DNA of 64,000 nt from Streptomyces marispadix. Its GTDB lineage: Bacteria; Actinomycetota; Actinomycetes; Streptomycetales; Streptomycetaceae. Positions 1-64,000 of the stretch are shown here, in pieces. Within the stretch, counting starts at the first letter, position 1. Each line of letters opens with the position of its first letter. Location: the NCBI RefSeq assembly GCF_022524345.1, contig NZ_JAKWJU010000002.1, positions 3,162,001-3,226,000 on the forward strand, read 5' to 3'. The notes below the pieces were generated by a model. That model did no database searches. It was not told where the DNA came from and worked only from the letters and a program-made list of their open reading frames with translations. The position numbers and the translations under genes are program-made.

Positions 1-8
1 GGGTGACA

Positions 9-48
9 GATGACGGATGACAGAAATCGTCTTCTGTCATCCGTCATC
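9..48 (-). terminator. Strong hairpin terminator of the MHS transporter gene
   Basis: Perfect inverted repeat with 17-bp arms (9-25 and 32-48) around a 6-nt loop (26-31). It lies about 185 nt beyond the stop codon of the minus-strand transporter that ends at 234. No U-tract follows, as is usual for actinobacterial terminators. Confidence 0.7.
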
Positions 49-150
49 CGTTAGTCGTCATCCGTTAGTCGTCACCCGTCAACCGTCAGTCCCTTAACCG
101 TCAGGCGCCAGCCGTCAGTTGCCAGCCGTCACCCGCCAGCCGTCAGTTGC
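42..150. repeat. Short direct-repeat tract next to the terminator
   Basis: The 14-nt unit CGTCATCCGTTAGT occurs at 42-55 and 56-69 and overlaps the right arm of the hairpin. A 15-nt unit CCAGCCGTCAGTTGC follows at 108-122 and 136-150, with more CCGTCA motifs between. I see no gene here; the repeats look like slippage or duplication products seeded by the hairpin sequence. Confidence 0.6.
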
Positions 151-233
151 AGCATCGGCCCGTCCCCCGGTCCTGCCTCGACCAGACTCCGCGGACCTCA
201 ACTGCGAGTCTCAACTGCGGGCCTCAACCGGTC

Positions 234-1574
234 TCAGTCTGCCTTCGCCGACTCCGCTCCCGGCTTGGAGAGGCTGGTGCCGGGCTCGGTCCTGCCCTGG
301 GGCATGAGCAGCAGCGCGCCCATGGCGAGTACGCAGCAGCCGATGATGTACCAGCTGATGCCGGTGCTGGAGTCCGTACTCTCCAGGATCGCCGCGGCGA
401 TGAGCGGCGCGGGCCCTCCGGCGATCACCGAGGCGAGCTGGTAGCCGAGCCCGGCGCCGCTGTAGCGGACGTTCGCGCCGAAGCTCTCGGCGATCAGCGC
501 GGCCTGCGGCCCGTACTGGATGTCGTGGAAGAACAGCGACAGCACGATCGCGGCCAGCACCAGCCCGTAGGAGCCCGAGTCGAGCATCGCGAAGTACGGG
601 AAGGCGAAGATCCCGACGCAGGCGATGCCGATTCCGTATGTCAGCCGCCTTCCGATGAGGTCGGAGACATGGCCCCACAGCGGAACGCTGATCAGGCCGA
701 CGGCGGCCGCGATGAGGGTGTCGTTGAGCAACTCCTCCTTCTCCAGGCCGACTTTCTCGGTGCCGTACGTCAGGACGAAGGTGATGAAGAGGTAGAACGG
801 CGCCTGTTCCGAGAGGCGGACGAAGGCCGAGGTGAGGACCTCGCGGGGCTGTTCGCGCAGCACGCTCAGCACGGGCAGGCGCACCACCTCCCGCTCCAGC
901 TTCACCTCCTGGAAGGCGGGGCTCTCCAGCACGCGCAGCCGTACGTACATGCCGATGCCGATGAGCACGATGCTGGCCAGGAACGGGACGCGCCAGCCCC
1001 AGCTCTCGAAGCCGTCCCCGGACACGGAACTCATCAGCTTGACCATGCCGGTCGAGGCGAGCAGGCCGAGCGGGACGCCCAGTTGAGGCCAGCTCGCCAT
1101 CAGCCCGCGCCGTCGCTTGGAGCCCCACTCCATGGACAGCAGTACGGACCCGCCCCACTCGCCGCCGACGCCGATGCCCTGAATGACGCGCAGCAGCACC
1201 AGGAGCAGCGGGGCGGCGAAGCCGATCGAGGCGTAGCCGGGCAGCAGCCCGATGAGGAAGGTGCTGACGCCCATCAGCACGAGCGTCATCACCAGGGTCG
1301 ACTTACGACCGACGCGGTCGCCGAAGTGGCCGAAAATCGCGGCGCCTATGGGACGGGCGGCGAAGCCGACGAACTGGGTGCCGAAGGACGCGAGCACCCC
1401 GACATACGCGGAGCTGCCGGGGAAGAAGAGATGCGGGAAGACGAGGGCGGCGGCGGTGCCGTAGAGGAAGAAGTCGTACCACTCGATGGCTGTGCCGACC
1501 GTGCTGGCGACGACCGCCCGGCGGCGCTGGCTGCGTACCGTCTCCGGCTCTTCCACGGGGGTGGACGTGGTCAT
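234..1574 (-). CDS. MFS transporter of the metabolite:H+ symporter (MHS) type
   Basis: About 446 aa, a 12-helix secondary transporter. The N-terminal motif GTAIEWYDFFLYGTAAAL, the loop GHFGDRVGRKSTL and GIGVGGEWGGSVL are characteristic of the MHS family (proline/betaine, citrate, shikimate and alpha-ketoglutarate permeases). The ATG at 1574 is chosen because GAGGAG lies just upstream; an in-frame ATG 28 codons earlier adds unconserved residues. An imperfect palindrome at 1590-1610 sits directly upstream. It is the last gene of a minus-strand group below an opine-dehydrogenase-like gene and a GntR regulator, which suggests uptake of a small organic acid or amino-acid derivative. The substrate cannot be read from the sequence. 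Confidence 0.88.
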   Translation of the reverse strand: MTTSTPVEEPETVRSQRRRAVVASTVGTAIEWYDFFLYGTAAALVFPHLFFPGSSAYVGVLASFGTQFVGFAARPIGAAIFGHFGDRVGRKSTLVMTLVLMGVSTFLIGLLPGYASIGFAAPLLLVLLRVIQGIGVGGEWGGSVLLSMEWGSKRRRGLMASWPQLGVPLGLLASTGMVKLMSSVSGDGFESWGWRVPFLASIVLIGIGMYVRLRVLESPAFQEVKLEREVVRLPVLSVLREQPREVLTSAFVRLSEQAPFYLFITFVLTYGTEKVGLEKEELLNDTLIAAAVGLISVPLWGHVSDLIGRRLTYGIGIACVGIFAFPYFAMLDSGSYGLVLAAIVLSLFFHDIQYGPQAALIAESFGANVRYSGAGLGYQLASVIAGGPAPLIAAAILESTDSSTGISWYIIGCCVLAMGALLLMPQGRTEPGTSLSKPGAESAKAD

Positions 1575-1589
1575 GGCGGACTCCTCGGG

Positions 1590-1610
1590 GTGGACTGGCC
1601 AGTGATCCAC
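1590..1610. promoter_or_regulatory. Possible operator: imperfect palindrome upstream of the MHS transporter
   Basis: The 21-nt element has outer arms GTGGA/TCCAC and contains the perfect 10-bp palindrome ACTGGCCAGT. It lies 16 nt before the transporter start codon. The sequence differs from the palindromes near the GntR gene at 3.9-4.0 kb, so a common regulator is unproven. Confidence 0.3.
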
Positions 1611-1837
1611 TGAACGAAAGCTGACCGTGAGGTTCGAGCCATCGGGGCGAGCTGTCAAGGGAGTGCGCGAGGCGGACCACGGGACGGGACGCGGGGAGGA
1701 TCAGGGGACCGGATGCGGGCCCGCGCACCGCCCGGCCCGGCAAGGCCCGCCGACCCGGCCCGCCGTTCCGCTTTCGGCACGGCTCCGCACGGCTCGGCAC
1801 GTATCGGCACGTCAACTCGCGCCAGGCCAGGCGTGGT

Positions 1838-2923
1838 TCAGCGCTTCAGCTCTGCCCGTATCCCGTCGTAGCTCAGCCCGTCCCAGCCGAGGCGGGCGAG
1901 GGTGCGCCCGGTGCTGCGGTAGTCCTCGCCGCTCAGCGCGGAGAAGAGGCTGACCAGCGCATCGGTCATCGGGGTCGGTACGGCGGCCCGCTCGGCGAGC
2001 TGGGTGAGGGGGACCAGCGTGGAGGACACGTCCTCCTTGAGGAAGCGGTGGTCGAGGGAGCGCGGTGCGGTGATGTCCCGGTAGACGTGGACGCTGCGCA
2101 TCGCCTCCAGCAGCGTTCCGCCACCACAGCCGTAGTAGCGGTCGAGGAGTTCCGCCATGGGCGGGACCGGGGCGTCGTACGCCTCGCCCACGAGCTGGAA
2201 CTCCTTCTCCACCCGCTCCAGCAGGACCACGGTCCGCTCGGAGAGTCCCTCGCGGTAGAAGAGCAGCTCCTCGGCGCGGTCGATGCGGCTGATGTTGGCG
2301 AGGGCGATGGTGGCGTGTGCCACGGCACCGAAGTCCGTGAGTCCGCGCTGCACTTGGCTGCCGGCGCGTTCCAACCCGGGGAAGAGGCGGCGCAGCCGCT
2401 CGCCGTGGCGGTCGGCCGTCCCGCCGTCGGCGCCCGTGAAGAGGTTCCACTTCTTCCGTCCGTGTACGACCACGCCGCGGTCGTCCCAGGCGCGTGCCGC
2501 GAACAGGGCGTCGGTCTCGACGACATCGACCCCGTGCGTACCGTGCCCGGCGAGCGCATGGCCGAACTCCGCGCTGCCGCACAGCTTTCCGGAGAAGAGG
2601 ACCACCACATGGCCCGGTTGCAGATGGGGTGCGAGCGCTGCCGCCACGGCGCGGTAGGCGGTGGTGACGGCGGCGACGAAGAGCACCCGGCAGCGCCCGG
2701 CCAACTCCCGTAAGTCACTGCTCACTTCGACCAGCGGGAAGCGCCCCTGAAGCAGGCCGCGGGCCCGTATCGCACGCGTGCGGCCGATCGTGCGTATCCG
2801 CCCGGGGTCGCGGGTGTGCAGCCGTACCGCTTCGCCGCGGGACGCCAAGTGCGCCGCCAGCGCGAGACCTTCGCTCCCGGCGCCCAGGACTCCGACCTCG
2901 CCGGAGCGGCGTTCAGGAGTCAC
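1838..2923 (-). CDS. NAD/NADP octopine/nopaline dehydrogenase family protein
   Basis: About 361 aa. An N-terminal Rossmann motif (GVLGAGSEGLALAAHLASRG) binds NAD(P). The C-terminal octopine-dehydrogenase domain shows the family pattern DITAPRSLDHRFLKEDV followed by a VPTPMTDAL segment and GRTLARLG. Family members reduce imines formed between an amino acid and a 2-oxo acid, or run this reaction in reverse. The GTG start at 2923 has GGGGAGG upstream; the longer frame to 3067 adds Arg/Cys-rich residues unlike the family. It lies 113 nt downstream of the GntR gene and upstream of the MHS transporter, all on the same strand, so the three may be co-transcribed. The substrate is unknown. Confidence 0.85.
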   Translation of the reverse strand: MTPERRSGEVGVLGAGSEGLALAAHLASRGEAVRLHTRDPGRIRTIGRTRAIRARGLLQGRFPLVEVSSDLRELAGRCRVLFVAAVTTAYRAVAAALAPHLQPGHVVVLFSGKLCGSAEFGHALAGHGTHGVDVVETDALFAARAWDDRGVVVHGRKKWNLFTGADGGTADRHGERLRRLFPGLERAGSQVQRGLTDFGAVAHATIALANISRIDRAEELLFYREGLSERTVVLLERVEKEFQLVGEAYDAPVPPMAELLDRYYGCGGGTLLEAMRSVHVYRDITAPRSLDHRFLKEDVSSTLVPLTQLAERAAVPTPMTDALVSLFSALSGEDYRSTGRTLARLGWDGLSYDGIRAELKR

Positions 2924-3035
2924 GCCCGCGCTACCTCCCCGATCCGTACGACTGCTCCCGGCGCAGCGTGCACAGCACAGCCCGCACAGCGTAGATCGCG
3001 AGGCCCGTACGCACGGAAGCGGGCCCGCGCCGGGC

Positions 3036-3941
3036 TCAGTCCGCCGTCGCGCCGCCCTGCGGGGCACGGTGGCCCATGCGCTCGCGGATCGGCGCGTAGT
3101 GCCGCACGATCGCCTTGCGCAGCAGCGCGCTGTCCCCGGCCCCGATCGCGTCGAGCACGGCGACGTGTGCGTCGGCTGTCTGTGCGAGGTCGGTGGTGCC
3201 GGGAAGGGCGCCGAGCGCGATCGCGTGCACGTCCCAGAAGGCGCCGGTGAGCTGAACTGCGAGCGCGTTGCCGGTCGTACGCATCAGCAGCAGGTGGAAC
3301 TCCCGGTCCTCCGCCAGGAACTCCTCGCCGCGTGCGGCCTTCTCATGCATGGTGCGGGTCAACTGCCGCATGGACTCCAGCATTTCGGGCGTCGTGTTCT
3401 CCACGACGACCTCGGCGAGGCTGGTCTCGATCAGCTCGCGCACATCGATGAGGTCGGCCATGACGTCCTGGTCGTCCTGGGCGTTGAGCAGCCCCCGGAA
3501 GGCGAGCGACTCGACCATGGCCGTGAGGCTGAGCCGTCCCACGTAGGTGCCGTAGCCGTGCCGCACCTCGACGATGTCGAGCGCGGAGAGCGTCTTCATC
3601 GCCTCGCGGATACGGGATCTGCTCACGGCGAGCTGTTCGCTCAACTCGTTCTCGGTGGGCATGGGGTCGCCGGGGGCGAGCCGTCCCAGCAGGATGTACT
3701 CCTTGATCCGGTCCACCACGGACAGCTCCGGGGAGCGGGGATCGCGCGGACCTCGCGGGCCGTTGAGCCCGCGCGGCGCTCCTTGGGGTCCCTTGCGGGG
3801 CGGCTCTTGCGACCCGTTGTGCGGTCCGTTGGGCGCGCCGTGGCCGTGTTCCGCAGGCAGCTTCTTCGCCGGCATCCGAGGTCGGCCCTTCCCGGGTGAG
3901 GAGCGACCTTGGCGTCGCCCCGGAGCGTATGCGTCCGACAT
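3036..3941 (-). CDS. GntR/FadR-type (FCD domain) transcriptional regulator
   Basis: About 301 aa. The first ~70 residues are a Pro/Gly/Arg-rich low-complexity extension (PRGLNGPRGPRDPRSP). A GntR winged helix follows (VVDRIKEYILLGRLAPGDPMPTENELSEQLAVSRSRIREAM), then an FCD effector domain whose Asp, His and Glu residues (for example EDREFHLLL and HVAVLDAI) could bind metal and ligand. The start codon lies inside the upstream palindromic region (3933-3961), consistent with autorepression. The divergent neighbours are nanT- and nanA-like, so it is the likely local regulator and occupies the position NanR holds in enterobacteria. Ligand specificity is inference. Confidence 0.88.
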   Translation of the reverse strand: MSDAYAPGRRQGRSSPGKGRPRMPAKKLPAEHGHGAPNGPHNGSQEPPRKGPQGAPRGLNGPRGPRDPRSPELSVVDRIKEYILLGRLAPGDPMPTENELSEQLAVSRSRIREAMKTLSALDIVEVRHGYGTYVGRLSLTAMVESLAFRGLLNAQDDQDVMADLIDVRELIETSLAEVVVENTTPEMLESMRQLTRTMHEKAARGEEFLAEDREFHLLLMRTTGNALAVQLTGAFWDVHAIALGALPGTTDLAQTADAHVAVLDAIGAGDSALLRKAIVRHYAPIRERMGHRAPQGGATAD

Positions 3942-3961
3942 CGGACATCCTACGTCTGCGC
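3933..3961. promoter_or_regulatory. Operator candidate, copy 1, over the GntR start codon
   Basis: Contains the perfect palindrome GTCCGA-CA-TCGGAC (3933-3946) overlapping CATCGGAC-N7-GTCTGCG (3939-3961). The latter matches the copy at 4006-4028 at 18 of 23 positions with the same 7-nt spacer. It covers the start codon of the minus-strand regulator, a position suited to autorepression. Confidence 0.5.
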
Positions 3962-4005
3962 GGAGAAGGTCTTGTCACGGCGGCGGGCCGCCCTTAGCGT
4001 CAGGA

Positions 4006-4028
4006 CATCAGACATCCGACGTCTGATG
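4006..4028. promoter_or_regulatory. Operator candidate, copy 2, in the GntR-nanT intergenic region
   Basis: Perfect 8-bp arms CATCAGAC (4006-4013) and GTCTGATG (4021-4028) separated by ATCCGAC. Copy 1 lies 67 bp away. Two similar palindromes between a GntR gene and a divergent transporter gene are the expected layout for GntR-controlled divergent transcription. Confidence 0.6.
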
Positions 4029-4145
4029 AGGCCGGAGGACGCGGGCCGAGGACGACGGGCCCGGGACAGCGGGCCGAGGACAACGGCTGAGGCAACGCCC
4101 TGAGTCCAACGGCCCGTAACGGCGGACGAGGACGAAGGGCGGGCC

Positions 4146-5669
4146 ATGACAGACGAGAAGGACGAGCGCGCACAGCGGCGGCCCGCCTGGTACCGGGAGA
4201 TCTCCGGCCCCCAGTGGCGGGCCTTCGTCGCGGCCTGGCTCGGCTATCTGCTCGACGGCTTCGACTTCGTGATCATCACGCTCGTACTCACCGAGGTGAG
4301 CGACGAGTTCGATCTCTCCGCGGTGACGGGAGCCGCCCTGGTCTCGGCGGCGTTCATCTCCAGGTGGTTCGGCGGCCTCGCCCTCGGGGCGCTCGGCGAC
4401 CGCTTCGGACGCAGGAGCGCGATGGTCGTCAGCATCGTGCTGTTCTCCGCCGGTTCGGCGCTGTGCGCGGTCGCGCCCGCGTACTGGGTGCTCTTCGCGG
4501 CGCGGCTGCTGATCGGGCTCGGCATGGCGGGCGAGTACGGATCGAGTTCCACGTACGTCATCGAGTCCTGGCCCGAGCATCTGCGCAACAAGGCGTCGGG
4601 CTTTCTGATCAGCGGCTTCTCCATCGGGGCGGCGCTGTGTGCACAGGCGTACCGGCTGGTCGTGCCGGAGTGGGGCTGGCGTGCGCTGTTCGCCGTGGGG
4701 CTCTTGCCGATCCTGGTGGCGCTGTGGCTGCGGCGGGCGCTGCCGGAGTCCGGGGACTGGCAGCGGGCGCGTGACGCACGCCGGGCGGGCGCGGAGGGTC
4801 CGCCCGACATGTTCCGCACCCTCTACCGGAACGGGCGGGCGCGGCTCACAGCGGTCAATGTGGTGCTGACGCTCGTCGCGTTCGGGGCCCTGCTGCTGGT
4901 CTTCGCGGGCGTCGTCCACGGCGCGTTGCCCGTTACGGGCCTGGCGGCGGCGGTCACCGTGGTCTTCGTCTGCTTCATGGCCCAGTTCTCGGGACGCCGC
5001 TGGCCCACGGGGGTCACGCTGATGATCACCGTCTTCACGGCGTTCCTCTACTCATGGCCGATCCAGGCCCTGCTGCCGACGTATCTGAAGACGGACCTTG
5101 GGCTCGACGCCGGGCACGTCGCCGACCTGCTGTTCTTCTCCGGGTTCGGTGCGGCGGCGGGTTGTGTGCTGGGCGGCTTCCTCGGTGACCGCTTCGGCAC
5201 GCGGAGGGCGTACTGGACGAGCCTCGTCGTCTCTCAGCTCCTCGTCTTCCCCGTCTTCCTCGTCGGGGGCGGTTCGCTGGTGCTGCTCGGGGCGCTGCTC
5301 TTCCTCCAGCAGGTCTTCGGGCAGGGCATCTCGGGGCTGCTGCCCAAGTGGATCGGCGGCTACTTCGCGGTCGAACAGCGCGCGGCGGGGCTCGGGTTCG
5401 CGTACAACGTAGGCGCGCTGGGCGGTGCGGTGGCGCCCGTACTGGGTGCGAGCCTGGCGCAGACGATGCCGCTGGGCACGTCGCTGGCCGTGCTGTCGTT
5501 CGGGCTGACGGCGGTCGTGATCGTACTGGTGGCGGTCAATGCGCCCATGCGCGCGCAGCGGCTCCTCGCGCCCGCGCACGTATGGGACACGGACGCGCTC
5601 GATGTGATCCCACGAGTCCCAGCCCCTGCCGCACCGAAGGACGCGGGCAGGGAAGGGATGTCCGCATGA
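4146..5669 (+). CDS. nanT: NanT-like MFS transporter (sialic acid transporter family)
   Basis: About 507 aa, 12 or more membrane helices. The segment [21 protein letters not shown] and the following [20 protein letters not shown], then [11 protein letters not shown] and ALPESGDW, closely resemble what I remember of enterobacterial NanT. The N-terminal [16 protein letters not shown] and the GDRFGRRS loop are standard MFS features. Its stop overlaps the start of a nanA-like lyase gene (ATGA at 5666-5669), so the two are translationally coupled. Expected role: proton-coupled uptake of N-acetylneuraminate or another acidic sugar. No nanK or nanE is nearby, so the substrate needs testing; the symbol marks family resemblance only. 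Confidence 0.8.
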
Positions 5670-6682
5670 GCCATACGAGCCGCATGAGCGGTACGAAGCA
5701 CACGGGCCCGACGGACTGTACGAAGCCGGCGGTGCGACCGGACCCGACGGCGGCCGCGGATGCGCGTGCCCGGATCACGGGGGTGGTGCCGCCCGTCGTC
5801 ACTCCGCTCACGGAGGACCGCGAGTTCGACGCCGCCTCGTTCGCGCGACTGGTCGGAAGGCTTCTCGCGGCAGGCGTCGACGGGCTGTTCGTACTCGGCT
5901 CGACCGGCGAAGCGGCGTTCTGCACGGACGAGTTGCGCACCCGCGTCGTCCGGGAGGCCGTCGCACTCGCGGCGGGTCGCGTACCCGTGCTGGCGGGCGT
6001 CATCGACACCCAGACCGGCCGTGTGCTGCGCCATCTTCAAGCGGCACAGGAGGCGGGCGCGGACGCGGTGGTCGCGACAGCGCCGTTCTACGCCGTCACA
6101 CACGAGCCGCAGGTCAGACGGCACTTCGAGATCCTCGGCGCGCGGGCGGACGTGCCGGTCTACGCGTACGACATCCCCCTGTGCGTACACGCCAAGCTCG
6201 ATGCGGACATGCTCGTCGAGCTGGGGCTGGGCGGAGCGCTCGCCGGGGTGAAGGACTCCTCGGGCGACGACGTGGCCTTCCGGCGACTGGCGCTGCGCAA
6301 CCGCGCCGAGGGCTCGCCGCTCACCCTCTTCACGGGTCACGAGGTCGTCGTCGACGGTGCGTTTCTCTCGGGCGCGGACGGTGTCGTACCGGGACTGGCG
6401 AACGTCGACCCGGAGGGCTACGTACGCATGCACGCGGCCTTCCGCCGGGGCGACTGGACGAGCGTGCGCAGCGAACAGGACCGTCTCGCCGCCCTGATGG
6501 AGATCACCCGCGCCGCGACGTCCGTCACGGGGTGGGGCAAGGGAGTCGGCGGCTTCAAGACCGCGCTGATGCTTCAGGGGATCTTGTCGTCCAACCAGCT
6601 TCCGGAGCCCTTCGAGGCGCTCGGCGGTGACGAGGTCGAGGCGGTGAAGGCGGTCCTCGGTACGGCCGGTCTGCTGCCGTAG
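5666..6682 (+). CDS. DapA/NanA-family lyase (dihydrodipicolinate synthase superfamily)
   Basis: About 338 aa, a class I aldolase-type TIM barrel. After a ~36-residue unconserved N-terminus comes [19 protein letters not shown], the GSTGE substrate-carboxylate loop, the catalytic Tyr segment (VYAYDIPL) and the Schiff-base Lys in AGVKDSSGD. The superfamily includes dihydrodipicolinate synthase, N-acetylneuraminate lyase and several 2-keto-3-deoxy-sugar-acid aldolases. Coupling to a NanT-like transporter and a divergent GntR regulator argues for a catabolic lyase, possibly NanA, rather than the lysine-biosynthetic enzyme. The start ATG overlaps the nanT stop. Confidence 0.87.
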
Positions 6683-6687
6683 GCAGC
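6673..6687 (+). terminator. Short hairpin across the lyase stop codon
   Basis: GCTGCC (6673-6678) and GGCAGC (6682-6687) pair around a GTA loop; the stop codon TAG is within the hairpin. With only 6-bp arms it is a weak candidate terminator. Confidence 0.3.
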
Positions 6688-6839
6688 GTGACCAGTGCCT
6701 GTACGGGAGCCGTCGCTTCTTTATGGAGCTGGCAAAACCCGGCTACCGGGGCACGCCGGGCGGTTTACGCTTCCGGCGCGGCCGACCCGTGATCACCGGT
6801 CCGCCGTGACACCACGCTCAGCACGGAAGGACCCTCGGG

Positions 6840-9037
6840 TTGTCGCTCTTCACACGTTCGCTTCGTCAGCAGCGGACCAACGAAAACGAACATACGGAGA
6901 AGGACGCGACCCCTGAGGACGCGCGGCCCCCGGAGGGGGCGGCGGAGGACGGCGAGGGCGGGGAGGTCACGCGGGCGCCGGATTCTGAGAAGGCCACGGA
7001 GCCGGAGGAGGTCACGGGCTCGGAAGAGGCCACGGACTCCGACGAGGTCACGGGCTCCGACGAGGCCACGGACTCGGAGGACGGGGACGCGAGCCCCAGC
7101 GCCGACGCCTCCGAAACCGCCGACATCTCCGGTACCGCCGACCCGGAGACCGACACCGACGCCGACCCCGCCACCGACTCTCCCTCCGGCACGGCCCGTT
7201 CGGTCCCCGGCCCCCGTACGGACGCCGACGGCCAGAGCGACGACGGCAACGGCGGCGACGGTAACGACAGCGGCAACGAAGGCAGCGGCGGCGGCAGTGG
7301 CAGCGAGAGCGGCGGGAGCGGTAAGCCCACCGGCGGCTGGCGCGAGCGCTACCCCGCCGCCGCCCGTGCCGCCTCCATCACGACGACCGTCCTCGCGGCG
7401 GCCCTCGTACTCACCGCCCTCGTCCTCCCCAACGCCCTCACCCGCCTCACCGCCAACGCGTTCCTGCGAATACCGGTCGAGGGGATATTCGGCGCCGTGG
7501 CGCTCGTCGTGCTGCCGCCGCGCCCCAGGCGCTGGGCGGCCCTCGCGGCAGGCACCGGTCTCGGCCTGCTCACGATCCTGAAGTTCATCGACATGGGCTT
7601 CTACTCGGTGCTCGCCCGCCCCTTCGACCTCGTCCTCGACTGGATCCTCTTCGACGACGCCCAGTCGTTCCTCAAGGACACCCTGGGCCCGGCCGGCGCC
7701 GTACTGGCACTGATCGGGATCGTCCTCCTCGCCATCGCCCTCGTCGTCTTCATGGCGCTGTCGGTCCGGCGGCTGAGCGGCTCCTGGCCCGCAACAGCGT
7801 GCTGACGACCCGTACGGCCCTCGCGCTCGGGACGGTCTGGATCGTGTGCGCCGTCTTCGGCCTCCAGACCGGCGCGGACCACGTCGACATCGCCTCCCGC
7901 AACAACGTCCTCCTCCTCCAGAACCGGGTGAAGGCCGTCAAGGCAGGCATGGAGGACTCGAAGGAGTTCGCCAAGCTGGCACGCGTCGACCGCTTCGACG
8001 ACACCCCCGCCGAGAAGCTGATGCCGGACCTGCGCGGCAAGAACGTCATCTTCACGTTCATCGAGAGCTACGGCCGCAGCGCGATCGAGGACCCCGAGAT
8101 CGCTCCCGGCGTCAACTCCGTGCTCAAGAAGCGGACCGAGGCCCTCGACAAGGCCGGCTTCTCCTCCCGCAGCGGCTGGCTCACCTCGCCGATCTCCGGC
8201 GCCGGAAGCTGGATGGGCCACTCCACTCTCATGTCCGGGCTGTGGATCGCGAACCAGCAGCGCTACCGCAGCGTCACCTCCAGCGACCGCATGACCCTCG
8301 TAAGGGCCTTCCGCAAGACGGGCGACTACCGCATGGTCGGCATCATGCCGGGCGTACGGCGGTCCTGGCCCGAGGGGAAGTTCTACGGGATGGACCACGT
8401 CTACGACTCCCGCGAACTCGGCTACAAGGGCCCGTACTTCAGTTGGTCGCCCGTGCCGGACCAGTTCAGCCTCAAGGCGTTCGAGCGGCTGGAGCACAGC
8501 AAGGCGGACCACAAGCCGCTGATGGCGACGATCATCCTGGCCTCCAGCCACAACCCCTGGTCGCCGCTGCCGGTGATGCTTCCGTGGAACAAGATGGGCG
8601 ACGGGTCGGTCTACCAGGGCATCCACGACAGGGGCGCCAGGCCCACCGAGGTCTGGAAGGACCCGCACCGGGTGCGCGAGCAGTACGGGAAGGCCATCGA
8701 GTACTCGGTGGAGAGCCTCACCGAGTACATGGAGAAGTACGCCGACGACGACACCGTGATCGTCTTCCTCGGCGACCACCAGCCCGTGCCGACCGTCACC
8801 GGCGGCCGCAACGCCAGCAAGGACGTGCCGATCTCGATCGTCGCCCGCGACGACAAGGTGCTGGACAAGGTCTCAGACTGGGGCTGGGACAAGGGACTCA
8901 AGCCGAGCCACAAGGCGCCGGTCTGGCGGATGGACAAGTTCCGCGACCGTTTCATGACGGCGTACGGATCGGAGCCCGAGACCGGGGCGGGGACCAAGTC
9001 GACGTCCGGGTCCTCGGGCGACTCGGGGAAGAAGTAA
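6840..9037 (+). pseudogene. Membrane-anchored sulfatase/phosphoglycerol-transferase-like protein, frameshifted
   Basis: Two overlapping frames read as one protein. Frame 1 (TTG 6840, SD GGAAGGA; stop 7803-7805) encodes a ~165-residue acidic Glu/Asp/Ser/Thr/Gly-rich N-terminus and several membrane helices. Frame 2 (open from about 7772; a GTG exists at 7799) encodes another helix and an extracytoplasmic sulfatase/alkaline-phosphatase-superfamily domain with IFTFIESYGRS, GHSTLMSGLW, ASSHNPWSPLP and the metal-site segment VIVFLGDHQP. In frame 2 the residues before the GTG (RLLARNSVLTTRT) continue the helix logic of frame 1. One missing base near 7770-7785 restores a ~730-aa protein. Alternatives are a sequencing error, or a 7-nt-overlapping gene pair. 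Role: cell-envelope phosphate or sulfate ester chemistry; substrate unknown. Confidence 0.7.
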
Positions 9038-9187
9038 GTCCGCACGGGCGGGGGTCGCGTACCGAGGCACGGTGCGTAGCTCTATCCCCGGCAGTTGACG
9101 AGCCGTCCGGCAGCCCACCGGCCTTGACGTGCGGCCCCGTTTCCTGCAAGTGCGACGGTTCCTCGCGCGCACGACAGTTCCCTGCAA

Positions 9188-9237
9188 ACGCCAGGTCCCG
9201 CACCCGCTCACTGTGAGCGAGTACGGGACCTGGGCGT
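9188..9237. terminator. Bidirectional terminator between convergent genes
   Basis: Long stem: ACGCCAGGTCCCG (9188-9200, one bulge) pairs with CGGGACCTGGGCGT (9224-9237). An inner stem CGCTCA-CTG-TGAGCG lies at 9205-9219. It sits between the convergent sulfatase and DUF1996 genes and can serve both. Confidence 0.8.
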
Positions 9238-9261
9238 TCAAAGCCGACAGACCACGGCAGG

Positions 9262-11631
9262 TCAGTATCGGCCGGCGCTCCTGCGGCGCAGCCACCACAC
9301 CTGGGCGCCACCGGCAGCCACGACCACGGCGGCGATCCCGAGGATCAGCGCGATCGGGGTGTCGGAGCCGGTACCGGGGAGGTCGCCGTCCCGGTCATTG
9401 GCGAGCTGGGTCGACTCGTCCTGTGCCGAGTACGACTCGTCCTCGTCCCGGTTCACGGCCTCAGGGGTGGGATCGTCGGAGTCCGACTCCCCGCCCACTG
9501 CCGAGGTCGAGTCATCCCGCTTCGCCGAGGAGGCGGAGCCGTCCGACTTCGAATCAGGCGCCGAAGCCGACTCGTCCCGCTTCCCGTCGGAGGAGGCGGA
9601 GCCGTCCGACTTCGAGTCCGGTGCCGAGGCCGACTTGTCCCGGTCCGCCGAGGAGCCGGAGCCGTCCGACTTCGAATCAGGCGCCGAAGCCGGCTCATCC
9701 CGCTTCTCGTCCGACGAGGCGGAGTCGTCCGACTTCGAGTCCGACTTCGAGTCCGAATCGTCCGGCTTCGAGTCCGACGGGGTGGAGTCGTCGGGCTTCG
9801 ACGGCGCGGGCTTCGAGTCCTTCCCGTCGTCGCTGCCAGAGCCCTTCCCGTCGTCGCTGCCAGAGCCCTTCCCGTCGTCGCTGCTGCCCGAGTCGCTGGA
9901 CTTGCCGGGGCAGTCCTTGTTCTCGTTGATGCAGTCCACGGCCTCCTTCATCAGCTTGTTGGGCATCACGTTGATGAAGTCGCTGTGGTCCGTGATCGGC
10001 TTGTGAAGCTGCTCCGGGAAGGAGTCCACCGCGAACGGCGTGTCAGCGTTCAGCAGGTTCTGCTGCGGAATGTCGTACTTGATCGTCTGCTGAAGCTGCG
10101 GGACGTTCTGGAAGCCCTCGGGGCAGTTGCCCTCGTCGTCCGAGAACTTCATGTGGTCCCGGTGGTTGCCGCTGTCCGTGTTCTGGCCGTCCCAGCAGTT
10201 CTGGAACTTGAACGTACGGATCGTGGCGCTGCCCTCGGGGCAGATCGGGTACTTGTCCTTGAGCTGACGGTCCTCGAAGCCCTCGCAGCTCCACGACGCG
10301 TTGGCGTTCTCGTCGCCGTTGGTGAAGGACTTCGCGTCACCGGTGATGATGCGCAGGAAGCGCGGCATCTCGATGACCCGGTCGGCACCGCCGGAGGTGA
10401 ACTTCAGCTCGGGGTCGGGCTGGAGGATGCTGCCGACGTTGAGGTCGTTGGCACCGCCGTCGCCAGGCTGGGCCTCGGCACCCTGGCCGCCGCCCACCTT
10501 GTCTCCCTCGTCCTCACCCTGACCCTGACCTTGGTCCTGGCCCTGGTCCTGGCCTTCAGCCGGAGGCTGCTCCTCGGCGGGAGGCTGCTCCTGGCCCTGG
10601 TCCTGACCCTGGTCCTCGGCCGGAGGCTGCTCCTGGCCCTGGTCCTCAGCCGGGGGCTGCTCCTGACCCTGATCCTGCCCCTGGTCCTCAGCGGGAGGCT
10701 GCTCCTGGCCCTGGTCCTGGCCCTGGTCCTGCTCCTCGGCCGGGGGCTGCTCCTGACCCTGGTCCTGGCCCTGGTCCTGACCGGCGTCGTCACCGGTCCG
10801 CTGGCCCTGCGGCTCCTTCGGGATGTCGCCTTCCTGCACGGCGCCCCGCTGGTCCTCGTTCCCGTCCAGTGAACGGATCACGGGCCAGTAGTGCGTCGAC
10901 TGGTCGCCCTTGGCGCACGTGGTGCGGGCGGCGGCGAGAGACTCGTCGCTGGACTGGGAGTTGGTGTCCTCGTTGCCCACGTAGTCGTGCACGTGGTGGG
11001 CGCCGTTGAGAACGCCGGCAGCGGCGATCACGTTGTCCGAGTTGAAGTGCTCGTTCTCGTTGTTGCCGCACTTCGTCTCGAACGTGCCGCCCGGGTCGTC
11101 CTCCTTCGAGGCGTTGGGCTGGACGTCTTCGATCTTGACGAAGTCCGAGGCGACCGGGCCCTGGACCTGCTGGCCGTCGTCGCCTCCGCCCTCCTGGCCT
11201 TCCTGGGTGGCCTGGTCCTGCATCATCCGGCACTGGGCCATGGACTCCATGTCACCGGGGGCCTGGCCGCCGGCCTTCTGGATGTCCTGACCCATGCTCT
11301 GGATGGTCTCGGAGCGCTGCTGCTTCAACTGGCCGAGGGCCTCCGCGGAGCTTTCCTCCTGGGAGTTCCACTTGCCGTAAGCCTGCGCGACCTGCTGGTC
11401 CAGAGTGGCGAGCTTCTGAGCCACGGGCTCCTTGGCGCTCTTGGGTACCTGGCCCAGCGCAAGACTCACATCAGGACAGTCGATCGTGCTCGCGGCAAGG
11501 GCGGGGCCTTCGTTCCCCGCGAAAGCACTCACACCTATCGCCGCTGCGCCACCACCCCCAACCACCAGCGCTGCGACGATCGCTATCGTTCTGTTCGCCG
11601 TGCGCGAGCGTCTGTGGCCTTTTCTTTCCAT
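9262..11631 (-). CDS. Secreted DUF1996 protein with repeat stalks and an LPXTG sorting signal
   Basis: About 789 aa. N-terminal signal (ANRTIAIVAALVVGGGGAAAIGVSAFAG), then a Cys-containing region with a VHDYVG segment. A Gln/Glu/Pro-rich repeat tract follows (units of GQDQGQEQPPAE, coded at 10504-10790), then a DUF1996-like domain (about residues 400-590: RFLRIITGDAKS, FKFQNCWDGQN, HRDHMKF). A long Ser/Asp/Lys repeat stalk (SKSDGSASSDGKRDESASAP) leads to the C-terminal signal DLPGTGSDTP, a hydrophobic helix and LRRRSAGRY. That layout predicts sortase-mediated attachment to peptidoglycan; no sortase gene is in the window. The ATG at 11631 is chosen for the GGAGTGAAG upstream. The ligand is unknown. 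Confidence 0.85.
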   Translation of the reverse strand: MERKGHRRSRTANRTIAIVAALVVGGGGAAAIGVSAFAGNEGPALAASTIDCPDVSLALGQVPKSAKEPVAQKLATLDQQVAQAYGKWNSQEESSAEALGQLKQQRSETIQSMGQDIQKAGGQAPGDMESMAQCRMMQDQATQEGQEGGGDDGQQVQGPVASDFVKIEDVQPNASKEDDPGGTFETKCGNNENEHFNSDNVIAAAGVLNGAHHVHDYVGNEDTNSQSSDESLAAARTTCAKGDQSTHYWPVIRSLDGNEDQRGAVQEGDIPKEPQGQRTGDDAGQDQGQDQGQEQPPAEEQDQGQDQGQEQPPAEDQGQDQGQEQPPAEDQGQEQPPAEDQGQDQGQEQPPAEEQPPAEGQDQGQDQGQGQGEDEGDKVGGGQGAEAQPGDGGANDLNVGSILQPDPELKFTSGGADRVIEMPRFLRIITGDAKSFTNGDENANASWSCEGFEDRQLKDKYPICPEGSATIRTFKFQNCWDGQNTDSGNHRDHMKFSDDEGNCPEGFQNVPQLQQTIKYDIPQQNLLNADTPFAVDSFPEQLHKPITDHSDFINVMPNKLMKEAVDCINENKDCPGKSSDSGSSDDGKGSGSDDGKGSGSDDGKDSKPAPSKPDDSTPSDSKPDDSDSKSDSKSDDSASSDEKRDEPASAPDSKSDGSGSSADRDKSASAPDSKSDGSASSDGKRDESASAPDSKSDGSASSAKRDDSTSAVGGESDSDDPTPEAVNRDEDESYSAQDESTQLANDRDGDLPGTGSDTPIALILGIAAVVVAAGGAQVWWLRRRSAGRY

Positions 11632-12279
11632 ATCGACTTCACTCCACTCATTTCGCGTCATTCAGCGCCCCGATTTTCACGGGCCCCGTCTCCTCCAGGG
11701 CTGTGAGATGATCGAGAAAATGGCGTTGGCCCCGGGTCGTCGCGAACGACAACACCATTGAATTGCGGGTCTGATCGCGTACAAGGCCTAGACTTATGCG
11801 GCCCTTAAAGACGGCCATGAGCCTAGCGCAGCCGGTCCTCGAAGATGGCGCTCTAGTGCTGATGGGACAACTTTGTGGTTGCCGTGTACGTCCTCGCGCG
11901 GGGCCGCCCTACGTTCTTCCGAGTGCGCCACCGAGAGGATCGGAATGGGCCGCAGCAGTTTTGCGGCGAATTGTTGCGAGATTCCCGCGGGGCCAGGTCG
12001 TGATCTTCCCGCGGTAAGGTCGAGTGGATCATGACGATAGTCACGACATGAACTCGGCGGGGAGCGCTCCGAGAATTGCGCTTGCATCGATGGGTCCGTG
12101 GCCGAATAGATCGAATTTCACCGACATATGCCATATCACCGAGAACGTGCCCACCGGTCTCACCGGCCGCCGCGAACCCCGCGACGACCCTGGTCCGGGT
12201 GGGCGCCCGTACGACGAGGACGGTGGGCAACGAGGCCACCGGCCACGGCAGTCGAGCCCGCGCGCCGCCCTCCCCTGGG
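11632..12279. other. Intergenic region of about 650 nt with no convincing gene
   Basis: Base composition is noticeably less GC-rich than the surroundings, especially 11700-11830 and 12040-12140. Open frames here lack a ribosome-binding site and show no family resemblance. A 9-nt unit TTCCCGCGG is repeated at 11982-11990 and 12006-12014. It must hold the promoter of the DUF1996 gene and could hold a small RNA, but I cannot identify either with confidence. Confidence 0.5.
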
Positions 12280-13254
12280 TCAGTCCACCGGGGCGAGCAC
12301 CACCCACACCTGACCCCGGGCGAACGCCAGCCGCTTACCGCCCGCGTCCGTGAACGTCGTGCCGCCCGTCGCCGACTGCCGCTCCCAGCGGGCCTCGTAC
12401 TCCTTGCCCCCGCGAAGCACGAGCGCGCTGCCCGAGCCCACCGACTCGGTGAGCGGCGTGATGCTGCCGGAGCTGTCGCCCAGTTCGGAGTCGCTGATCT
12501 TCACATGCTGGATGACGACCGTCGCCGCCTCCAGGCGCCCGTCGTCGGTCGTACGGGCGGGCGAGCCGTCCATCGAGACCAGCCAAGTCCCCTTCTCCGC
12601 CGACCAGTCGAAGGAGTAGCGGGCCGCCTGGAAGCGGACGCTGCGGCCCGCCGTCCTGCGCCCGCCGCGCTCCGGCGCGGGGCCGAAGCGGAAGCCGATG
12701 TCGCGCGGCGCCCCCACGTCGGCGGCGGCGTCCGAGGCCAGGGCCGCCTCGGGCCGCAGATAGAGGTTGTGCGGAGCGGGCCGGTCGGACTTGCGGACGT
12801 ACGCCTCACGTGCGCGTCCCGGCGGCAGCGCGGCCAGCGGCGCGGACTCCACCTTGGAACGCAGCTTGGACTGGACGCCGGAGTAGGCGAGTGCCGGGTG
12901 GTCGTACTGGCGCAGCAGTTCCAGGTCGGACTCGCGTGCGCTGCGCACAGGCCCGACGAGCTTGGGCAGCCGGGAGGCGAACACGGCCATGATCCGGGTG
13001 AGTCCGGCCTCGACCTGTTCGACGTAGACGATGTCGGCCTTCTCCAGGCCGGTGTGCGGACGGGCCGCCTCGACATTGTCGATCTTCACCGCGAGGACCT
13101 TGTCCCCGGCGCCCTTCCGGCCGGTGAACGGGGACCGCTCGCCGTCACCGCCACCGCCGCCGCCTCCGTCGCCGTCCCCCGACTCGCAGGCGGCCGCCAG
13201 CAGCGACAGTCCCGCGGTCAGCAGCACCGTACGGCGCGTTCCTGTCCACTCCAT
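12280..13254 (-). CDS. DUF3048 (YerB-like) lipoprotein
   Basis: About 324 aa. The N-terminus TRRTVLLTAGLSLLAAAC is a lipoprotein signal with a lipobox ending at Cys, followed by a Gly-rich linker. The body has DUF3048 hallmarks: SPFTGRKG, LAVKIDNVEAARPHTGLEKADIVYVEQVEAGLTR, LVGPVRSARESDLELL, ALAYSGVQ and APHNLYLRP. GGGAGG precedes the ATG. A second family member lies at 19404-20492. The biochemical function is not established; envelope localisation follows from the lipobox. Confidence 0.9.
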   Translation of the reverse strand: MEWTGTRRTVLLTAGLSLLAAACESGDGDGGGGGGGDGERSPFTGRKGAGDKVLAVKIDNVEAARPHTGLEKADIVYVEQVEAGLTRIMAVFASRLPKLVGPVRSARESDLELLRQYDHPALAYSGVQSKLRSKVESAPLAALPPGRAREAYVRKSDRPAPHNLYLRPEAALASDAAADVGAPRDIGFRFGPAPERGGRRTAGRSVRFQAARYSFDWSAEKGTWLVSMDGSPARTTDDGRLEAATVVIQHVKISDSELGDSSGSITPLTESVGSGSALVLRGGKEYEARWERQSATGGTTFTDAGGKRLAFARGQVWVVLAPVD

Positions 13255-13432
13255 GGCGACGGCCTCCCTCTCCGAGCGCTCACGATCTCCGCGCGCTCAC
13301 CGATGAGCGTTCCCCGCGAACGGGCGGGCACGGCATGCGGCGGCAGGGAAATGTCCGAATGGCACCGATGGGGGCGTTCGCCGTCACGAGCCGCCGAGCC
13401 GGTGCCCCGGGCGGCTCCCGGCCCACGTGGGA

Positions 13433-14266
13433 TCAACTGCCGTACCGGGCACCGCCGTTGACCTGCACGATCTGGCCGGTCACATGACCTGCTCCGGGCG
13501 AGGCGAGCCAGTGGACGGTCTCCGCCACGTCCTCCGGCGTACCCGCGCGGCCCGTGACGGTCTGCGCGGCGAGCATCCTGCGCCGCTCCTCGGTCATGCC
13601 TACGCCGAAGAAGTCGGTGGCCTCGACATAGCCGGGCGCGACCGCGTTCACCGTCGCGCCGTGCGGGCCCAGCCGTCCCGCGAGGTCGAAGGCGTAGGGG
13701 TGGAGTGCGGCCTTCGCGGCGGCGTACGAGTCCGTGCCGGAGCCTCTGAAGGCCGCGATGGAGCTGATCAGGACCACCCGGCGGCCCGGCCGGCGCAGCA
13801 GCCCCGCGAGCGCTTCGACGAGGAGTACGGCGGTGAGCACGTTCGACTCGAAGTTCGACCGCCAACTGCGTGCGATGTCCTCAAGTCCGGCGGACGCGTC
13901 GGCTGCGGAGGCGTCGGCGTCGGCTGCGGAGGCGTCGCCCTCGGGAGCGTCGGCCGTATCGGCGGGCGCGGACGCGTACTTGACATTTCCGCCCGCGTTG
14001 GCGACCAGCACGTCCAGGCGCCCGTACAGCCTGTCGGTCTCCTCGCGCACGCGCAGGGCGTCCCCCGGGACGGTGAGATCGGCCGCGAGGGTACGGATCT
14101 CCCCGCGCACGGCTTCGTCCGCCGCGAGGGCTTCCGCGGTACGCCGCAGCACCGCCACCCGGCGTCCGACCAGCAGCACGCGGTCGCCGCCGGCGGCGAA
14201 GCGGCGGGCGGCGGCACGGCCGATGCCCGTACCGCCGCCGCTGACGATCACGACCCTGTCGCCCAT
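13433..14266 (-). CDS. Short-chain dehydrogenase/reductase (SDR)
   Basis: About 277 aa, Rossmann fold. Cofactor motif SGGGTGIGRAAARRFA, NAG motif VLVANAGG, catalytic Ser in VVLISSIAAF, YxxxK in DSYAAAKAA, and C-terminal VTGQIVQVNGGARYG. Between the NAG motif and the next helix is an Ala/Asp/Ser-rich insertion of about 25 residues (EGDASAADADASAADASAG), absent from typical members and probably a surface loop. The ATG at 14266 follows GGAAGGGAC. The substrate cannot be predicted. Confidence 0.9.
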   Translation of the reverse strand: MGDRVVIVSGGGTGIGRAAARRFAAGGDRVLLVGRRVAVLRRTAEALAADEAVRGEIRTLAADLTVPGDALRVREETDRLYGRLDVLVANAGGNVKYASAPADTADAPEGDASAADADASAADASAGLEDIARSWRSNFESNVLTAVLLVEALAGLLRRPGRRVVLISSIAAFRGSGTDSYAAAKAALHPYAFDLAGRLGPHGATVNAVAPGYVEATDFFGVGMTEERRRMLAAQTVTGRAGTPEDVAETVHWLASPGAGHVTGQIVQVNGGARYGS

Positions 14267-14339
14267 GCCGTCCCTTCCGTGGTCCTCGCGGTGCCGCAAG
14301 GGTGTCCGCACCGGCGGCCCGGTGCGGACACCCCGTCGC

Positions 14340-14822
14340 TCACACGCCCGCGTGCGCCTTGCGCAGCGCCTCGATGTCCAGCTTCTTCATGGTGTACATC
14401 GCCTCGGTGGTCCGCTTCGCCTTCTCCGGGTCGGGGTCGGTGACCAGCTCGACGGCCCCGGCGGGGATGATCTGCCAGGACACGCCGTACTTGTCCTTCA
14501 GCCAGCCGCAGGGGCCTTCCTCGCCGCCGTCCTCGACGAAGCGGTTCCAGTAGTGGTCGACCTCCTCCTGGTCGTCGCAGTGGATCTGGAAGGAGATCGC
14601 CTCGGAGAACTTGAACTGCGGGCCGCCGTTGAGCCCCATGAACTTCTGCCCGTTGATCTCGAACTCGACGGCCATCACCGATCCGGGCGTCCCCGGCCCG
14701 GCATCGTTGTAGCGGCCGACCCTTCCGAGCTTGGAATTCTTGAACAGGGAGATGTAGTACTCCGCCGCCTCCTCTGCCTGCCCGTCGAACCACAGACAGG
14801 TGGTGAAGCCGTCGCCCGTCAT
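14340..14822 (-). CDS. PhnB-like VOC superfamily protein
   Basis: About 160 aa. The sequence FTTCLWFDGQAEEAAEYYISLF with FEINGQKFMGLNGGP and VDHYWNRFVEDGGEEGPCGWLKDKYGVSWQIIP is typical of the 3-demethylubiquinone-9 3-methyltransferase-like (PhnB) branch of the glyoxalase/bleomycin-resistance fold. Members are metal-dependent or metal-free binding proteins of varied function, and the methyltransferase name is historical. GGAGG lies before the ATG at 14822. It ends 73 nt from the SDR start and may share its transcript. Confidence 0.88.
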   Translation of the reverse strand: MTGDGFTTCLWFDGQAEEAAEYYISLFKNSKLGRVGRYNDAGPGTPGSVMAVEFEINGQKFMGLNGGPQFKFSEAISFQIHCDDQEEVDHYWNRFVEDGGEEGPCGWLKDKYGVSWQIIPAGAVELVTDPDPEKAKRTTEAMYTMKKLDIEALRKAHAGV

Positions 14823-14899
14823 CGCTGCCTCCCGCGCTTGAGTGTCCGTCCCCCTACGGACCCGCCGCACGCGCGGAACTCATCGCGTACGGGCGAGAA

Positions 14900-14964
14900 G
14901 ACGGGAGATGCGCGGAAAGGGGAGATACGCGGAGACGGGAGATGTGAGGAGACGGGAGACGACC
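14900..14964. repeat. Imperfect 17-nt tandem repeat, about four units
   Basis: Units begin at 14900, 14917, 14934 and 14951, pattern GACGGGAGATGCGCGGA with substitutions; the last is truncated. It lies in the gap between the PhnB-like gene and the C-N hydrolase gene. Confidence 0.6.
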
Positions 14965-15063
14965 ACGCTCCGTGCCCCGGCTCCGCGCCCGGGAGGACGG
15001 GGGCCGACCGAACGCAGACGGGCCGCGGCGGGCCCGACGGTCGCGACCGGCCCGGTCCGCCCG

Positions 15064-15867
15064 TCAGAGCCTGCGGTTGTCCAGCACGGCCACCGCCTTG
15101 CGGACCTCGGCCACCGAGTCCGCGTCCACGTCGGCGACGATCAACTCCGGTGTCTCGCCGGCCTCTTCATGGACCCGGCCGTCCGGGCCCACCAGCATGC
15201 TGTGCCCGATGCCCGTCGGCGCCTTCGTGGGGCGGCCGATGTCAGCGTCCGGACCGGGCGGCGCCTGGCCCACGGCGGCCACCCACACCGTGGCGTCCAG
15301 TGCGCGTGCCCTGGTCAGCAGCCGCCAGTGGTCGAGCTTCGACGGCCCGGCGCCCCATGAGGCAGGCAGTACGGACAGTGCGGCGCCCTCGTCCGCGTGC
15401 GCACGGAACAGCTCGGGGAAGCGGACGTCGTAGCAGGTCGCGAGGCCCACACGGACACCCGCGACATCGATCGTGACGACCTTCGCGCCCGGTGCGACCG
15501 TCTTCGACTCGGAGAAGCCGAACGCGTCGTAGAGGTGGATCTTGTCGTACGCGGTGTCCACCTCGGGGCCCGTCGCCAGCAGGGTGTTGGCGACCCGGCC
15601 GTCCGGGGACGGTGTGAACATCCCCGCGACCACCGTGAGTCCGTGCCGCCGGGCCGTCTCGCGCACTCCGTCCGCCCACGGGCCGTACAGCGGCTGGGCC
15701 AGGGGAGCGAGCGGTACGCCGAAGCGTGCCATCGCCGCCTCCGGGAAGACGGCGAGCTGTGCGCCCTCACCCGCTGCACGCGCGGCGAGTTCGCCGACGG
15801 TGCGCAGATTCTCCTCGGGGTCGTGGGAGGCGGTGAACTGGCACAGCGCCGTGCGGAGCGTGGTCAC
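15064..15867 (-). CDS. Carbon-nitrogen hydrolase (nitrilase/omega-amidase-like)
   Basis: About 267 aa. The catalytic triad is visible: Glu in AVFPEAAMARFG, Lys in YDKIHLYDAFGFSES, and Cys in GLATCYDVRFPELFR. The KIHLYDAFGFSES segment is shared with deaminated-glutathione/omega-amidase relatives. The GTG at 15867 is preferred over the ATG at 15942 because AAAGGAG lies upstream and homology begins at TLRTALCQFTAS. An 11- to 12-bp inverted repeat at 15902-15936 sits just upstream. It is divergent from an MFS transporter gene. Confidence 0.9.
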   Translation of the reverse strand: MTTLRTALCQFTASHDPEENLRTVGELAARAAGEGAQLAVFPEAAMARFGVPLAPLAQPLYGPWADGVRETARRHGLTVVAGMFTPSPDGRVANTLLATGPEVDTAYDKIHLYDAFGFSESKTVAPGAKVVTIDVAGVRVGLATCYDVRFPELFRAHADEGAALSVLPASWGAGPSKLDHWRLLTRARALDATVWVAAVGQAPPGPDADIGRPTKAPTGIGHSMLVGPDGRVHEEAGETPELIVADVDADSVAEVRKAVAVLDNRRL

Positions 15868-15901
15868 TGCCTGGCTCCTTTCCGCGGGCCGGGCCGGGGC
15901 G

Positions 15902-15936
15902 GGCGGTGAACTCGCCCGGCCGCGCTGCGAGTTCAC
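15902..15936. promoter_or_regulatory. Inverted repeat upstream of the C-N hydrolase gene
   Basis: Arms CGGTGAACTCGC (15902-15913) and GCGAGTTCACCG (15925-15936) are exact reverse complements (12 bp) separated by 11 nt. The element lies about 35 nt before the GTG start, so it could be an operator or an RNA hairpin in the leader. Confidence 0.45.
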
Positions 15937-16377
15937 CGGCACTTCGGTGCTTACGGCAAGGTGCGGGGCCGTCGCCCTTCGCCGCCCTCACGCGGGCCGG
16001 ACCGTACCGGCCGTACACCCGCCACCGTAGACACCGCGGTCGGCACGAAGCACCCCGCGAGCACGCACTCGCGCCCTCGCGGGCGGCGGCCGACGGCCTC
16101 AGGCGCCGGGCACGCCAAGGGTGTTCCCGCTGCCGCCGTCCCAACTCCCTCACGTATACACCGCAACGAACCCCTTGAAGGATCGTTCAACGATCCTCTA
16201 CGTTGTCCCGGACATCGAGCCCCCGGCACCGCCCGCACGGGCCGCGCCAGGCCCGATCCCGACACCGAGCCCGACCCGATACGGCCCCGCATCCAGGCCC
16301 AGATCCCCGTCCAGTCCAGGTCCCGCCCCCGTCCCGTCCTCATCCCAGGCGGCGCCCTCTCCTTCTGCGAGGTGCAC
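15937..16377. other. Divergent control region, C-N hydrolase / MFS transporter
   Basis: About 440 nt with no convincing gene. Its main feature is the 19-bp palindrome at 16179-16197, listed separately. A longer open frame through it to the MFS gene has Pro/Arg/Ser-rich content with no transporter features and is treated as non-coding leader. Confidence 0.5.
16179..16197. promoter_or_regulatory. Perfect 19-bp palindrome, operator candidate for the MFS-DUF1445 genes
   Basis: AGGATCGTT-C-AACGATCCT is a perfect palindrome with 9-bp arms and a single central base, about 180 nt before the transporter ATG. Palindromes of this size are typical of GntR/FCD and related dimeric repressors. No regulator gene is adjacent. 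Confidence 0.6.
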
Positions 16378-17700
16378 ATGCACAGCGACCCGAAACCGAG
16401 TGCTTCCGAGGGCTCCGGCACCGAGGACGCCACCGCTCACGGCGGCGGGGACCCGGCCGGTGAGCCGCCCGTCGGCCCCTTCGCCTGGTTCCGCGAACTC
16501 GGCGCCTCCGGACGGCGGGCCTTCGCGGGCGCGTTCGGCGGCTACGCGCTGGACTCCTACGACTTCTTCACCCTGCCGCTCGGCATGGTCGCCATCGGCG
16601 CCTACTTCAGCCTCGACCCCGGCGAGACGGGGCTGCTCACCACCGTCACCCTCGTCGTCTCCGCCCTCGGCGGCGCGCTGGCGGGCGTGCTGGCAGACCG
16701 CATCGGACGCGTCAGGACACTGGTCCTCACCGTCCTGACATACGCGGTCTTCACCCTGCTGTGCGGTTTCGCCCCCGACTACGAGTTCCTGCTGCTCTTC
16801 CGCGCCCTACAGGGCCTCGGCTTCGGCGGCGAGTGGGCGGTCGGCGCGATCCTCGTGGCCGAGTACGCGTCGGCCAAGCACCGGGGGCGCACCCTCGGGG
16901 TCATCCAGAGTTCGTGGGCCGTGGGCTGGGCGCTGGCCGTCGTCGTCTACACCGCCGTCTTCGAGCTGTTCGACGAATCGGTCGCCTGGCGCGTGCTGTT
17001 CTGGACCGGCGCCCTGCCGGCCCTGCTCGTCCTCTACGTACGACGCAACGTAGCCGACGCCCCGCAGGCCGCCGAACAGCGAAGGAACAGCAGCGAGAAG
17101 GGCTCCTTCAGCGCGATCTTCGCGCCGAAGCTGCGGCGTACGACGATCTTCGGGGTGCTGCTGTCCACAGGCGTGCAGGGCGGCTACTACACGCTCGCGA
17201 CCTGGGTGCCCAGCTATCTCAAGACCGACCGCGGCCTGACGGTCGTCGGCACGGGCGGCTTCCTGACGTTCCTGATCTCCGGCGCCTTCATCGGCTATCT
17301 CACCGGCGGCTATCTCACCGACAAGCTCGGGCGGAAGCGCAACGTCGCGGTCTTCGCAGTGCTCTCCGCCGCGTCCGTGGTCGCGTACACCAACGTGCCG
17401 ATCGGCTCCAACACGCTCGTGCTGCTACTCGGCTTCCCGCTGGGCTTCTGCATGTCGGCCATCTTCAGCGGATTCGGCTCCTTCCTCAGCGAGCTGTATC
17501 CGACGGCCGTACGCGGCACCGGGCAGGGCTTCGTCTACAACACGGGGCGTGCGGTGGGTGCGTTCTTCCCCACACTGGTCGGCTTCCTCGCCGAAAGCTG
17601 GGGCGTGAGCGGTGCGTTGATCTTCGGGGCGGCCGGTTACGGGCTCGCGCTGGTCGCGCTGCTGGGGCTGCCGGAGACGCGGGGGCGGGCGCTGGTCTGA
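16378..17700 (+). CDS. MFS transporter, NanT/SHS-like
   Basis: About 440 aa, 12 predicted helices. Features: [17 protein letters not shown], the loop [11 protein letters not shown], and [28 protein letters not shown]. The same loop logic occurs in the sialate/lactate/carboxylate symporters and in the transporter at 4146. The C-terminal half has [11 protein letters not shown] and [13 protein letters not shown]. The ATG at 16378 follows GAGG at 4-5 nt spacing; the long upstream extension of the frame is not transporter-like. It precedes DUF1445 and DUF1348 genes on the same strand, so the substrate may be a carboxylate or amino-acid derivative they process. Confidence 0.87.
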
Positions 17701-17746
17701 GCCCCGCCCGGCATGCCCCGTGCTCCATGAACGGCGGCTCACCATG

Positions 17747-17796
17747 ACCGGTGGCTCACACCCAGCGGTCACAACCGGCGGCTCACACCCAGCGGT
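17747..17796. repeat. Two-copy 23-nt direct repeat in the DUF1445 leader
   Basis: Copies at 17747-17769 and 17774-17796 differ by one base and contain GGCTCACACCCAGCGGT. They lie between the transporter stop and the next gene. Confidence 0.6.
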
Positions 17797-17836
17797 TCGC
17801 CATCAGCGGCTCGCGACCGACGGAAGGACCTACGCC

Positions 17837-18673
17837 ATGTCCCGTACCGCACACGGCACTTCGGCCGCGCGGCCCGGTGCCTCCGGCCCCTCGGCCGCAC
17901 GCATCTCCCCCGCCGCGGAGGTACGTGCCGCGGCCCGCGACGGCGACGCCCGCCCCACGACGGGCCTCGCCCCCGGATACACACAGGCCAACCTGGTCTC
18001 CGTACCGCGCGACTGGGCCTACGACGTGCTGCTGTTCTGCCAGCGCAACCCGAAGCCGTGCCCCGTACTCGACGTGACCGACGCCGGCGACACCTCGACG
18101 GTCCTCGCACCGGACGCGGACCTGCGCACGGACGTTCCCGCCTACCGCGTGTGGGAGCACGGCGAACTGGCCGACGAGACCGCGGAGGTCACCGGGCGCT
18201 GGCGCGACGACCTGGTGACCTTCCTCATCGGTTGCAGCTTCACCTTCGAGTGGGCGCTCGCCGACGCCGGGGTGCCGCTGCGCCACATCGAGCAGGGGCG
18301 CAACGTCGCCATGTATGCGACCGACCGGCCCTGCCGCCCCGCGGGCGCCGTGCACGGGCCGACGGTCGTCTCGATGCGGCCCGTGCCGAAAGAGCTGGTG
18401 GAGACCGCGGCGCAGGTCACGGCCCGTATGCCTGCCGTCCATGGAGGACCGGTGCACAGCGGCGACCCGTCGCTGCTCGGCATCGCGGATCTCGGCAGCC
18501 CCGACTTCGGCGACCGTACGGACCTGCTCCCAGGCGACGTGCCCGTCTTCTGGGCCTGTGGTGTGACACCGCAGGCGGCCGTCATGGCCTCACGCCCGCC
18601 CTTCGCGATCACGCACGCGCCGGGACGGATGTTCGTCACGGACGTACGGGACGAGGAATACCTGATCGTGTGA
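17837..18673 (+). CDS. DUF1445 putative hydro-lyase (D-glutamate cyclase family)
   Basis: About 278 aa. Family features: [89 protein letters not shown] and [13 protein letters not shown], which match the DUF1445/D-glutamate cyclase family. The vertebrate homologue converts D-glutamate to 5-oxo-D-proline; the bacterial role is mostly untested. The ATG at 17837 follows CGGAAGGAC; the upstream frame crosses the direct repeats and is not conserved. Position after an MFS transporter suggests metabolism of an imported acid. Confidence 0.87.
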
Positions 18674-18835
18674 GCCGCCACAGGCGCGGCACCCGCAACG
18701 CCGAGGCTCAAGGGCCTGGACGGCACGGCGGCCGTCGTGCCGTTCTGTGTACGCACAACAGCCGGTGTACGAGTACGGGCAGGCCCGCAGCACCGCGCAG
18801 AGCACACAGCACCACGTCGAGGGAGGCATCAACTC

Positions 18836-19294
18836 ATGAGCACTCGTCCGCCGTTGCCGCCGTTCACCAAGGAGACCGCCCGGCAGAAGGTCCAGGCCGC
18901 CGAGGACGCCTGGAACACCCGCGATCCGCACAAGGTGTCGCTCGCCTACACCGAGGACTCGGTGTGGCGTAACCGCGACGTCTTCGTCACCGGTCGCGCC
19001 GAGATCGTCGACCTGCTGACCAGGAAGTGGCAGCGCGAGCTGGAGTACGCGCTGCGCAAGGACCTCTGGGCCTTCGAGGGCAACCGCATCGCGGTGCGCT
19101 TCCAGTACGAGTGCCACGACACCGACGGCCAGTGGTGGCGCTCGTACGGCAACGAGCTGTGGGAGTTCGACGCCCGCGGCCTGATGTCACGCCGCGAGGC
19201 CAGCATCAACGACGTGCCCATCCCCGAGAGCGACCGGCGCATCTTCGGCCCGCGCCCGGAGTCTCAGCACGGGGCCGGCATCCCGCTGCGCTGA
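18836..19294 (+). CDS. DUF1348/SnoaL-like (NTF2 fold) small protein
   Basis: About 152 aa. [46 protein letters not shown], then [33 protein letters not shown] and [23 protein letters not shown], is the DUF1348 nuclear-transport-factor-2-like family. NTF2-fold proteins carry a buried ligand pocket and include isomerases and hydratases. A very good site GAGGGAGG precedes the ATG at 18836. It is the last gene of the MFS-DUF1445 group. No reaction can be assigned. Confidence 0.88.
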
Positions 19295-19403
19295 CGCCGG
19301 GCATGTCCCGGCGCGCGGGCCGCGACGCCAGCAGCAGACGCAGCCGCAGCCGCAGAAGGAATGCCGACCCCGCCGTCAGACCTCGGCCGTCACGCCTCAG
19401 CCG

Positions 19404-20492
19404 TCAGGCCTCCTCGTAGACGAGCCACACGTTGCCGCGGTCGAACGGCATCCGTTCGCCGTTCGGCAGCGTGAAGGTCGTGCCCGACTCCGCGGTCGGC
19501 CGCTCCCACGTCGTCTCGTACGCCTTGCCGTCGCGCAGCACCGTCGCCTTGCCGCTGCCGACGGTCTTCTCATACGGCGTACCGGCGTCGTCCGGCGGCA
19601 TCTCGACCTTCTGCACGACGACCGTCTTGCCGCCCAGCCGCGCACCGCCCGTGCTCGTGGCGGGCGCCCCGTCGAAGGACGTCAGCCAGCGGTCCTCCTT
19701 CTCGGACCACTCGAAGCCGGTCTCGGCCGAGCCGTAGTCGACGGAGCGCTCCGCCGTGGGCTCGCCGCCCTCCGGGGCGTCGTCCGAGAAGCGGAAGCCG
19801 ATGTCGGCGCTCTTGCTGGCCTCGGGCGCGGTGTCGAGGAGCTGGTCGGGGTGTACGTAGAGGTTGTGCGGCGCCTCGTTGTCGCCGCCGCGGAAGTAGG
19901 GCTCGGGGTACTTGTCGTGCGAGCGCGCGTGGAGCGTGGACTTCTCTATCAGGTCCTCGACGCCCTTGCGCGCACCCGAGTAGGAGAGCGCGGGCCGGTC
20001 GAACATCCGCAACTGCTCGACGTTGTACGCGCGGGCGCTGCGCACGGGGCCCAGCGATTCGGGGAGCTTGCCGGAGTAGATCCCCAGCAGCCTGCTCAGC
20101 CCGCCCTCGACCTTCTCCACGACGGTGATGTCGGCGTCCTCCAAGGCGGTGTGGGGCCGCGCGTCCTTATGGTTGTCGATCTTCACCGCGAGCACCGGCG
20201 CGGGCTCGGCGGGCAGTCCCGTGAACGGCGAAGTGGCCTCACTGGACTGGGAGTTCCCCGCCGCATTGCCCGGCCCCGGCGACTTCGCGGAGCCCGGTGC
20301 CTCCTGTGCGGACGAGATGCTCGCCGTGCCTCCGGCGGCCAGCGCCATCACGGCCAGCGTGGCCAGCAGGCGCGTGGCCTTACGGGGGTGCCACCCGGGC
20401 CGCGAGGCCCAGGGCGAGCGTATGCCTCTCGTTCTGCCGTCTCCGGAGGCCTCGGAGGACGGCGAGCCGGTGCTCATGCCCTGCCCCTGCAT
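19404..20492 (-). CDS. DUF3048 (YerB-like) exported protein, second paralogue
   Basis: About 362 aa. An Arg-rich stretch and hydrophobic segment (TRLLATLAVMALAAGGTASISSA) act as export signal or anchor without a lipobox, unlike the paralogue at 12280. The body repeats the DUF3048 pattern: SPFTGLPAE, LAVKIDNHKDARPHTALEDADITVVEKVEGGLSR, SLGPVRSARAYNVEQL, ALSYSGARK, APHNLYVHPDQLLD, TVVVQKVEMPPDD and FDRGNVWLVYEE. The ATG at 20492 is chosen for GGAAGG upstream. It is convergent with the DUF1348 gene. Function is unknown. Confidence 0.9.
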   Translation of the reverse strand: MQGQGMSTGSPSSEASGDGRTRGIRSPWASRPGWHPRKATRLLATLAVMALAAGGTASISSAQEAPGSAKSPGPGNAAGNSQSSEATSPFTGLPAEPAPVLAVKIDNHKDARPHTALEDADITVVEKVEGGLSRLLGIYSGKLPESLGPVRSARAYNVEQLRMFDRPALSYSGARKGVEDLIEKSTLHARSHDKYPEPYFRGGDNEAPHNLYVHPDQLLDTAPEASKSADIGFRFSDDAPEGGEPTAERSVDYGSAETGFEWSEKEDRWLTSFDGAPATSTGGARLGGKTVVVQKVEMPPDDAGTPYEKTVGSGKATVLRDGKAYETTWERPTAESGTTFTLPNGERMPFDRGNVWLVYEEA

Positions 20493-20643
20493 GTGAACTG
20501 CCTTCCGTCGTGGGGGATTCGTACAACAGTCACCCCATCCCCGCCACGCGGTGCCGGTCAATAGCACATCTGTCACGTCCCGGGGCGGGCCGCCTACGCC
20601 CCGGGACGGGAGTTCGGGGGCCTGAAGTCCCGGCCCCGTGGCG

Positions 20644-21450
20644 TCAGTTCTCCGCGGGCACCGCGGACTCCGCGAGCGAGACGCGGATCTTGGACTGGCC
20701 GTGCGGCAGCTTCTCCCAGTCGTCCATGAAGCGGGCGCTGAGGCCGTGCTTCTCCGCGAGGGCGGTGAGCGTTCCCGTGCGGTAGTAGAAGTCCTCTCGC
20801 AGCACCTGGTGTTCGGCTCCTTCCGTACGGTCGAAGGTGAAGTCGAAGAAGCCGCGCGGCGCCAGGATGCGGCCCACGTTGGCGAGGCATTCGTCGATGA
20901 CCTCGATCGGCGAGTGGGAGAAGACGCTGTGCGCGTGCACGACGTCGAAGTGACCGCTCGGCAGGAAGTCCAGCTTCAGATCGTGGGTGATCGTCAAGTG
21001 CGGGAGCTTGTCCTGGAGTTCGTAGCGGGTGAGGGTCTTCTTCGCGGAGATGAGGATGTCGGGGGAGATGTCGATGCCGTAGTAGTTGCCGCTGTCGAGG
21101 TACTGGATGAACCTCCAGCCCGCACGCAGATTGCCGCAGCCGATGTCCAGCATGCGGTGCTCCGGCTGTAGTCCGTGCTCCTTGAGGAAGTCGAACTGCA
21201 TCTGCCCCAGCGCCAGCCACCGGTCGTGGCTGCGGCTTCCGACCGCCGCCTCGGGGTTGCTCGCGGTGTCGGACGCCATCACCGCGCGGTAGTAGTCGAC
21301 GTGGTTCGGGTGCTTGAGGCGCAGCCAGCGGTCGCGTGCGGCACGCCGTACGTACGGGGCGACTCGCGCCGGATTCCGCAGCGCGTAGGAGACCTTGTGC
21401 GACAGCCGCGAACGGTCGGCGGCGAGCGAGAGCGGGGTCTTCTTGGGCAT
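20644..21450 (-). CDS. Class I SAM-dependent methyltransferase
   Basis: About 268 aa. The SAM-binding motif is LDIGCGNLRAGWRFIQYLDSG, followed by YGIDISPDILISAK, HFDVVHAHSVFSHSP and a RILAPRGFFDFTFD segment. The N-terminal ~75 residues are basic with alternating Arg and aromatic residues (RWLRLKHPNHVDYYRAVM). Methyl acceptor unknown. GAGGAG lies 9 nt before the ATG at 21450. It stands alone between a DUF3048 gene and a two-component system on the same strand. Confidence 0.87.
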   Translation of the reverse strand: MPKKTPLSLAADRSRLSHKVSYALRNPARVAPYVRRAARDRWLRLKHPNHVDYYRAVMASDTASNPEAAVGSRSHDRWLALGQMQFDFLKEHGLQPEHRMLDIGCGNLRAGWRFIQYLDSGNYYGIDISPDILISAKKTLTRYELQDKLPHLTITHDLKLDFLPSGHFDVVHAHSVFSHSPIEVIDECLANVGRILAPRGFFDFTFDRTEGAEHQVLREDFYYRTGTLTALAEKHGLSARFMDDWEKLPHGQSKIRVSLAESAVPAEN

Positions 21451-21682
21451 GGCGATGTACTCCTCGGTTGTTCCTGTGTCGTTCGTCCCGACGGCGCGTC
21501 GACACATGCCGAAACGAATGACCCGCCATGTCGGACACGTTCCGGGACGTGCCCTCGCGGAGGCGTCGACAGCGACCGCGGCGGGGTGTCACGGATGACG
21601 GCACGGCGGTGCCGTACGGGTACGGGATTCAGTGATGCGGGCCGGGCGCCGGCGTGGGAACTGCCGTACGGGCGCCCGGGGT

Positions 21683-22531
21683 TCAGGCGCCGCGCGGGCG
21701 TCTGTCCGTGCGCGGGGCGCCCTCGGGGGGAGTGGTGCCGGTCCCGAAGTCGCTCTCGCCGTCCGGGAGTGCGGCGGGGGCGGCGCGATCGGCAGGATCG
21801 CTGCCGGGTTCGCTGCCGGGTTCGCCGCCGGTGCCGGTGTTCGCGGTGGTGTGCTGCGCCGCGACGACTCCGCTCTCGTATGCGAAGACCACGGCCTGTG
21901 TGCGGTCGCGCAGCGAGAGCTTTTCGAGAATGCGGCTGACGTGGGTCTTCACGGTCGACTCGGCCACGAATATGTGCTCGCCGATCTCGGCGTTCGACAG
22001 TCCCTGTGCCACGAGCGACAGCACCTCCGTCTCCCTCCCGGTGAGTTCGGCGACGCGTTCCCTCAACGGGGCGCGCAGCCCCGTGCGTCGAGCGGGCATC
22101 CTGCTGAACTCGGCGATCAGCCTGCGGGTGACCGTGGGTGCGAGCAGTGCGCCTCCGCCCGCCACGACCGTCACGCCCTCCGCCAGCCGGCGTGCCGGGG
22201 CGTCCTTGAGCAGGAAGCCGCTCGCTCCCGCGCGCAGCGCCTCGTAGACGTACTCGTCCAGGTCGTAGGTCGTGAGTATCAGCACCTTCGTCGCGGGGAA
22301 GCGGCCGACGATCTCGCGGGTCGCCTCAAGGCCGTTCATCACGGGCATCCGCACATCGAGAAGCACGACGTCGGGGCGCAGCGCCGCCGTCCTCTCCACC
22401 GCGTCGCGGCCGTCGACGGCCTCCCCGACGACCTCGATCCCCGGGCGGCTGCCGAGCAGTACGGAGAAGCCCTCTCGCACCATCTCCTGGTCGTCGGCGA
22501 TCAGTACGCGGATGGCGGGTTCGTCAGCCAT
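21683..22531 (-). CDS. NarL/FixJ-family response regulator
   Basis: About 282 aa. The receiver domain has the acidic pocket in LIADDQEMVREG, the phosphoacceptor Asp in VVLLDVRMPVMNG, LTTYDLDEYVYEALRAGASGFLLKDA and the switch Lys. A C-terminal LuxR-type HTH follows (ELTGRETEVLSLVAQGLSNAEIGEHIFVAESTVKTHVSRILEKL). A ~55-residue Gly/Pro/Glu-rich tail is unusual for the family. The ATG at 22531 follows GGAGG and overlaps the kinase stop by 8 nt, so kinase and regulator are translationally coupled. Targets unknown. Confidence 0.93.
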   Translation of the reverse strand: MADEPAIRVLIADDQEMVREGFSVLLGSRPGIEVVGEAVDGRDAVERTAALRPDVVLLDVRMPVMNGLEATREIVGRFPATKVLILTTYDLDEYVYEALRAGASGFLLKDAPARRLAEGVTVVAGGGALLAPTVTRRLIAEFSRMPARRTGLRAPLRERVAELTGRETEVLSLVAQGLSNAEIGEHIFVAESTVKTHVSRILEKLSLRDRTQAVVFAYESGVVAAQHTTANTGTGGEPGSEPGSDPADRAAPAALPDGESDFGTGTTPPEGAPRTDRRPRGA

Positions 22532-24197
22532 CACGATCCTCCGAACTGCTCGCCCGGGGGCCAAGGACGGCGGTGGTCGCCTCCGCTGCGGAGCCCGTCG
22601 CTGATTCCTCCGGCAGGAAGCCCGTCACCTCGAACCCGCCTTCCTCGGTCGGGCCTGCGTGCAACTGCCCGCCCAGCATGGCGGCACGTTCCCGCATCCC
22701 CGTAAGCCCGTGGCCCGCTCCGGGGGAGGTCCCCGCGGTGCGCGATGGCGGGCCGTTGACGATTCGGAAGCCCAACCCCGCCTGCTCATAGACGAGTTCC
22801 ACCCGTACGGCGGCCCTCGGCGCATGCCGCAGCGCGTTGCTCAGCGCCTCCTGGACGATGCGGTACGCCGACAGCTCGACGCCCAGCGGCAGTCGGCGCA
22901 CCTCGCCGGTCACGGTCTTCCGCACGGGCGAACCGACGGCACGTACGCCCGTGACCAGCGCGTCCAGATCGGCGAGCGTCGGCTGCGGAGCGAGCGTCGG
23001 CTGCACGGCCCCGATGGGCGAATCGGTGGCCTCGGCGGCCGAGTCCGAGGCTCCGGCGGGCGGCCGAGGGGCATCGAGGCCCGACCGCGTGCCCGCGCCG
23101 AACGAAGCGGCAGACGCCGGGGGTTCAGCCCGTACCACTCCGAGCACCCGGCGCAGCTCGGCGAGCGCGGCGACGGCGTTGTCCCGTACGGCGGCGAACG
23201 CCTTCTCCAGCTCGGGCGGCGGCGATTCGACCCGGTACGGCGCTGCCTCCGCCTGAATCGCCACGACCGACATGTGGTGCGCGACGACGTCGTGCAACTC
23301 CCTTGCGATGACGGCCCGTTCCTCCAGCAGCATGCGACGGGAGCGTTCCGCCTCGGTCGCGGCGGCGTGCGCGGCGGCCTCCGCGCGTGCCTCACGCAGG
23401 CCCGTGACGACCAGCGCGGTCAGCGGCATCGGGGCCGTGAGCAGCGCCATCGCCCAAGTGCCCACGGCCAGCGGCCCGTTGCCCACGGCCGCGAGCAGAC
23501 CCATGCAGCACCACAGGCAGACCGCCGCCCGCAGTCTCAGCCGTACGGCGACGATCAGCGCCACGGCGGTGAGCGCCGCGAAGCCCGCCATCGCCCACGG
23601 CCTGCCCTGCGAGTCGTAGAACAGCAGGTTCGGCCACTCCGCGACGTCGGCGAACGGGAACGGCCCCGCCATGCCGCCCGGCCGGAAGACGCTGAGCCCC
23701 ACGGCGCCCACCAGCAGCCAACCCGCCGCCACGGGCCATGAGATCGCCAGCAGCAGCGATCCCGCGACGAAGCAGCCGCCCGCCAGCTTGTCGGCGTCGC
23801 CCACGTCCGACTGGTACTGGAGCGCCACCAGCACCAGGATCAGCGCCGGAACCGCCGCGTGCGGGACCAGCCGCAGCGCACGGTCCACCGCGGGCGGAAG
23901 GGCGTCGCGGGCCCGCGCCGGAAGCGGCAGCCGGGCCAGGGGCGCCAGAGGCCGCGGGGTGAGCGCGTCCCGTACGAGGTCGCCGAGGAGTCCGGCGAGG
24001 AGGTCGCGCACGCGCCCGGGGACGACGACGGAAGCGAACCCGCGCCCGGACCTCCGCACGGCTCCGGAGACGGTCCCGAACACGGCCCCGGGCACGGTAC
24101 GCACCGGGCTTCGGGCCGCCCCCGGCTGCCGCACGGAGGCGCGGCGCGGCCGGTCCGGCTGGTCCGGTGCGGCTCCGCGGGTTCGCTGAAGGGACAT
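22524..24197 (-). CDS. Two-component sensor histidine kinase (HisKA_3 / NarL type)
   Basis: About 557 aa from the ATG at 24197. The N-terminal ~115 residues are Arg/Pro/Ala-rich and probably cytoplasmic. A cluster of membrane helices follows (AVPALILVLVALQY, GSLLLAISWPVAAGWLLVGAVGLSVF, further helices). The phosphoacceptor segment is IARELHDVVAHHMSVVAIQAEAA, and the ATPase domain has AYRIVQEALSNALRHAP (N box) and GHGLTGMRERAAMLGG (G box). A 45-residue Ala/Ser-rich linker interrupts the kinase core. No clear Shine-Dalgarno site supports any start, so translation may be leaderless or begin upstream. It is coupled to the response regulator. Confidence 0.87.
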   Translation of the reverse strand: MSLQRTRGAAPDQPDRPRRASVRQPGAARSPVRTVPGAVFGTVSGAVRRSGRGFASVVVPGRVRDLLAGLLGDLVRDALTPRPLAPLARLPLPARARDALPPAVDRALRLVPHAAVPALILVLVALQYQSDVGDADKLAGGCFVAGSLLLAISWPVAAGWLLVGAVGLSVFRPGGMAGPFPFADVAEWPNLLFYDSQGRPWAMAGFAALTAVALIVAVRLRLRAAVCLWCCMGLLAAVGNGPLAVGTWAMALLTAPMPLTALVVTGLREARAEAAAHAAATEAERSRRMLLEERAVIARELHDVVAHHMSVVAIQAEAAPYRVESPPPELEKAFAAVRDNAVAALAELRRVLGVVRAEPPASAASFGAGTRSGLDAPRPPAGASDSAAEATDSPIGAVQPTLAPQPTLADLDALVTGVRAVGSPVRKTVTGEVRRLPLGVELSAYRIVQEALSNALRHAPRAAVRVELVYEQAGLGFRIVNGPPSRTAGTSPGAGHGLTGMRERAAMLGGQLHAGPTEEGGFEVTGFLPEESATGSAAEATTAVLGPRASSSEDRDG

Positions 24198-24522
24198 GGC
24201 AGCGACGATATGAGGGCGGGTGCCCTGCGGCATCGGCCGCAGGTCGCATCGGTACGCGTCCCCCTCAGGGACTACGCGGGAGCGGGATAAGGACTTAAGG
24301 TCCACCTCGGGGGACCGGTCGTACGGAACCCCTGATTCGGATCGCGGAATCCCCACCACGAACGCCGGAGCGTGGAGCCACGCCACCCGGACATCACCGC
24401 GCTGTCCGTAACCCCCGGCTCCGCGGAACCACCGGGCCACCGGAGCACGGAGCCGTCAGGCCGTGGCCTGCGGCCCTAGGTCCGCCGTCCGCGGTCCCGT
24501 ACGCAAGACGAAAGGAACCACC
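24198..24522. promoter_or_regulatory. Divergent promoter region, kinase / 2-hydroxyacid dehydrogenase
   Basis: No gene is seen. The stretch around 24290-24340 contains the short dyad GGAC-TTAAG-GTCC and GGTCC-N7-GGACC. These could be part of a regulator site or a leader hairpin. Support is weak. Confidence 0.3.
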
Positions 24523-25467
24523 GTGCGCGTCGCCGTCCTCGACGACTACCAGCAGGCCGCCCACCACTTCGCCGACTGGCAGAGCCTCGACGCCGAAGTC
24601 ACCTTCCTCCACGAGCACATCGACAACACCGACGCCCTCGCCGAGGCCCTTCGCGGCCACGACGTCGTCGTCGCGATGCGCGAGCGCACGCCCTTCACCG
24701 CCGAGCGCTTCGAACGCCTCCCCGACCTGCGCCTCCTGGTGACCACCGGCATGGCCAACGCCGCCATCGACGTCGCCGCCGCCGAGCGCCACGGGGTGAC
24801 CGTGTGCGGCACCCAGAGCCCCGCGACCGCCACCCCCGAACTCACCTGGGGCCTGATCCTCTCCCTGCTGCGGCACATCCCCGCCGAGTCCACGGGCGTG
24901 CGCGAGGGCCAGTGGCAGCACTCGATAGGGGGCGACCTGTACGGCAGGACCCTGGGAATCGTCGGCCTCGGGCGCCTCGGCTCGCGGGTAGCCACCGTGG
25001 GCCGTGCCTTCGGGATGCGCGTACTGGCGTGGAGCAGCAACCTCGAACCGTCCACGGCACGCGAGCGCGGGGCCGAACCGGTCAACAAGCAGACGCTGTT
25101 CGCCGAGTCCGACGTCGTCACCGTCCACTACAAGCTCAGCGAGCGCAGCACCGGGCTGATCGGCTGCGAGGAGCTGTCGTGGATGAAGCCCACCGCGTAC
25201 CTCGTCAACACCTCGCGCGGGCCGCTGATCGACACCGACGCGCTCGTCGACGCACTCGTCGAGGGCCGTATCGCGGGCGCGGGCCTGGACGTCTACGACG
25301 TCGAGCCGCTGCCCGCCGACCACCCGCTGCGCACGGCGCCGCGCACGGTCCTCACGCCGCACATCGGCTACGTGACCGAGGAGACCTACCGGATCTTCTA
25401 CGGGGAGGCCGTCGAGGACATCGCCGCCTGGGCCGAGGGGAACCCGGTGCGCACGCTCGCCCCCTGA
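24523..25467 (+). CDS. D-2-hydroxyacid dehydrogenase family protein
   Basis: About 314 aa. NAD-binding motif TLGIVGLGRLGSRVATVG; catalytic residues: Arg in VNTSRGPLIDTDALVDAL, Glu in DVYDVEPLPADHPL and His in VLTPHIGYVTEE. The region GAGLDVYDVEPLP is diagnostic. Members reduce 2-oxo acids to D-2-hydroxyacids or act on phosphoglycerate. The GTG at 24523 follows AAAGGAA, and homology begins there (VRVAVLDDYQQAAH). A quinone-reductase-type gene follows on the same strand after 111 nt. Confidence 0.92.
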   Translation: MRVAVLDDYQQAAHHFADWQSLDAEVTFLHEHIDNTDALAEALRGHDVVVAMRERTPFTAERFERLPDLRLLVTTGMANAAIDVAAAERHGVTVCGTQSPATATPELTWGLILSLLRHIPAESTGVREGQWQHSIGGDLYGRTLGIVGLGRLGSRVATVGRAFGMRVLAWSSNLEPSTARERGAEPVNKQTLFAESDVVTVHYKLSERSTGLIGCEELSWMKPTAYLVNTSRGPLIDTDALVDALVEGRIAGAGLDVYDVEPLPADHPLRTAPRTVLTPHIGYVTEETYRIFYGEAVEDIAAWAEGNPVRTLAP

Positions 25468-25578
25468 GCACCGGGCGGACGCCGGAGCCCGTCCGGCGCG
25501 CGTCCCCCGCCGGGCGGTGTGACCCTGGTGTCTACGGACACCCGTGCGTCCACGGACACCGAGCGAAGGGACGGCGGC

Positions 25579-26523
25579 ATGGCGAAGCGAGTGGTGGCGG
25601 AGTCCTACGGGGGCCCGGAAGCGCTGTCGCTGATCGACTCCGACGTGCCCGCGCCGGGCCAAGGGGAGGTCACGCTGCGTGCCTTGGCCATCGGCGTGAA
25701 CCCCCTGGACTACAAGCTCTACAGCGGCGGCATGGGCAAGGACCCCGCCGCGCTCCCCATGCCCGTGGGGCTGGAACTGTCCGGGACGGTGACCGCCGTG
25801 GGGCGCGGCTCCGAGGGCCCGGCCGGTCCCCTCTCCGTGGGCGACGAGGTGATGGCCTACCCGGCGCCGGGCGCCTATGCGACGGATCTGACCGTCCCGG
25901 CGTCGAGCGTCGTACCGAAGCCGCCTGAGCTGTCATGGGAGGCGGCGGCCGGGCTGCTCCTCACCGGGGCCACGGCCGTGCACGCGCTCACCGTCGTAGA
26001 CCCCTCGGAGGGCGAGACGCTGCTGATCCACGGCGCCTCGGGCGGCGTCGGCCTGCTCGCCGTGCAGATCGCGGCGGCCTCGGGCGCGAGGGTCGTGGGC
26101 ACGGCGAGCGAGCGTCATCTGGAGCTGGTCGAGCGCTACGGCGCGACCGCGCTGCCGTACGGGGACGGGCTGCTGAAGCGCGTACGGGAGGCGGCGCCGG
26201 ACGGCGTGGACGCCGTCGTCGACACCTCCGGCACACGTGAGGCGATCGACGCCTCCCTCGAACTCGTGCCGGACAGGGAGCGCATCGTCTCCATCCTCGC
26301 CTTCGACCGCGGCGACACCGGCATCAAGCTGATCGGCGGCGCCCCCAACGCGGACCCGGGCACCCAGATCAGGGCCGGCGCCTGGCGGCGGCTCATCAGG
26401 CTGGTGCGCCAGGGCGAGTTGGAGGTACCGGTCTCACGTTCGTACTCCCTGGCCGAGGCCGCCGAGGCCCACCGCTTCCTCGCGGAGGGCCACCCGGGCG
26501 GCAAGGTCGTACTGCTTCCCTGA
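25579..26523 (+). CDS. NADPH:quinone oxidoreductase-like MDR protein
   Basis: About 314 aa, medium-chain dehydrogenase fold without zinc ligands. N-terminal PGQGEVTLRALAIGVNPLDYKLYSGG, then VGLELSGTVTAVG, GDEVMAYPAPGAYA, cofactor motif LLIHGASGGVGLLAVQIAAASGARVVGTAS, and C-terminal SLAEAAEAHRFLAEGHPGGKVVLLP. The ATG at 25579 follows AAGGGA; a GTG 20 codons earlier adds unconserved residues. It likely reduces quinones or enones with NADPH. Confidence 0.9.
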   Translation: MAKRVVAESYGGPEALSLIDSDVPAPGQGEVTLRALAIGVNPLDYKLYSGGMGKDPAALPMPVGLELSGTVTAVGRGSEGPAGPLSVGDEVMAYPAPGAYATDLTVPASSVVPKPPELSWEAAAGLLLTGATAVHALTVVDPSEGETLLIHGASGGVGLLAVQIAAASGARVVGTASERHLELVERYGATALPYGDGLLKRVREAAPDGVDAVVDTSGTREAIDASLELVPDRERIVSILAFDRGDTGIKLIGGAPNADPGTQIRAGAWRRLIRLVRQGELEVPVSRSYSLAEAAEAHRFLAEGHPGGKVVLLP

Positions 26524-26668
26524 CGGGGGCACAGGGGCCGCGTCGGCATAAGGGCCTGGCTTCGGCCTCCGGGTCCGGCGCGGCGCCCGGTTGTCCGCGC
26601 GGGTACGGGCACCGAGCGGTACGGGCACGAAGCCGTACCGGCACGGAGCGGTAAGTCCGTGAGTCCGC

Positions 26669-27370
26669 TCAGTCCGGTAGCCGCTCACGCAGGAACGCGA
26701 GGGTGCGCTCCCACGCCAGCCGCGTCGAGTCGGGGTCGTAGGTCCCCAGGTGGTTCTCCTCGTTGGCGAAGGCATGACCGGCCGGATAGCGCTCGATGGT
26801 CACCTTCGCGCCGGACTCCGCACGGATGCGGGCGGCGATCTCCTCGGCGCGGGCGGGCGTGGCGTTCTCGTCCAATTCGCCGTAGTGGCCGAGGACATCG
26901 GCCCGCACGCCGGAGAAGTCCACTTCGTCGTCGCTCGCCACTCCGTAGTACGGCACGGCCGCGGCGATCCTCTCCCCCGCCTCGGCGGCGAGCGCGAGTA
27001 CGAAGCCACCGCCCATGCAGAAGCCGACGGCGCCCACGGCGTCGCCCCGTACCGCCTCGTGTGCGAGCAAGTAGTCGACGGCGCCCACGAGTTCACGTAC
27101 GGCCGTGTTCATCGGCAGCTCCGAGGCGAGCCGTGCCGCGTCGTCGCTGTCGTGCGTGGTGCGACCGCCGTAGAGGTCGGGCGCGAGCGCCACGAACCCG
27201 GCGGCGGCGAACTGGTCCGCCACGTCCGCGATCTGGTCGGTGAGTCCCCACCACTCCTGGATGACGACGACTCCCGGGCCGGTGCCGCCCTCGGGCAGGG
27301 CGAGATAGCCGTAGATCTCCACGCCGTCGGCGTCGAAGCGCAGGTTCTGGCGCAAGGGTGGTGCGGACAA
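26669..27370 (-). CDS. Dienelactone hydrolase family protein
   Basis: About 233 aa, alpha/beta hydrolase. The Cys nucleophile elbow is VGFCMGGGFVLA, the acidic residue lies in HYGELDENATP and the His in RYPAGHAFANEE. The N-terminal VVVIQEWWGLTDQIADVADQFA is typical of dienelactone hydrolases. The TTG at 27370 is proposed because AAAGGCGG lies upstream; an ATG at 27418 is the alternative. Many actinobacterial members are uncharacterised hydrolases rather than chlorocatechol-pathway enzymes. Confidence 0.88.
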   Translation of the reverse strand: MSAPPLRQNLRFDADGVEIYGYLALPEGGTGPGVVVIQEWWGLTDQIADVADQFAAAGFVALAPDLYGGRTTHDSDDAARLASELPMNTAVRELVGAVDYLLAHEAVRGDAVGAVGFCMGGGFVLALAAEAGERIAAAVPYYGVASDDEVDFSGVRADVLGHYGELDENATPARAEEIAARIRAESGAKVTIERYPAGHAFANEENHLGTYDPDSTRLAWERTLAFLRERLPD

Positions 27371-27420
27371 CGGTGGGCCGCCTTTCTGCTCGGTGTGCGC
27401 TGGCCGGTGCGGTCTCACAA

Positions 27421-27470
27421 GGACACGAACGCGTACAGGGACAGGGAGAGGGACAGGGACACGAACGCGT
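27421..27470. repeat. Two-copy 14-nt direct repeat with AGGGACAGGG filler
   Basis: GGACACGAACGCGT occurs at 27421-27434 and 27457-27470 with GGGACAGGGA-like sequence between. It lies in the gap between the dienelactone hydrolase start and the SMR gene end. Confidence 0.5.
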
Positions 27471-27623
27471 GCGCGGACACATACTCATGCGAGCTTTACG
27501 GAAGCCCGCCGGGTCGGTGTGTGCCCTGCGAGACGGCCGATAACCCGCCGAAGCGGAAGATCACGCACGGATGGCGCGGTATGGCCACGCCCGCCCCTGG
27601 ACTCCACCCCCGGAGCGCACCGG

Positions 27624-27944
27624 TCAGTGCAGCACCCGAAGCCCCACGGCCCCCGTGACGATCAGCAGCAGACACACCACGCGTGCCACGGTGACGGCGT
27701 CCCCCAGCGCCGCCATCCCGTAGACCGCCGTGCCGAGGGCCCCGATCCCGACCCATACGCCGTACGCGGTGCCCAGCGGGATGTGGCCCACCGCGTAAGA
27801 GAGCCCGGCCATGCTCGCCGCCAGCGCTCCGACGAAGAGCAGCGACGGCCACAGCCTGTGGAAATTGCCGGACGCCTCCAGCGCACCGGCCCAAACGGTC
27901 TCCAGTACGCCCGAGACGACGAGAACCACCCAGGCGAGCCCCAT
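27624..27944 (-). CDS. SMR-family small multidrug/guanidinium exporter (SugE/Gdx-like)
   Basis: About 106 aa, four membrane helices. The essential helix-1 Glu is in SGVLETVWAGALEAS; the stretches FHRLWPSLLFVGALAASMAGLSYAV and PLGTAYGVWVGIGALGTAVYG are typical of the SMR family and resemble the SugE/Gdx branch more than EmrE. The ATG at 27944 is preceded by GGAGCG; the longer frame is Arg-rich and unconserved. The fold works as a dual-topology dimer exchanging protons for cations. I see no guanidine riboswitch in the 200-nt leader. Confidence 0.9.
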   Translation of the reverse strand: MGLAWVVLVVSGVLETVWAGALEASGNFHRLWPSLLFVGALAASMAGLSYAVGHIPLGTAYGVWVGIGALGTAVYGMAALGDAVTVARVVCLLLIVTGAVGLRVLH

Positions 27945-28151
27945 TCGACGCGCTCCACTCCGCTCCACCCGCACCGCCGTGCGGCCGACCACCGATGACA
28001 TCCGGCAGTCGACCACACGCGGGCGGGAGCGGCGGCGCAGGAACACCCGCGCCGGGCGGCCTCCGTCTCGGGCGCCCCGCGTCGGACGGCCGCGTCGGGC
28101 GGCACGGCCCGGTACGGCCGCGTCAGGACGGCCCGGTTCCGAACGGCCGCG

Positions 28152-30239
28152 TCAGACGCCGATGTCGCCGCCGTCCTTGCGCCAGACGCTGACGACCGCG
28201 GGCCGCACATAGGAGCCCGGCCCGTCGGGCCACTGCGACGCGGGCTCCTCCACGCTCGCGCCGTCGATCTCGCCGGGATGCTGTACGGAGACCAGCACCC
28301 GGCGGTCCTGGATCAGCGGACCGCAGGTCTCCGCCCCGTTCGGCACCGTCAGGAACTGCCGCACCTCGCCGCGCCGGCTTCCTGCCGTGGTGGCCACGCC
28401 GAACAGGCCGTCGTGGAAACCGAGTTGGCCGTCGTCCGTGGCGAGCCACAGATTGCCGTAATCGTCGAAGGCCACATTGTCGGGGCACGAGATGGGGCTG
28501 ACCTGGTCCTTGGGGAAGCCCCCGAAGTATGTGCCCGGGTCCTCCGGGTCGCCGCACACCAGGAACAGCCGCCACGTGAAGCGCCGCGCCGCCGGGTCGT
28601 CGCCATGCTCGGCGAACTCCAGCACATGGCCGTGCTTGTTGTTCTTGCGCGGGTTGGCCTCGTCGGGCCGGGCCTTGCCCGCCGCGCCACGGTCGGTGTT
28701 GTTGGTCAGAGCGGCGTAGACGCGTCCGGTGCGCGGGCTCGGCTCGACGTCCTCGGGGCGGTCCATCTTGGTGGCGCCCGCCTTGTCGCCCGCGATGCGG
28801 GTGAAGACGTAGACCTCGTCCGCGGTCATGCCCTCCACATGCGACTCGTCGCCCGTCGCGAGCGGAATCCACTCGCCGCGTCCGTCGAACTCGTGGTCTC
28901 CGGCGGGAAGTTCGCCCGAACCGTCGATCTCCCCCTCCGGGCTGTCGCCGGTCAGCTTCGCGACGTAAAGCGTCCCGTGGTCGAGCAGGCTCATGTTGTG
29001 TTCGTGGTCGGCCCGGCTGCCGCCGCGCCGCATCCGCTTCGACGACACGAACTTGTAGAGGTACTCGAAGCGTTCGTCGTCGCCCATGTAGACGACGGGG
29101 CGGCCGTCGCCCGTCAGCCTCGGCTGCGCGGCCTCGTGCTTGAAGCGGCCCAGCGCGGTGCGCTTACGGGGCGCCGACTCCGGGTCGTACGGGTCGAGTT
29201 CGACGACCCAGCCGAAGCGGTGCGGCTCATAGGGCTCCTTCACGACGTCGAAACGGTCGTCGAAGCGCTCCCATTTGCGTTCGGTCTCCGTGCCCTTGAG
29301 GGCGTAGCGCTCCAGCCGCTTGCGGTGCTCGTCGTCCTTCACCTTCGCGGTGTTGGCGAAGTACTGGTCGATGTTCTCCTCGCCGTGCAGCGTCGTGCCC
29401 CAAGGAGTGGTGCCGCCCGAGCAGTTGTTGAGGGTGCCGAGCACCTTGCGGCCCTCGGGGTCCTCGGACGTACGGAGCCACTTGCTGCCCGCCGCGGGGC
29501 CCGTGACCTCGAATGCCGTGGTGGCGGTGACGCGGCGGTTGAGCCGGTGCCGGGGCACGGCCTTGAGCGCGCCCGTGCCTTTCTCGCCCTCGACGACCAC
29601 GACGGACAGGCCGTGCGCCGCCCAGCCGATCTCGGCCTGCTCACGGGTCGGGTCGTCCGCGTCGTACCCGGCGAACATCAGGTTCTCGTCGGTGTATTCG
29701 TGGTTCGCGACCAGCAACTGCCGCTTGCCGCCGCCTTCCTGGGCTTCCTTCTCGTCCAGCGGAAGGAGCGAGAGGAAGTCGTTGTTGTAGCCGAACTGCC
29801 CCTTCTGCGCCTTCGCCGACTGCTTCTTGGGATCGAAGTCCGGCGCACCGCGCAGGATCGGTTCGCCCCACCGGATCACGATGTTCTGCCCGTAGCCCTC
29901 GGGCACGGTCACCTTGTCGTCCGTGTTGGGCTCCACGGGCGTGAAGCGCAGCCCCTTCGCGGGCTTGCCCTTCGCCGCGTCCGCGTCGCCCGCCGAGAGC
30001 GCGCCCGCGGAACCGGCGCTGCACGCCCCCGTCGCGGTGGCGGCGGCAGCGACCCCCGCGACCGCCCCGGCACGCAGCACGGACCGGCGCGAGAGGACGC
30101 GGGCGATGACGTCACCCACGTACTCGTTGCCGCTGGTGTTGGGCGCCTCGTGGAAGCAGGCGTCACCACAGCGGTAACGGCAGGTCATCGCCGACCTGCC
30201 GCCCGGGTGCGAACCGAGCACCGTCAGCAGCTTGCGCAT
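28152..30239 (-). CDS. phoX: PhoX-family alkaline phosphatase (DUF839), Tat-exported
   Basis: About 695 aa. The Tat signal LSRRSVLRAGAVAGVAAAATAT lies about 50 residues in, after an N-terminus with CRYRCGDACFHEAPN, an arrangement found in actinobacterial PhoX homologues. Core family segments: YNNDFLSLLPL, LLVANHEYTDENLMF, LNNCSGGTTPWGTTLHGEENIDQYF, GWVVELDPYDP, VVYMGDDERFEYLYKFV and SCPDNVAFDDYGNLWLATD. PhoX enzymes are Ca/Fe-dependent extracytoplasmic phosphomonoesterases. The ATG at 30239 follows GGAGGAG. A PHO-box-like direct repeat lies about 70 nt upstream, so PhoP control under phosphate starvation is likely. Confidence 0.9.
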   Translation of the reverse strand: MRKLLTVLGSHPGGRSAMTCRYRCGDACFHEAPNTSGNEYVGDVIARVLSRRSVLRAGAVAGVAAAATATGACSAGSAGALSAGDADAAKGKPAKGLRFTPVEPNTDDKVTVPEGYGQNIVIRWGEPILRGAPDFDPKKQSAKAQKGQFGYNNDFLSLLPLDEKEAQEGGGKRQLLVANHEYTDENLMFAGYDADDPTREQAEIGWAAHGLSVVVVEGEKGTGALKAVPRHRLNRRVTATTAFEVTGPAAGSKWLRTSEDPEGRKVLGTLNNCSGGTTPWGTTLHGEENIDQYFANTAKVKDDEHRKRLERYALKGTETERKWERFDDRFDVVKEPYEPHRFGWVVELDPYDPESAPRKRTALGRFKHEAAQPRLTGDGRPVVYMGDDERFEYLYKFVSSKRMRRGGSRADHEHNMSLLDHGTLYVAKLTGDSPEGEIDGSGELPAGDHEFDGRGEWIPLATGDESHVEGMTADEVYVFTRIAGDKAGATKMDRPEDVEPSPRTGRVYAALTNNTDRGAAGKARPDEANPRKNNKHGHVLEFAEHGDDPAARRFTWRLFLVCGDPEDPGTYFGGFPKDQVSPISCPDNVAFDDYGNLWLATDDGQLGFHDGLFGVATTAGSRRGEVRQFLTVPNGAETCGPLIQDRRVLVSVQHPGEIDGASVEEPASQWPDGPGSYVRPAVVSVWRKDGGDIGV

Positions 30240-30310
30240 GGTCTCCTCCGGATCTCCGTACGTACGGCCGCGCGCCGACGCTATGGGCGCGGCGCCGCGA
30301 GAAGACGACA

Positions 30311-30332
30311 CCGGGCTGAACCGGAGGTGAAC
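30311..30332 (-). promoter_or_regulatory. PHO-box-like direct repeat upstream of phoX
   Basis: On the minus strand two contiguous 11-nt units read GTTCACCTCCG (30322-30332) and GTTCAGCCCGG (30311-30321). This is the layout of the Streptomyces PhoP binding site, which consists of direct 11-nt units starting G(G/T)TCA. A weaker unit, GGCGAACCGAG, lies further upstream at 30333-30343. Confidence 0.7.
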
Positions 30333-30456
30333 CTCGGTTCGCCAGGCGGCCCGGCGACGGGTACCCGAGGCACGCGGTCGTACGAGTCAGGGGCCCGGCG
30401 GGCAACGGCCGCCCCGCGCTACGGGCGCGGCCACGGCGCCCGGCGGCACACGCGAC

Positions 30457-30858
30457 TCAGCACGGCTTCTCGGCGCACTGAGCCGGGTGGATCCGGTCGA
30501 TCCGGTGGTCCAGCCACTCCCCGCAGGCCCACGACAGCATCAGCAGCGTCAGCACCACCACCGCGCCCTTCACCACGCGACGCTGCCCCTGTCCGCCACG
30601 GGCCCGCAGCACGGCACGTGCGAGGGACCAGGTCAGCAGGGTGAGCAGGGGGAACCCGAAGAGCATGCCGGGCAGTTCGATGTACAGCAGGCTGAAGTCG
30701 ACCGGGTTCTCGACGCCCAGGTCCAGCCCGGGAGCCGCGCCGTTCAGCCACACCCCGAAACCGGTCGCAGCCGCGAGAGCCGCGATCAGGCACCCGGCCG
30801 CCGCTACGGCCGTCCCCTCCCGCTCTTCACGCTCTTCACGCTCTCCACTCGGTTCCAT
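30457..30858 (-). CDS. Small membrane protein of unknown function
   Basis: About 133 aa. A charged N-terminus (EPSGEREEREEREG, coded by a 9-nt tandem repeat at 30821-30847) is followed by three hydrophobic segments: AVAAAGCLIAALAAATGFGVWL, IELPGMLFGFPLLTLLTWSLA and VVVLTLLMLSWACGEW. It ends IHPAQCAEKPC. I do not recognise a family. No clear ribosome-binding site marks the ATG at 30858. It is upstream of phoX on the same strand but separated by the PHO box. Confidence 0.65.
   Translation of the reverse strand: MEPSGEREEREEREGTAVAAAGCLIAALAAATGFGVWLNGAAPGLDLGVENPVDFSLLYIELPGMLFGFPLLTLLTWSLARAVLRARGGQGQRRVVKGAVVVLTLLMLSWACGEWLDHRIDRIHPAQCAEKPC
30821..30847. repeat. 9-nt tandem repeat, three units
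   Basis: CGCTCTTCA, CGCTCTTCA, CGCTCTCCA in direct succession, coding Glu-Arg-Glu runs in the membrane-protein N-terminus on the minus strand. Confidence 0.7.
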
Positions 30859-30934
30859 GACGGAACGGACGCCGTTCGCCGCCCCGGCAGTTCCCCGGGT
30901 GCGGCCGACGTCACACCCCACGAGTACGCCGCTC

Positions 30935-30992
30935 GGCACACCGCACCTCAGCGCCGCCGCCGCGGCACACCGCACCTCAGCGCCGCCGCCGC
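30935..30992. repeat. Perfect 29-nt tandem duplication at a gene 3' end
   Basis: Copy 1 (30935-30963) and copy 2 (30964-30992) are identical, beginning GGCACACCGCACCTCAGCG. Copy 2 contains the stop codon (30977-30979) of the methyltransferase gene; copy 1 is a non-coding echo. Confidence 0.85.
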
Positions 30993-31672
30993 GGCACGGC
31001 GGGCTTCGCCGGTGCCTTCGCGCGCACCATCAGCGTGCCGACGTTCTCCGGTTCCGGTGCGGGCAGCACAGACGCCTCGATCTCCGTGAGTCCGCTGCGC
31101 TTCAGCAGGTCCCGCCACATCTCCGGCGAGTACGACCAGCGCAGCACCGGGAGCCTGCGTCCGCTGAGGCCGTTGCCGTACATCGCCTGCGGACCGTAGA
31201 AGCCCTCGATGGGCTCGGCCTGCGAAAGCGCCAGCACGCCACCGGGGTTGAGTCTGCGGCCGATCAGCGGCACGAGTCTCTCCGGGTCGGTGAACCACAC
31301 CGCGCCCCAGCGCGAGTAGACCGCGTCATAGGTGGTGGACGTGTCCGCGAGGTACTCGCACGCCTCGGCGTTGACGAAGGACAGCCCGGGTGTGCCCTCC
31401 CACCACAGCCGGGCGCGGGCGGTCTGCGCGGGCGACAGGTCCAGTGCCGTCACCTCGACGCCGGTACGTGCGAGCCAGACCGCCTCCCTCCCCTCTGCGG
31501 ACCCCAACTCCAGCGCGGTACGCGGCCGTCCGAGAAAGTCGGCCCCCGGCCCGTGGCCCGGGTACTGCGTCCACTCGAAGGAGTCGACGACGGGCGCGGG
31601 CGGCATCCCGTCCCCGCTGTGCGGCTTGTACGTGTCCCAGTACTCGGGGAGGCTCTTCGACGTGAGAGGCAT
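30977..31672 (-). CDS. Class I SAM-dependent methyltransferase
   Basis: About 231 aa. The SAM motif is ALELGSAEGREAVWLARTGVEVTALDLSPAQTARAR, followed by YDAVYSRWGAVWFTDPERLVPLIGRRLNPGGVLALSQAEP. The C-terminus is Arg-rich (PAKPAVPRRRR) and lies partly in a tandem-duplicated segment. GAGGAAG precedes the ATG at 31672. The acceptor is unknown. It is divergent from a VOC-family gene. Confidence 0.87.
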   Translation of the reverse strand: MPLTSKSLPEYWDTYKPHSGDGMPPAPVVDSFEWTQYPGHGPGADFLGRPRTALELGSAEGREAVWLARTGVEVTALDLSPAQTARARLWWEGTPGLSFVNAEACEYLADTSTTYDAVYSRWGAVWFTDPERLVPLIGRRLNPGGVLALSQAEPIEGFYGPQAMYGNGLSGRRLPVLRWSYSPEMWRDLLKRSGLTEIEASVLPAPEPENVGTLMVRAKAPAKPAVPRRRR

Positions 31673-32021
31673 GCGCTTCCTCGCAGGGTGCGGGGCGAAA
31701 TGTCACCTGCCCCGTGACCGTAGGCCGACCGCCGCCGCCAGGGGGCGGGACGCGACGGCTTCACCCGAACGTGCTGCGGGGCGCCGGAGGGTGCCGACGG
31801 GTGCCGCGACGGGTGCCGGAGCTGCGGAACGCCGTCGCAGCGGCGCCCCGCTGCGAACTGCCCGCCCGGCTGGGCGGGTTCGGTCGCGCCTTCCGCCTGA
31901 CCCCTCTGTCCCGGGGAGAACCTGAGCGTCGGTCCCGAGGGAGAACATGTGGCTGTGCGGTCCGTCCGCCCGCACCGTCCACCCGTACGAGTACGACCCC
32001 GAAGGAAGGCAGCGAGACCCC
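31673..32021. other. Divergent intergenic region, methyltransferase / VOC protein
   Basis: No gene is seen. It holds a compact hairpin CCCGCCC-GGCT-GGGCGGG at 31861-31878 and two copies of GACGGGTGCCG near 31795-31818. The hairpin could be a leader structure for the VOC gene. Confidence 0.4.
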
Positions 32022-32459
32022 GTGAGCACATTCGACTCTCCCGTCCCCCGCTTCCATCTCGCCATGCCCGTCGACGACTTGGAAGCCGCGCGGCACTTCT
32101 ACGGCGAGGTGCTCGGCTTGGAGCAGGGGCGCAGCGCGGAGACGTGGACGGACTGGAATCTGCACGGGCACCAGTTCGTCACGCATCTCGCACCCGGCCG
32201 CGCCGATGGCGGCGCGAGCAATCCCGTCGACGGGCACGACGTTCCCGTGCCGCACTTCGGGCTCATCCTGGCGGTGCCCGAGTTCCACAGGCTGGCGGAG
32301 CGGCTGCGGGCCGCGGGCACCGAGTTCGTGATCGAGCCGTATGTACGGTTCGAGGGGCAGCCGGGGGAGCAGTGGACGATGTTCCTGCGCGATCCGGCTG
32401 GAAACGCGCTGGAGTTCAAGGCGTTCGCCGACGACTCGCAGGTGTTCGCCACCGACTGA
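32022..32459 (+). CDS. VOC-family dioxygenase/glyoxalase-like protein
   Basis: About 145 aa. [49 protein letters not shown] and [32 protein letters not shown] and [21 protein letters not shown] form the paired beta-alpha-beta modules of the vicinal-oxygen-chelate fold. His in the first strand, the second-module HFG and the Glu of NALEFK are the likely metal ligands. The GTG at 32022 has GAAGGAAGG upstream. Substrate unknown. Confidence 0.88.
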
Positions 32460-32793
32460 GGCGCCACTGCCTGCCGTATGCGTCGGCCACCGGCTCGGAG
32501 AGGACGAGAGACACCTTCCGGCATGCTCCGTTCTTGCTCCGGAGTAGCCCATTCCTGAAAGGGAGGCACCTGAAGGTCCTGCGGGAGCGCCGACCGTGGA
32601 ACAGCTTGCCCAAGCGCTCGACGCCGCTTCCTCCGAGACGCCCTCCGCGCAAGGCGTTCGGGCAGTCGAGCGGTGAGACCGGCAACTGACGTGCCGGGCG
32701 CGGCAGTCGGCGCCCCGGTGCACGGCGAAGGCCCCGGCACAGGCGCACGTCGCGCGCCGTACCGGGGCCCGTTGTCGCAGGCGGTCGGCCAGT
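32460..32793. other. Intergenic region with a terminator and no confident gene
   Basis: About 330 nt between the VOC gene and the convergent peptide gene. A 26-codon frame from GTG 32596 was considered and rejected. The only firm element is the hairpin at 32730-32769. Confidence 0.5.
32730..32769. terminator. Bidirectional terminator, VOC gene / peptide gene A
   Basis: GGCCCCGG (32730-32737) and CCGGGGCC (32762-32769) are perfect arms; an inner GGCGC/GCGCC pairing extends the structure. It lies between convergent genes, just downstream of peptide gene A. Confidence 0.7.
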
Positions 32794-33030
32794 TCAGCCG
32801 ACGATGCCGGAGGCGCCCTCCACGGCGGGCATACCGGCGTTGATCGTGCCGTTGAGGCCGCCAAGGCCGGGGACGCCGCTGTTCACGCTGGCGGCGACAC
32901 CGCCCGGGCCGGGGGTGACGTCGACGCTGGCCAGGCCGCCGGGGAGCGAGGCGCCCACGCCGCCGGAGACGCCGTCGAGTTCGGCGTCGGAGATCTCGGC
33001 GGTCTCGATCTGAGGTGCCATGTCACGCAT
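32794..33030 (-). CDS. Glycine-rich peptide A with double-glycine leader (RiPP-precursor-like)
   Basis: About 78 aa from the ATG at 33030; a TTG 4 codons earlier is the alternative. The leader (first 24 residues) has APQIETAEISDAELDGVSGG ending in Gly-Gly, the layout recognised by C39-peptidase ABC exporters. The following 54-residue core is Gly/Val/Ala/Ser/Pro-rich, has no Cys, aromatic or basic residue, carries a slight negative charge and ends GASGIVG. A paralogue with a near-identical leader lies at 33430-33672. Similar leaders are labelled type A2 lantipeptide in some Streptomyces annotations, but the absence of Cys and of any LanM or LanC gene argues against lanthionine formation. Function unknown. 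Confidence 0.75.
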   Translation of the reverse strand: MRDMAPQIETAEISDAELDGVSGGVGASLPGGLASVDVTPGPGGVAASVNSGVPGLGGLNGTINAGMPAVEGASGIVG

Positions 33031-33429
33031 GAGAAGTTCCAATCAACGAGCGGGGGACGTGATGCCGGTGGTGCCTGAACGAGTGTCCGGGAGTACCGGC
33101 AGTCGTGGGATCAGACCATCTCTGCGGAGCGCCCTGCCACTTGTCACACCCGTCTCCCTCATCATCCTCACGTGATCTTCTGATTCGTTACCGATCTCTG
33201 CGTCAACAGGCCGTCTTCGAAGGTGACTTGGAAGACTTCGCATGGAATTACGGGCACGCCGGACAACACGGCGACGACGGAAACCCGATCCGCGGGGCAC
33301 GCCGCGCGGAAACACGACCGATGAGATCCGACCGGCGGAACACGACAAGCGGAACGCGGCAGAGCCCCGGCTCGTGTGCAATCGCACTCAGGCGTCGCAC
33401 ACGGGCCGGGGCCCTGGAAGCGAAGGTAC
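33031..33429 (-). promoter_or_regulatory. Leader and promoter region of peptide gene A
   Basis: No gene is seen. The 20-nt block AAGTTCCAATCAACGAGCGG next to the start codon is identical upstream of peptide gene B. The block at 33109-33140 matches 26 of 32 positions with 33733-33764 upstream of gene B, and a further T/C-rich block near 33157-33186 is also similar. Shared sequence this far upstream indicates duplication of the whole transcription unit and probably common regulation. Confidence 0.65.
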
Positions 33430-33672
33430 TCAGCCGACGAGGCCGGTGACGCTGCTCACGCCGGGGAGGCTGCTGCTCAGGGCGGGGGCCGAGCCGCTGA
33501 CGCTGCCCGAGACGCCGCCGACGCCGTCGATGCCGCCGGCCACGTTGCCGGCCACGCCGTCCAGGCCGGCGGAGAGGTCGCCGCCCAGGCCGGCGCTCAC
33601 GCCGCCCGACACGTTGTCGAGGTCGGCGTCCGAGATCTCGGCGGTCTCGATCTGAGGCGTCATGTCACGCAT
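33430..33672 (-). CDS. Glycine-rich peptide B with double-glycine leader (RiPP-precursor-like)
   Basis: About 80 aa from the ATG at 33672. The leader TPQIETAEISDADLDNVSGG differs from that of peptide A at three positions. The 56-residue core is rich in Gly, Ser, Val and Ala with recurring GVxG/AGGI units, contains no Cys, aromatic or basic residue, and ends SSVTGLVG. The cores of A and B share composition and their C-terminal hydrophobic-V-G ending but little sequence, the pattern seen where leaders are constrained by a processing enzyme and cores diversify. No processing or export gene is in the window. Function unknown. Confidence 0.75.
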   Translation of the reverse strand: MRDMTPQIETAEISDADLDNVSGGVSAGLGGDLSAGLDGVAGNVAGGIDGVGGVSGSVSGSAPALSSSLPGVSSVTGLVG

Positions 33673-34222
33673 GCGAAGTTCCAATCAACGAGCGGGAAGT
33701 TGACCCCCAAGGGACAACATTGGAGGTCGGAAGATCAGAACATCTCGCCGGGCGGCCCTGCCACTCCAGGAAACCTTCTCCTTCTGATCCTCACCTCATC
33801 TTTCGATTTGCGAAGTCCGTCAGCGACCGTCACGGAACCGTCCGTCGGTCCCGGTGCCGACCGGTGCGCCCCGCTCTCCGCAAGCACGCGAGGACAACCA
33901 AGCGGACCGCGATATTCCGCTGTATGCAGGGGAGTTGGCGTCGGCGAGCGAGACCGCGGTGCCCCCGCCGGGCCCTGTCCCTTACGTCCGCTCCCGCACC
34001 CGCGGACCCTTTCGGGCGGCCAGACGGCATGCATCCGCGTGCGACACCGTGAAGATCTCGTGTGCGCGCTCTGCACCCCGGATCCACTCCCGAGACCGCC
34101 GCCGGGACCGTGCCGACACCCGCCGTGCCCGCACCGTTCAGCTCAACGCACGTACGGCTCACGGAAGTTCAGCTTCGCTGAGCGCGGCTCAGGGCCTCGC
34201 TCGGCACTGCCGTGCCCTCGGC
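33673..34222 (-). promoter_or_regulatory. Leader and promoter region of peptide gene B
   Basis: About 550 nt without a convincing gene. The proximal 95 nt contain the blocks shared with peptide gene A (33673-33697 and 33733-33764). The distal part, towards 34222, has small dyads such as TCAGC-TTC-GCTGA (34169-34181), a possible end for the endonuclease/exonuclease-family transcript. Confidence 0.5.
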
Positions 34223-35170
34223 TCAGCCCCGGGCGCCGGACCGGCCGCCGCCGATACGGATCTTCGCCCAGAGCTGCTTATGGTCCGAATGCTCCGAGAA
34301 ACCGAGGCTGTTGGACTCCACGCGCACCGACGGCGACACGAAGATGTAGTCGATCTTCCCCTTGCTGTGCGTGGGTTCGCCGGAGCGGCAGGGCGCATAC
34401 CGGGTGCGCGGCAGCTCCGCCGCGCGGCGCTCGGGCTTCATCGCGTCCGTGCACGGGCTCCCCGCCTCCTTGAAGGCGCCGCGCGCTCCATTGCCGTAGT
34501 CGCGGTCGTAGAGGCGGTCCAGAACACCGGAGAGCGGAAGGTCGTTGATGTCCCCGCCGAGGAGGACGGTGTATCCGTCGTAGCGGTCGGTGAGCACTCG
34601 CTGCACCTTCGCGACCTCGCGCTCGCGGCTCGCCAGATACTTGCCCTCACCGGGCGTCAGATGGGCCGAGCAGACGACGAGTTTGCGGGGTTCGGAGCGC
34701 GCACAGACCATTTCGCGGTACTCGTCGCCGTCGGTGGAGCCGAGCTGGTGCACGTCGGTGTCGTTCTCGGAGAAGCCGAGGCCGTCGCGGAAGACGATCG
34801 TGTTGCCGAAGTCGGTGGGGTGGTGGCAGCGCGCCGGGGTCCCGCGGTTCCTCTCCAGGTTCCTCACGGGACTGAACAGCACGGTGTAGCCCGGCAGCCG
34901 GTCCTCCAGCCGCTCGTCCCAGTCGCGGCAGCTCTCCTGCATCGCGACGAACAGCGGCTTGCGGTCCTTCACGTCCTCGGCGAAGGCGTCGGGGGCCTCG
35001 TTGTGCTTCCCGCCGTGCTCGGTCGTACCGCCGGCCATGTTGAACTGCCCGACGACATACGAGCCACGCGCCGACTGCACTGGCCTGGTCCCGGAGTCCG
35101 AACCGGCGAGCAGCAGGCCGCCGCCCACGAGGGCTGCAGCCGCCACCAGACCGGAGAGCGGAGCGATCAC
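34223..35170 (-). CDS. Secreted endonuclease/exonuclease/phosphatase (EEP) family protein
   Basis: About 315 aa. An N-terminal signal or anchor (PLSGLVAAAALVGGGLLLAGS) precedes an EEP domain: VVGQFNMAGG, catalytic Glu in FVAMQESCRDWDE, VVCSAHLTPGEG, VLLGGDINDLPLSG, KIDYIFVSPS and SDHKQLWAKI (terminal His). The fold hydrolyses phosphodiesters in DNA, lipids or inositol phosphates using Mg. Four Cys suggest disulfides outside the cell. The GTG start at 35170 is weakly supported, with GGAGG 14 nt upstream. A heptanucleotide repeat lies about 50 nt upstream. Confidence 0.87.
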   Translation of the reverse strand: MIAPLSGLVAAAALVGGGLLLAGSDSGTRPVQSARGSYVVGQFNMAGGTTEHGGKHNEAPDAFAEDVKDRKPLFVAMQESCRDWDERLEDRLPGYTVLFSPVRNLERNRGTPARCHHPTDFGNTIVFRDGLGFSENDTDVHQLGSTDGDEYREMVCARSEPRKLVVCSAHLTPGEGKYLASREREVAKVQRVLTDRYDGYTVLLGGDINDLPLSGVLDRLYDRDYGNGARGAFKEAGSPCTDAMKPERRAAELPRTRYAPCRSGEPTHSKGKIDYIFVSPSVRVESNSLGFSEHSDHKQLWAKIRIGGGRSGARG

Positions 35171-35534
35171 GCGACGGATGGCGCCTCCATGGTCCCGGTC
35201 CCGTTATGCGGTCTGTGGCTTGTGCCTTGTGCCTTGTGACTCGTGCCTTGTGACTTGTGATCGGCGGTGCGCGACCGCGGTGCGTGATCCCGGCACGTGA
35301 TCCGTGGCGGTGATCGAAGCAGCACCGCGTGCGAGCGGTACGCGGGCAAGCATGCAAAGCCGCGCCAGGGGCGTCAACAGACCGCCCGCGTATCCGGGTG
35401 CCGCGGAGCCCCGTACCGGGGCGTACCGGACGGCCCGACGGACCGCGCACCCGCCGCGTGCCCGACCGCGTTCCGCCCGTCACACACCGTTATCGGAAGG
35501 AAGGCGGCCCCCTCGGACAGTTAGGATTTCGAGC
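35171..35534. promoter_or_regulatory. Divergent region between the EEP gene and metG
   Basis: No gene is seen. It contains the heptamer repeat at 35219-35260 near the EEP start. On the metG side, TAGGAT (35522-35527) lies 7 nt before the metG ATG; it could be a -10 element of a leaderless transcript or part of the ribosome-binding site. Confidence 0.4.
35219..35260. repeat. Six-unit heptanucleotide tandem repeat
   Basis: CTTGTGC, CTTGTGC, CTTGTGA, CTCGTGC, CTTGTGA, CTTGTGA in direct succession, 49-90 nt upstream of the EEP-family start codon. Confidence 0.85.
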
Positions 35535-37145
35535 ATGGCGGCCACTGGATCAGAGCAGACGGGATCGAAGGCGTACTACGTCACGACCCCCATTTACTAC
35601 GTGAACGACGCTCCCCACCTGGGCCACGCCTATACGACCGTCGCAGGCGACGTGCTCACGCGCTGGCACCGTCAGCGCGGCGAGAAGGTGTGGTACCTCA
35701 CCGGCACGGACGAGCACGGTCAGAAGATCATGCGCACCGCCGAAGCCAACGGCGTCTCCCCTCAGGAGTGGTGCGACAAGCTCGTCGAGGAGGCTTGGAA
35801 GCCCCTCTGGGAGCATCTCGACATCCACAACGACGACTTCATCCGTACGACGGAGAAGCGGCACACCGAACGCGTCCGCGAGTTCGTCCAGGACCTCTAC
35901 GACAAGGGCGAGATCTACCAGGGCGGCTACGAGGGCCCGTACTGCGTGGGCTGCGAGGAGTACAAGACCTACGGCGAACTCCTCGAAGGTGAGGGGGAGT
36001 TCGAGGGTCAGAAGCTGTGCCCCATCCACCGCACGCCGGTCGAGATGCTCCAGGAGGAGAACTACTTCTTCAAGCTCTCCGAGTACGGCCCGAAGCTGCT
36101 GGAGCACTACGAGCAGCACCCGGAGTTCATCCAGCCCGAGTCCGCGCGGAACGAGATCGTGAACTTCGTGCGGCAGGGCCTGGAGGACCTGTCGATCTCA
36201 CGCTCGACCTTCGACTGGGGCGTCAAGGTGCCCTGGGACGACAAGCACGTGATCTACGTATGGATCGACGCGCTGCTCAACTACGCCACGGCAGTGGGAT
36301 ACGGCGCCGACCAGGAACGCTTCGAGCGCACCTTCCCCGCCGACGTCCACCTCGTGGGCAAGGACATCCTCCGCTTCCACACGGTGATCTGGCCGGCGAT
36401 GCTGATGGCCAACGGCCTGCCGCTGCCAGGCAAGATCGTCGCCAACGGCTGGCTGATGGTCGGCGGCGAGAAGATGTCCAAGTCGAACCTGACGGGCATC
36501 TCCCCGCAGCAGCTCACCGAGCACTTCGGAGTCGACGCGTACCGCTGGTACTTCATGCGCGCCATCGCCTTCGGCCAGGACGGCTCGTTCTCCTGGGAGG
36601 ACTTCTCCGCCCGCTACACCAGCGAACTGGCCAACGACTACGGCAACTTGGCGTCCCGCCTCGCCGCGATGGTCGGCAAGTACTTCGGCGGCACGCTCCC
36701 GGAGGCGACTGCGGCGGGCGACGCGGAACAGGCCGTCGCGGACGGGCTGGCACAGGCCGTCGCCAAGGCGGACGAACGCATCGGCGACGAACTGGACTTC
36801 GCGGGCGGCATCGCGGCCGTCTTCGACTTCGTCAAGCAGGTCAACGGCTATCTGACGGAACAGGAACCCTGGAAGGTCGCCAAGGACAAGTCCGACGAGG
36901 CCCAGGTCCGCCTGGCGACGATCCTCTACACGGCGGCTGAGTCACTGCGCGCCTGCGCGGTCCTGCTGAACCCGGTGATGCCGGAGTCGTCGGCCAAGCT
37001 GTGGGACTCCCTCGGCGCGGAGCCGCACCTCGGGCCGCTCACCGACCAGCGGGTGTCCGACACGGGCCGCTGGGGCCAGCTCCCTGCGGGCGCCACGGTC
37101 ACCAAGGGCGGGGCGCTCTTCCCGCGCCTGGAGGAGACGAAGTAG
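35535..37145 (+). CDS. metG: Methionyl-tRNA synthetase
   Basis: About 536 aa. Class I synthetase charging tRNA-Met. HIGH-like motif in VNDAPHLGHAYTTVAGDV, KMSKS in VGGEKMSKSNLTG, and a single zinc knuckle CVGC...CPIH in the connective domain. Length matches the short form lacking the C-terminal tRNA-binding dimerisation domain. The ATG at 35535 begins MAATGSEQTGSKAYYVTTPIYYV; the frame open upstream is unconserved. GGAT lies 8 nt before the start, but TAGGAT could also be a -10 box giving a leaderless mRNA. Confidence 0.97.
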   Translation: MAATGSEQTGSKAYYVTTPIYYVNDAPHLGHAYTTVAGDVLTRWHRQRGEKVWYLTGTDEHGQKIMRTAEANGVSPQEWCDKLVEEAWKPLWEHLDIHNDDFIRTTEKRHTERVREFVQDLYDKGEIYQGGYEGPYCVGCEEYKTYGELLEGEGEFEGQKLCPIHRTPVEMLQEENYFFKLSEYGPKLLEHYEQHPEFIQPESARNEIVNFVRQGLEDLSISRSTFDWGVKVPWDDKHVIYVWIDALLNYATAVGYGADQERFERTFPADVHLVGKDILRFHTVIWPAMLMANGLPLPGKIVANGWLMVGGEKMSKSNLTGISPQQLTEHFGVDAYRWYFMRAIAFGQDGSFSWEDFSARYTSELANDYGNLASRLAAMVGKYFGGTLPEATAAGDAEQAVADGLAQAVAKADERIGDELDFAGGIAAVFDFVKQVNGYLTEQEPWKVAKDKSDEAQVRLATILYTAAESLRACAVLLNPVMPESSAKLWDSLGAEPHLGPLTDQRVSDTGRWGQLPAGATVTKGGALFPRLEETK

Positions 37146-37166
37146 CGACGCGCTACGCCTGTCGCT

Positions 37167-37197
37167 GAGGCCCGGGACCGGCGCGGTCCCGGGCCTC
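37167..37197 (+). terminator. Strong terminator of metG
   Basis: Perfect 14-bp arms GAGGCCCGGGACCG (37167-37180) and CGGTCCCGGGCCTC (37184-37197) around a GCG loop, 22 nt after the metG stop codon. Confidence 0.85.
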
Positions 37198-37242
37198 TCG
37201 TGTACCCCGGCCTTTCGTGTACCCGGGCCTCCCGTGTTCGCG
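37192..37242. repeat. 17-nt tandem repeat, three units, seeded by the metG terminator
   Basis: Units GGCCTCTCGTGTACCCC, GGCCTTTCGTGTACCCG and GGCCTCCCGTGTTCGCG start at 37192, 37209 and 37226. The first overlaps the right arm of the terminator. Confidence 0.7.
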
Positions 37243-37384
37243 GACCCAGGGGCGCCTGGTCCTCCGAACGGTCCCGTCCGGCCCGAGGTCGCCGGAGGCC
37301 GGGACACCGGTCTCGCCGACGAACCCCTCGCCGACCGACCTCGCCGACCGACCCCGAACTCCTTCACACCTCGCGGACGGCGCG

Positions 37385-38500
37385 TCAGCCGTCGAAGTCG
37401 ACCTCCACCGCCTCCGTCAGCGGATGGGACTGGCAGGCCAGCACATAGCCGGCCTCCAACTCGTCCGCCTCCAGCGCATAGTTGCGGTCCATCCGCACCT
37501 CGCCGGAGACCAGCCGGACCCGGCAGGTGCCGCAGACGCCGCCCTTGCAGGCGAACGGGGCGTCCGCGCGGTGGCGCAGGACCGTCTCCAGCACCGACTC
37601 GCCGTCGTCCATCGGCCAGCAGCCCGAGCGGCCGTCGAGGTTGGCCGTCACGGAGGCGGAACGCGCACCGCCCGCATCCGCCGCCGGCCCGGACCCGGAA
37701 GCCGTGGACCTTGAAGACGCCGTGGACGCCGCGGGGGCCTCCGTCACATGGAAGATCTCCTGATGGATGCGGCCGCGCGGCACTCCGAGGCCGCGCAGCG
37801 CCCTCGACGCCCCCTCGACCAGGCCGAGGGGCCCGCACAGATACCAGCCGTCGACGTCCTCGGCCGGCAGCAGCGAAGGCAGCAGGGCGCTCAGCCGCTC
37901 CTCGTCGAGACGGCCGCTCGGCAGTCCGCTCTGCTGCTCCTCACGGGAGAGCGCCGTAACGAGCTGAAAGCGGTCGGGATAGCGGTCCTTGAGGTCGGCG
38001 ACCTCCTCCAGGAACATCGTCGACGCCGTCGACCGGTCGCTGCGTATGAGACAGAAGCGCGCCTGCGGCTCACGGGCGAGCAACGTGGCGGCGATCGAGA
38101 GCACCGGCGTGATGCCGCTGCCGCCCACGACGGCTGCGAAGCGGCCGGGCCGTGGTTCGAGCACGAAGCGGCCGGTGGGCGGGAGCACGTCGACGGTGTC
38201 GCCGGGCCGCAGCTCCTTCACCGCGTAGCTGGAGAAGTCGCCGCCCTCGACGCCCCTTATCCCGATGCGCAGTTCGGACGGCTCGTCGCATGCGGGCGCA
38301 CAGAGCGAGTACGTACGCCGGACCTCGGTGCTCGCCGTGAGGGCGTCGGCCCCGGGACGGTGGCGGCGCAAGGCGATGTGCTGGCCAGGGGAGTAGCCGT
38401 AGAGGGGACGCAGCTCGGGCGGTACGGCGAAGGTGAGGGCGACGGAGTCGTCGGTGAGCCGGTCCACGGCCGTGACGCGCAGCGGATGGAAGGTGCTCAC
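37385..38500 (-). CDS. paaE: Phenylacetyl-CoA epoxidase reductase subunit PaaE
   Basis: About 371 aa. Passes electrons from NADPH to the diiron oxygenase. FAD domain: GYSPGQHIALR and RRTYSLCAP; NAD domain: VVGGSGITPVLSIAATLL and WYLCGPLGLVEGA; C-terminal plant-type 2Fe-2S ferredoxin: CKGGVCGTCRVRLVSG with a final Cys in VLACQSHP. A ~30-residue Ala/Ser/Gly linker precedes the ferredoxin domain. The GTG at 38500 follows AAGGAGGT and lies 7 nt after paaD. It is the last gene of the paaABCDE operon. Confidence 0.94.
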   Translation of the reverse strand: MSTFHPLRVTAVDRLTDDSVALTFAVPPELRPLYGYSPGQHIALRRHRPGADALTASTEVRRTYSLCAPACDEPSELRIGIRGVEGGDFSSYAVKELRPGDTVDVLPPTGRFVLEPRPGRFAAVVGGSGITPVLSIAATLLAREPQARFCLIRSDRSTASTMFLEEVADLKDRYPDRFQLVTALSREEQQSGLPSGRLDEERLSALLPSLLPAEDVDGWYLCGPLGLVEGASRALRGLGVPRGRIHQEIFHVTEAPAASTASSRSTASGSGPAADAGGARSASVTANLDGRSGCWPMDDGESVLETVLRHRADAPFACKGGVCGTCRVRLVSGEVRMDRNYALEADELEAGYVLACQSHPLTEAVEVDFDG

Positions 38501-38507
38501 GGCGCCC

Positions 38508-39071
38508 TCACACCTCCTTGAAGTGGTCGAACGGCTCCCGGCAGGTCTCGCAGCGGCGCAGCGCCTTGCACGCGGTGGACGAGAAGCGGCTGAGCAGCGT
38601 CGTCTCCGTGGAACCGCAGTGAGGGCAGCGGATCGCCAGCGTCAGCGGAACCGGCCCGCTGCCCGCGGCGCCGCCCGCCGCCGCTCCGCCCGGAGCGTTC
38701 GCCCCCGGGCGCGGGGGAGCGATGCCGTGTGCGGCGAGCTTGCGGCGGCCCTCGTCGGAGATGTCGTCAGTGCTCCACGGCGGCGCGAGTACGACTCGGA
38801 CCGTGACCTGGGGGACGCCGTGTTCCGTCAGCACCCGCTCGATGTCGGCGCTCATGGCCTCGACGGCCGGGCAGCCCGTGTAGGTGGGGGTCAGCTCCAC
38901 CTCTACGGGGCCTTGCGGCGCCGACTCGAACACGCGGCGCAGTACGCCCAGTTCGGCCAGGGTGACGACGGGAAGCTCCGGGTCCGGGACCGAACCCGCC
39001 CATTCCTCCAGCTCGCGCCGGCGCCGCTCGGCCGTACGGGCTTCGGCCGCGGCCTCGGTGCGGGTCACCAT
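38508..39071 (-). CDS. paaD: Phenylacetate catabolism protein PaaD (MIP18-like)
   Basis: About 187 aa. The N-terminal domain is of the DUF59/MIP18 type (PDPELPVVTLAELGVLRRV, then TPTYTGCPAVEAM) and implies a role in Fe-S or metal centre assembly of the epoxidase. A Gly/Ala/Pro linker leads to a C-terminal zinc ribbon CPHCGSTETTLLSRFSSTACKA and CETCREPFDHFKEV. The ATG at 39071 overlaps the paaC stop, so the pair is translationally coupled. Confidence 0.93.
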   Translation of the reverse strand: MVTRTEAAAEARTAERRRRELEEWAGSVPDPELPVVTLAELGVLRRVFESAPQGPVEVELTPTYTGCPAVEAMSADIERVLTEHGVPQVTVRVVLAPPWSTDDISDEGRRKLAAHGIAPPRPGANAPGGAAAGGAAGSGPVPLTLAIRCPHCGSTETTLLSRFSSTACKALRRCETCREPFDHFKEV

Positions 39072-39907
39072 GACGCCCCCGGGTGGCTGCGGTGCAGGTG
39101 CTGCATCTCGGCGAGCATCCGGCCGAAGGGCTCCGTATGCACACCCTGGCGGCCCCCTCCGGCGGACCATCCGCCCTGGGCACGGGAGCCCTGGGAGGTC
39201 TGCGAAGCCCCCCACTGCTGCGGCCCTTCGGGCACGGTCAGCGTGGCCCGCTCGAACACCTTGGTGATCCGCTCGGTCCAACTCGCTTCCAGCGCACGCC
39301 AGTCGACACCGCCGACCGGTCCCTGCCCCGGGTCCTCCAGGGGCTCGAAGAGTTCGCCCGTGAACCGCCACAGCGAGTCCACCGCACGCTGCGCCCGCTC
39401 ATGGCTCTCCTCGGTGCCGTCGCCGAGGCGCAGCGTCCAGTGCTCGGCGTGGTCCCGGTGATACTCCGCTTCCTTGACCGCCTTCGCCGCCAACGGCTGC
39501 CCCAGCGCCCCCAGTTGGCGGAACAGCAGCTCCTGCCAGGCGGAGAAGTAGAACTGCCGGATCATCGTGTGCGCGAAGTCGCCGTTGGGCTGCTCGGCCA
39601 ACTGGCAGTTGCGGAACGCCCGTTCCTCCCGGAGGAAGGCCAGCTCGTCCTCGTCGCCGAGTCCGGCGTAGAGCGTACGAGCCTGGCCCAGAAGGTCCAG
39701 GGCGATATTGGCCAGTGCCAGCTCCTCCTCCAGGACGGGAGCGTTTCCGGCCCACTCCCCCAGGCGGTGGGAGAGCACGAGGGCGTCGTCCGCGAGGGCC
39801 AGCAGGGGATCGCAGAGCACGGCATCGTTCGGGCGCCCGTGCGCCGTGCCGTCGTCCATGCGGGAGGGCCCGCCCGTACCGGGCACGGACTCGTCGGCTC
39901 GAGTCAC
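39065..39907 (-). CDS. paaC: Phenylacetyl-CoA epoxidase structural subunit PaaC
   Basis: About 280 aa. A ferritin-like fold lacking the full diiron ligand set; it forms the PaaA-PaaC core. Visible features: LALADDALVLSHRLGEWAGNAPVLEEELALANIALDLLGQ, RQFYFSAWQELLFRQL and KEAEYHRDHAEHW. The GTG at 39907 overlaps the paaB stop as GTGA, with GAAGGGG upstream; the long upstream open frame is antisense-like noise. The C-terminus HLHRSHPGASW matches PaaC ends. Confidence 0.93.
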   Translation of the reverse strand: MTRADESVPGTGGPSRMDDGTAHGRPNDAVLCDPLLALADDALVLSHRLGEWAGNAPVLEEELALANIALDLLGQARTLYAGLGDEDELAFLREERAFRNCQLAEQPNGDFAHTMIRQFYFSAWQELLFRQLGALGQPLAAKAVKEAEYHRDHAEHWTLRLGDGTEESHERAQRAVDSLWRFTGELFEPLEDPGQGPVGGVDWRALEASWTERITKVFERATLTVPEGPQQWGASQTSQGSRAQGGWSAGGGRQGVHTEPFGRMLAEMQHLHRSHPGASW

Positions 39908-40188
39908 AGGTTCCGCACCCCTTCGGGCACTTCGTAGAACGTCGGGTGCCGATACGGCTTGTCGGCGGACGGGCCGAAGAACGGGTCCTTCTCGTCCGGC
40001 GACGACGCGGTGATCTGGTGCGAGGGAACGACCCACACCGAGACGCCCTCGGAGCGCCGCGTATACAGATCGCGTGCGTTGCGCAGGGCCATCTCGGCGT
40101 CCGGTGCGTGCAGGCTTCCGGCGTGCGTATGCGACAGGCCGCGCCTGCTGCGTACGAACACCTCCCAAAGGGGCCAGTCGCCGCTCAT
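39904..40188 (-). CDS. paaB: Phenylacetyl-CoA epoxidase subunit PaaB
   Basis: About 94 aa, typical PaaB length. WPLWEVFVRSRRGLSHTHAGSLHAPDAEMALRNARDLYTRRSEGVSVWVVPS is the conserved body. The ATG at 40188 overlaps the paaA stop (ATGA), with a GTG one codon before. PaaB bridges the PaaA-PaaC core in the multisubunit epoxidase. Confidence 0.95.
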   Translation of the reverse strand: MSGDWPLWEVFVRSRRGLSHTHAGSLHAPDAEMALRNARDLYTRRSEGVSVWVVPSHQITASSPDEKDPFFGPSADKPYRHPTFYEVPEGVRNL

Positions 40189-41204
40189 CACGCGCTCACC
40201 GCCGTCTCCGCATGTGCTGGTCCGGCCGCGGCGGGGCCCGCAGCCGAGTGCTTCGCCGCATACGCTGCCGCCGCGTCCCGCACCCAGGCGCCCTCCTCAT
40301 GGGCACGGCGGCGGCGGCTTATCCGCTCCTCGTTGCAGGGGCCGTTGCCCTTCAGCACCTGGCGGAACTCCTCCCAGTCGATGGTTCCGAAGTCCCAGTG
40401 CCCCCGCGCCTCATTCCACCGCAGCTCGGGGTCGGGGAGCGTGAGTCCGAGGGCCTCGGCCTGCGGGACGCAGATGTCCACGAACCGCTGCCGCAGCTCG
40501 TCGTTCGAATGGCGCTTGATCTTCCACTCCATGGAGCGGGCGCTGTGCGCGGACTCGTCGTCCGGCGGCCCGAACATCATCAACGAGGGCCACCACCAGC
40601 GGTCGACGGCGTCCTGCGCCATCGCGTGCTGTGCCTCGGTGCCGCGGCTGAGCGCCAGCAGCAGCTCGAAGCCCTGCCTCTGGTGGAAAGACTCCTCCTT
40701 GCAGATGCGGATCATCGCCCGTGCGTACGGACCGTAGGAACAGCGGCACAGCGGCACCTGGTTGGTGATGGCGGCGCCGTCGACGAGCCAGCCGATCGCG
40801 CCGACGTCGGCCCAGGTGAGCGTCGGATAGTTGAAGATCGAGGAGTACTTCTGGCGGCCGGAGTGCAGCTTGTCGAGCAGCTCCTCGCGGCTGGTGCCCA
40901 GCGTCTCCGCCGCGCTGTAGAGATAAAGGCCGTGGCCTGCCTCGTCCTGCACCTTCGCCATGAGGATGGCCTTGCGGCGCAGGGAGGGCGCACGGGTGAT
41001 CCAGTTCGCCTCGGGCTGCATGCCGATGATCTCGGAGTGTGCGTGCTGTGCCATCTGCCGCACGAGAGTCTTGCGGTAGTCGTCCGGCATCCAGTCGCGC
41101 GGCTCGATCCGTTCGTCCGCGGCGATCGCGCTGTCGAAGGCCGCGACGGACTCCGCCGGCTCTCCGGCGCCCCGCGCGCCCTCGCCGAGCAGCACCGATG
41201 TCAT
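40188..41204 (-). CDS. paaA: Phenylacetyl-CoA epoxidase catalytic subunit PaaA
   Basis: About 338 aa. Carries the diiron centre that epoxidises the ring of phenylacetyl-CoA. Ligand motifs: the Glu helix around [17 protein letters not shown] in [15 protein letters not shown], and EESFHQ in [45 protein letters not shown] is strongly conserved in the family. The ATG at 41204 follows AAGGGGGTCGGG. First gene of the operon; the palindrome at 41241-41260 lies 37 nt upstream and probably binds a TetR-type PaaR. No paaK, paaG, paaZ or paaJ is in the window. Confidence 0.96.
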
Positions 41205-41240
41205 CCCGACCCCCTTGACGGCGGCCGAAGCCGCACTCCC

Positions 41241-41260
41241 AACCGACCGATCGTTCGGTT
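41241..41260. promoter_or_regulatory. PaaR-type operator upstream of paaA
   Basis: AACCGACCGATCGTTCGGTT is palindromic at 18 of 20 positions. Its core ACCGATCGTTCGGT fits the pattern ACCG-NN-CG-NN-CGGT, which I recall for corynebacterial PaaR. The 18-mer ACCGACCGATCGTTCGGT recurs exactly at 58482-58499, next to the TetR gene that faces paaN. Confidence 0.8.
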
Positions 41261-41366
41261 CAATGGTGAGCCGAGGGCCCACAGGGTGTCAAGGCTCGAA
41301 TAATCTCTGAGGTCGTATCGGCTGACTTGCCGGGCGACCGACCGGACGCGGGGAGCAGGGGAGGGC

Positions 41367-42164
41367 ATGGAGCCAGAAGAGCAGCAGGCGCCGCAGGGGG
41401 AACCGCGGCCGCAGCCGCCGCACGAGCCGGCGCAGCCGCACTACGAGGCGCCCGGCGGACCGCCACACGGGCGGGCGGAAAGCCCGGGAACTGCGGCGCT
41501 CCACCACGGAACGGCAAGGGCCCGCCAGGGGACCGCGTCGCTGTCGCGGGCCGGACGCACGATCGTGGCGCTGTCCGCGATGGCCGTCGTACTGGCCGTC
41601 GCCGTCCACCTCTCGATGGTCTTCCTGCACGTGGCGCCCGCGAACACGCTCAGCAAGAAGCACGGCCAGGGGATCGACGACTACGTCTACCCCGAGTTCG
41701 AGCAGAACTGGAAGCTCTTCGCGCCCAACCCCCTCCAGCAGAACATCGCCGTACACGCACGGGCCCGCGTCGCCAAGGACGACGGCAGCACGGAGACGAC
41801 CGGCTGGGTCAACCTCTCGAAGATGGACGGCCAGGACATCGACCACAATCTCGCACCCAGCCACATCCAGCAGAACGAGCTGCGCCGCGGCTGGGAGTTC
41901 TACCGGGGAGCGCACGACGACAAGGGCAAGCCGCTCGGACTGCGCGGCGAGCTGTCCGAGACGTACATCAAGCGAATAGTGATGCTGCGCTTCGGCCGTG
42001 AACTCAACGGAGGCACGGTCGAGCGCATCCAGGTCCGGTCCGCGACGACACCCGTCCGGCCTCCCTCCTGGAGCGACGAGAAGTCCGACGCCAAGACCGA
42101 GTACCAGGTGCAGCCCTGGTGGCAGATCGGCAGCGCCGACCTTCCGGGGGGCTGGGACAAGTGA
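41367..42164 (+). CDS. DUF5819 family single-pass membrane protein
   Basis: About 265 aa. A Pro/Gln/Gly-rich N-terminus (~60 residues) precedes one membrane helix (IVALSAMAVVLAVAVHLSMVFLHVAP) and an extracytoplasmic domain with YVYPEFEQNWKLFAPNPLQQNIAVHARARV, GWVNLSKMDGQDIDHNL and KRIVMLRFGREL. The EFEQNWKLFAPNP motif marks the DUF5819 family. GGGGAGGGC precedes the ATG. Its stop overlaps the GTG start of an HTTM-domain gene, so the two products probably work together. No function is known to me. Confidence 0.87.
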   Translation: MEPEEQQAPQGEPRPQPPHEPAQPHYEAPGGPPHGRAESPGTAALHHGTARARQGTASLSRAGRTIVALSAMAVVLAVAVHLSMVFLHVAPANTLSKKHGQGIDDYVYPEFEQNWKLFAPNPLQQNIAVHARARVAKDDGSTETTGWVNLSKMDGQDIDHNLAPSHIQQNELRRGWEFYRGAHDDKGKPLGLRGELSETYIKRIVMLRFGRELNGGTVERIQVRSATTPVRPPSWSDEKSDAKTEYQVQPWWQIGSADLPGGWDK

Positions 42165-43538
42165 CCGAACCGCAGCACGACAGGGACCTGTCCACGCCAC
42201 CGCCGGCTCCCGCGCCCTCAGCCGCCTCCGGCGCCCCCGTACCTCCCGCGCCCGACCCCTACGAGGGCTTCCTCGCCCGCGCCTTGGCCCGCGTAACCTC
42301 CGAGGCCGTCGCCCCGTACCAGACCGCGGTCGTACGGATCGGCTTCGCACTCACCTGGCTTCTCTTCCTGCTGCGGGAGTTCCCGCACCGCCATGAGCTG
42401 TACGGGCCCGACGGGCCGTGGAGCTGGAAGCTCGCGGAACGGCTGATCGACTCCAACCACGCCTTCACCGTGCTGATGTGGTCCGACAGCACAGTCTGGT
42501 TCGAGTTCGTCTACGTGCTGGCCGTCGCCGCGAGCGTCGCCGTGATCGTCGGCTGGCGGACGCGTACGGCCTCAGTGATCTACATGGTCGGCGTACTGGG
42601 GCTTCAGAACCGCAGCGTCTTCATGGGCGACGGCGGGGACAACGTCATCCATCTCATGGCGATGTACGTGATCCTCACCCGCTGCGCCGAGGTCTGGTCC
42701 CTCGACGCCCGCCGCCGGCGCAGGAAGGCGGCAGCGGCGGGGAGTCCGGGCGCGGCGGACGGCCCGCCGTCCGCGGGCAGGGACACCACCGGTGCCGTGC
42801 TGTGGGTCCTGTTCGGCGCCATCATGCTCGCGTCGACGGTGGGCGGAGCGCTCAGCATCGGCTGGGGCCTGTTCTTCTGGGCGCTGTGGGCCGCACACGC
42901 GGTGTGGTGGATGGCGAACCGCTATATGCCCGGCAGCGAGCTGCGCACCGTCTGCGACATGCTCGCCAACCTCGTGCACAACGCGGCGCTGCTCGTGATC
43001 GTCGTCGAGGTCTGCCTGATCTACTCGACCGCCGGCTGGTACAAGATCCAGGGGGTCGAGGTGGCAGGACGGCACCGCCGTCTACTACCCGATGAACCTG
43101 GACTACTTCTCCCCCTGGCCCGAACTGAGTTCCTTCCTGGCGGGCAGCGGGCTGCTGATCCTGCTGGCGACCTACGGCACGGTCGCGGTCCAAGTGGCGT
43201 TCCCCTTCACGCTGTTCAACCGGCGCGTCAAGAACGTGCTGCTCGCCGCGATGATCGCCGAGCATTGCAGCATCGCGGTGCTGCTCGGGCTGCCGTTCTT
43301 CTCGATGGCGATGATCGCGGCCGACGCCGTCTTCCTGCCGACGATCGCGCTGATGTGGGTGGGCGACCGGTTCCAGGGCGGCTGGGAGCGGGTGCTGCAC
43401 CGGCTGCGGCCCGGCCGCGCGCACGGTACGTACGACCATGGCTCGGGCGGTGACAGAGCGGGTTCGGACGGCGGGGCTTCAGGTTCGGGTTCGCAGGTGC
43501 CTCAGCAGCGGAGCGGCGGCGGGGTATCCGTACGCTGA
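42161..43538 (+). pseudogene. HTTM-domain membrane protein (vitamin K-dependent carboxylase-like), frameshifted
   Basis: A GTG at 42161 overlaps the DUF5819 stop. The first frame encodes helices through VCLIYSTAGWYKIQG, then loses hydrophobicity. The +1 frame resumes with SRWQDGTAVYYPMNLDYFSPWPELSS and further helices to 43538. The break is at the run GGGGG (43051-43055); with four Gs the protein reads continuously (IQGSRWQDGTAVYYP). HTTM proteins share the membrane architecture of gamma-glutamyl carboxylase; bacterial roles are unclear. A homopolymer indel of this kind is a common sequencing error, so the gene may be intact in the organism. Confidence 0.8.
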
Positions 43539-43542
43539 CGCC

Positions 43543-44454
43543 ATGATCGGCGGAGAGGACACGGGGACGGCTGCGGCGGACCCGGGCGGCGGCGACCCGG
43601 GTGACTGCGACCCGGGCGGCGGCGGCCCCGGCGGCAGCGGCACCGGCGGCAGCGGCGCCGACATGGCGCTGCTGCGTCAGTGGCGCGAACTGGCCGGGAA
43701 CAACGTGCTCCTGGACGGCTTCCATGCTCTGAAACACGCGCTCCGCTTCGAGGCGTCCGTACCGCTGGCGCTCACGGAGGACCGGGACGCCGTGCTCGCG
43801 CTCTCGGGCGAGCTGGCCCCCGATCTGACGGAGAGGCTGGACGCGCTGCTGAGCGAGGTGCCGGCGGGCACGCTGCGCGGGCTGGTCCCGCGTCCGCATC
43901 CCACGGGGGTCGCTGCCCTCGCCGTACGCGGCGAAGGCGCGGTCGCCGACATGCGTACGGCGCCCGTGGTCGTACTCGACGAGCCGCGTCATCTGGGCAA
44001 TGTGGGCGCGGTCGTCAGGCTCGCCGCGGGTGCGGGCGCCGCGGGGGTGCTCACCACCGGCACGGTCGACCCATGGCACCCGAGCGTGGTCAGGGCGAGC
44101 GCCGGGCTGCACTTCGCGACGCGGGTGCGGCGGTGCGAGCCGGAGGAGCTTCCGCCGGGCCCGCTCTACGCCCTCGATCCGGAAGGCCGGGACCTCCGTG
44201 GTCTCGTACTGCCGGACGACGCGCTGCTGGCGTTCGGCTCCGAGCGGCACGGGCTGTCGGACGCGCTGCGCGAACGCGCCGATCGTCTCGTGGCCCTGCC
44301 GATGCGTCCGCAGGTCTCCAGCTACAACCTCGCCACCAGCGTCGCGATGACCCTCTACCACTGGATGGCGGGCCGTGCGCCGGAGCCGGAACCGAGCGGT
44401 CAGGGTGGGCCGGAGCCGGTCGCGCCATGGCCGTACGGCCCCGCGCGCCGCTGA
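43543..44454 (+). CDS. TrmH/SpoU-family RNA 2'-O-methyltransferase
   Basis: About 303 aa. After a ~30-residue Gly/Asp-rich stretch comes a small N-terminal domain (LDGFHALKHALRFEA), then the SPOUT core with its three motifs: VVVLDEPRHLGNVGAVVRLA, LLAFGSERHGLSD and PMRPQVSSYNLATSVAMTLYHW. These form the trefoil knot binding SAM. The target rRNA or tRNA nucleotide cannot be inferred. The ATG at 43543 lies 4 nt after the HTTM stop with no clear Shine-Dalgarno site. Confidence 0.92.
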   Translation: MIGGEDTGTAAADPGGGDPGDCDPGGGGPGGSGTGGSGADMALLRQWRELAGNNVLLDGFHALKHALRFEASVPLALTEDRDAVLALSGELAPDLTERLDALLSEVPAGTLRGLVPRPHPTGVAALAVRGEGAVADMRTAPVVVLDEPRHLGNVGAVVRLAAGAGAAGVLTTGTVDPWHPSVVRASAGLHFATRVRRCEPEELPPGPLYALDPEGRDLRGLVLPDDALLAFGSERHGLSDALRERADRLVALPMRPQVSSYNLATSVAMTLYHWMAGRAPEPEPSGQGGPEPVAPWPYGPARR

Positions 44455-44578
44455 GCGTCCGTTGCTCGACTTGCTTACGGGAGCGGCCTCCTGGAGCCGG
44501 GCCTCCGGAGGTCTCGTGGCAGCACACGGCCTGCGGAGCCGGGCCCCTTCGGTGCCACGGACCTACAGGAGGCCGGGC

Positions 44579-45148
44579 CTACAGGTACGGGCCGCCGGAG
44601 CGGGCGGAGCGTCCCGGCTCCTCGTCGCCGAGGGTGCCGTCCTCGGGCAGCGTGCCCGGAGGCAGCGCCCTGCGCATCTGCTCAAGCTGTGCGCGCGCCG
44701 CCATCTGCTGCGCGAAGAGCGCCGTCTGGATGCCGTGGAAGAGACCTTCGAGCCAGCCCACGAGCTGTGCCTGCGCGATGCGCAGCTCGGCGTCGGTGGG
44801 GACCGTGTCGTCGGTGAAGGGCAGCGAGAGCCGCTCCAACTCCTCGATCAGCTCGGGAGCGAGGCCGTCCTCCAGCTCCTTGATCGAGCTGGTGTGGATC
44901 TCCTTGAGCCGTACGCGGCTCGCCTCGTCCAGCGGAGCCGACTTCACCTCTTCGAGAAGCTGCTTGATCATGCTGCCGATGCGCATGACCTTCGCGGGCT
45001 GCTCGACCATGTCCGTGACGGGAACCTCAGCCTGCTCGTCGCCGTCGCCGGCGGCCTTGGAGTCGGCGCTGCCGAGAGCCATGCCGTCCGGTCCCACCAC
45101 CAGGACGTGCTGGCTCTCCTTCGGCCGTTCGTTGCTCGGCTGTGTCAT
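44579..45148 (-). CDS. bpa: Bacterial proteasome activator (Bpa, ATP-independent)
   Basis: About 189 aa. PAKVMRIGSMIKQLLEEVKSAPLDEASRVRLKEIHTSSIKELEDGLAPELIEELERL and DAELRIAQAQLVGWLEGLFHGIQTALFAQQMAAR are the conserved helical body of the actinobacterial Bpa/PafE family. The C-terminus ends GGPYL, matching the hydrophobic-Tyr-X tail that docks into the 20S proteasome alpha ring. It forms a dodecameric ring that feeds unfolded proteins into the proteasome without ATP. The ATG at 45148 has GGAGG only one base upstream; a GTG at 45163 is an alternative start. Confidence 0.9.
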   Translation of the reverse strand: MTQPSNERPKESQHVLVVGPDGMALGSADSKAAGDGDEQAEVPVTDMVEQPAKVMRIGSMIKQLLEEVKSAPLDEASRVRLKEIHTSSIKELEDGLAPELIEELERLSLPFTDDTVPTDAELRIAQAQLVGWLEGLFHGIQTALFAQQMAARAQLEQMRRALPPGTLPEDGTLGDEEPGRSARSGGPYL

Positions 45149-45281
45149 GCCTCCATTCTGCACTCACGGTCCGGCCACCCGTCCGCCGAGTCCGGTTCAT
45201 CGGCGGGAAGCGGAGGGGGCGGGGGGACGCCGGGAGATCGCAGGGGCGGTCCGGGAGCGGCCGGCTCGTGACCGGACCGCG

Positions 45282-46025
45282 TCAGGTGTGCCTCAACCGC
45301 AGGGCGATCAGGGCGAGTCCGAGTCCGATCAGCGTCAGTCCGGCGCCGAAGGGCAGCACAGGGGACACCTGGCCCGTGGCGGCGGTCGTGGGAGCGCCCT
45401 CCGAGACGGAATCCCCGCCGGGGGATGCGGGTCCGGGCTGTTCGGTCTCGTAGAGGTCCTGGGTGCCGAAGGCCCCGGACATGTCACCGGATACGTCGCC
45501 CGGGCCCGCCTCTGAACCCCCGGCTGAGCCCTCGGCCGTGCCCTCGGCCGTGCCCTCGGCGGCATCCGATCCGGAACCGTCGTCCGCGCCGCCCTTCTCG
45601 CTGCCGCCGATCCCGTCGTCCTCACGTGGCCCGTCGCCGTCGTGCGCACCCCGGGCGTCCCGTGCCGCCGGGGCGGAGGGGGACGGCCGTAGCTGCACGG
45701 CGGCGCGCACAGCCGCAGGCACGGACGTGTGCACGGTCGTACGCGTGGCGGGGTGCACAGCGGGGTGCACTGCGGGGTGCACTGCGGGGTGCACAGCGGT
45801 GTGCGAAGTGCCGTGCGTACGGGGCGACTTCGCGTCCGCTCCGTCCGTAGCGCTGATCACGGCCGTGCCCATCGGCCCGTCGTGGCGTGCGTCGTCGCGT
45901 GCCTCGGCACCGGGTGCGGCGCCGGTGAGTACGGCGGCCAGCAACGCGGCCACGCACGGCGTCGCCGCGGTCGCGCGGAGTGTACGGGGGTGGGTGGGAA
46001 CGAGGGTGTGGCGTCTGTGCCGCAC
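45282..46025 (-). CDS. Exported repeat-containing protein with C-terminal membrane anchor
   Basis: About 247 aa. A signal-like N-terminus (TAATPCVAALLAAVLTGAAPGAEA) is followed by a disordered region with tandem AVHP units (12-nt repeats at 45748-45795), AEGTAEGTAEGS repeats and a Gly/Asp/Glu-rich tract. It ends in a helix (PVLPFGAGLTLIGLGLALIALRLRHT) with a basic tail and no LPXTG motif. The GTG at 46025 has an excellent GGGAGGG. I recognise no domain. It probably sits in the envelope as a stalk or spacer. Confidence 0.7.
   Translation of the reverse strand: MRHRRHTLVPTHPRTLRATAATPCVAALLAAVLTGAAPGAEARDDARHDGPMGTAVISATDGADAKSPRTHGTSHTAVHPAVHPAVHPAVHPATRTTVHTSVPAAVRAAVQLRPSPSAPAARDARGAHDGDGPREDDGIGGSEKGGADDGSGSDAAEGTAEGTAEGSAGGSEAGPGDVSGDMSGAFGTQDLYETEQPGPASPGGDSVSEGAPTTAATGQVSPVLPFGAGLTLIGLGLALIALRLRHT
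45748..45795. repeat. Four-unit 12-nt tandem repeat coding AVHP units
   Basis: GCGGGGTGCACA/T units start at 45748, 45760, 45772 and 45784, followed by one degenerate unit. On the minus strand they code Ala-Val-His-Pro repeats in the exported protein. Confidence 0.85.
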
Positions 46026-46126
46026 GGCAGAGACCCTCCCGTTGCGGATCGTCCAATAATGCAATCAGCGTTACATGGTTGGACAAAACCGGCATCCGGA
46101 AGGGTCTGTTCGGCCGTGGCTGGGCG

Positions 46127-47125
46127 CTAAGGAGTGAGCAGGATCTTTCCCACGTGTGCGCTCTCCTCCATCGCACGGTGGGCGTCCGCGGCACGGCTCA
46201 TCGGAACGGTGCTGTCGACGACCGGGCGCACCCTGCCGTCGGAGACCAGCGGCCACACATGTTCCTTCACGGCCGCTACGATCGCCGCCTTCTCCGCCGC
46301 CGGACGGGCCCGCAGCGAAGTCGCCGTCACGGCGGCCCGCTTGGCCAGCAGCGCGCCGAGGTTCAACTCGCCCTTGCGGCCGCCCTGTAGGCCGATGATC
46401 GCGAGACGGCCGTTGACCGCGAGCGCCTTGATGTTCTGCTCCAGGTACTTGGCGCCGATGATGTCGAGGATGACGTCCGCGCCCTGGCCGTCCGTTCCCG
46501 CGCGTACGGCCTCCACGAAGTCCTGCTCGCGGTAGTTGATCAGGATGTCCGCGCCCAGTTCCGCACAGCGGTCCAGCTTCTCCTTGCTGCCCGCGGTGAC
46601 GGCGACCTTCGCGCCGACAGCCTTCGCGAGCTGGATCGCCATGGTGCCGATGCCGCTTCCGCCGCCGTGGATCAGCAGCGTCTCGCCGGGGCGCAGATGC
46701 GCCACCATGAAGACGTTCGACCAGATGGTGCTGGTCACTTCGGGAAGCGAAGCGGCCGTCCGCAGGTCGATGCCCTGTGGTACGGGCAGCAGTTGACCGG
46801 TGGGGACGGCGACCTGCTCGGCGTAGCCTCCGCCGCCCAGCAGCGCGCAGACCTCGTCGCCCACGGCCCATGTGTTCACGCCGGGACCGAGCGCCGAGAT
46901 GCGGCCCGAGCATTCGAGGCCGGGGTAGGGGGAGGCGCCGGGCGGCGGATCGTAGAAGCCCTGCCGTTGGAGGATGTCGGCACGGTTGACGGCGCTCGCC
47001 GCGACCTCGACCAGCACCTCGCCCTCGCCTGGTTCGGGGACGGGGACCTCGGCCCAGACGAGGGCCTCGGGCCCGCCTGGTTCGGAGACGGTGACCGCGT
47101 GCATCGTGGAGTTGGACGTACCCAT
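46127..47125 (-). CDS. NAD(P)H-quinone oxidoreductase, PIG3 (TP53I3)-like
   Basis: About 332 aa, medium-chain dehydrogenase without zinc. N-terminal VEVAASAVNRADILQRQGFYDPPPGASPYPGLECSG is diagnostic of the PIG3-type quinone oxidoreductases. The cofactor motif is LLIHGGGSGIGTMAIQLAKAVGAKVAVTAGS, and VILDIIGAKYLEQNIKALAVNGRLAIIGLQGG follows. It reduces quinones with NADPH. The ATG at 47125 has GGAG upstream at long spacing; an ATG 7 codons later is possible. Confidence 0.92.
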   Translation of the reverse strand: MGTSNSTMHAVTVSEPGGPEALVWAEVPVPEPGEGEVLVEVAASAVNRADILQRQGFYDPPPGASPYPGLECSGRISALGPGVNTWAVGDEVCALLGGGGYAEQVAVPTGQLLPVPQGIDLRTAASLPEVTSTIWSNVFMVAHLRPGETLLIHGGGSGIGTMAIQLAKAVGAKVAVTAGSKEKLDRCAELGADILINYREQDFVEAVRAGTDGQGADVILDIIGAKYLEQNIKALAVNGRLAIIGLQGGRKGELNLGALLAKRAAVTATSLRARPAAEKAAIVAAVKEHVWPLVSDGRVRPVVDSTVPMSRAADAHRAMEESAHVGKILLTP

Positions 47126-47402
47126 GGGGCCGACGCTACTCCGAGGGTCCGCCGCTACGGCACCGCCCCGCGCGGTCGTATCACCGGCTCGCCCGTACGC
47201 CGGGCCTCGTGCTGTGTGCCCAACTCACGGGCGTACGGGCCGTTTCGGGCAGCGGACGTACGACGGCGCGGGCGGCGCCCGCTGTGCGGTGCGGCCCAAC
47301 TGTCCATGCTGGGAGGGCGGATGGCGTGCGGTGCCGCGGTGCTCATGCTGCGACGCTCGGGTGCCGCCGCGCTCGGGTGCTGCGGCGCTGCGCGGCCGCC
47401 GG

Positions 47403-48697
47403 TCAGCGGCCGGGACCGCGTTCGTGGCGCCAGAAGCCCACCGTGCCGGGTCCCCCTCGTCCACCGGGCACGCGCGAGCCGCCCCCTCCGCCGGGTCCGC
47501 GGAGCCCGCCACCGCCGTCGAGACCGCCGCCGAGTCCGTCCGGCCCCTCGTCGTCCGTACCGTCCGGGTCGCCGAAGGTGCCGCCGCCCCTCGCGCCCGT
47601 GTGCGTGGGGTCGGTGCTGCCCAGGGACCCTCCGCCGGAGTCGTTGCGCGAGTTGTCCGCGCCCGCGAGCGTCGCCGCGGAGCGCTGGATCACCACGACG
47701 CGGTCCGTGGACTGGAGCGGATCGGCCTGCGGATCGTCGTATCCCAGCAGCCGGTGCCCCCTTACGACCGTGACGACCAGGTCCTTGCACTCCCGGGGCG
47801 GACGCCCCGCCTCCGCCTTGGTGACGGGCCGTTCGGTGAGGCTGAGTCCCGAACCCTGCTGGATGAGGTCCTCCATCACCGAACTCGCGTTGGGGCTGAG
47901 GACGGAGAGACCGAGGAGACGTCCTGCGGCGCTCGCGCTGGTGATCACGGCGTCGGCCCCGGACTGGCGCAGCAGCGGTACGTTCTCCTCCTCCCGTACG
48001 GCGGCGACGATCTTCAGCCGCGGCGGTTGATCTGCCGTGCGGTGAGCGTGACCAGCACCGCCGTGTCGTCGCGCTGCGTGGAGATCACGATCTGCTTCGC
48101 CCTGCGGACCTCGGCGCGGGCGAGCACGTCGCTGCGGGTGGCGTCGCCGACGACGCTCACATAGCCCTCGTCGTTGGCGGCCTTCGCGACGTGGTGGTTC
48201 GGGTCGACGACCACGATCCGGTCCCGGCGTACGCCTGTGGACAGCAGGGTCTGCGCTGCCGAGCGGCCCTTCGTGCCGAAGCCGACGACGACGGTGTGGT
48301 CACGCAACTGGGACCTCCAGCGGGCGAGGCGCCACTGCTCGCGGGTGCGGTCGGTGAGCGCTTCGAGAGTGGTGCCGATGAGGATGATCAGGAAGAGGAT
48401 GCGCAGCGGCGTCACGAGCAGGATGTTCGCGATGCGTGCGCTGTCGCTCGCGGGTGCGATGTCGCCGTATCCGGTGGTGGAGAGGGTGACGGTCGTGTAG
48501 TAGACGGCGTCGAGGAAGGAGACCGTCTCGTCTGCGTTGTCCCGGTAGCCGTCGCGGTCGAGGTAGACGATCAGCACCGTCGTCACCAGGACGAGCAGCG
48601 CCGCGAGAAGACGCCGTCCGACCTGGAGTTGGGGGCTGACCTCGGAACGCGGCAGCAGGATGCGGTAGCGGTCGCTGGTCTGGGACACCGCTCTCAC
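47403..48697 (-). pseudogene. Potassium channel with TrkA-N (RCK) domain, frameshifted
   Basis: The GTG at 48697 overlaps the moeA stop. Frame 1 encodes a two-helix channel with the selectivity filter in TTVTLSTTGYGDIAP, then a TrkA-N Rossmann domain (HTVVVGFGTKGRSAAQTLL, VVGDATRSDVLARAEV). It stops at TARQINRRG near 48014. Frame 2 continues with KIVAAVREEENVPLLRQSGADAVITSASAAGRLLGLSV and a TrkA-C-like region, then a Gly-rich tail. One missing base, or two extra bases, in the GC-rich stretch 48005-48030 restores a single ~430-aa protein. Sequencing error is the likeliest cause; true loss of the C-terminal ligand-sensing part is the alternative. Confidence 0.8.
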
Positions 48698-50211
48698 CAG
48701 GCGAACCAGGGCAGCGGCAGCACCTGTACGTCGGTGCCCGCGCGGACCCCGCCGGGCGGTACGACGGCCAGGGCCGTGGCGGTGGCCACCCCGCGGAGCA
48801 TCGCGGGGCCGTTGTAGCGCAGGGTCCGGGCACGCGACCTGGTGTCCGCCTCGGCGGTCGAGAACGCGACGGGCACCAGCCGGGTGTCACGGGGATGCCC
48901 CTGGACGTCGTCCGTGAGGAGCGCGAACGCCCCGCGCGCCGTGGGCAGTCCGGCGAGCGTGCGGATCAGCGGCGCCGCGAGGGTCACCAGGCCGGAGAGG
49001 GCCGCGAGGGGGTTGCCGGGCAGACCCACCAGATGCGGGCCGCCGCCTTCCGCACCGTGGCGGCGCGGCAGGCGGGCCAGCAGCATGGGGTGGCCCGGCC
49101 GTACCCGTACGCCCTCGATGAGGAGACGCGCACCGACCCTGGCCAGCGTGGGACGCAGATGGTCGACGGGCCCGCGGGCCGTGCCGCCCGTGGTGACGAG
49201 CAGATCGGCGGTGGTCGTGGCCACGGCCTCGTGCAGTGCTTCCGCGTCGTCGCCGAGGCGCCGGGTGACGATCACGTCGGCGCCCAGCTCCGAGAGCCAC
49301 GGCGCGAGGGCCGGGCCGAGGGCGTCGCGGATACGCCCGTCACGTGGCACGCCGCGATGCAGCAACTCGTCGCCCAGCACGAGGACTTCGGCACGCGGCC
49401 GAGCGGCGACGGTCAGCCGGTCGTAGCCCGCGGCGGCGGCGAGGCCCAGCACGGGCGGCGTGACCTGCGTGCCCGCGGGCAGCAGACGGTCTCCCGAACG
49501 GCACTCCTGGCCCCGCGGCCGGATGTCCGTACCGGGCTGTGGGCGGTGGGCCGTACGCAGCCGGGTGCCGTCCGTCTCGCCGTACTCGTAGCGCAGCACC
49601 GCGCTCGCGCCCGGGGGGATACGGGCGCCCGTGGCGATGGGCACGGCACGGCCGTCGGGCAGCGGGCCCGGCTCGGACGTGGCGCCCGCGAGGACGCCCG
49701 CGGACGCGGGGTCTTCGGGAAGCGTCCAGGGGCCGGGGCCGGAGACGGCCCAGCCGTCCATGGCGGAGGTGTCGAAGGACGGCAGGTCCGTGAGGGCGTC
49801 GAGCGGGGCGTCGAGGGTGTGGTTCAGCGCCTCGTCGAGGGGGAGGGCGCGGGAGGGGAGGCGGCCCGCGGCCCGTGCGGCGAAGTCACGGGCGTCGGGC
49901 CAGGGGACGTCGTGGGCGTGGGACTGCGACGGTTCCTCACGGGCACCGCGGTGGCCGGCGTCGCGGCTCGTGCGGGGCGACAGCCAGTCAGGTGCGGCGA
50001 GTTCGTCGTCGCCGTGCTGTACGGACGGGGCGTCGCGGTGGGCGCCGTCGCCTGTCCCCTCACGGCCGGCGGCGGAGGCGCGGGGCCGCGGGGGCTCGCC
50101 GCTCTCCGGGGTCCCGGAGGCGCCGTGGCCGCCGCCGGTGCGGCGCATGGCCGCTGCCGCCGAGCCGTTGGCCAGTGCGACGGCCTCGTCGAGTTCGTCG
50201 GCGCCGCTCAT
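48694..50211 (-). CDS. Molybdopterin molybdotransferase, MoeA-like
   Basis: About 505 aa, longer than typical MoeA (about 400). The first ~95 residues are low-complexity and unconserved. The core shows FDTSAMDGWAVSG, PIATGARIPPGASAVLRYE, DIRPRGQECRSGDRLLPAG, VLVLGDELLHRG, LLVTTGGTARGPVDHLRP, VRPGHPMLLARLP and LVGLPGNPLAALSGLVTLAAPLIR. Family role: inserts molybdate into adenylylated molybdopterin. The start overlaps the stop of the mobA-like gene (ATGA), and its own stop overlaps the channel gene start. Confidence 0.9.
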   Translation of the reverse strand: MSGADELDEAVALANGSAAAAMRRTGGGHGASGTPESGEPPRPRASAAGREGTGDGAHRDAPSVQHGDDELAAPDWLSPRTSRDAGHRGAREEPSQSHAHDVPWPDARDFAARAAGRLPSRALPLDEALNHTLDAPLDALTDLPSFDTSAMDGWAVSGPGPWTLPEDPASAGVLAGATSEPGPLPDGRAVPIATGARIPPGASAVLRYEYGETDGTRLRTAHRPQPGTDIRPRGQECRSGDRLLPAGTQVTPPVLGLAAAAGYDRLTVAARPRAEVLVLGDELLHRGVPRDGRIRDALGPALAPWLSELGADVIVTRRLGDDAEALHEAVATTTADLLVTTGGTARGPVDHLRPTLARVGARLLIEGVRVRPGHPMLLARLPRRHGAEGGGPHLVGLPGNPLAALSGLVTLAAPLIRTLAGLPTARGAFALLTDDVQGHPRDTRLVPVAFSTAEADTRSRARTLRYNGPAMLRGVATATALAVVPPGGVRAGTDVQVLPLPWFAW

Positions 50212-51287
50212 CGGCCGTCGCCCTGCTCCTCGCCGGGCTGCTCACCGCCCGTGGTCTCCCGGCCGGTCGCCTCCTCGCTCTCTGCGGCCCAACGTGCCGC
50301 CAGCCGGGACGCCTTGGCGGCGGCCTCGGCGACCTGCTCGGGGGAGCCGCCCCGCTGGGCGGCAGCGTAACCGACGAGGAACGTCGTCAGCGGCGCGGCG
50401 GGACGCGCGACACCGTGTGCGGCGTCCCGCGCCAGGTCGAGGAGTACGGCCGTGTCGACGTCGAGCTGCTCGATGCCGAGTTCGGCCTTCACTGCGGCCA
50501 TCCATTCGTCCAGCACGGTGTCATGCTCCCTGATACGGGCCCTCGCGGCGGCGACGTCTTCCCAGGTGTCACAGTCGAGCGCATCGGACGCCGTCGTCCG
50601 GCCGCCGACTGCGACGTCGATTCGCTGAAGTCTCAGCTCAGGAAGGATCAGCCGCAAGGGGAGGCTCGTGAGGCTTCCGTATTCGGTACGCAGCAGGGCC
50701 AGTTCACGGCGCAGCGAATCGGTGCGGTAGGCGGCGAGAAGCGGCTGGTCACGGCCGTCGTTCACGATCGCGCCGTCGAAGTCTGCGTCGTTGTCGAAGG
50801 AGTTGTCGAAGGCGCTGTCGGTGGCGGCGTCGGCGTGGGTCTCGTTCGCGTGGTCGTCGGCGGCCTTGCCGCCGTGCGCGCCGGTGCCCCCCTCCGGGCC
50901 CGAGCCCGCCGCGTCCAGCAGCGCCCGTACCGTCTCCGGGCGCAGAAACGGCAGATCCGCGGAGAGGACCAGCACCGCGGGAGCGGTGACGGGGCCCAGG
51001 CCCGCGTCTAGCGCGGCGAGCGGCCCCGCGCCCGGCGGGTCCTCACGGACCCAGGCGACCGGGCGCCTCGTGGGCCTTCGCGGACCGACGACGACCGTGG
51101 TGGACGCGTCGGCGCACACGGACAGCACGCGGTCCAGCAGGGTGCGGGCGCCGACCGTCAGGGACGGCTTGTCCGTGCCGCCGAGGCGCCTGGCGCCGCC
51201 GCCCGCGAGGACGACGGCGTCATAGGTACGGGCGCTGCCGTGGGCGTCCTCGTGGGCGTGCGTATGCGCGTGGGCGTCTGAGGTCAC
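50208..51287 (-). CDS. MobA-like nucleotidyltransferase fused to a DUF6457-like domain
   Basis: About 359 aa. A His-rich N-terminus (HAHTHAHEDAHG) leads into the nucleotidyltransferase motif VVLAGGGARRLGGTDKPSLTVGARTLLDRVL, then VLVLSADLPFLRPETV and QPLLAAYRTDSLRREL. MobA-type enzymes attach GMP to molybdenum cofactor. An acidic insertion (FDNSFDNDADFDGA) interrupts the domain. The C-terminal ~90 residues (LDEWMAAVKAELGIEQLDVDTAVLLDLARDAAHGVARPAAPLTTFLVGYAAAQRGG) match a small actinobacterial domain I know as DUF6457. The GTG start lies 3 nt from the E2 stop. Confidence 0.87.
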   Translation of the reverse strand: MTSDAHAHTHAHEDAHGSARTYDAVVLAGGGARRLGGTDKPSLTVGARTLLDRVLSVCADASTTVVVGPRRPTRRPVAWVREDPPGAGPLAALDAGLGPVTAPAVLVLSADLPFLRPETVRALLDAAGSGPEGGTGAHGGKAADDHANETHADAATDSAFDNSFDNDADFDGAIVNDGRDQPLLAAYRTDSLRRELALLRTEYGSLTSLPLRLILPELRLQRIDVAVGGRTTASDALDCDTWEDVAAARARIREHDTVLDEWMAAVKAELGIEQLDVDTAVLLDLARDAAHGVARPAAPLTTFLVGYAAAQRGGSPEQVAEAAAKASRLAARWAAESEEATGRETTGGEQPGEEQGDGR

Positions 51288-51290
51288 GCC

Positions 51291-52727
51291 CTAGAGCGTA
51301 CGGAGCAGCACCGCCGGCTGTTCCACGCAGTCCGCGACATGGCGCAGGAAGCCGCCCGCCGTACCGCCGTCGCACACCCTGTGGTCGAAGGTGAAGGAGA
51401 GCTGCACGACCCGGCGCACGCTGAGCTGCCCCTCGTGGACCCAGGGCTTCTCGGCGATGCGGCCGACGCCGAGCATCGCCGCCTCGGGGTGGTTGATGAT
51501 CGGGGTCGAGCCGTCGACGCCGAAGACGCCGTAGTTGTTGAGCGTGAAGGTGCCGCCGGTCATGTCGGACGGCTTGAGATCGCCGGTGCGGGCCGACTCG
51601 GTGAGCCGCGCCAGCTCCTCGCCGAGCCCGGCCGTGTCGAGCGTGTGCGCGTCCCGTACGACCGGGACCACCAGCCCCCTGGGGGTCTGCGCTGCGAACC
51701 CGAGATGGACCCCGGAGTGGCGCACCACCTCGCGGGCCTCGGTGTCGACCGTCGCGTTCAGCTCGGGGAAGCGTGCGAGCGCGGCCGTGCAGATACGCGC
51801 GAGAAGCGCCAGCAGCGAGATCCTGGCGGCGCCGTTCGCCTCCGCGTGTGCGTTCATCGCCCGCCGGGCGGCGAGGAGTTCGGTGGCGTCGGCGTCCACC
51901 CAGCAGGTGGCGTCGGGGATCTCGCGGCGGCTGCGGGAGAGCTTGTCGGCGACGGTGCCGCGGAATCCGGTCAGCGGAATGCGCACCTCGGTCCCGCCCT
52001 CGGTCCCGGCGCCCGTGACCGGCGGCGCAGCCGTGCTCCCGGAAGCCGGCCGGTCCTCCGGCGCCAGCCCTGCCTTCTCCGTAAGGGAGCGCGCGGCACG
52101 CTCGACGTCGGCACGGAGGATCAGGCCGTCCGGGCCGCTGCCGTCGACCGCCCGCAGATCGAGGTCGTGCTCGCGGGCGATGCGCCGCACCAGCGGGGAG
52201 ATGACGGCGACCGGCCCCTGCTCCGCCGCCCTGGGAGGCGGAGGCGGAGCAGGGGCCGGGGGGACCGGCGCGCCGAAACCGTCGACGGGGCGGGAGCGTC
52301 GACGGCGGCCCGCCGGGGCACCGGTGCCGTACCCGACCAGTACGTTGCCCGAACTCTCGGCGGCGGGACGGGAGTTCGCGGGGGCCGCGACGCGAGTGCC
52401 GTCGGCTCCGTCCACGGCTCCCTCCACGGCGCTGCCCGCTTCGTCATGGGACGGGGCAGCGGAGCCCGCGTCCTCCTGCGACGCCCCCACGGCCACCGTC
52501 AGCAGCGGCGCGCCGACCGGGATCTCCGCGCCCTCCTCGCCGTAGCGGGCGGTGACGACACCGCCGTACGGGCAGGGCACGTCGACGAGCGCCTTGGCCG
52601 TCTCGACCTCGACGACGGGCTGGTCCACCGCCACCACGTCGCCCACGGCCACCATCCACCGCACGACCGTCGCCTCGGTCAGCCCCTCTCCCAGGTCGGG
52701 GAGTGTGAACTCCCGTACGGAGGCCAT
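51291..52727 (-). CDS. 2-oxoacid dehydrogenase E2 acyltransferase (bkd type)
   Basis: About 478 aa. Lipoyl domain with the modified Lys in VEVETAKALVDVPCPYGG; a long Ala/Pro linker; a peripheral subunit-binding domain (VISPLVRRIAREHDLDLRAVDGSGPDGLILRADVERA); and the catalytic core with GGTFTLNNYGVFGVDG and DHRVCDGGTAGGF (His and Asp of the active site). Takes the acyl group from E1 to CoA. ATG overlaps the E1beta stop (TGATG). With E1alpha and E1beta it forms a branched-chain-type 2-oxoacid dehydrogenase; E3 is elsewhere. Confidence 0.93.
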   Translation of the reverse strand: MASVREFTLPDLGEGLTEATVVRWMVAVGDVVAVDQPVVEVETAKALVDVPCPYGGVVTARYGEEGAEIPVGAPLLTVAVGASQEDAGSAAPSHDEAGSAVEGAVDGADGTRVAAPANSRPAAESSGNVLVGYGTGAPAGRRRRSRPVDGFGAPVPPAPAPPPPPRAAEQGPVAVISPLVRRIAREHDLDLRAVDGSGPDGLILRADVERAARSLTEKAGLAPEDRPASGSTAAPPVTGAGTEGGTEVRIPLTGFRGTVADKLSRSRREIPDATCWVDADATELLAARRAMNAHAEANGAARISLLALLARICTAALARFPELNATVDTEAREVVRHSGVHLGFAAQTPRGLVVPVVRDAHTLDTAGLGEELARLTESARTGDLKPSDMTGGTFTLNNYGVFGVDGSTPIINHPEAAMLGVGRIAEKPWVHEGQLSVRRVVQLSFTFDHRVCDGGTAGGFLRHVADCVEQPAVLLRTL

Positions 52728-53809
52728 CAGTTCACCCCTCCCCCGGCGTCCTGCGCACGCCATTCGCTCTCCCACTGGAGCCTCGACACGGCGTCCAGTA
52801 CCCGGTCCACGTCGGGCAGATGGTGCCGCTCCAGCATCGGCGGCGGATACGGGATGTCGAAGCCGGAGACCCTCAGCACAGGGGCCTCCAGATAGTGGAA
52901 GCAGCGTTCGCTCACCCTCGCGGCGATCTCCGCGCCCGGCCCGGCGAAGCCCGCCGACTCGTGCACCACGACGGCCCGGCCCGTACGGCGCACCGACGCC
53001 ACGACCGTCTCCTCGTCGAACGGCACCAGCGAACGCAGATCCACCACCTCCAGCTCCAGGCCCTCGTCGCGCGCCGCCGCCTCCGCGGCGTCCATGCAGA
53101 CCGGCAGGGACGGGCCGTAGGTGATCAGCGTCGCCGAGGTGCCGGGGCGCCGGACGGCCGCGCGGCCGATCTCCGGCACCTCCTCCGGCTGCTCGGGCGA
53201 CCAGTCCGCCTTCCCCCAGTACAGCCGCTTCGGCTCCAGGAAGATCACGGGGTCGTCGCTCGCGATCGACCGGCGCAGCAGCCCGTACGCGTCGGCGACG
53301 GTCGCCGGGGTGACGACGTGCAGTCCGGGCGTGGCCATGTAGTACGCCTCGGAGGAGTCGCTGTGGTGCTCGACGCCGCCGATGCCGCCGCCGTAGGGCA
53401 CACGGACCGTGAGCGGCATCGGCAGCGACCCGCGAGTGCGGTTGCGCATACGCGAGATGTGCGAGACGAGCTGCTCGAACCCCGGGTAGGCGAAGGCGTC
53501 GAACTGCATCTCCACCACGGGCCGCAGCCCGTACATCGCCATGCCCACGGCGGTGCCGAGGATGCCCGCCTCGGCGAGCGGGGTGTCGGTGCAACGGTCC
53601 TCGCCGAACTCCTTCGTCAGGCCGTCCGTCACACGGAAGACCCCGCCGAGGGTCCCCACGTCCTCACCGAAGACGTGGACGGACGGATCGGCGGCGAGGG
53701 AGTCGCGCAGCGCGCGGTTGAGGGCCTGCGCCATCGTGGACTGTTTGCGTGCCTGCTCCCGTGGCGGCTGCGCGCCGGATTCAACGGAAGTGCCGGTCGC
53801 CGTGCTCAT
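52727..53809 (-). CDS. 2-oxoacid dehydrogenase E1 beta subunit (bkd type)
   Basis: About 360 aa. Transketolase pyrimidine domain: AQALNRALRDSLAADPSVHVFGEDVGTLGGVFRVTDGL, FGEDRCTDTPLAEAGILGTAVGMAMYGLRPVVEMQFDAFAYPGFEQLVSH and RVPYGGGIGGVEHHSDSSEAYYMATPGLHVVTPA; C-terminal domain with VVDLRSLVPFDEETV. The ATG overlaps the E1alpha stop (ATGA). It completes the thiamin-diphosphate site with E1alpha and decarboxylates 2-oxo acids such as those from Val, Leu and Ile. Confidence 0.94.
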   Translation of the reverse strand: MSTATGTSVESGAQPPREQARKQSTMAQALNRALRDSLAADPSVHVFGEDVGTLGGVFRVTDGLTKEFGEDRCTDTPLAEAGILGTAVGMAMYGLRPVVEMQFDAFAYPGFEQLVSHISRMRNRTRGSLPMPLTVRVPYGGGIGGVEHHSDSSEAYYMATPGLHVVTPATVADAYGLLRRSIASDDPVIFLEPKRLYWGKADWSPEQPEEVPEIGRAAVRRPGTSATLITYGPSLPVCMDAAEAAARDEGLELEVVDLRSLVPFDEETVVASVRRTGRAVVVHESAGFAGPGAEIAARVSERCFHYLEAPVLRVSGFDIPYPPPMLERHHLPDVDRVLDAVSRLQWESEWRAQDAGGGVN

Positions 53810-54993
53810 TCGCGGCCCCCTCGCTCGTCGTCCTGCTGACGTCCGCCGTGCCGCTGCCCGGCCGCCGGGGTCCCCTCCGCCTCGGCGGCCTGAAGCTCCG
53901 CGCGCAGCAGCCCGGCCTGCTCGTGAAGCTGCGCCGTCCGGTGGGCGAAGACGTGGTCGAAGAGATCCATGGGATCCAACTCCGGCTCCTGGTGCATGCG
54001 TTCACGCATGTCGCCCGCCATCCGCTCGGCTGCCTCGGCGGCCTCCCGCACGCCGGCTTCGTCCAGCAGCCCGCGGTCCCGCAGCTCACGCTCCATCAGC
54101 CTCAGCGGGTCGTGCTCGCGCCAGGACTCCACCTCGGCGGCCTCCCGGTAGCGGGTGGCGTCGTCGGCGTTGGTGTGGGCGTCCAGCCGGTACGTCACGG
54201 CCTCCACCAGAGTCGGGCCGCCGCCTCCGCGGGCGCGCTCCACGGCCTCCGAGAGCACGTGGTGCATCGCCGCCGCGTCGTTGCCGTCGACGAGCCGCCC
54301 CGGCATGCCGTACCCCACGGCCTTGTGCGCGAGGGAGGGCGCCGCGGTCTGCTTCGCCAGGGGTACGGAGATCGCGAAGCCGTTGTTCTGCACGAGGAAG
54401 ACCGCCGGGGCCTGCCAGACGGCGGCGAAGTTGAGCGCCTCGTGGAAGTCGCCCTCGCTCGAGCCGCCGTCGCCCACCATGGCGAGGGCCACGACGTCGT
54501 CGCCCTTGAGGCGTGCGGCGTGCGCAAGCCCCACCGCGTGCGGAAGCTGCGTGGCCAGCGGGGTGCTCAGGGGCGCGACTCGGCTCGCACGAGGGTCGTA
54601 GCCGCTGTGCCAGTCGCCGCGCAGCAGCGACAGCACCTCCACCGGGTCGAGGCCGCGGGCGACGGCCGCGAGCGTGTCCCGGTAGCTGGGGAAGAGCCAG
54701 TCCTGCTCGCGCAGGGCGAGCGCCGCGGCGACCTCGGCGGCCTCCTGGCCGGTGGAGGACGGATAGACGGCGAGGCGGCCCTGCTTGGTCAGCGCCGTCG
54801 CCTGCTCGTTGAACCTGCGGCCGCGCACGAGCTGTCCGTACAGCTCGCGCAGCAGCTCGCCGTCCAGCTCCGCGCCCGTACCGAGAAGCCGGAACGGTTC
54901 CCCGTCGGGCAGCAGGGGAGCGGGGTCGCGGCGGGGTCGCCAGTCCGGGGGCGGTGCGAGGTGGTAGGCACCGGACTGCTCGAGAACCGTCAT
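53806..54993 (-). CDS. 2-oxoacid dehydrogenase E1 alpha subunit (bkd type)
   Basis: About 395 aa. Thiamin-diphosphate motif VALAMVGDGGSSEGDFHEALNFAAVWQAPAVFLVQNNGFAISVP, with YPSSTGQEAAEVAAALALREQDWLFPSYRD and TYRLDAHTNADDATRYR. The NNGFAISVP form is typical of branched-chain-type E1alpha. The ATG at 54993 follows GAGGTG. The leader contains a 14-bp-arm hairpin (55109-55142) and a PaaR-like palindrome (55176-55189). An Lrp-family regulator is divergent, resembling bkdR-bkd arrangements. Confidence 0.93.
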   Translation of the reverse strand: MTVLEQSGAYHLAPPPDWRPRRDPAPLLPDGEPFRLLGTGAELDGELLRELYGQLVRGRRFNEQATALTKQGRLAVYPSSTGQEAAEVAAALALREQDWLFPSYRDTLAAVARGLDPVEVLSLLRGDWHSGYDPRASRVAPLSTPLATQLPHAVGLAHAARLKGDDVVALAMVGDGGSSEGDFHEALNFAAVWQAPAVFLVQNNGFAISVPLAKQTAAPSLAHKAVGYGMPGRLVDGNDAAAMHHVLSEAVERARGGGGPTLVEAVTYRLDAHTNADDATRYREAAEVESWREHDPLRLMERELRDRGLLDEAGVREAAEAAERMAGDMRERMHQEPELDPMDLFDHVFAHRTAQLHEQAGLLRAELQAAEAEGTPAAGQRHGGRQQDDERGGRE

Positions 54994-55108
54994 GGTGAGC
55001 ACCTCACTCGTGGGGGCTGCGGGTTGTCGGGACCGCCGGGCCCGGGCAGGGCCGGACCGCCGAGTCGTGTCGTCGTATGTCGCCTGGCGTGGTCGCACGT
55101 GAGCCCCA

Positions 55109-55142
55109 GGGCCTGTCCGGGAGCGAGTTCCCGGACAGGCCC
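55109..55142. promoter_or_regulatory. Strong hairpin in the leader of the bkd operon
   Basis: Perfect 14-bp arms GGGCCTGTCCGGGA (55109-55122) and TCCCGGACAGGCCC (55129-55142) with loop GCGAGT. It sits in the divergent bkd/Lrp region, 116 nt upstream of the E1alpha ATG. Possibilities are an attenuator in the bkd leader, a block against read-through, or a dispersed palindromic repeat. Confidence 0.6.
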
Positions 55143-55175
55143 CGATGGGCGTGGAGCTCACTGCTGCGCTCCCCT

Positions 55176-55189
55176 ACCGATTGTTCGGT
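55176..55189. promoter_or_regulatory. PaaR-like palindrome in the bkd/Lrp intergenic region
   Basis: ACCGATTGTTCGGT differs from the core of the two strong PaaR-type sites (ACCGATCGTTCGGT) at one central base. It lies between the bkd E1alpha start and the Lrp-family gene. Confidence 0.5.
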
Positions 55190-55290
55190 TGTCGGCACAG
55201 TTTGGCTACAGGCGGCGAGAGCCTGTGGACAAGTTGAGCGATCGTGCGTTCGATGGGAGCAAGACGTCCAGCGAGGGGAGGCCAGAGGGC

Positions 55291-55848
55291 ATGCCGGACG
55301 GACAGATTGCCGAATCGTCCAGCGAACCCGGCGCCCCCGGCGAAGAGGGGGCGGAGACGGCGGAGGGCGCCGCTCCGAGGCCCCTGGACCACCGCCCTCC
55401 TGCCCGTCCCCTCGACCCCGTCGACAGGGACATCCTGCGTCTGCTGCGGTCGGACGGCCGCATGTCGGTACGCGCACTGGCCGAACAGGTCCACATCTCC
55501 CGCGCCAACGCCTACTCCCGCATCAACCGTCTCGTCGACGACGGCGTCATCCGGGGCTTCAGCGCACGCATCGACGAGGAACGGGCGGGGCAGGGCGCCT
55601 CCGCGTACATCACGCTCAAGATCGTCCAGGACTCCTGGCGCAGCGTCCGCGAGAAGCTGCTGCAACTGCCCGGCGCGGCCCATATGGCCCTGGTCAGCGG
55701 CGACTTCGACGTACTGCTGCTGGTGCACACCGCGGACAACCAGTCGCTGCGCGACCTGGTGCTCACGCGAATCCACTCCATCCCGGAGGTGATCAGCACC
55801 CGCACGCTGCTGGTCTTCGAGGAGACGCATCTCGAACCCGACATCTGA
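55291..55848 (+). CDS. Lrp/AsnC-family regulator, BkdR-like
   Basis: About 185 aa. A Glu/Gly/Ala-rich N-terminus precedes the winged helix LDPVDRDILRLLRSDGRMSVRALAEQVHISRANAYSRINRLVDDGVIRGFSARID, then a RAM ligand-binding domain (ITLKIVQDSWRSVREKLLQLPGAAHMALVSGDFDVLLLVHTADNQSLRDLVL). Lrp-type proteins form octamers sensing amino acids. The ATG at 55291 is chosen; an in-frame GTG at 55225 is possible. Divergent position suggests control of the bkd operon by branched-chain amino acids. Confidence 0.9.
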   Translation: MPDGQIAESSSEPGAPGEEGAETAEGAAPRPLDHRPPARPLDPVDRDILRLLRSDGRMSVRALAEQVHISRANAYSRINRLVDDGVIRGFSARIDEERAGQGASAYITLKIVQDSWRSVREKLLQLPGAAHMALVSGDFDVLLLVHTADNQSLRDLVLTRIHSIPEVISTRTLLVFEETHLEPDI

Positions 55849-55996
55849 CCCCCGCCCCGGGGTCCGCGGGGGCGCATCCGGGAGCGCGCCCGACGGTGTC
55901 CGACGGGCGTCCGCGGACTTCCGTACCCGCGTACGGACACGGGCCCGCCCCGCCCGTACTCGGACATGGACACAGGCACGGAAAGAAGCACAGGCC

Positions 55997-56045
55997 CAGG
56001 CCCGGACACACGCTCAGGCCCGGACACACGCTCAGGCCCGGACAC
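55997..56045. repeat. 18-nt tandem repeat, 2.7 units, just upstream of the FAD oxidase
   Basis: CAGGCCCGGACACACGCT at 55997-56014 and 56015-56032, then 13 nt of a third copy. It ends immediately before the ribosome-binding site of the following gene. Confidence 0.8.
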
Positions 56046-56058
56046 GAAAGGCTCCCCC

Positions 56059-57741
56059 ATGACGGACACCCGGCACGCCCCGCGCCGCAAGAGCGCCACC
56101 GCCAGGTCCTGGTGGGGCTGGGGCCGTACGGACCAGGCGCTCCCGGACGGCGAGTGCGCCGCCCTCGCCTCGCTGATCCCCGGCCTCCCGGCCGAGCCGC
56201 TGCCCGTCCCGGATCTCGGCGGCATCGATCTCGCGCCGCCCCGGATCGCACCGCCCGGCTCACTCGCCCCGCTGTTCTCCCACGACCCGGAGGAACGCGC
56301 CGCCCACACCTACGGCAAGGCCTACCGGGACGTCGTACGCGCCCTGCACGGCGATCTGGCCGCCGCCCCCGACCTCGTGGCCTTCCCCCGCACCGAGACG
56401 GAGCTGGTGGACCTGCTCGACTGGGCGGCCACGGCGAACGTCGCCGCGATCCCCTTCGGGGGCGGCAGCTCGGTCGTCGGCGGCGTCGAGTACCGCGGCG
56501 GCGGCCACGCCGCCGTCCTCTCCCTCGACCTCTCCGCGATGGACCGGGTGCTGGAGGTCGACACCGCGAGCAGGGCCGCCCGTATCCAGGCCGGTGTCCT
56601 GGGGCCCGACCTGGAGGAGCAACTACGTGCCCACGGCGGAGGGCTGACGCTGCGGCACTTCCCGCAGAGCTTCGAGTTCTCCACGCTCGGCGGCTGGCTG
56701 GCCACCCGCGCGGGCGGCCACTACGCGACGCTGCACACGCACATCGACGACTTCGTGGAGTCGATGCGCGTCGTCACCCCCGCCGGGACGTCGGAGTCCT
56801 GGCGGCTGCCCGGCTCGGGCGCCGGCCCGTCCCCGGACCGGCTCTTCCTCGGCTCCGAGGGGACGCTGGGAGTGATCACCGAGGCGTGGATGCGGCTTCA
56901 GGACCGTCCGGTGCACAAGGCGTCGGCCGCCGTCCGCTTCACGGACTTCGCGGCGGCTGCCGAGGCCGTACGGGCGGTCTCCCAGTCCGGGCTGCACCCG
57001 GCCAACTGCCGCCTGCTGGACCCGGGCGAGGCCGCACTCTCCGGCGCCGCGCACCACGGGGAGAGCGTGCTGGTGCTGGGCGTGGAGTCGGCGCACCGCC
57101 CGGTGGACGGGCAGCTCGCCGAACTGCTCGCGCTGGCCGCCGACTTGGGCGGCAGCGTCCCCGCGCCGAGCGGGCCGGATGCGCCGGATACACCGGCGAC
57201 GGGCCAGAGCGGTGACGGCAGCGCGGCGGCTGGAAGCGGCGACGCCGTGGGCGCCTGGCGCTCCGCCTTCCTGCGCATGCCCTATGTGCGGGACGGGCTG
57301 GCGCGGATGAGCGCGATCACCGAGACGTTCGAGACGGCCTGCACCTGGGACCGCTTCCCGGCCCTCTACGAGGAGGTACGGACCGGCATCGGCGCCGCCG
57401 TCGAGGAGATCACCGGCAGCGCGGGGCTCGTCAACTGCCGCCTGACGCACGTCTATCCGGACGGCCCGGCCCCGTACTTCACGGTGATCGCCGCCGGGCG
57501 ACGAGGCCGGGAGGCGGCCATGTGGGACGAGATCAAGACCGCCGCGATGGAGATCCTCGCCCGGCACGGCGCCACGGTCACCCACCATCACGCCGTCGGC
57601 AGGGACCACCGGCCCGGCTACGACCGGCAGCGTCCGGAGCCCTTCGCGCTCGCACTGCGGGCGGCAAAGTCGGCGCTCGACCCGCGTGGCATCCTCAATC
57701 CGGGCGTACTCGTCGATCCGCTGCCGGGGCCCACGGGCTGA
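56059..57741 (+). CDS. FAD-binding oxidase, alkyldihydroxyacetonephosphate synthase-like
   Basis: About 560 aa. N-terminal WWGWG segment; FAD-binding PCMH domain with AAIPFGGGSSVVGGVEYRGG, LRHFPQSFEFSTLGGWLATRAGGHYATLHTHIDDFVESMRVVTPAG and LFLGSEGTLGVITEAWMRL. C-terminal domain: RMPYVRDGLARMSAITETFETACTWDRFPAL, LTHVYPDGPAPYFTVIAAGR, THHHAVGRDH and KSALDPRGILNPGVL. The HHHAVG histidines are characteristic of alkylglycerone-phosphate synthases, which make ether lipids in eukaryotes; bacterial roles are mostly untested. The ATG at 56059 follows AAAGG. Confidence 0.9.
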   Translation: MTDTRHAPRRKSATARSWWGWGRTDQALPDGECAALASLIPGLPAEPLPVPDLGGIDLAPPRIAPPGSLAPLFSHDPEERAAHTYGKAYRDVVRALHGDLAAAPDLVAFPRTETELVDLLDWAATANVAAIPFGGGSSVVGGVEYRGGGHAAVLSLDLSAMDRVLEVDTASRAARIQAGVLGPDLEEQLRAHGGGLTLRHFPQSFEFSTLGGWLATRAGGHYATLHTHIDDFVESMRVVTPAGTSESWRLPGSGAGPSPDRLFLGSEGTLGVITEAWMRLQDRPVHKASAAVRFTDFAAAAEAVRAVSQSGLHPANCRLLDPGEAALSGAAHHGESVLVLGVESAHRPVDGQLAELLALAADLGGSVPAPSGPDAPDTPATGQSGDGSAAAGSGDAVGAWRSAFLRMPYVRDGLARMSAITETFETACTWDRFPALYEEVRTGIGAAVEEITGSAGLVNCRLTHVYPDGPAPYFTVIAAGRRGREAAMWDEIKTAAMEILARHGATVTHHHAVGRDHRPGYDRQRPEPFALALRAAKSALDPRGILNPGVLVDPLPGPTG

Positions 57742-57840
57742 GCCGTACGGGCGGGTGCGGGCGTCACGTGATCGGCACGGGCGACGGCGGGACGGCGACG
57801 GCGAGGTGCCGGACGGTGCCTGCCCCTCCCCGCGGGCGGT

Positions 57841-58434
57841 TCAGTTGCGCAGGCCCGCGAACGCGGTGCGTACGACGGCCTCCGCGACCTCGTCGCTGGT
57901 GGCGGCGCCGCCGCGCCCCGCACGCGAGGGCCGGTACCACTCCACGATGGAGTTGATCATGCCGAAGAGCAGCCTGGTCGCCAGCCGCACGTCGACGTCG
58001 GCCCGCAGATCGCCGTCCGCCACGGCCTGCTTCAGCAGCTCCGAGACCCGCTGGTCGAACTCGCGGCGACGGGCCATCGCCCACCGCTCGGTGTCGGTGT
58101 TGCCCCGCACACGCAGCAGCAGCGTCACATACGGCAGCTCAGCCATCAGCACCTCGACCGTGCGCCGGGTGACGTGCTCCAGCCGGTCGATCGCTCGGCC
58201 CTCGCGGGCACGGGGCTCGTCGAGGACGCCGAAGAGCCCGCTGAGCGCGCGGCTTATGGCCCGGCGCAGCAGCTCCTCCTTGCCCCTTACGTGGTGGTAG
58301 ATCGACGACTTGGAGATGCCGGCGGCCTGAGACAGATGCTCCATCGACGTGCCGTCGTAACCGCGCTCGATGAACACCTCCACGGCCACTTTCAGCAGCG
58401 AATCTGGCGTGTAGGTGTCGCGCTTGACCGGCAT
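57841..58434 (-). CDS. paaR: TetR-family regulator, PaaR candidate
   Basis: About 197 aa. HTH: TPDSLLKVAVEVFIERGYDGTSMEHLSQAAGISKSSIYHHVRGKEELLRRAI; C-terminal ligand domain ends ATRLLFGMINSIVEWYRP and VVRTAFAGLRN. The ATG at 58434 begins MPVKRDTYTP; the upstream frame contains the operator and is non-coding. An 18-bp sequence identical to the paaA operator lies 48 nt upstream, and paaN is divergent. These make it the likely phenylacetyl-CoA-responsive repressor of the paa genes. The assignment rests on operator sharing, not on a measured ligand. Confidence 0.85.
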   Translation of the reverse strand: MPVKRDTYTPDSLLKVAVEVFIERGYDGTSMEHLSQAAGISKSSIYHHVRGKEELLRRAISRALSGLFGVLDEPRAREGRAIDRLEHVTRRTVEVLMAELPYVTLLLRVRGNTDTERWAMARRREFDQRVSELLKQAVADGDLRADVDVRLATRLLFGMINSIVEWYRPSRAGRGGAATSDEVAEAVVRTAFAGLRN

Positions 58435-58481
58435 GCGGCCGATGCTATCGGCGTTTTCCACAGGCTCACCGTCCCCCTTGC

Positions 58482-58499
58482 ACCGACCGATCGTTCGGT
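58482..58499. promoter_or_regulatory. PaaR-type operator between the TetR gene and paaN
   Basis: ACCGACCGATCGTTCGGT, identical over 18 bp to 41242-41259 upstream of paaA. Positioned for autoregulation and for control of paaN. Confidence 0.8.
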
Positions 58500-58704
58500 A
58501 GCAGTATCTACCTGTCGCCGCGCTGACGACAGCCCGCGCAGCCGTGCGGGACCGCACAGCTTCCCAGATCGTGCAGTGGTACGGGGCCGCACGTCCGGCG
58601 CCCGCCCGGGCATCGGGCCGGGCGGGCCGGGCAGGGCGGGACAGCGCGGCGCGGCACAGCGTCAGCAAGCCACCATGCCCAGCCCGACGAGGAGTTGGTC
58701 TTCC

Positions 58705-60517
58705 GTGACCGCACCAGTGACCCCGTCCGCGAGCACGTCAGCGACATCGTCCGCGAGCACGCAGGGGCCGGCCGGGGAGGCCGCGCTCCCCGTGGCCCGG
58801 CTGATCGAGAGGCATCGGCCCACGCTCGACCGTGCGCTTGAGGCGATCCGCACCCGGGAGTACTGGTCGCCCCACCCCGAGCACCCCAAGGCGTACGGGG
58901 AGGATTCGGGCATCGCCGGTTCGCTGAGCGCCGGGCAGGGCCAGGCCGCCTTCGACGCGCTGCGCGGCAGCCGGTTCGAGATCGAGGGCCAGCCGGGCGC
59001 CGCGGGCCCCAGCGGCGGCTGGACGGCGACCGAAGTCTCGCCGTACGGCCTGGAGTTGGGCATCGAGTATCCGCGCCCCGACATCGATGTGCTGCTGCCC
59101 GAGATGCGCAAGGCGATGCCCGCGTGGCGCGAGGCGGGGCCCGAGGCGAGGGCGGCGGTGTGCCTGGAGATCCTGGCCCGTATCAGCGCCCGTACGCATG
59201 AGTTCGCCCACGCGGTGATGCACACCAGCGGGCAGGCGTTCATGATGGCGTTCCAGGCCGGTGGCCCGCATGCGCAGGACCGCGGGATGGAGGCCGTGGC
59301 CTACGCCTTCGCGGAGCAGGTGCGCACCCCGGAGGCCGCCGACTGGTCCAAGCCGCAGGGCAAGCGCGATCCGCTGGAGCTGGGCAAGCGGTTCACGGCG
59401 GTCGGCCGCGGCGTATCGCTGCTGATCGGCTGCAACACCTTCCCGACGTGGAACGGCTATCCGGGCTTCTTCGCCTCCCTCGCCACCGGCAATCCGGTGC
59501 TGGTCAAGCCCCATCCGCGTGCGGTGCTGCCGCTGGCGCTGACGGTGCGCATCGCCCGTGAGGTGCTGACGGAGGCGGGCTTCGAGGCGAATCTCGTCGC
59601 GCTGGCCGCCGAGCGCGAAGGCGAGGGCATCGCGAAGGAGCTGGCCGTACGCCCGGAGATCCGCATCATCGACTACACGGGCTCCACGGCCTTCGGCGAC
59701 TGGCTGGAGAGCAACGCCCGCCAGGCCCGCGTCTTCACGGAGAAGGCGGGGGTCAACACCGTGATCGTCGACTCGACGGACGATTACAAGGGCATGCTCG
59801 GCAATCTCGCCTTCTCGCTGTCGCTCTACAGCGGCCAGATGTGCACCACCCCGCAGAATCTGCTGATCCCAAGGAACGGCATCAGCACGGACGCGGGGAG
59901 AGAAGTCCTACGACGAGGTGGTCGCCGATCTGGCCACCGCCGTGGGCAAGTTGCTGGGCGACGACGCCCGCGCGAACGCCATCCTGGGCGCCATCGTCAA
60001 CGAACAGGTGCGTGAGCGCGTGGAGTCGGCGGGCTCGACGGGCGAAGTGGCCCTGGAATCCCGGGCGGTGGAGCATCCCGACTTCCCCGGCGCGACGGTG
60101 CGTACGCCCGTGATCGTCAAGCTGGAGTCGGCGAAGCCGGAGTCCGAGGCCGTGTGCTTCTCCGAGTGCTTCGGGCCGGTCTCCTTCGCGGTCGCCGTGG
60201 ACTCCACCGCCGACGCCGTGGCGCTGCTGCGCAGGACCGTACGGGAGAAGGGCGCGATGACGGTCGGCGCGTATACGACGTCACCGGCCGCCGAGCGCCT
60301 GATCGAGGAGGCGTGCCTGGACGAGTGCGCGCAGCTCTCGCTCAACCTCACCGGAGGGGTGTATGTGAACCAGACCGCCGCGTTCTCCGACTTCCACGGC
60401 TCGGGCGGCAATCCGGCTGCGAACGCCGCGCTGTGCGACGGTGCGTTCGTCGCCGACCGCTTCCGCACGGTGGAGGTGCGCCGGCCCGCGCAGCCCGCGG
60501 CGTCCACCGAGGACTGA
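58705..60517 (+). pseudogene. paaN: Phenylacetate degradation aldehyde dehydrogenase PaaN, frameshifted
   Basis: GTG at 58705 with GAGGAG upstream. The first frame carries PSGGWTATEVSPYGLELGIEYPRPDIDVLLP, RGVSLLIGCNTFPTWNGYPGFFASLATGNPVLVKPHPRAVLPLAL, IIDYTGSTAFGDWLE, TEKAGVNTVIVDS and the catalytic Cys in SLYSGQMCTTPQNLLIPRNG. Just after ISTDAG the frame changes near 59896-59902 (GGGGAGAGAAG). The second frame continues EKSYDEVVADLATAVGKLL through CFSECFGPVSFAVAVDS and GGNPAANAALCDGAFVADRF. One extra base in the GAGA run explains the shift. Total length fits PaaN (about 600 aa with its Ser-rich N-terminus). A sequencing slip is likely; if real, the enzyme loses its C-terminal 200 residues. 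Confidence 0.85.
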
Positions 60518-60825
60518 CACGGCCCCGGGCGATCGCCGCCCGCCAACGTCGACGTCCACGTGCACGCCCGCGCCCGCGCCCGCGCACCGATGAAAACCCG
60601 TGGACGACACCCAGTGGACGACAGCCCAGGGACGACAGCCCAGGGACGACGACCCGGCGACAAAAACGGGGCGCCCAACGCGTGCGGTGCGCGTCGGGCG
60701 CCCCTGTCTCGGAGACCGGACCAACAGGCCGGTCGGAGGCGGCCGTTCGGCGGCCTCGGCAGGCGGCCGGGCGTCCCGTCGGCCGCGGCGACCGGAAACG
60801 CTACGGCCGGGACCGGGCGATGCCG
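60518..60825. other. Convergent intergenic region, paaN / PASTA kinase
   Basis: About 308 nt with no gene. Contains short direct repeats (GGACGACAGCCCAGG-like units, 60600-60655) and the terminator at 60668-60704. Confidence 0.6.
60668..60704. terminator. Bidirectional terminator, paaN / PASTA kinase
   Basis: Outer arms GGGGCGCCC (60668-60676) and GGGCGCCCC (60696-60704); inner arms ACGCG/CGCGT around TGCGGTG. CAAAAA on the left gives a U-tract-like end for the minus-strand transcript. Confidence 0.8.
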
Positions 60826-62496
60826 TCAGTCGGCGGGCTTACCGGTGGAGACGGTCAGGTCGATCTTGTCCTTCTCCGGGTCCAGATACTCGATGCCATC
60901 GGGGGACTGCTCAAGAACCATGTTCTTGCCCCAGATGTTCTCGTCCTCGTGTGAGATCTCCCCGAGCTTCCAGCCCGCGGCCTTGATGCACTTCTTCACC
61001 GAGTCAAGGTTCTTGTAGGTGAAGTCCGGCACGATCTTCTTGCCCGCGTCCGAGTAGCTGTCGGACGCGTCGGTGCAGCGCGTGGTCTCGATCGTCTTGG
61101 ACTTGTCCTCGGGCTTGAAGCCGCTTACGCCCTCGTCCTCGCCCTCTTCCTCGCTGGTCTCGGGCGCGGGCGCCTCGGTCTCCGGCACCGCCGTGGCAGA
61201 GGGCTTGTCGTCCGCCTTCTTGTCTCCGGGGTTCGTCAGCACGAACGCGATGATCACCGCCGTGATCGCCACTAGCACGGCGACCGCCGAGCCCACGATC
61301 ACTGGGGTGTTGCTCTTACGGCCGCCGCCTCCGCCGGAGGGCTGCGGCGACAGCGTGTACGGCGGCGGGGTGTGCTGGCCCTGGCCCGGCTGCGCCCCGT
61401 AAGGCGACGGCGCTCCCGGCGGGTACTGGCCCATCGGCCCGGTGGCGGGCGGCGGAGGCGTCGACGGCCCGAAGCCGTACTGCGGCTGGTACTGCTGCTG
61501 CCCCGGCGGCGGCCCGCCCTCCCCGACCTGCGGGAAGACCGCCTGCCCGACGCCGGCGCCGCTCTGCGCGGGCGCCCCGCCCGGGACGATGGACGGGGAG
61601 GCACCGGCGGCCGCAGCCTGCCCCGCGACCCGCGTGCACTCGCCGAGCATCGTCTCCGCGGAGGGGAAGCGCTCGTTGGGGTTCTTCCGCAGCGTCCGCG
61701 CCACCAGCGCGTCGACGGCGGGCGTCAGCGACTGGTTGATCGCCGACGGCGTGGGCGCCTCCTCCTGGACATGTGCGTATGCGATGGCCAGCGGGGAGTC
61801 GGCGTCGAACGGCAGCCGCCCGGTGAGGAGTTCGAAGAGCATGATGCCGACCGAGTAGAGGTCGGAACGGGCGTCGACGCCGCGCCCCAGCGCCTGCTCG
61901 GGCGAGAGGTACTGGGGGGTGCCCACGACCATGCCGGTCTGCGTCATCGACGTGACCCCGGACTGCATGGCACGTGCGATGCCGAAGTCCATGACCTTGA
62001 CGACACCACGCTTGGTGATCATCACGTTGCCGGGTTTGATGTCCCGGTGCACCAGCCCCATCTCATGGCTGACCTCGAGAGCCGCCAGCACATCGCCGGT
62101 GATCTTCAGCGCCTTCTCGGCGGGCATCGCGCCGAACTGCGCGATGTCCTCGTCCAGTACGGAGCGCAGCGGCTTGCCCTCGACGTACTCCATGACGATG
62201 TACGGCACCATCGAGCCGTCTATCTCGTCCTCGCCGGAGTCGAAGACCGAGACGATGTTGGTGTGTGTGAGCTTCGCGACAGCCTGTGCCTCGCGGCGGA
62301 AGCGCTCACGGAAGGACTGCTCGCGTCCCAGCTCGGTGTGGAGGGTCTTGACCGCGACCTTGCGGTCGAGAACGGAGTCGTAAGCGAGATAGACCGAGGC
62401 CATGCCGGCGCCGAGCAGGCTCTGCAACTGGAAACGGCCGCCTCCGACCGTGCGGCCCGCGTACTCCGCGGATGCCTGTCCGCCGTCGTCACTCAT
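60826..62496 (-). CDS. PknB-type Ser/Thr protein kinase with one PASTA domain
   Basis: About 556 aa. Kinase domain (residues ~15-275): FQLQSLLGAGMASVYLAYDSVLDRKVAVKTL, catalytic HRDIKPGNVMI, DFGIARA and GTPQYLSPEQALGRGVDARSDLYSVGIMLFELLTGRLPF. A Pro/Gln/Gly-rich juxtamembrane region follows, then one membrane helix (PVIVGSAVAVLVAITAVIIAFVLTNPG), an acidic stalk and a C-terminal PASTA-like domain (KKIVPDFTYKNLDSVKKCIKAAGWKLGEISHEDE). PASTA domains sense peptidoglycan fragments. The ATG at 62496 follows GGGGAGCAG. A second kinase is divergent. Confidence 0.93.
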   Translation of the reverse strand: MSDDGGQASAEYAGRTVGGGRFQLQSLLGAGMASVYLAYDSVLDRKVAVKTLHTELGREQSFRERFRREAQAVAKLTHTNIVSVFDSGEDEIDGSMVPYIVMEYVEGKPLRSVLDEDIAQFGAMPAEKALKITGDVLAALEVSHEMGLVHRDIKPGNVMITKRGVVKVMDFGIARAMQSGVTSMTQTGMVVGTPQYLSPEQALGRGVDARSDLYSVGIMLFELLTGRLPFDADSPLAIAYAHVQEEAPTPSAINQSLTPAVDALVARTLRKNPNERFPSAETMLGECTRVAGQAAAAGASPSIVPGGAPAQSGAGVGQAVFPQVGEGGPPPGQQQYQPQYGFGPSTPPPPATGPMGQYPPGAPSPYGAQPGQGQHTPPPYTLSPQPSGGGGGRKSNTPVIVGSAVAVLVAITAVIIAFVLTNPGDKKADDKPSATAVPETEAPAPETSEEEGEDEGVSGFKPEDKSKTIETTRCTDASDSYSDAGKKIVPDFTYKNLDSVKKCIKAAGWKLGEISHEDENIWGKNMVLEQSPDGIEYLDPEKDKIDLTVSTGKPAD

Positions 62497-63015
62497 CTCT
62501 GACTGCTCCCCCTCGGCGGCATGCCCCCGCACAGTTCTTGTTTCAGGGCAGATTTTCAGCCCCGGAAGCTCACTGATTCTCGATGACCCAGACACCGGTC
62601 CCTACGGTCCCGGTACGCGCTCAAGTCTGCCGGAGGGCTCTCCTACGTCAAGCGCAGTGCCCGTTCCGTAACCCGATGCGCAACCTGTGACCGCAACTGT
62701 GGCGGCTCAACCGCTCCGTAACCGTTGCGGACTCTTGTGCCTCTGGCCCCCTTGTGCACCACCCGGCACGGGCGTGACGCGGGGGCGCCTTTCAGCCTGT
62801 CCCACGAGGCCCCGGGGCCGTCGCCTGCGAACTTGCCAGCCGGGCACCGCAGCCGATTGGATGGCTGATCCGTCCCCATCCATGCGACTCCCGCGAGCCT
62901 GTAGCCTCCAAAGCGATACGGGCCGACTCCGGGGCGTCCGGCATGAGCCGAGAGTCAGGGGGTAGGCACCGCGCGACCCACGGCATGACGGCATTTCGAT
63001 CCACGGCGAGGACAG
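62497..63015. promoter_or_regulatory. Divergent promoter region between two Ser/Thr kinase genes
   Basis: About 520 nt without a convincing gene. Composition is less GC-rich around 62527-62580. The motif CCGTAACC recurs (around 62668 and 62715). No promoter hexamers stand out. Confidence 0.45.
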
Positions 63016-64000
63016 ATGGCACAGACGCAGGCCGGCGGGGGTCCCTCCGACCCCGACGCCATGGGCGGCTCCATGGCCGAATCGCCGGAGCTGTGGGGCA
63101 ACAACGGCCTCGTCGGCGACGGCCGTTACCGCCTCACGCACCGCCTCGGCCGTGGCGGCATGGCGGAGGTCTTCGCCGCCGAGGATCTGCGTCTGGGCCG
63201 TACGGTCGCGGTGAAGCTGCTGCGTTCCGACCTCGCCGAGGACCCGGTCTCCAAGGCCCGCTTCACGCGCGAGGCACAGTCCGTCGCGGGCCTCAACCAC
63301 CACGCGGTCGTCGCGGTCTACGACTCCGGCGAGGAGACGATCGGCGGCAACGTCACTCCGTACATCGTGATGGAGCTGGTCGAGGGCCGTACGATCCGCG
63401 ACCTGCTGATGAACGCCGAGGCGCCGCCGCCCGACCAGGCGCTGATCATCGTCTCCGGCGTCCTGGAGGCCCTGGCCTACAGCCATCAGCACGGCATCGT
63501 GCACCGCGACATCAAGCCCGCGAACGTCATCATCACCAACACCGGCGCGGTGAAGGTGATGGACTTCGGCATCGCCCGCGCCCTGCACGGCGCCTCCAAC
63601 ACCATGACGCAGACCGGCATGGTGATGGGCACACCGCAGTACCTCTCCCCGGAGCAGGCGCTCGGCAAGACCGTCGACATCCGCTCCGACCTCTACGCCA
63701 CGGGCTGCCTCCTCTACGAACTGCTCACGCTCAGACCGCCGTTCACGGGTGAGACCCCGCTGTCGGTCGTCTATCAGCATGTGCAGGACGAGGCCGCGCC
63801 CCCTTCGGAGTCCTCCGAGACCGTGCCGCCCGAGCTCGACGGCCTGGTGATGCGGGCGCTCGCGAAGGACCCGGACGACCGCTTCCAGAGCGCGGAGGAG
63901 ATGCGCGGCCTCGCGCAGTACGCGCTGCGGATGCTGCACGAGCAGGGCAGCCACACCGGCGGCGCATGGAACACCGGCCCTGTGGCTCACGCGGGCGCCT
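63016..64000 (+). CDS. Ser/Thr protein kinase, truncated by the window end
   Basis: At least 328 aa with no stop before the window end. Kinase features: YRLTHRLGRGGMAEVFAAEDLRLGRTVAVKLLRSDL, IVHRDIKPANVIITN, MDFGIARALHG, GTPQYLSPEQALGKTVDIRSDLYATGCLLYELLTLRPPF. The kinase core is closely related to that of its divergent neighbour. The ATG at 63016 follows GCGAGGAC. The portion after the kinase domain (GSHTGGAWNTGPVAHAGA) begins a Gly/Ala-rich region; whether a membrane helix and sensor domain follow cannot be seen. Confidence 0.92.
   Translation, partial: MAQTQAGGGPSDPDAMGGSMAESPELWGNNGLVGDGRYRLTHRLGRGGMAEVFAAEDLRLGRTVAVKLLRSDLAEDPVSKARFTREAQSVAGLNHHAVVAVYDSGEETIGGNVTPYIVMELVEGRTIRDLLMNAEAPPPDQALIIVSGVLEALAYSHQHGIVHRDIKPANVIITNTGAVKVMDFGIARALHGASNTMTQTGMVMGTPQYLSPEQALGKTVDIRSDLYATGCLLYELLTLRPPFTGETPLSVVYQHVQDEAAPPSESSETVPPELDGLVMRALAKDPDDRFQSAEEMRGLAQYALRMLHEQGSHTGGAWNTGPVAHAGA

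Follow-up and report, generated by a model that had tools for sequence, protein, structure and literature searches.

Unmodified class II bacteriocins and class II microcins combine a double-glycine leader and a Gly-rich core with a C39 ABC exporter and an HlyD-type accessory protein, and typical class II bacteriocins bear a net positive charge. The family of small peptides described here, represented by two tandem genes (A and B) of Streptomyces marispadix, resembles these systems in the double-glycine leader, the Gly-rich core and the C39 exporter with an HlyD-type protein, but differs from them in that its cores are neutral or anionic, no immunity gene is recognised, and most of the sampled genomes of the genus possess it.

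The NHLM systems with NHLP and N11P precursors, as presented in the part of PMC2887384 available to us, have exporters of the families TIGR03794, TIGR03796 and TIGR03797, as here; their leaders end in a ELSDEQLDAVAGG-type sequence, shared with the A/B family, and again several precursors occur per genome, some of them far from the export genes. The logo given in that part has acidic residues at positions 1, 4 and 6, Leu at 2 and 7, Ser or Thr at 3, Val or Leu at 10, and Gly-Gly at 12-13; by our own judgement, the last 13 leader residues of our peptides (EISDAELDGVSGG, EISDADLDNVSGG) match it save for Ile instead of Leu at position 2. The same text argues that such leaders are constrained by their handling in the transport system more than by modification enzymes. 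The differences lie in the leader length (around 20-25 residues here, versus averages of 83 and 70 for NHLP and N11P in the available part of PMC2887384) and in the operon linked to the exporter, in which no modification enzyme is seen, as well as in the lack of Cys pairs. Streptomyces is not named among the adjacencies in the portion of that paper available to us.

The prochlorosins and synechococsins, according to the accessible part of PMC10783134, also join a constant Gly-Gly leader to varied cores and are scattered away from their shared machinery. What they share, however, is a lanthionine synthetase, and the Cys positions of their cores are relatively conserved, whereas in our case cleavage and export alone are indicated. 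The accessible part of a mining study (PMC3951391) raised the idea that orphan LanT transporters might serve bacteriocins encoded elsewhere. Our literature search, which covered few subscription journals, returned zero papers for the leader string and no description for NHLM-type terms combined with Streptomyces; the only account of the A/B family that it yielded is the label "type A2 lantipeptide" attached, in the part of PMC13047742 seen, to a Streptomyces gene that has Peptidase_C39 in its region. Compared with the known scattered-precursor systems, the distinguishing features are the short leader, the lack of a modification enzyme and, as far as sampled, the restriction to Streptomyces and Actinacidiphila.

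Genes A and B and Their Surroundings

Both genes lie on the minus strand of the window, i.e., the whole stretch of 64,000 nucleotides that was analysed. Gene A (32794..33030, stop codon included) encodes a precursor of 78 amino acids and gene B (33430..33672, stop codon included) one of 80, as the initial annotation had it; both open with ATG, and an in-frame TTG four codons upstream of each ATG would extend the products to 82 and 84 amino acids, respectively. The leaders, MRDMAPQIETAEISDAELDGVSGG in A (32959..33030, minus strand) and MRDMTPQIETAEISDADLDNVSGG in B (33601..33672, minus strand), were rightly described as nearly identical and ending in SGG: each has 24 residues, 21 of which are the same, and 64 of the 72 leader nucleotides are identical. 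The core of A (32797..32958, minus strand) has 54 residues and a predicted unmodified monoisotopic mass of 4681.40 Da, and that of B (33433..33600, minus strand) 56 residues and 4751.41 Da. Also in line with the initial annotation, neither core contains Cys, basic or aromatic residues, and they end in IVG and LVG. The statement that they have hardly any sequence in common is not borne out: they align end to end with a local score of 90, which is 5.2 SD above shuffles (mean 51.8, SD 7.4) and was reached by none of 2000. The cores of A and B are thus diverged tandem duplicates and not unrelated sequences. At the DNA level, a duplicated block of 122 nt covers the 5' region, leader and core start of A (32933..33054, minus strand), and its copy in gene B (33575..33696, minus strand) is 86% identical. 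The predicted structure of B gave no usable model (mean pLDDT 50.3).

Upstream of A and B lie the elements AAGATCACGTGAGGATGA (33162..33179, minus strand) and AAGATGAGGTGAGGATCA (33785..33802, minus strand), respectively, inside a conserved block around GATNNNGTGAGGAT, most positions of which are kept in all 10 of the regions preceding A and B in five genomes. A search of the whole genome allowing up to two mismatches returned two sites, those of A and B themselves, and the reversed control returned one, so the element does not define a regulon. Directly 3' of B, a hairpin without a T run (33355..33416, minus strand; fold of 33355-33432, z -6.9) probably ends the B transcript. The hairpin after A is weaker (z -2.9; one of 200 shuffles folds equally well). 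The terminator scan reported neither of them, as both lack the required T run; the promoter scan around A and B found none, and the region 32400-34200 had no match in Rfam at gathering scores. As hairpins follow both genes, though without a T run, A and B probably form separate transcripts.

The profile scan of the neighbouring genes identified PhoX, a methyltransferase, a glyoxalase-fold protein and an endonuclease/exonuclease/phosphatase protein; a further neighbour we take, from its sequence alone, to be methionyl-tRNA synthetase. This bears out the earlier remark that A and B adjoin neither a modification enzyme nor a C39 transporter nor any recognisable immunity gene. The pair recurs in the same order and with open frames in four other genomes (Streptomyces sp. 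WMMB 322, HNM0575, S. abyssalis and S. nanshensis), which is more than chance would give. In all four it is flanked by the synthetase cluster (21) on one side and the PhoX cluster (22) on the other, and the phosphatase cluster (42) was called in two of them.

Across the five genomes, the A and B leaders have dN/dS values of 0.09-0.49 and their cores values of 0.34-1.40, whilst the core of the exporter-linked peptide discussed below (94-98% identical) has 0.08-0.25; all these values are rough because the sequences are short. The fast evolution of the A and B cores makes a loss of function in some lineages possible. That A and B are decaying duplicates which have lost expression or maturation would agree with core dN/dS values of up to 1.40 and with a tandem duplication still visible in the DNA; it is nevertheless improbable in view of the conserved leaders, the open frames in all five genomes and the block retained in 10 of 10 upstream regions.

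A C39 Exporter in the Same Genome

The S. marispadix genome contains two C39 matches, one in a lanthipeptide locus and the other in a complete NHLM-type exporter with the gene order precursor, HlyD, ABC1, ABC2. In the latter, the C39 peptidase/permease/ATPase subunit family TIGR03796 is matched with 1006.2 bits (cut-off 853.3), TIGR03797 with 877.6 bits (cut-off 709.4) in the same gene row, and TIGR03794 with 161.6 bits (cut-off 156.2), also in the exporter gene row. The C39 protein contains the motifs ECG, NHYVV and NDPDKG, which we take to provide the catalytic Cys, His and Asp of the peptidase. Directly before the exporter genes lies a linked precursor of 67 residues (MDFIETREISDNDLDNVSGG followed by VLGSVVGT...), and no modification enzyme was seen in this operon. 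The exporter and its precursor are located approximately 0.56 Mb from A and B. The linked leader, IETREISDNDLDNVSGG, is identical to the last 17 leader residues of B at 15 positions and to those of A and of a third unlinked precursor, C, at 13 positions each.

Precursor C (G000:C2:3138323-3138493; L092:1501-1710) lies 23.5 kb left of the window, has the sequence MSDTSRIETREIADAELDAVSGG... and adjoins a cytochrome P450 gene; its core family recurs in two further genomes (G191 and G137). The source genome therefore has one linked and three unlinked precursors (A, B and C). Unmodified, the cores of C and of the linked peptide have predicted monoisotopic masses of 4405.25 and 4285.22 Da, respectively. 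Since A, B, the linked precursor and orthologues were among the sequences used to build the family profile, only C is independent among the matches in its own genome. The core of A is not similar to that of C or to the linked core above shuffles, and the core of B shows a weak similarity to the linked core (26 of 2000 shuffles reach the score).

The near identity of the A and B leaders with the leader linked to the exporter indicates that one exporter probably serves several scattered peptides. We consider it quite likely that this NHLM-type exporter takes A and B as satellite cargo in trans, cleaving them after Gly-Gly and probably releasing them unmodified. If A and B are expressed, their EISDxxLDxVSGG leaders would be bound by the C39 domain, which would cleave both precursors after Gly-Gly. 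The exporter, comprising the HlyD-like adaptor, the C39 ABC protein and the second ABC protein, would then pass the cores of 54 and 56 residues outside, most likely without chemical modification. The initial annotation had offered two options, maturation supplied in trans and an undescribed route without processing. The former is supported by the full C39 exporter and the nearly identical linked leader in the same genome and by the co-occurrence presented below; the latter is not needed. This latter route, on which uncut A and B would function at the cell surface or within the cytoplasm and require no exporter, is the least probable of the readings considered: the cores are indeed hydrophobic and uncharged to anionic, and no processing gene adjoins A and B, but a near-identical leader stands on a precursor next to a C39 exporter, and precursors and exporters co-occur almost perfectly.

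Among the genomes with the A/B pair, the exporter exceeds the cut-off in the source genome and in three of the other four. In S. nanshensis, a contig breaks off after the linked precursor and HlyD gene, and another contig carries the second ABC gene; as the operon is broken at this end, the C39 gene probably sits in the assembly gap.

Co-Occurrence and Layout across Streptomyces

The protein search retrieved 18 homologues. Scanning genome contigs with the profile yielded 369 relatives, and the 79 best loci among them bear the titles Streptomyces or Actinacidiphila. In 69 of these 79, the stretch analysed contains an ABC transporter belonging to the exporter cluster, a grouping by single linkage at 30% identity that may include other ABC transporters; the four A/B-pair loci are among the remaining ten. 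In the typical linked locus, the precursor is accompanied by an HlyD-like protein of approximately 268 residues, a C39 ABC transporter and a second ABC transporter. A sample of the class comprising 296 genomes gave 22 profile matches, all in Streptomyces, and none in the 113 other genera of the sample; as far as sampled, the family is confined to Streptomyces and Actinacidiphila.

The check proposed in the initial annotation, co-occurrence of the leader family with a C39 exporter, showed agreement in 287 of 295 Streptomyces genomes. The family profile matched 218 of them and TIGR03796 exceeded its cut-off in 218, with both present in 214, the precursor only in four, the exporter only in four and neither in 73 (Fisher p 6.6e-59, not corrected for ancestry and owing in large part to linked copies). 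At most 20 first-look candidates were scored per genome, and genomes without a listed profile match were counted as negative. The eight discordant genomes are varied. Three of those with a precursor only (G180, G279 and G119) have exporter genes spread over two or three frames, and the fourth (G001) is 79% complete. Among those with an exporter only, the locus of G120 is cut by a contig edge, and the other three (G028, G038 and G188) have lower-scoring exporters (861-944 bits) and no Gly-Gly peptide detected by pattern in the stretches searched. Exporter C39 genes in two or three reading frames were observed at the loci L218, L239 and L225, where either decay or sequencing error may be the cause.

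The arrangement of linked and distant precursors was analysed in 70 multi-copy genomes, hand-picked among those with at least two matches, with few contigs favoured. In all 69 of them with a located exporter, a precursor copy lies within 6 kb of it. Among the matches listed, the remaining copies are placed on another contig or, where they share the exporter's contig, at a median distance of 3.6 Mb from it (range 204 kb to 8.6 Mb). At least 80 copies are unlinked: 77 occur in 61 genomes whose exporter was located, 41 of these copies sharing a contig with it, and three come from G180, which has no exporter over the cut-off and in which one copy adjoins the frame-changed exporter. Stretches of 67 of the 80 were analysed; 57 fit the motif and 10 were dropped. 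The final set also leaves out two copies of G145 (L161). With A, B and C, this gave 60 unlinked peptides.

Leaders and Cores within the Family

At the chosen threshold, the 60 unlinked peptides fall into 13 core families. Between these families, the leaders are 67.2% identical and the cores 25.5%, compared with 22.7% (SD 7.9) for shuffled cores. The match between unlinked and linked leaders is marginally closer within a genome than between genomes (0.757 versus 0.738; permutation p 0.024, 37 copies). The absence of Cys, basic and aromatic residues, true of A and B, does not hold as a rule for all satellites: of the 60 unlinked cores, 49 lack Cys, 40 lack Lys and Arg, and 21 lack Phe, Trp and Tyr. 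The linked cores are Cys-free in 69 of 69 cases. When Lys, Arg, Asp and Glu are counted, the net charge is positive in none of the 129 cores (60 unlinked, 69 linked).

These properties bear on the possibility that A and B, using the same export route, together constitute a two-peptide unmodified class II bacteriocin directed against competitors. Homologous precursors kept paired in the same order in five genomes would suit such a function, as would the double-glycine leader, the C39 exporter and the fast-evolving cores. We regard it as unlikely, however, as no immunity gene is recognised next to A and B, positively charged cores are absent from the family, which is found in 218 of 295 genomes of the genus, and GxxxG is not enriched in either peptide (A, 1 versus a shuffled mean of 3.7; B, 4 versus 4.1). 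With counts not above the shuffled means, GxxxG enrichment was dropped as a mark of two-peptide bacteriocins.

Some homologues carry the source name "type A2 lantipeptide". LanM-type modification is unsupported, since two or more Cys are found in none of the 60 unlinked and none of the 69 linked cores, and no lanthionine synthetase was recognised among the neighbours of A and B or of the linked operon. A lanthipeptide reading of A and B was rejected because their cores have no Cys and LanM is encoded in a separate locus with candidate precursors of its own. This locus (L087; G000:C2:1834500-1853500) encodes two LanM over the cut-off and a C39 transporter, together with two small Cys-rich ORFs as candidate precursors (14076-14231 and 14269-14433, minus strand), and it resembles a two-peptide lantibiotic locus. 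That its C39 transporter and LanM process or modify A and B could be argued from their presence in the genome and from the label of some relatives. It is highly improbable: the two candidate precursors of the locus do not have the EISDxxLDxVSGG leader end, A and B have no Cys and no core of the 129 has two, and the transporter, at 483.5 bits, remains below the TIGR03796 cut-off.

Other peptide families were considered. A and B were unmatched by TIGR03793 (NHLP) and TIGR03798 (N11P) at E values up to 10, a search in which HMMER filters may drop the weakest matches. CTB bacteriocins (NF038167; 11.7 and 7 bits, cut-off 32), which A resembles weakly over the leader, and the graspetide-type target TIGR04497 (A, 13.4 bits, cut-off 32) were rejected. 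Against Pfam, A had a single chance match (E 1.2) and B had no match.

Possible Role and Neighbouring Genes

The mature peptides may act on the surface of the hyphae or within the extracellular matrix, which we hold to be somewhat likelier than killing; the make-up of the cores, the fact that no immunity gene was recognised and the broad distribution of the family weakly favour such a role over a bacteriocin. More tentatively, the family may represent a genus-wide hub-and-spoke mode of secretion. Its hub would be a single leader-cutting exporter with its linked peptide, and its spokes the scattered satellites, which have the leader in common but belong to a dozen or more core families of scant mutual similarity; their unmodified, hydrophobic, neutral-to-anionic cores would build or tune the surface of hyphae or spores instead of killing competitors. 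Most species of Streptomyces, the best-known genus of antibiotic producers, would then secrete sets of small peptides. Cluster-based genome mining would miss joining the satellites to their exporter because of their distance from all processing genes, and some family members bear a misleading lanthipeptide label. The common leader permits the cargo of one exporter to be listed genome by genome.

Among the neighbours of unlinked copies, nothing convincingly common across core families was found. A gene that we take, by inspection of its sequence, to be DUF397-like is located near eight unlinked loci of core families 1, 2 and 3, perhaps by chance, since such genes are common in Streptomyces. At 46 loci, a gene of cluster 2, presumably a secreted trypsin-type protease by its appearance, is found on the opposite strand just upstream of many linked precursors, which may reflect shared gene order only.
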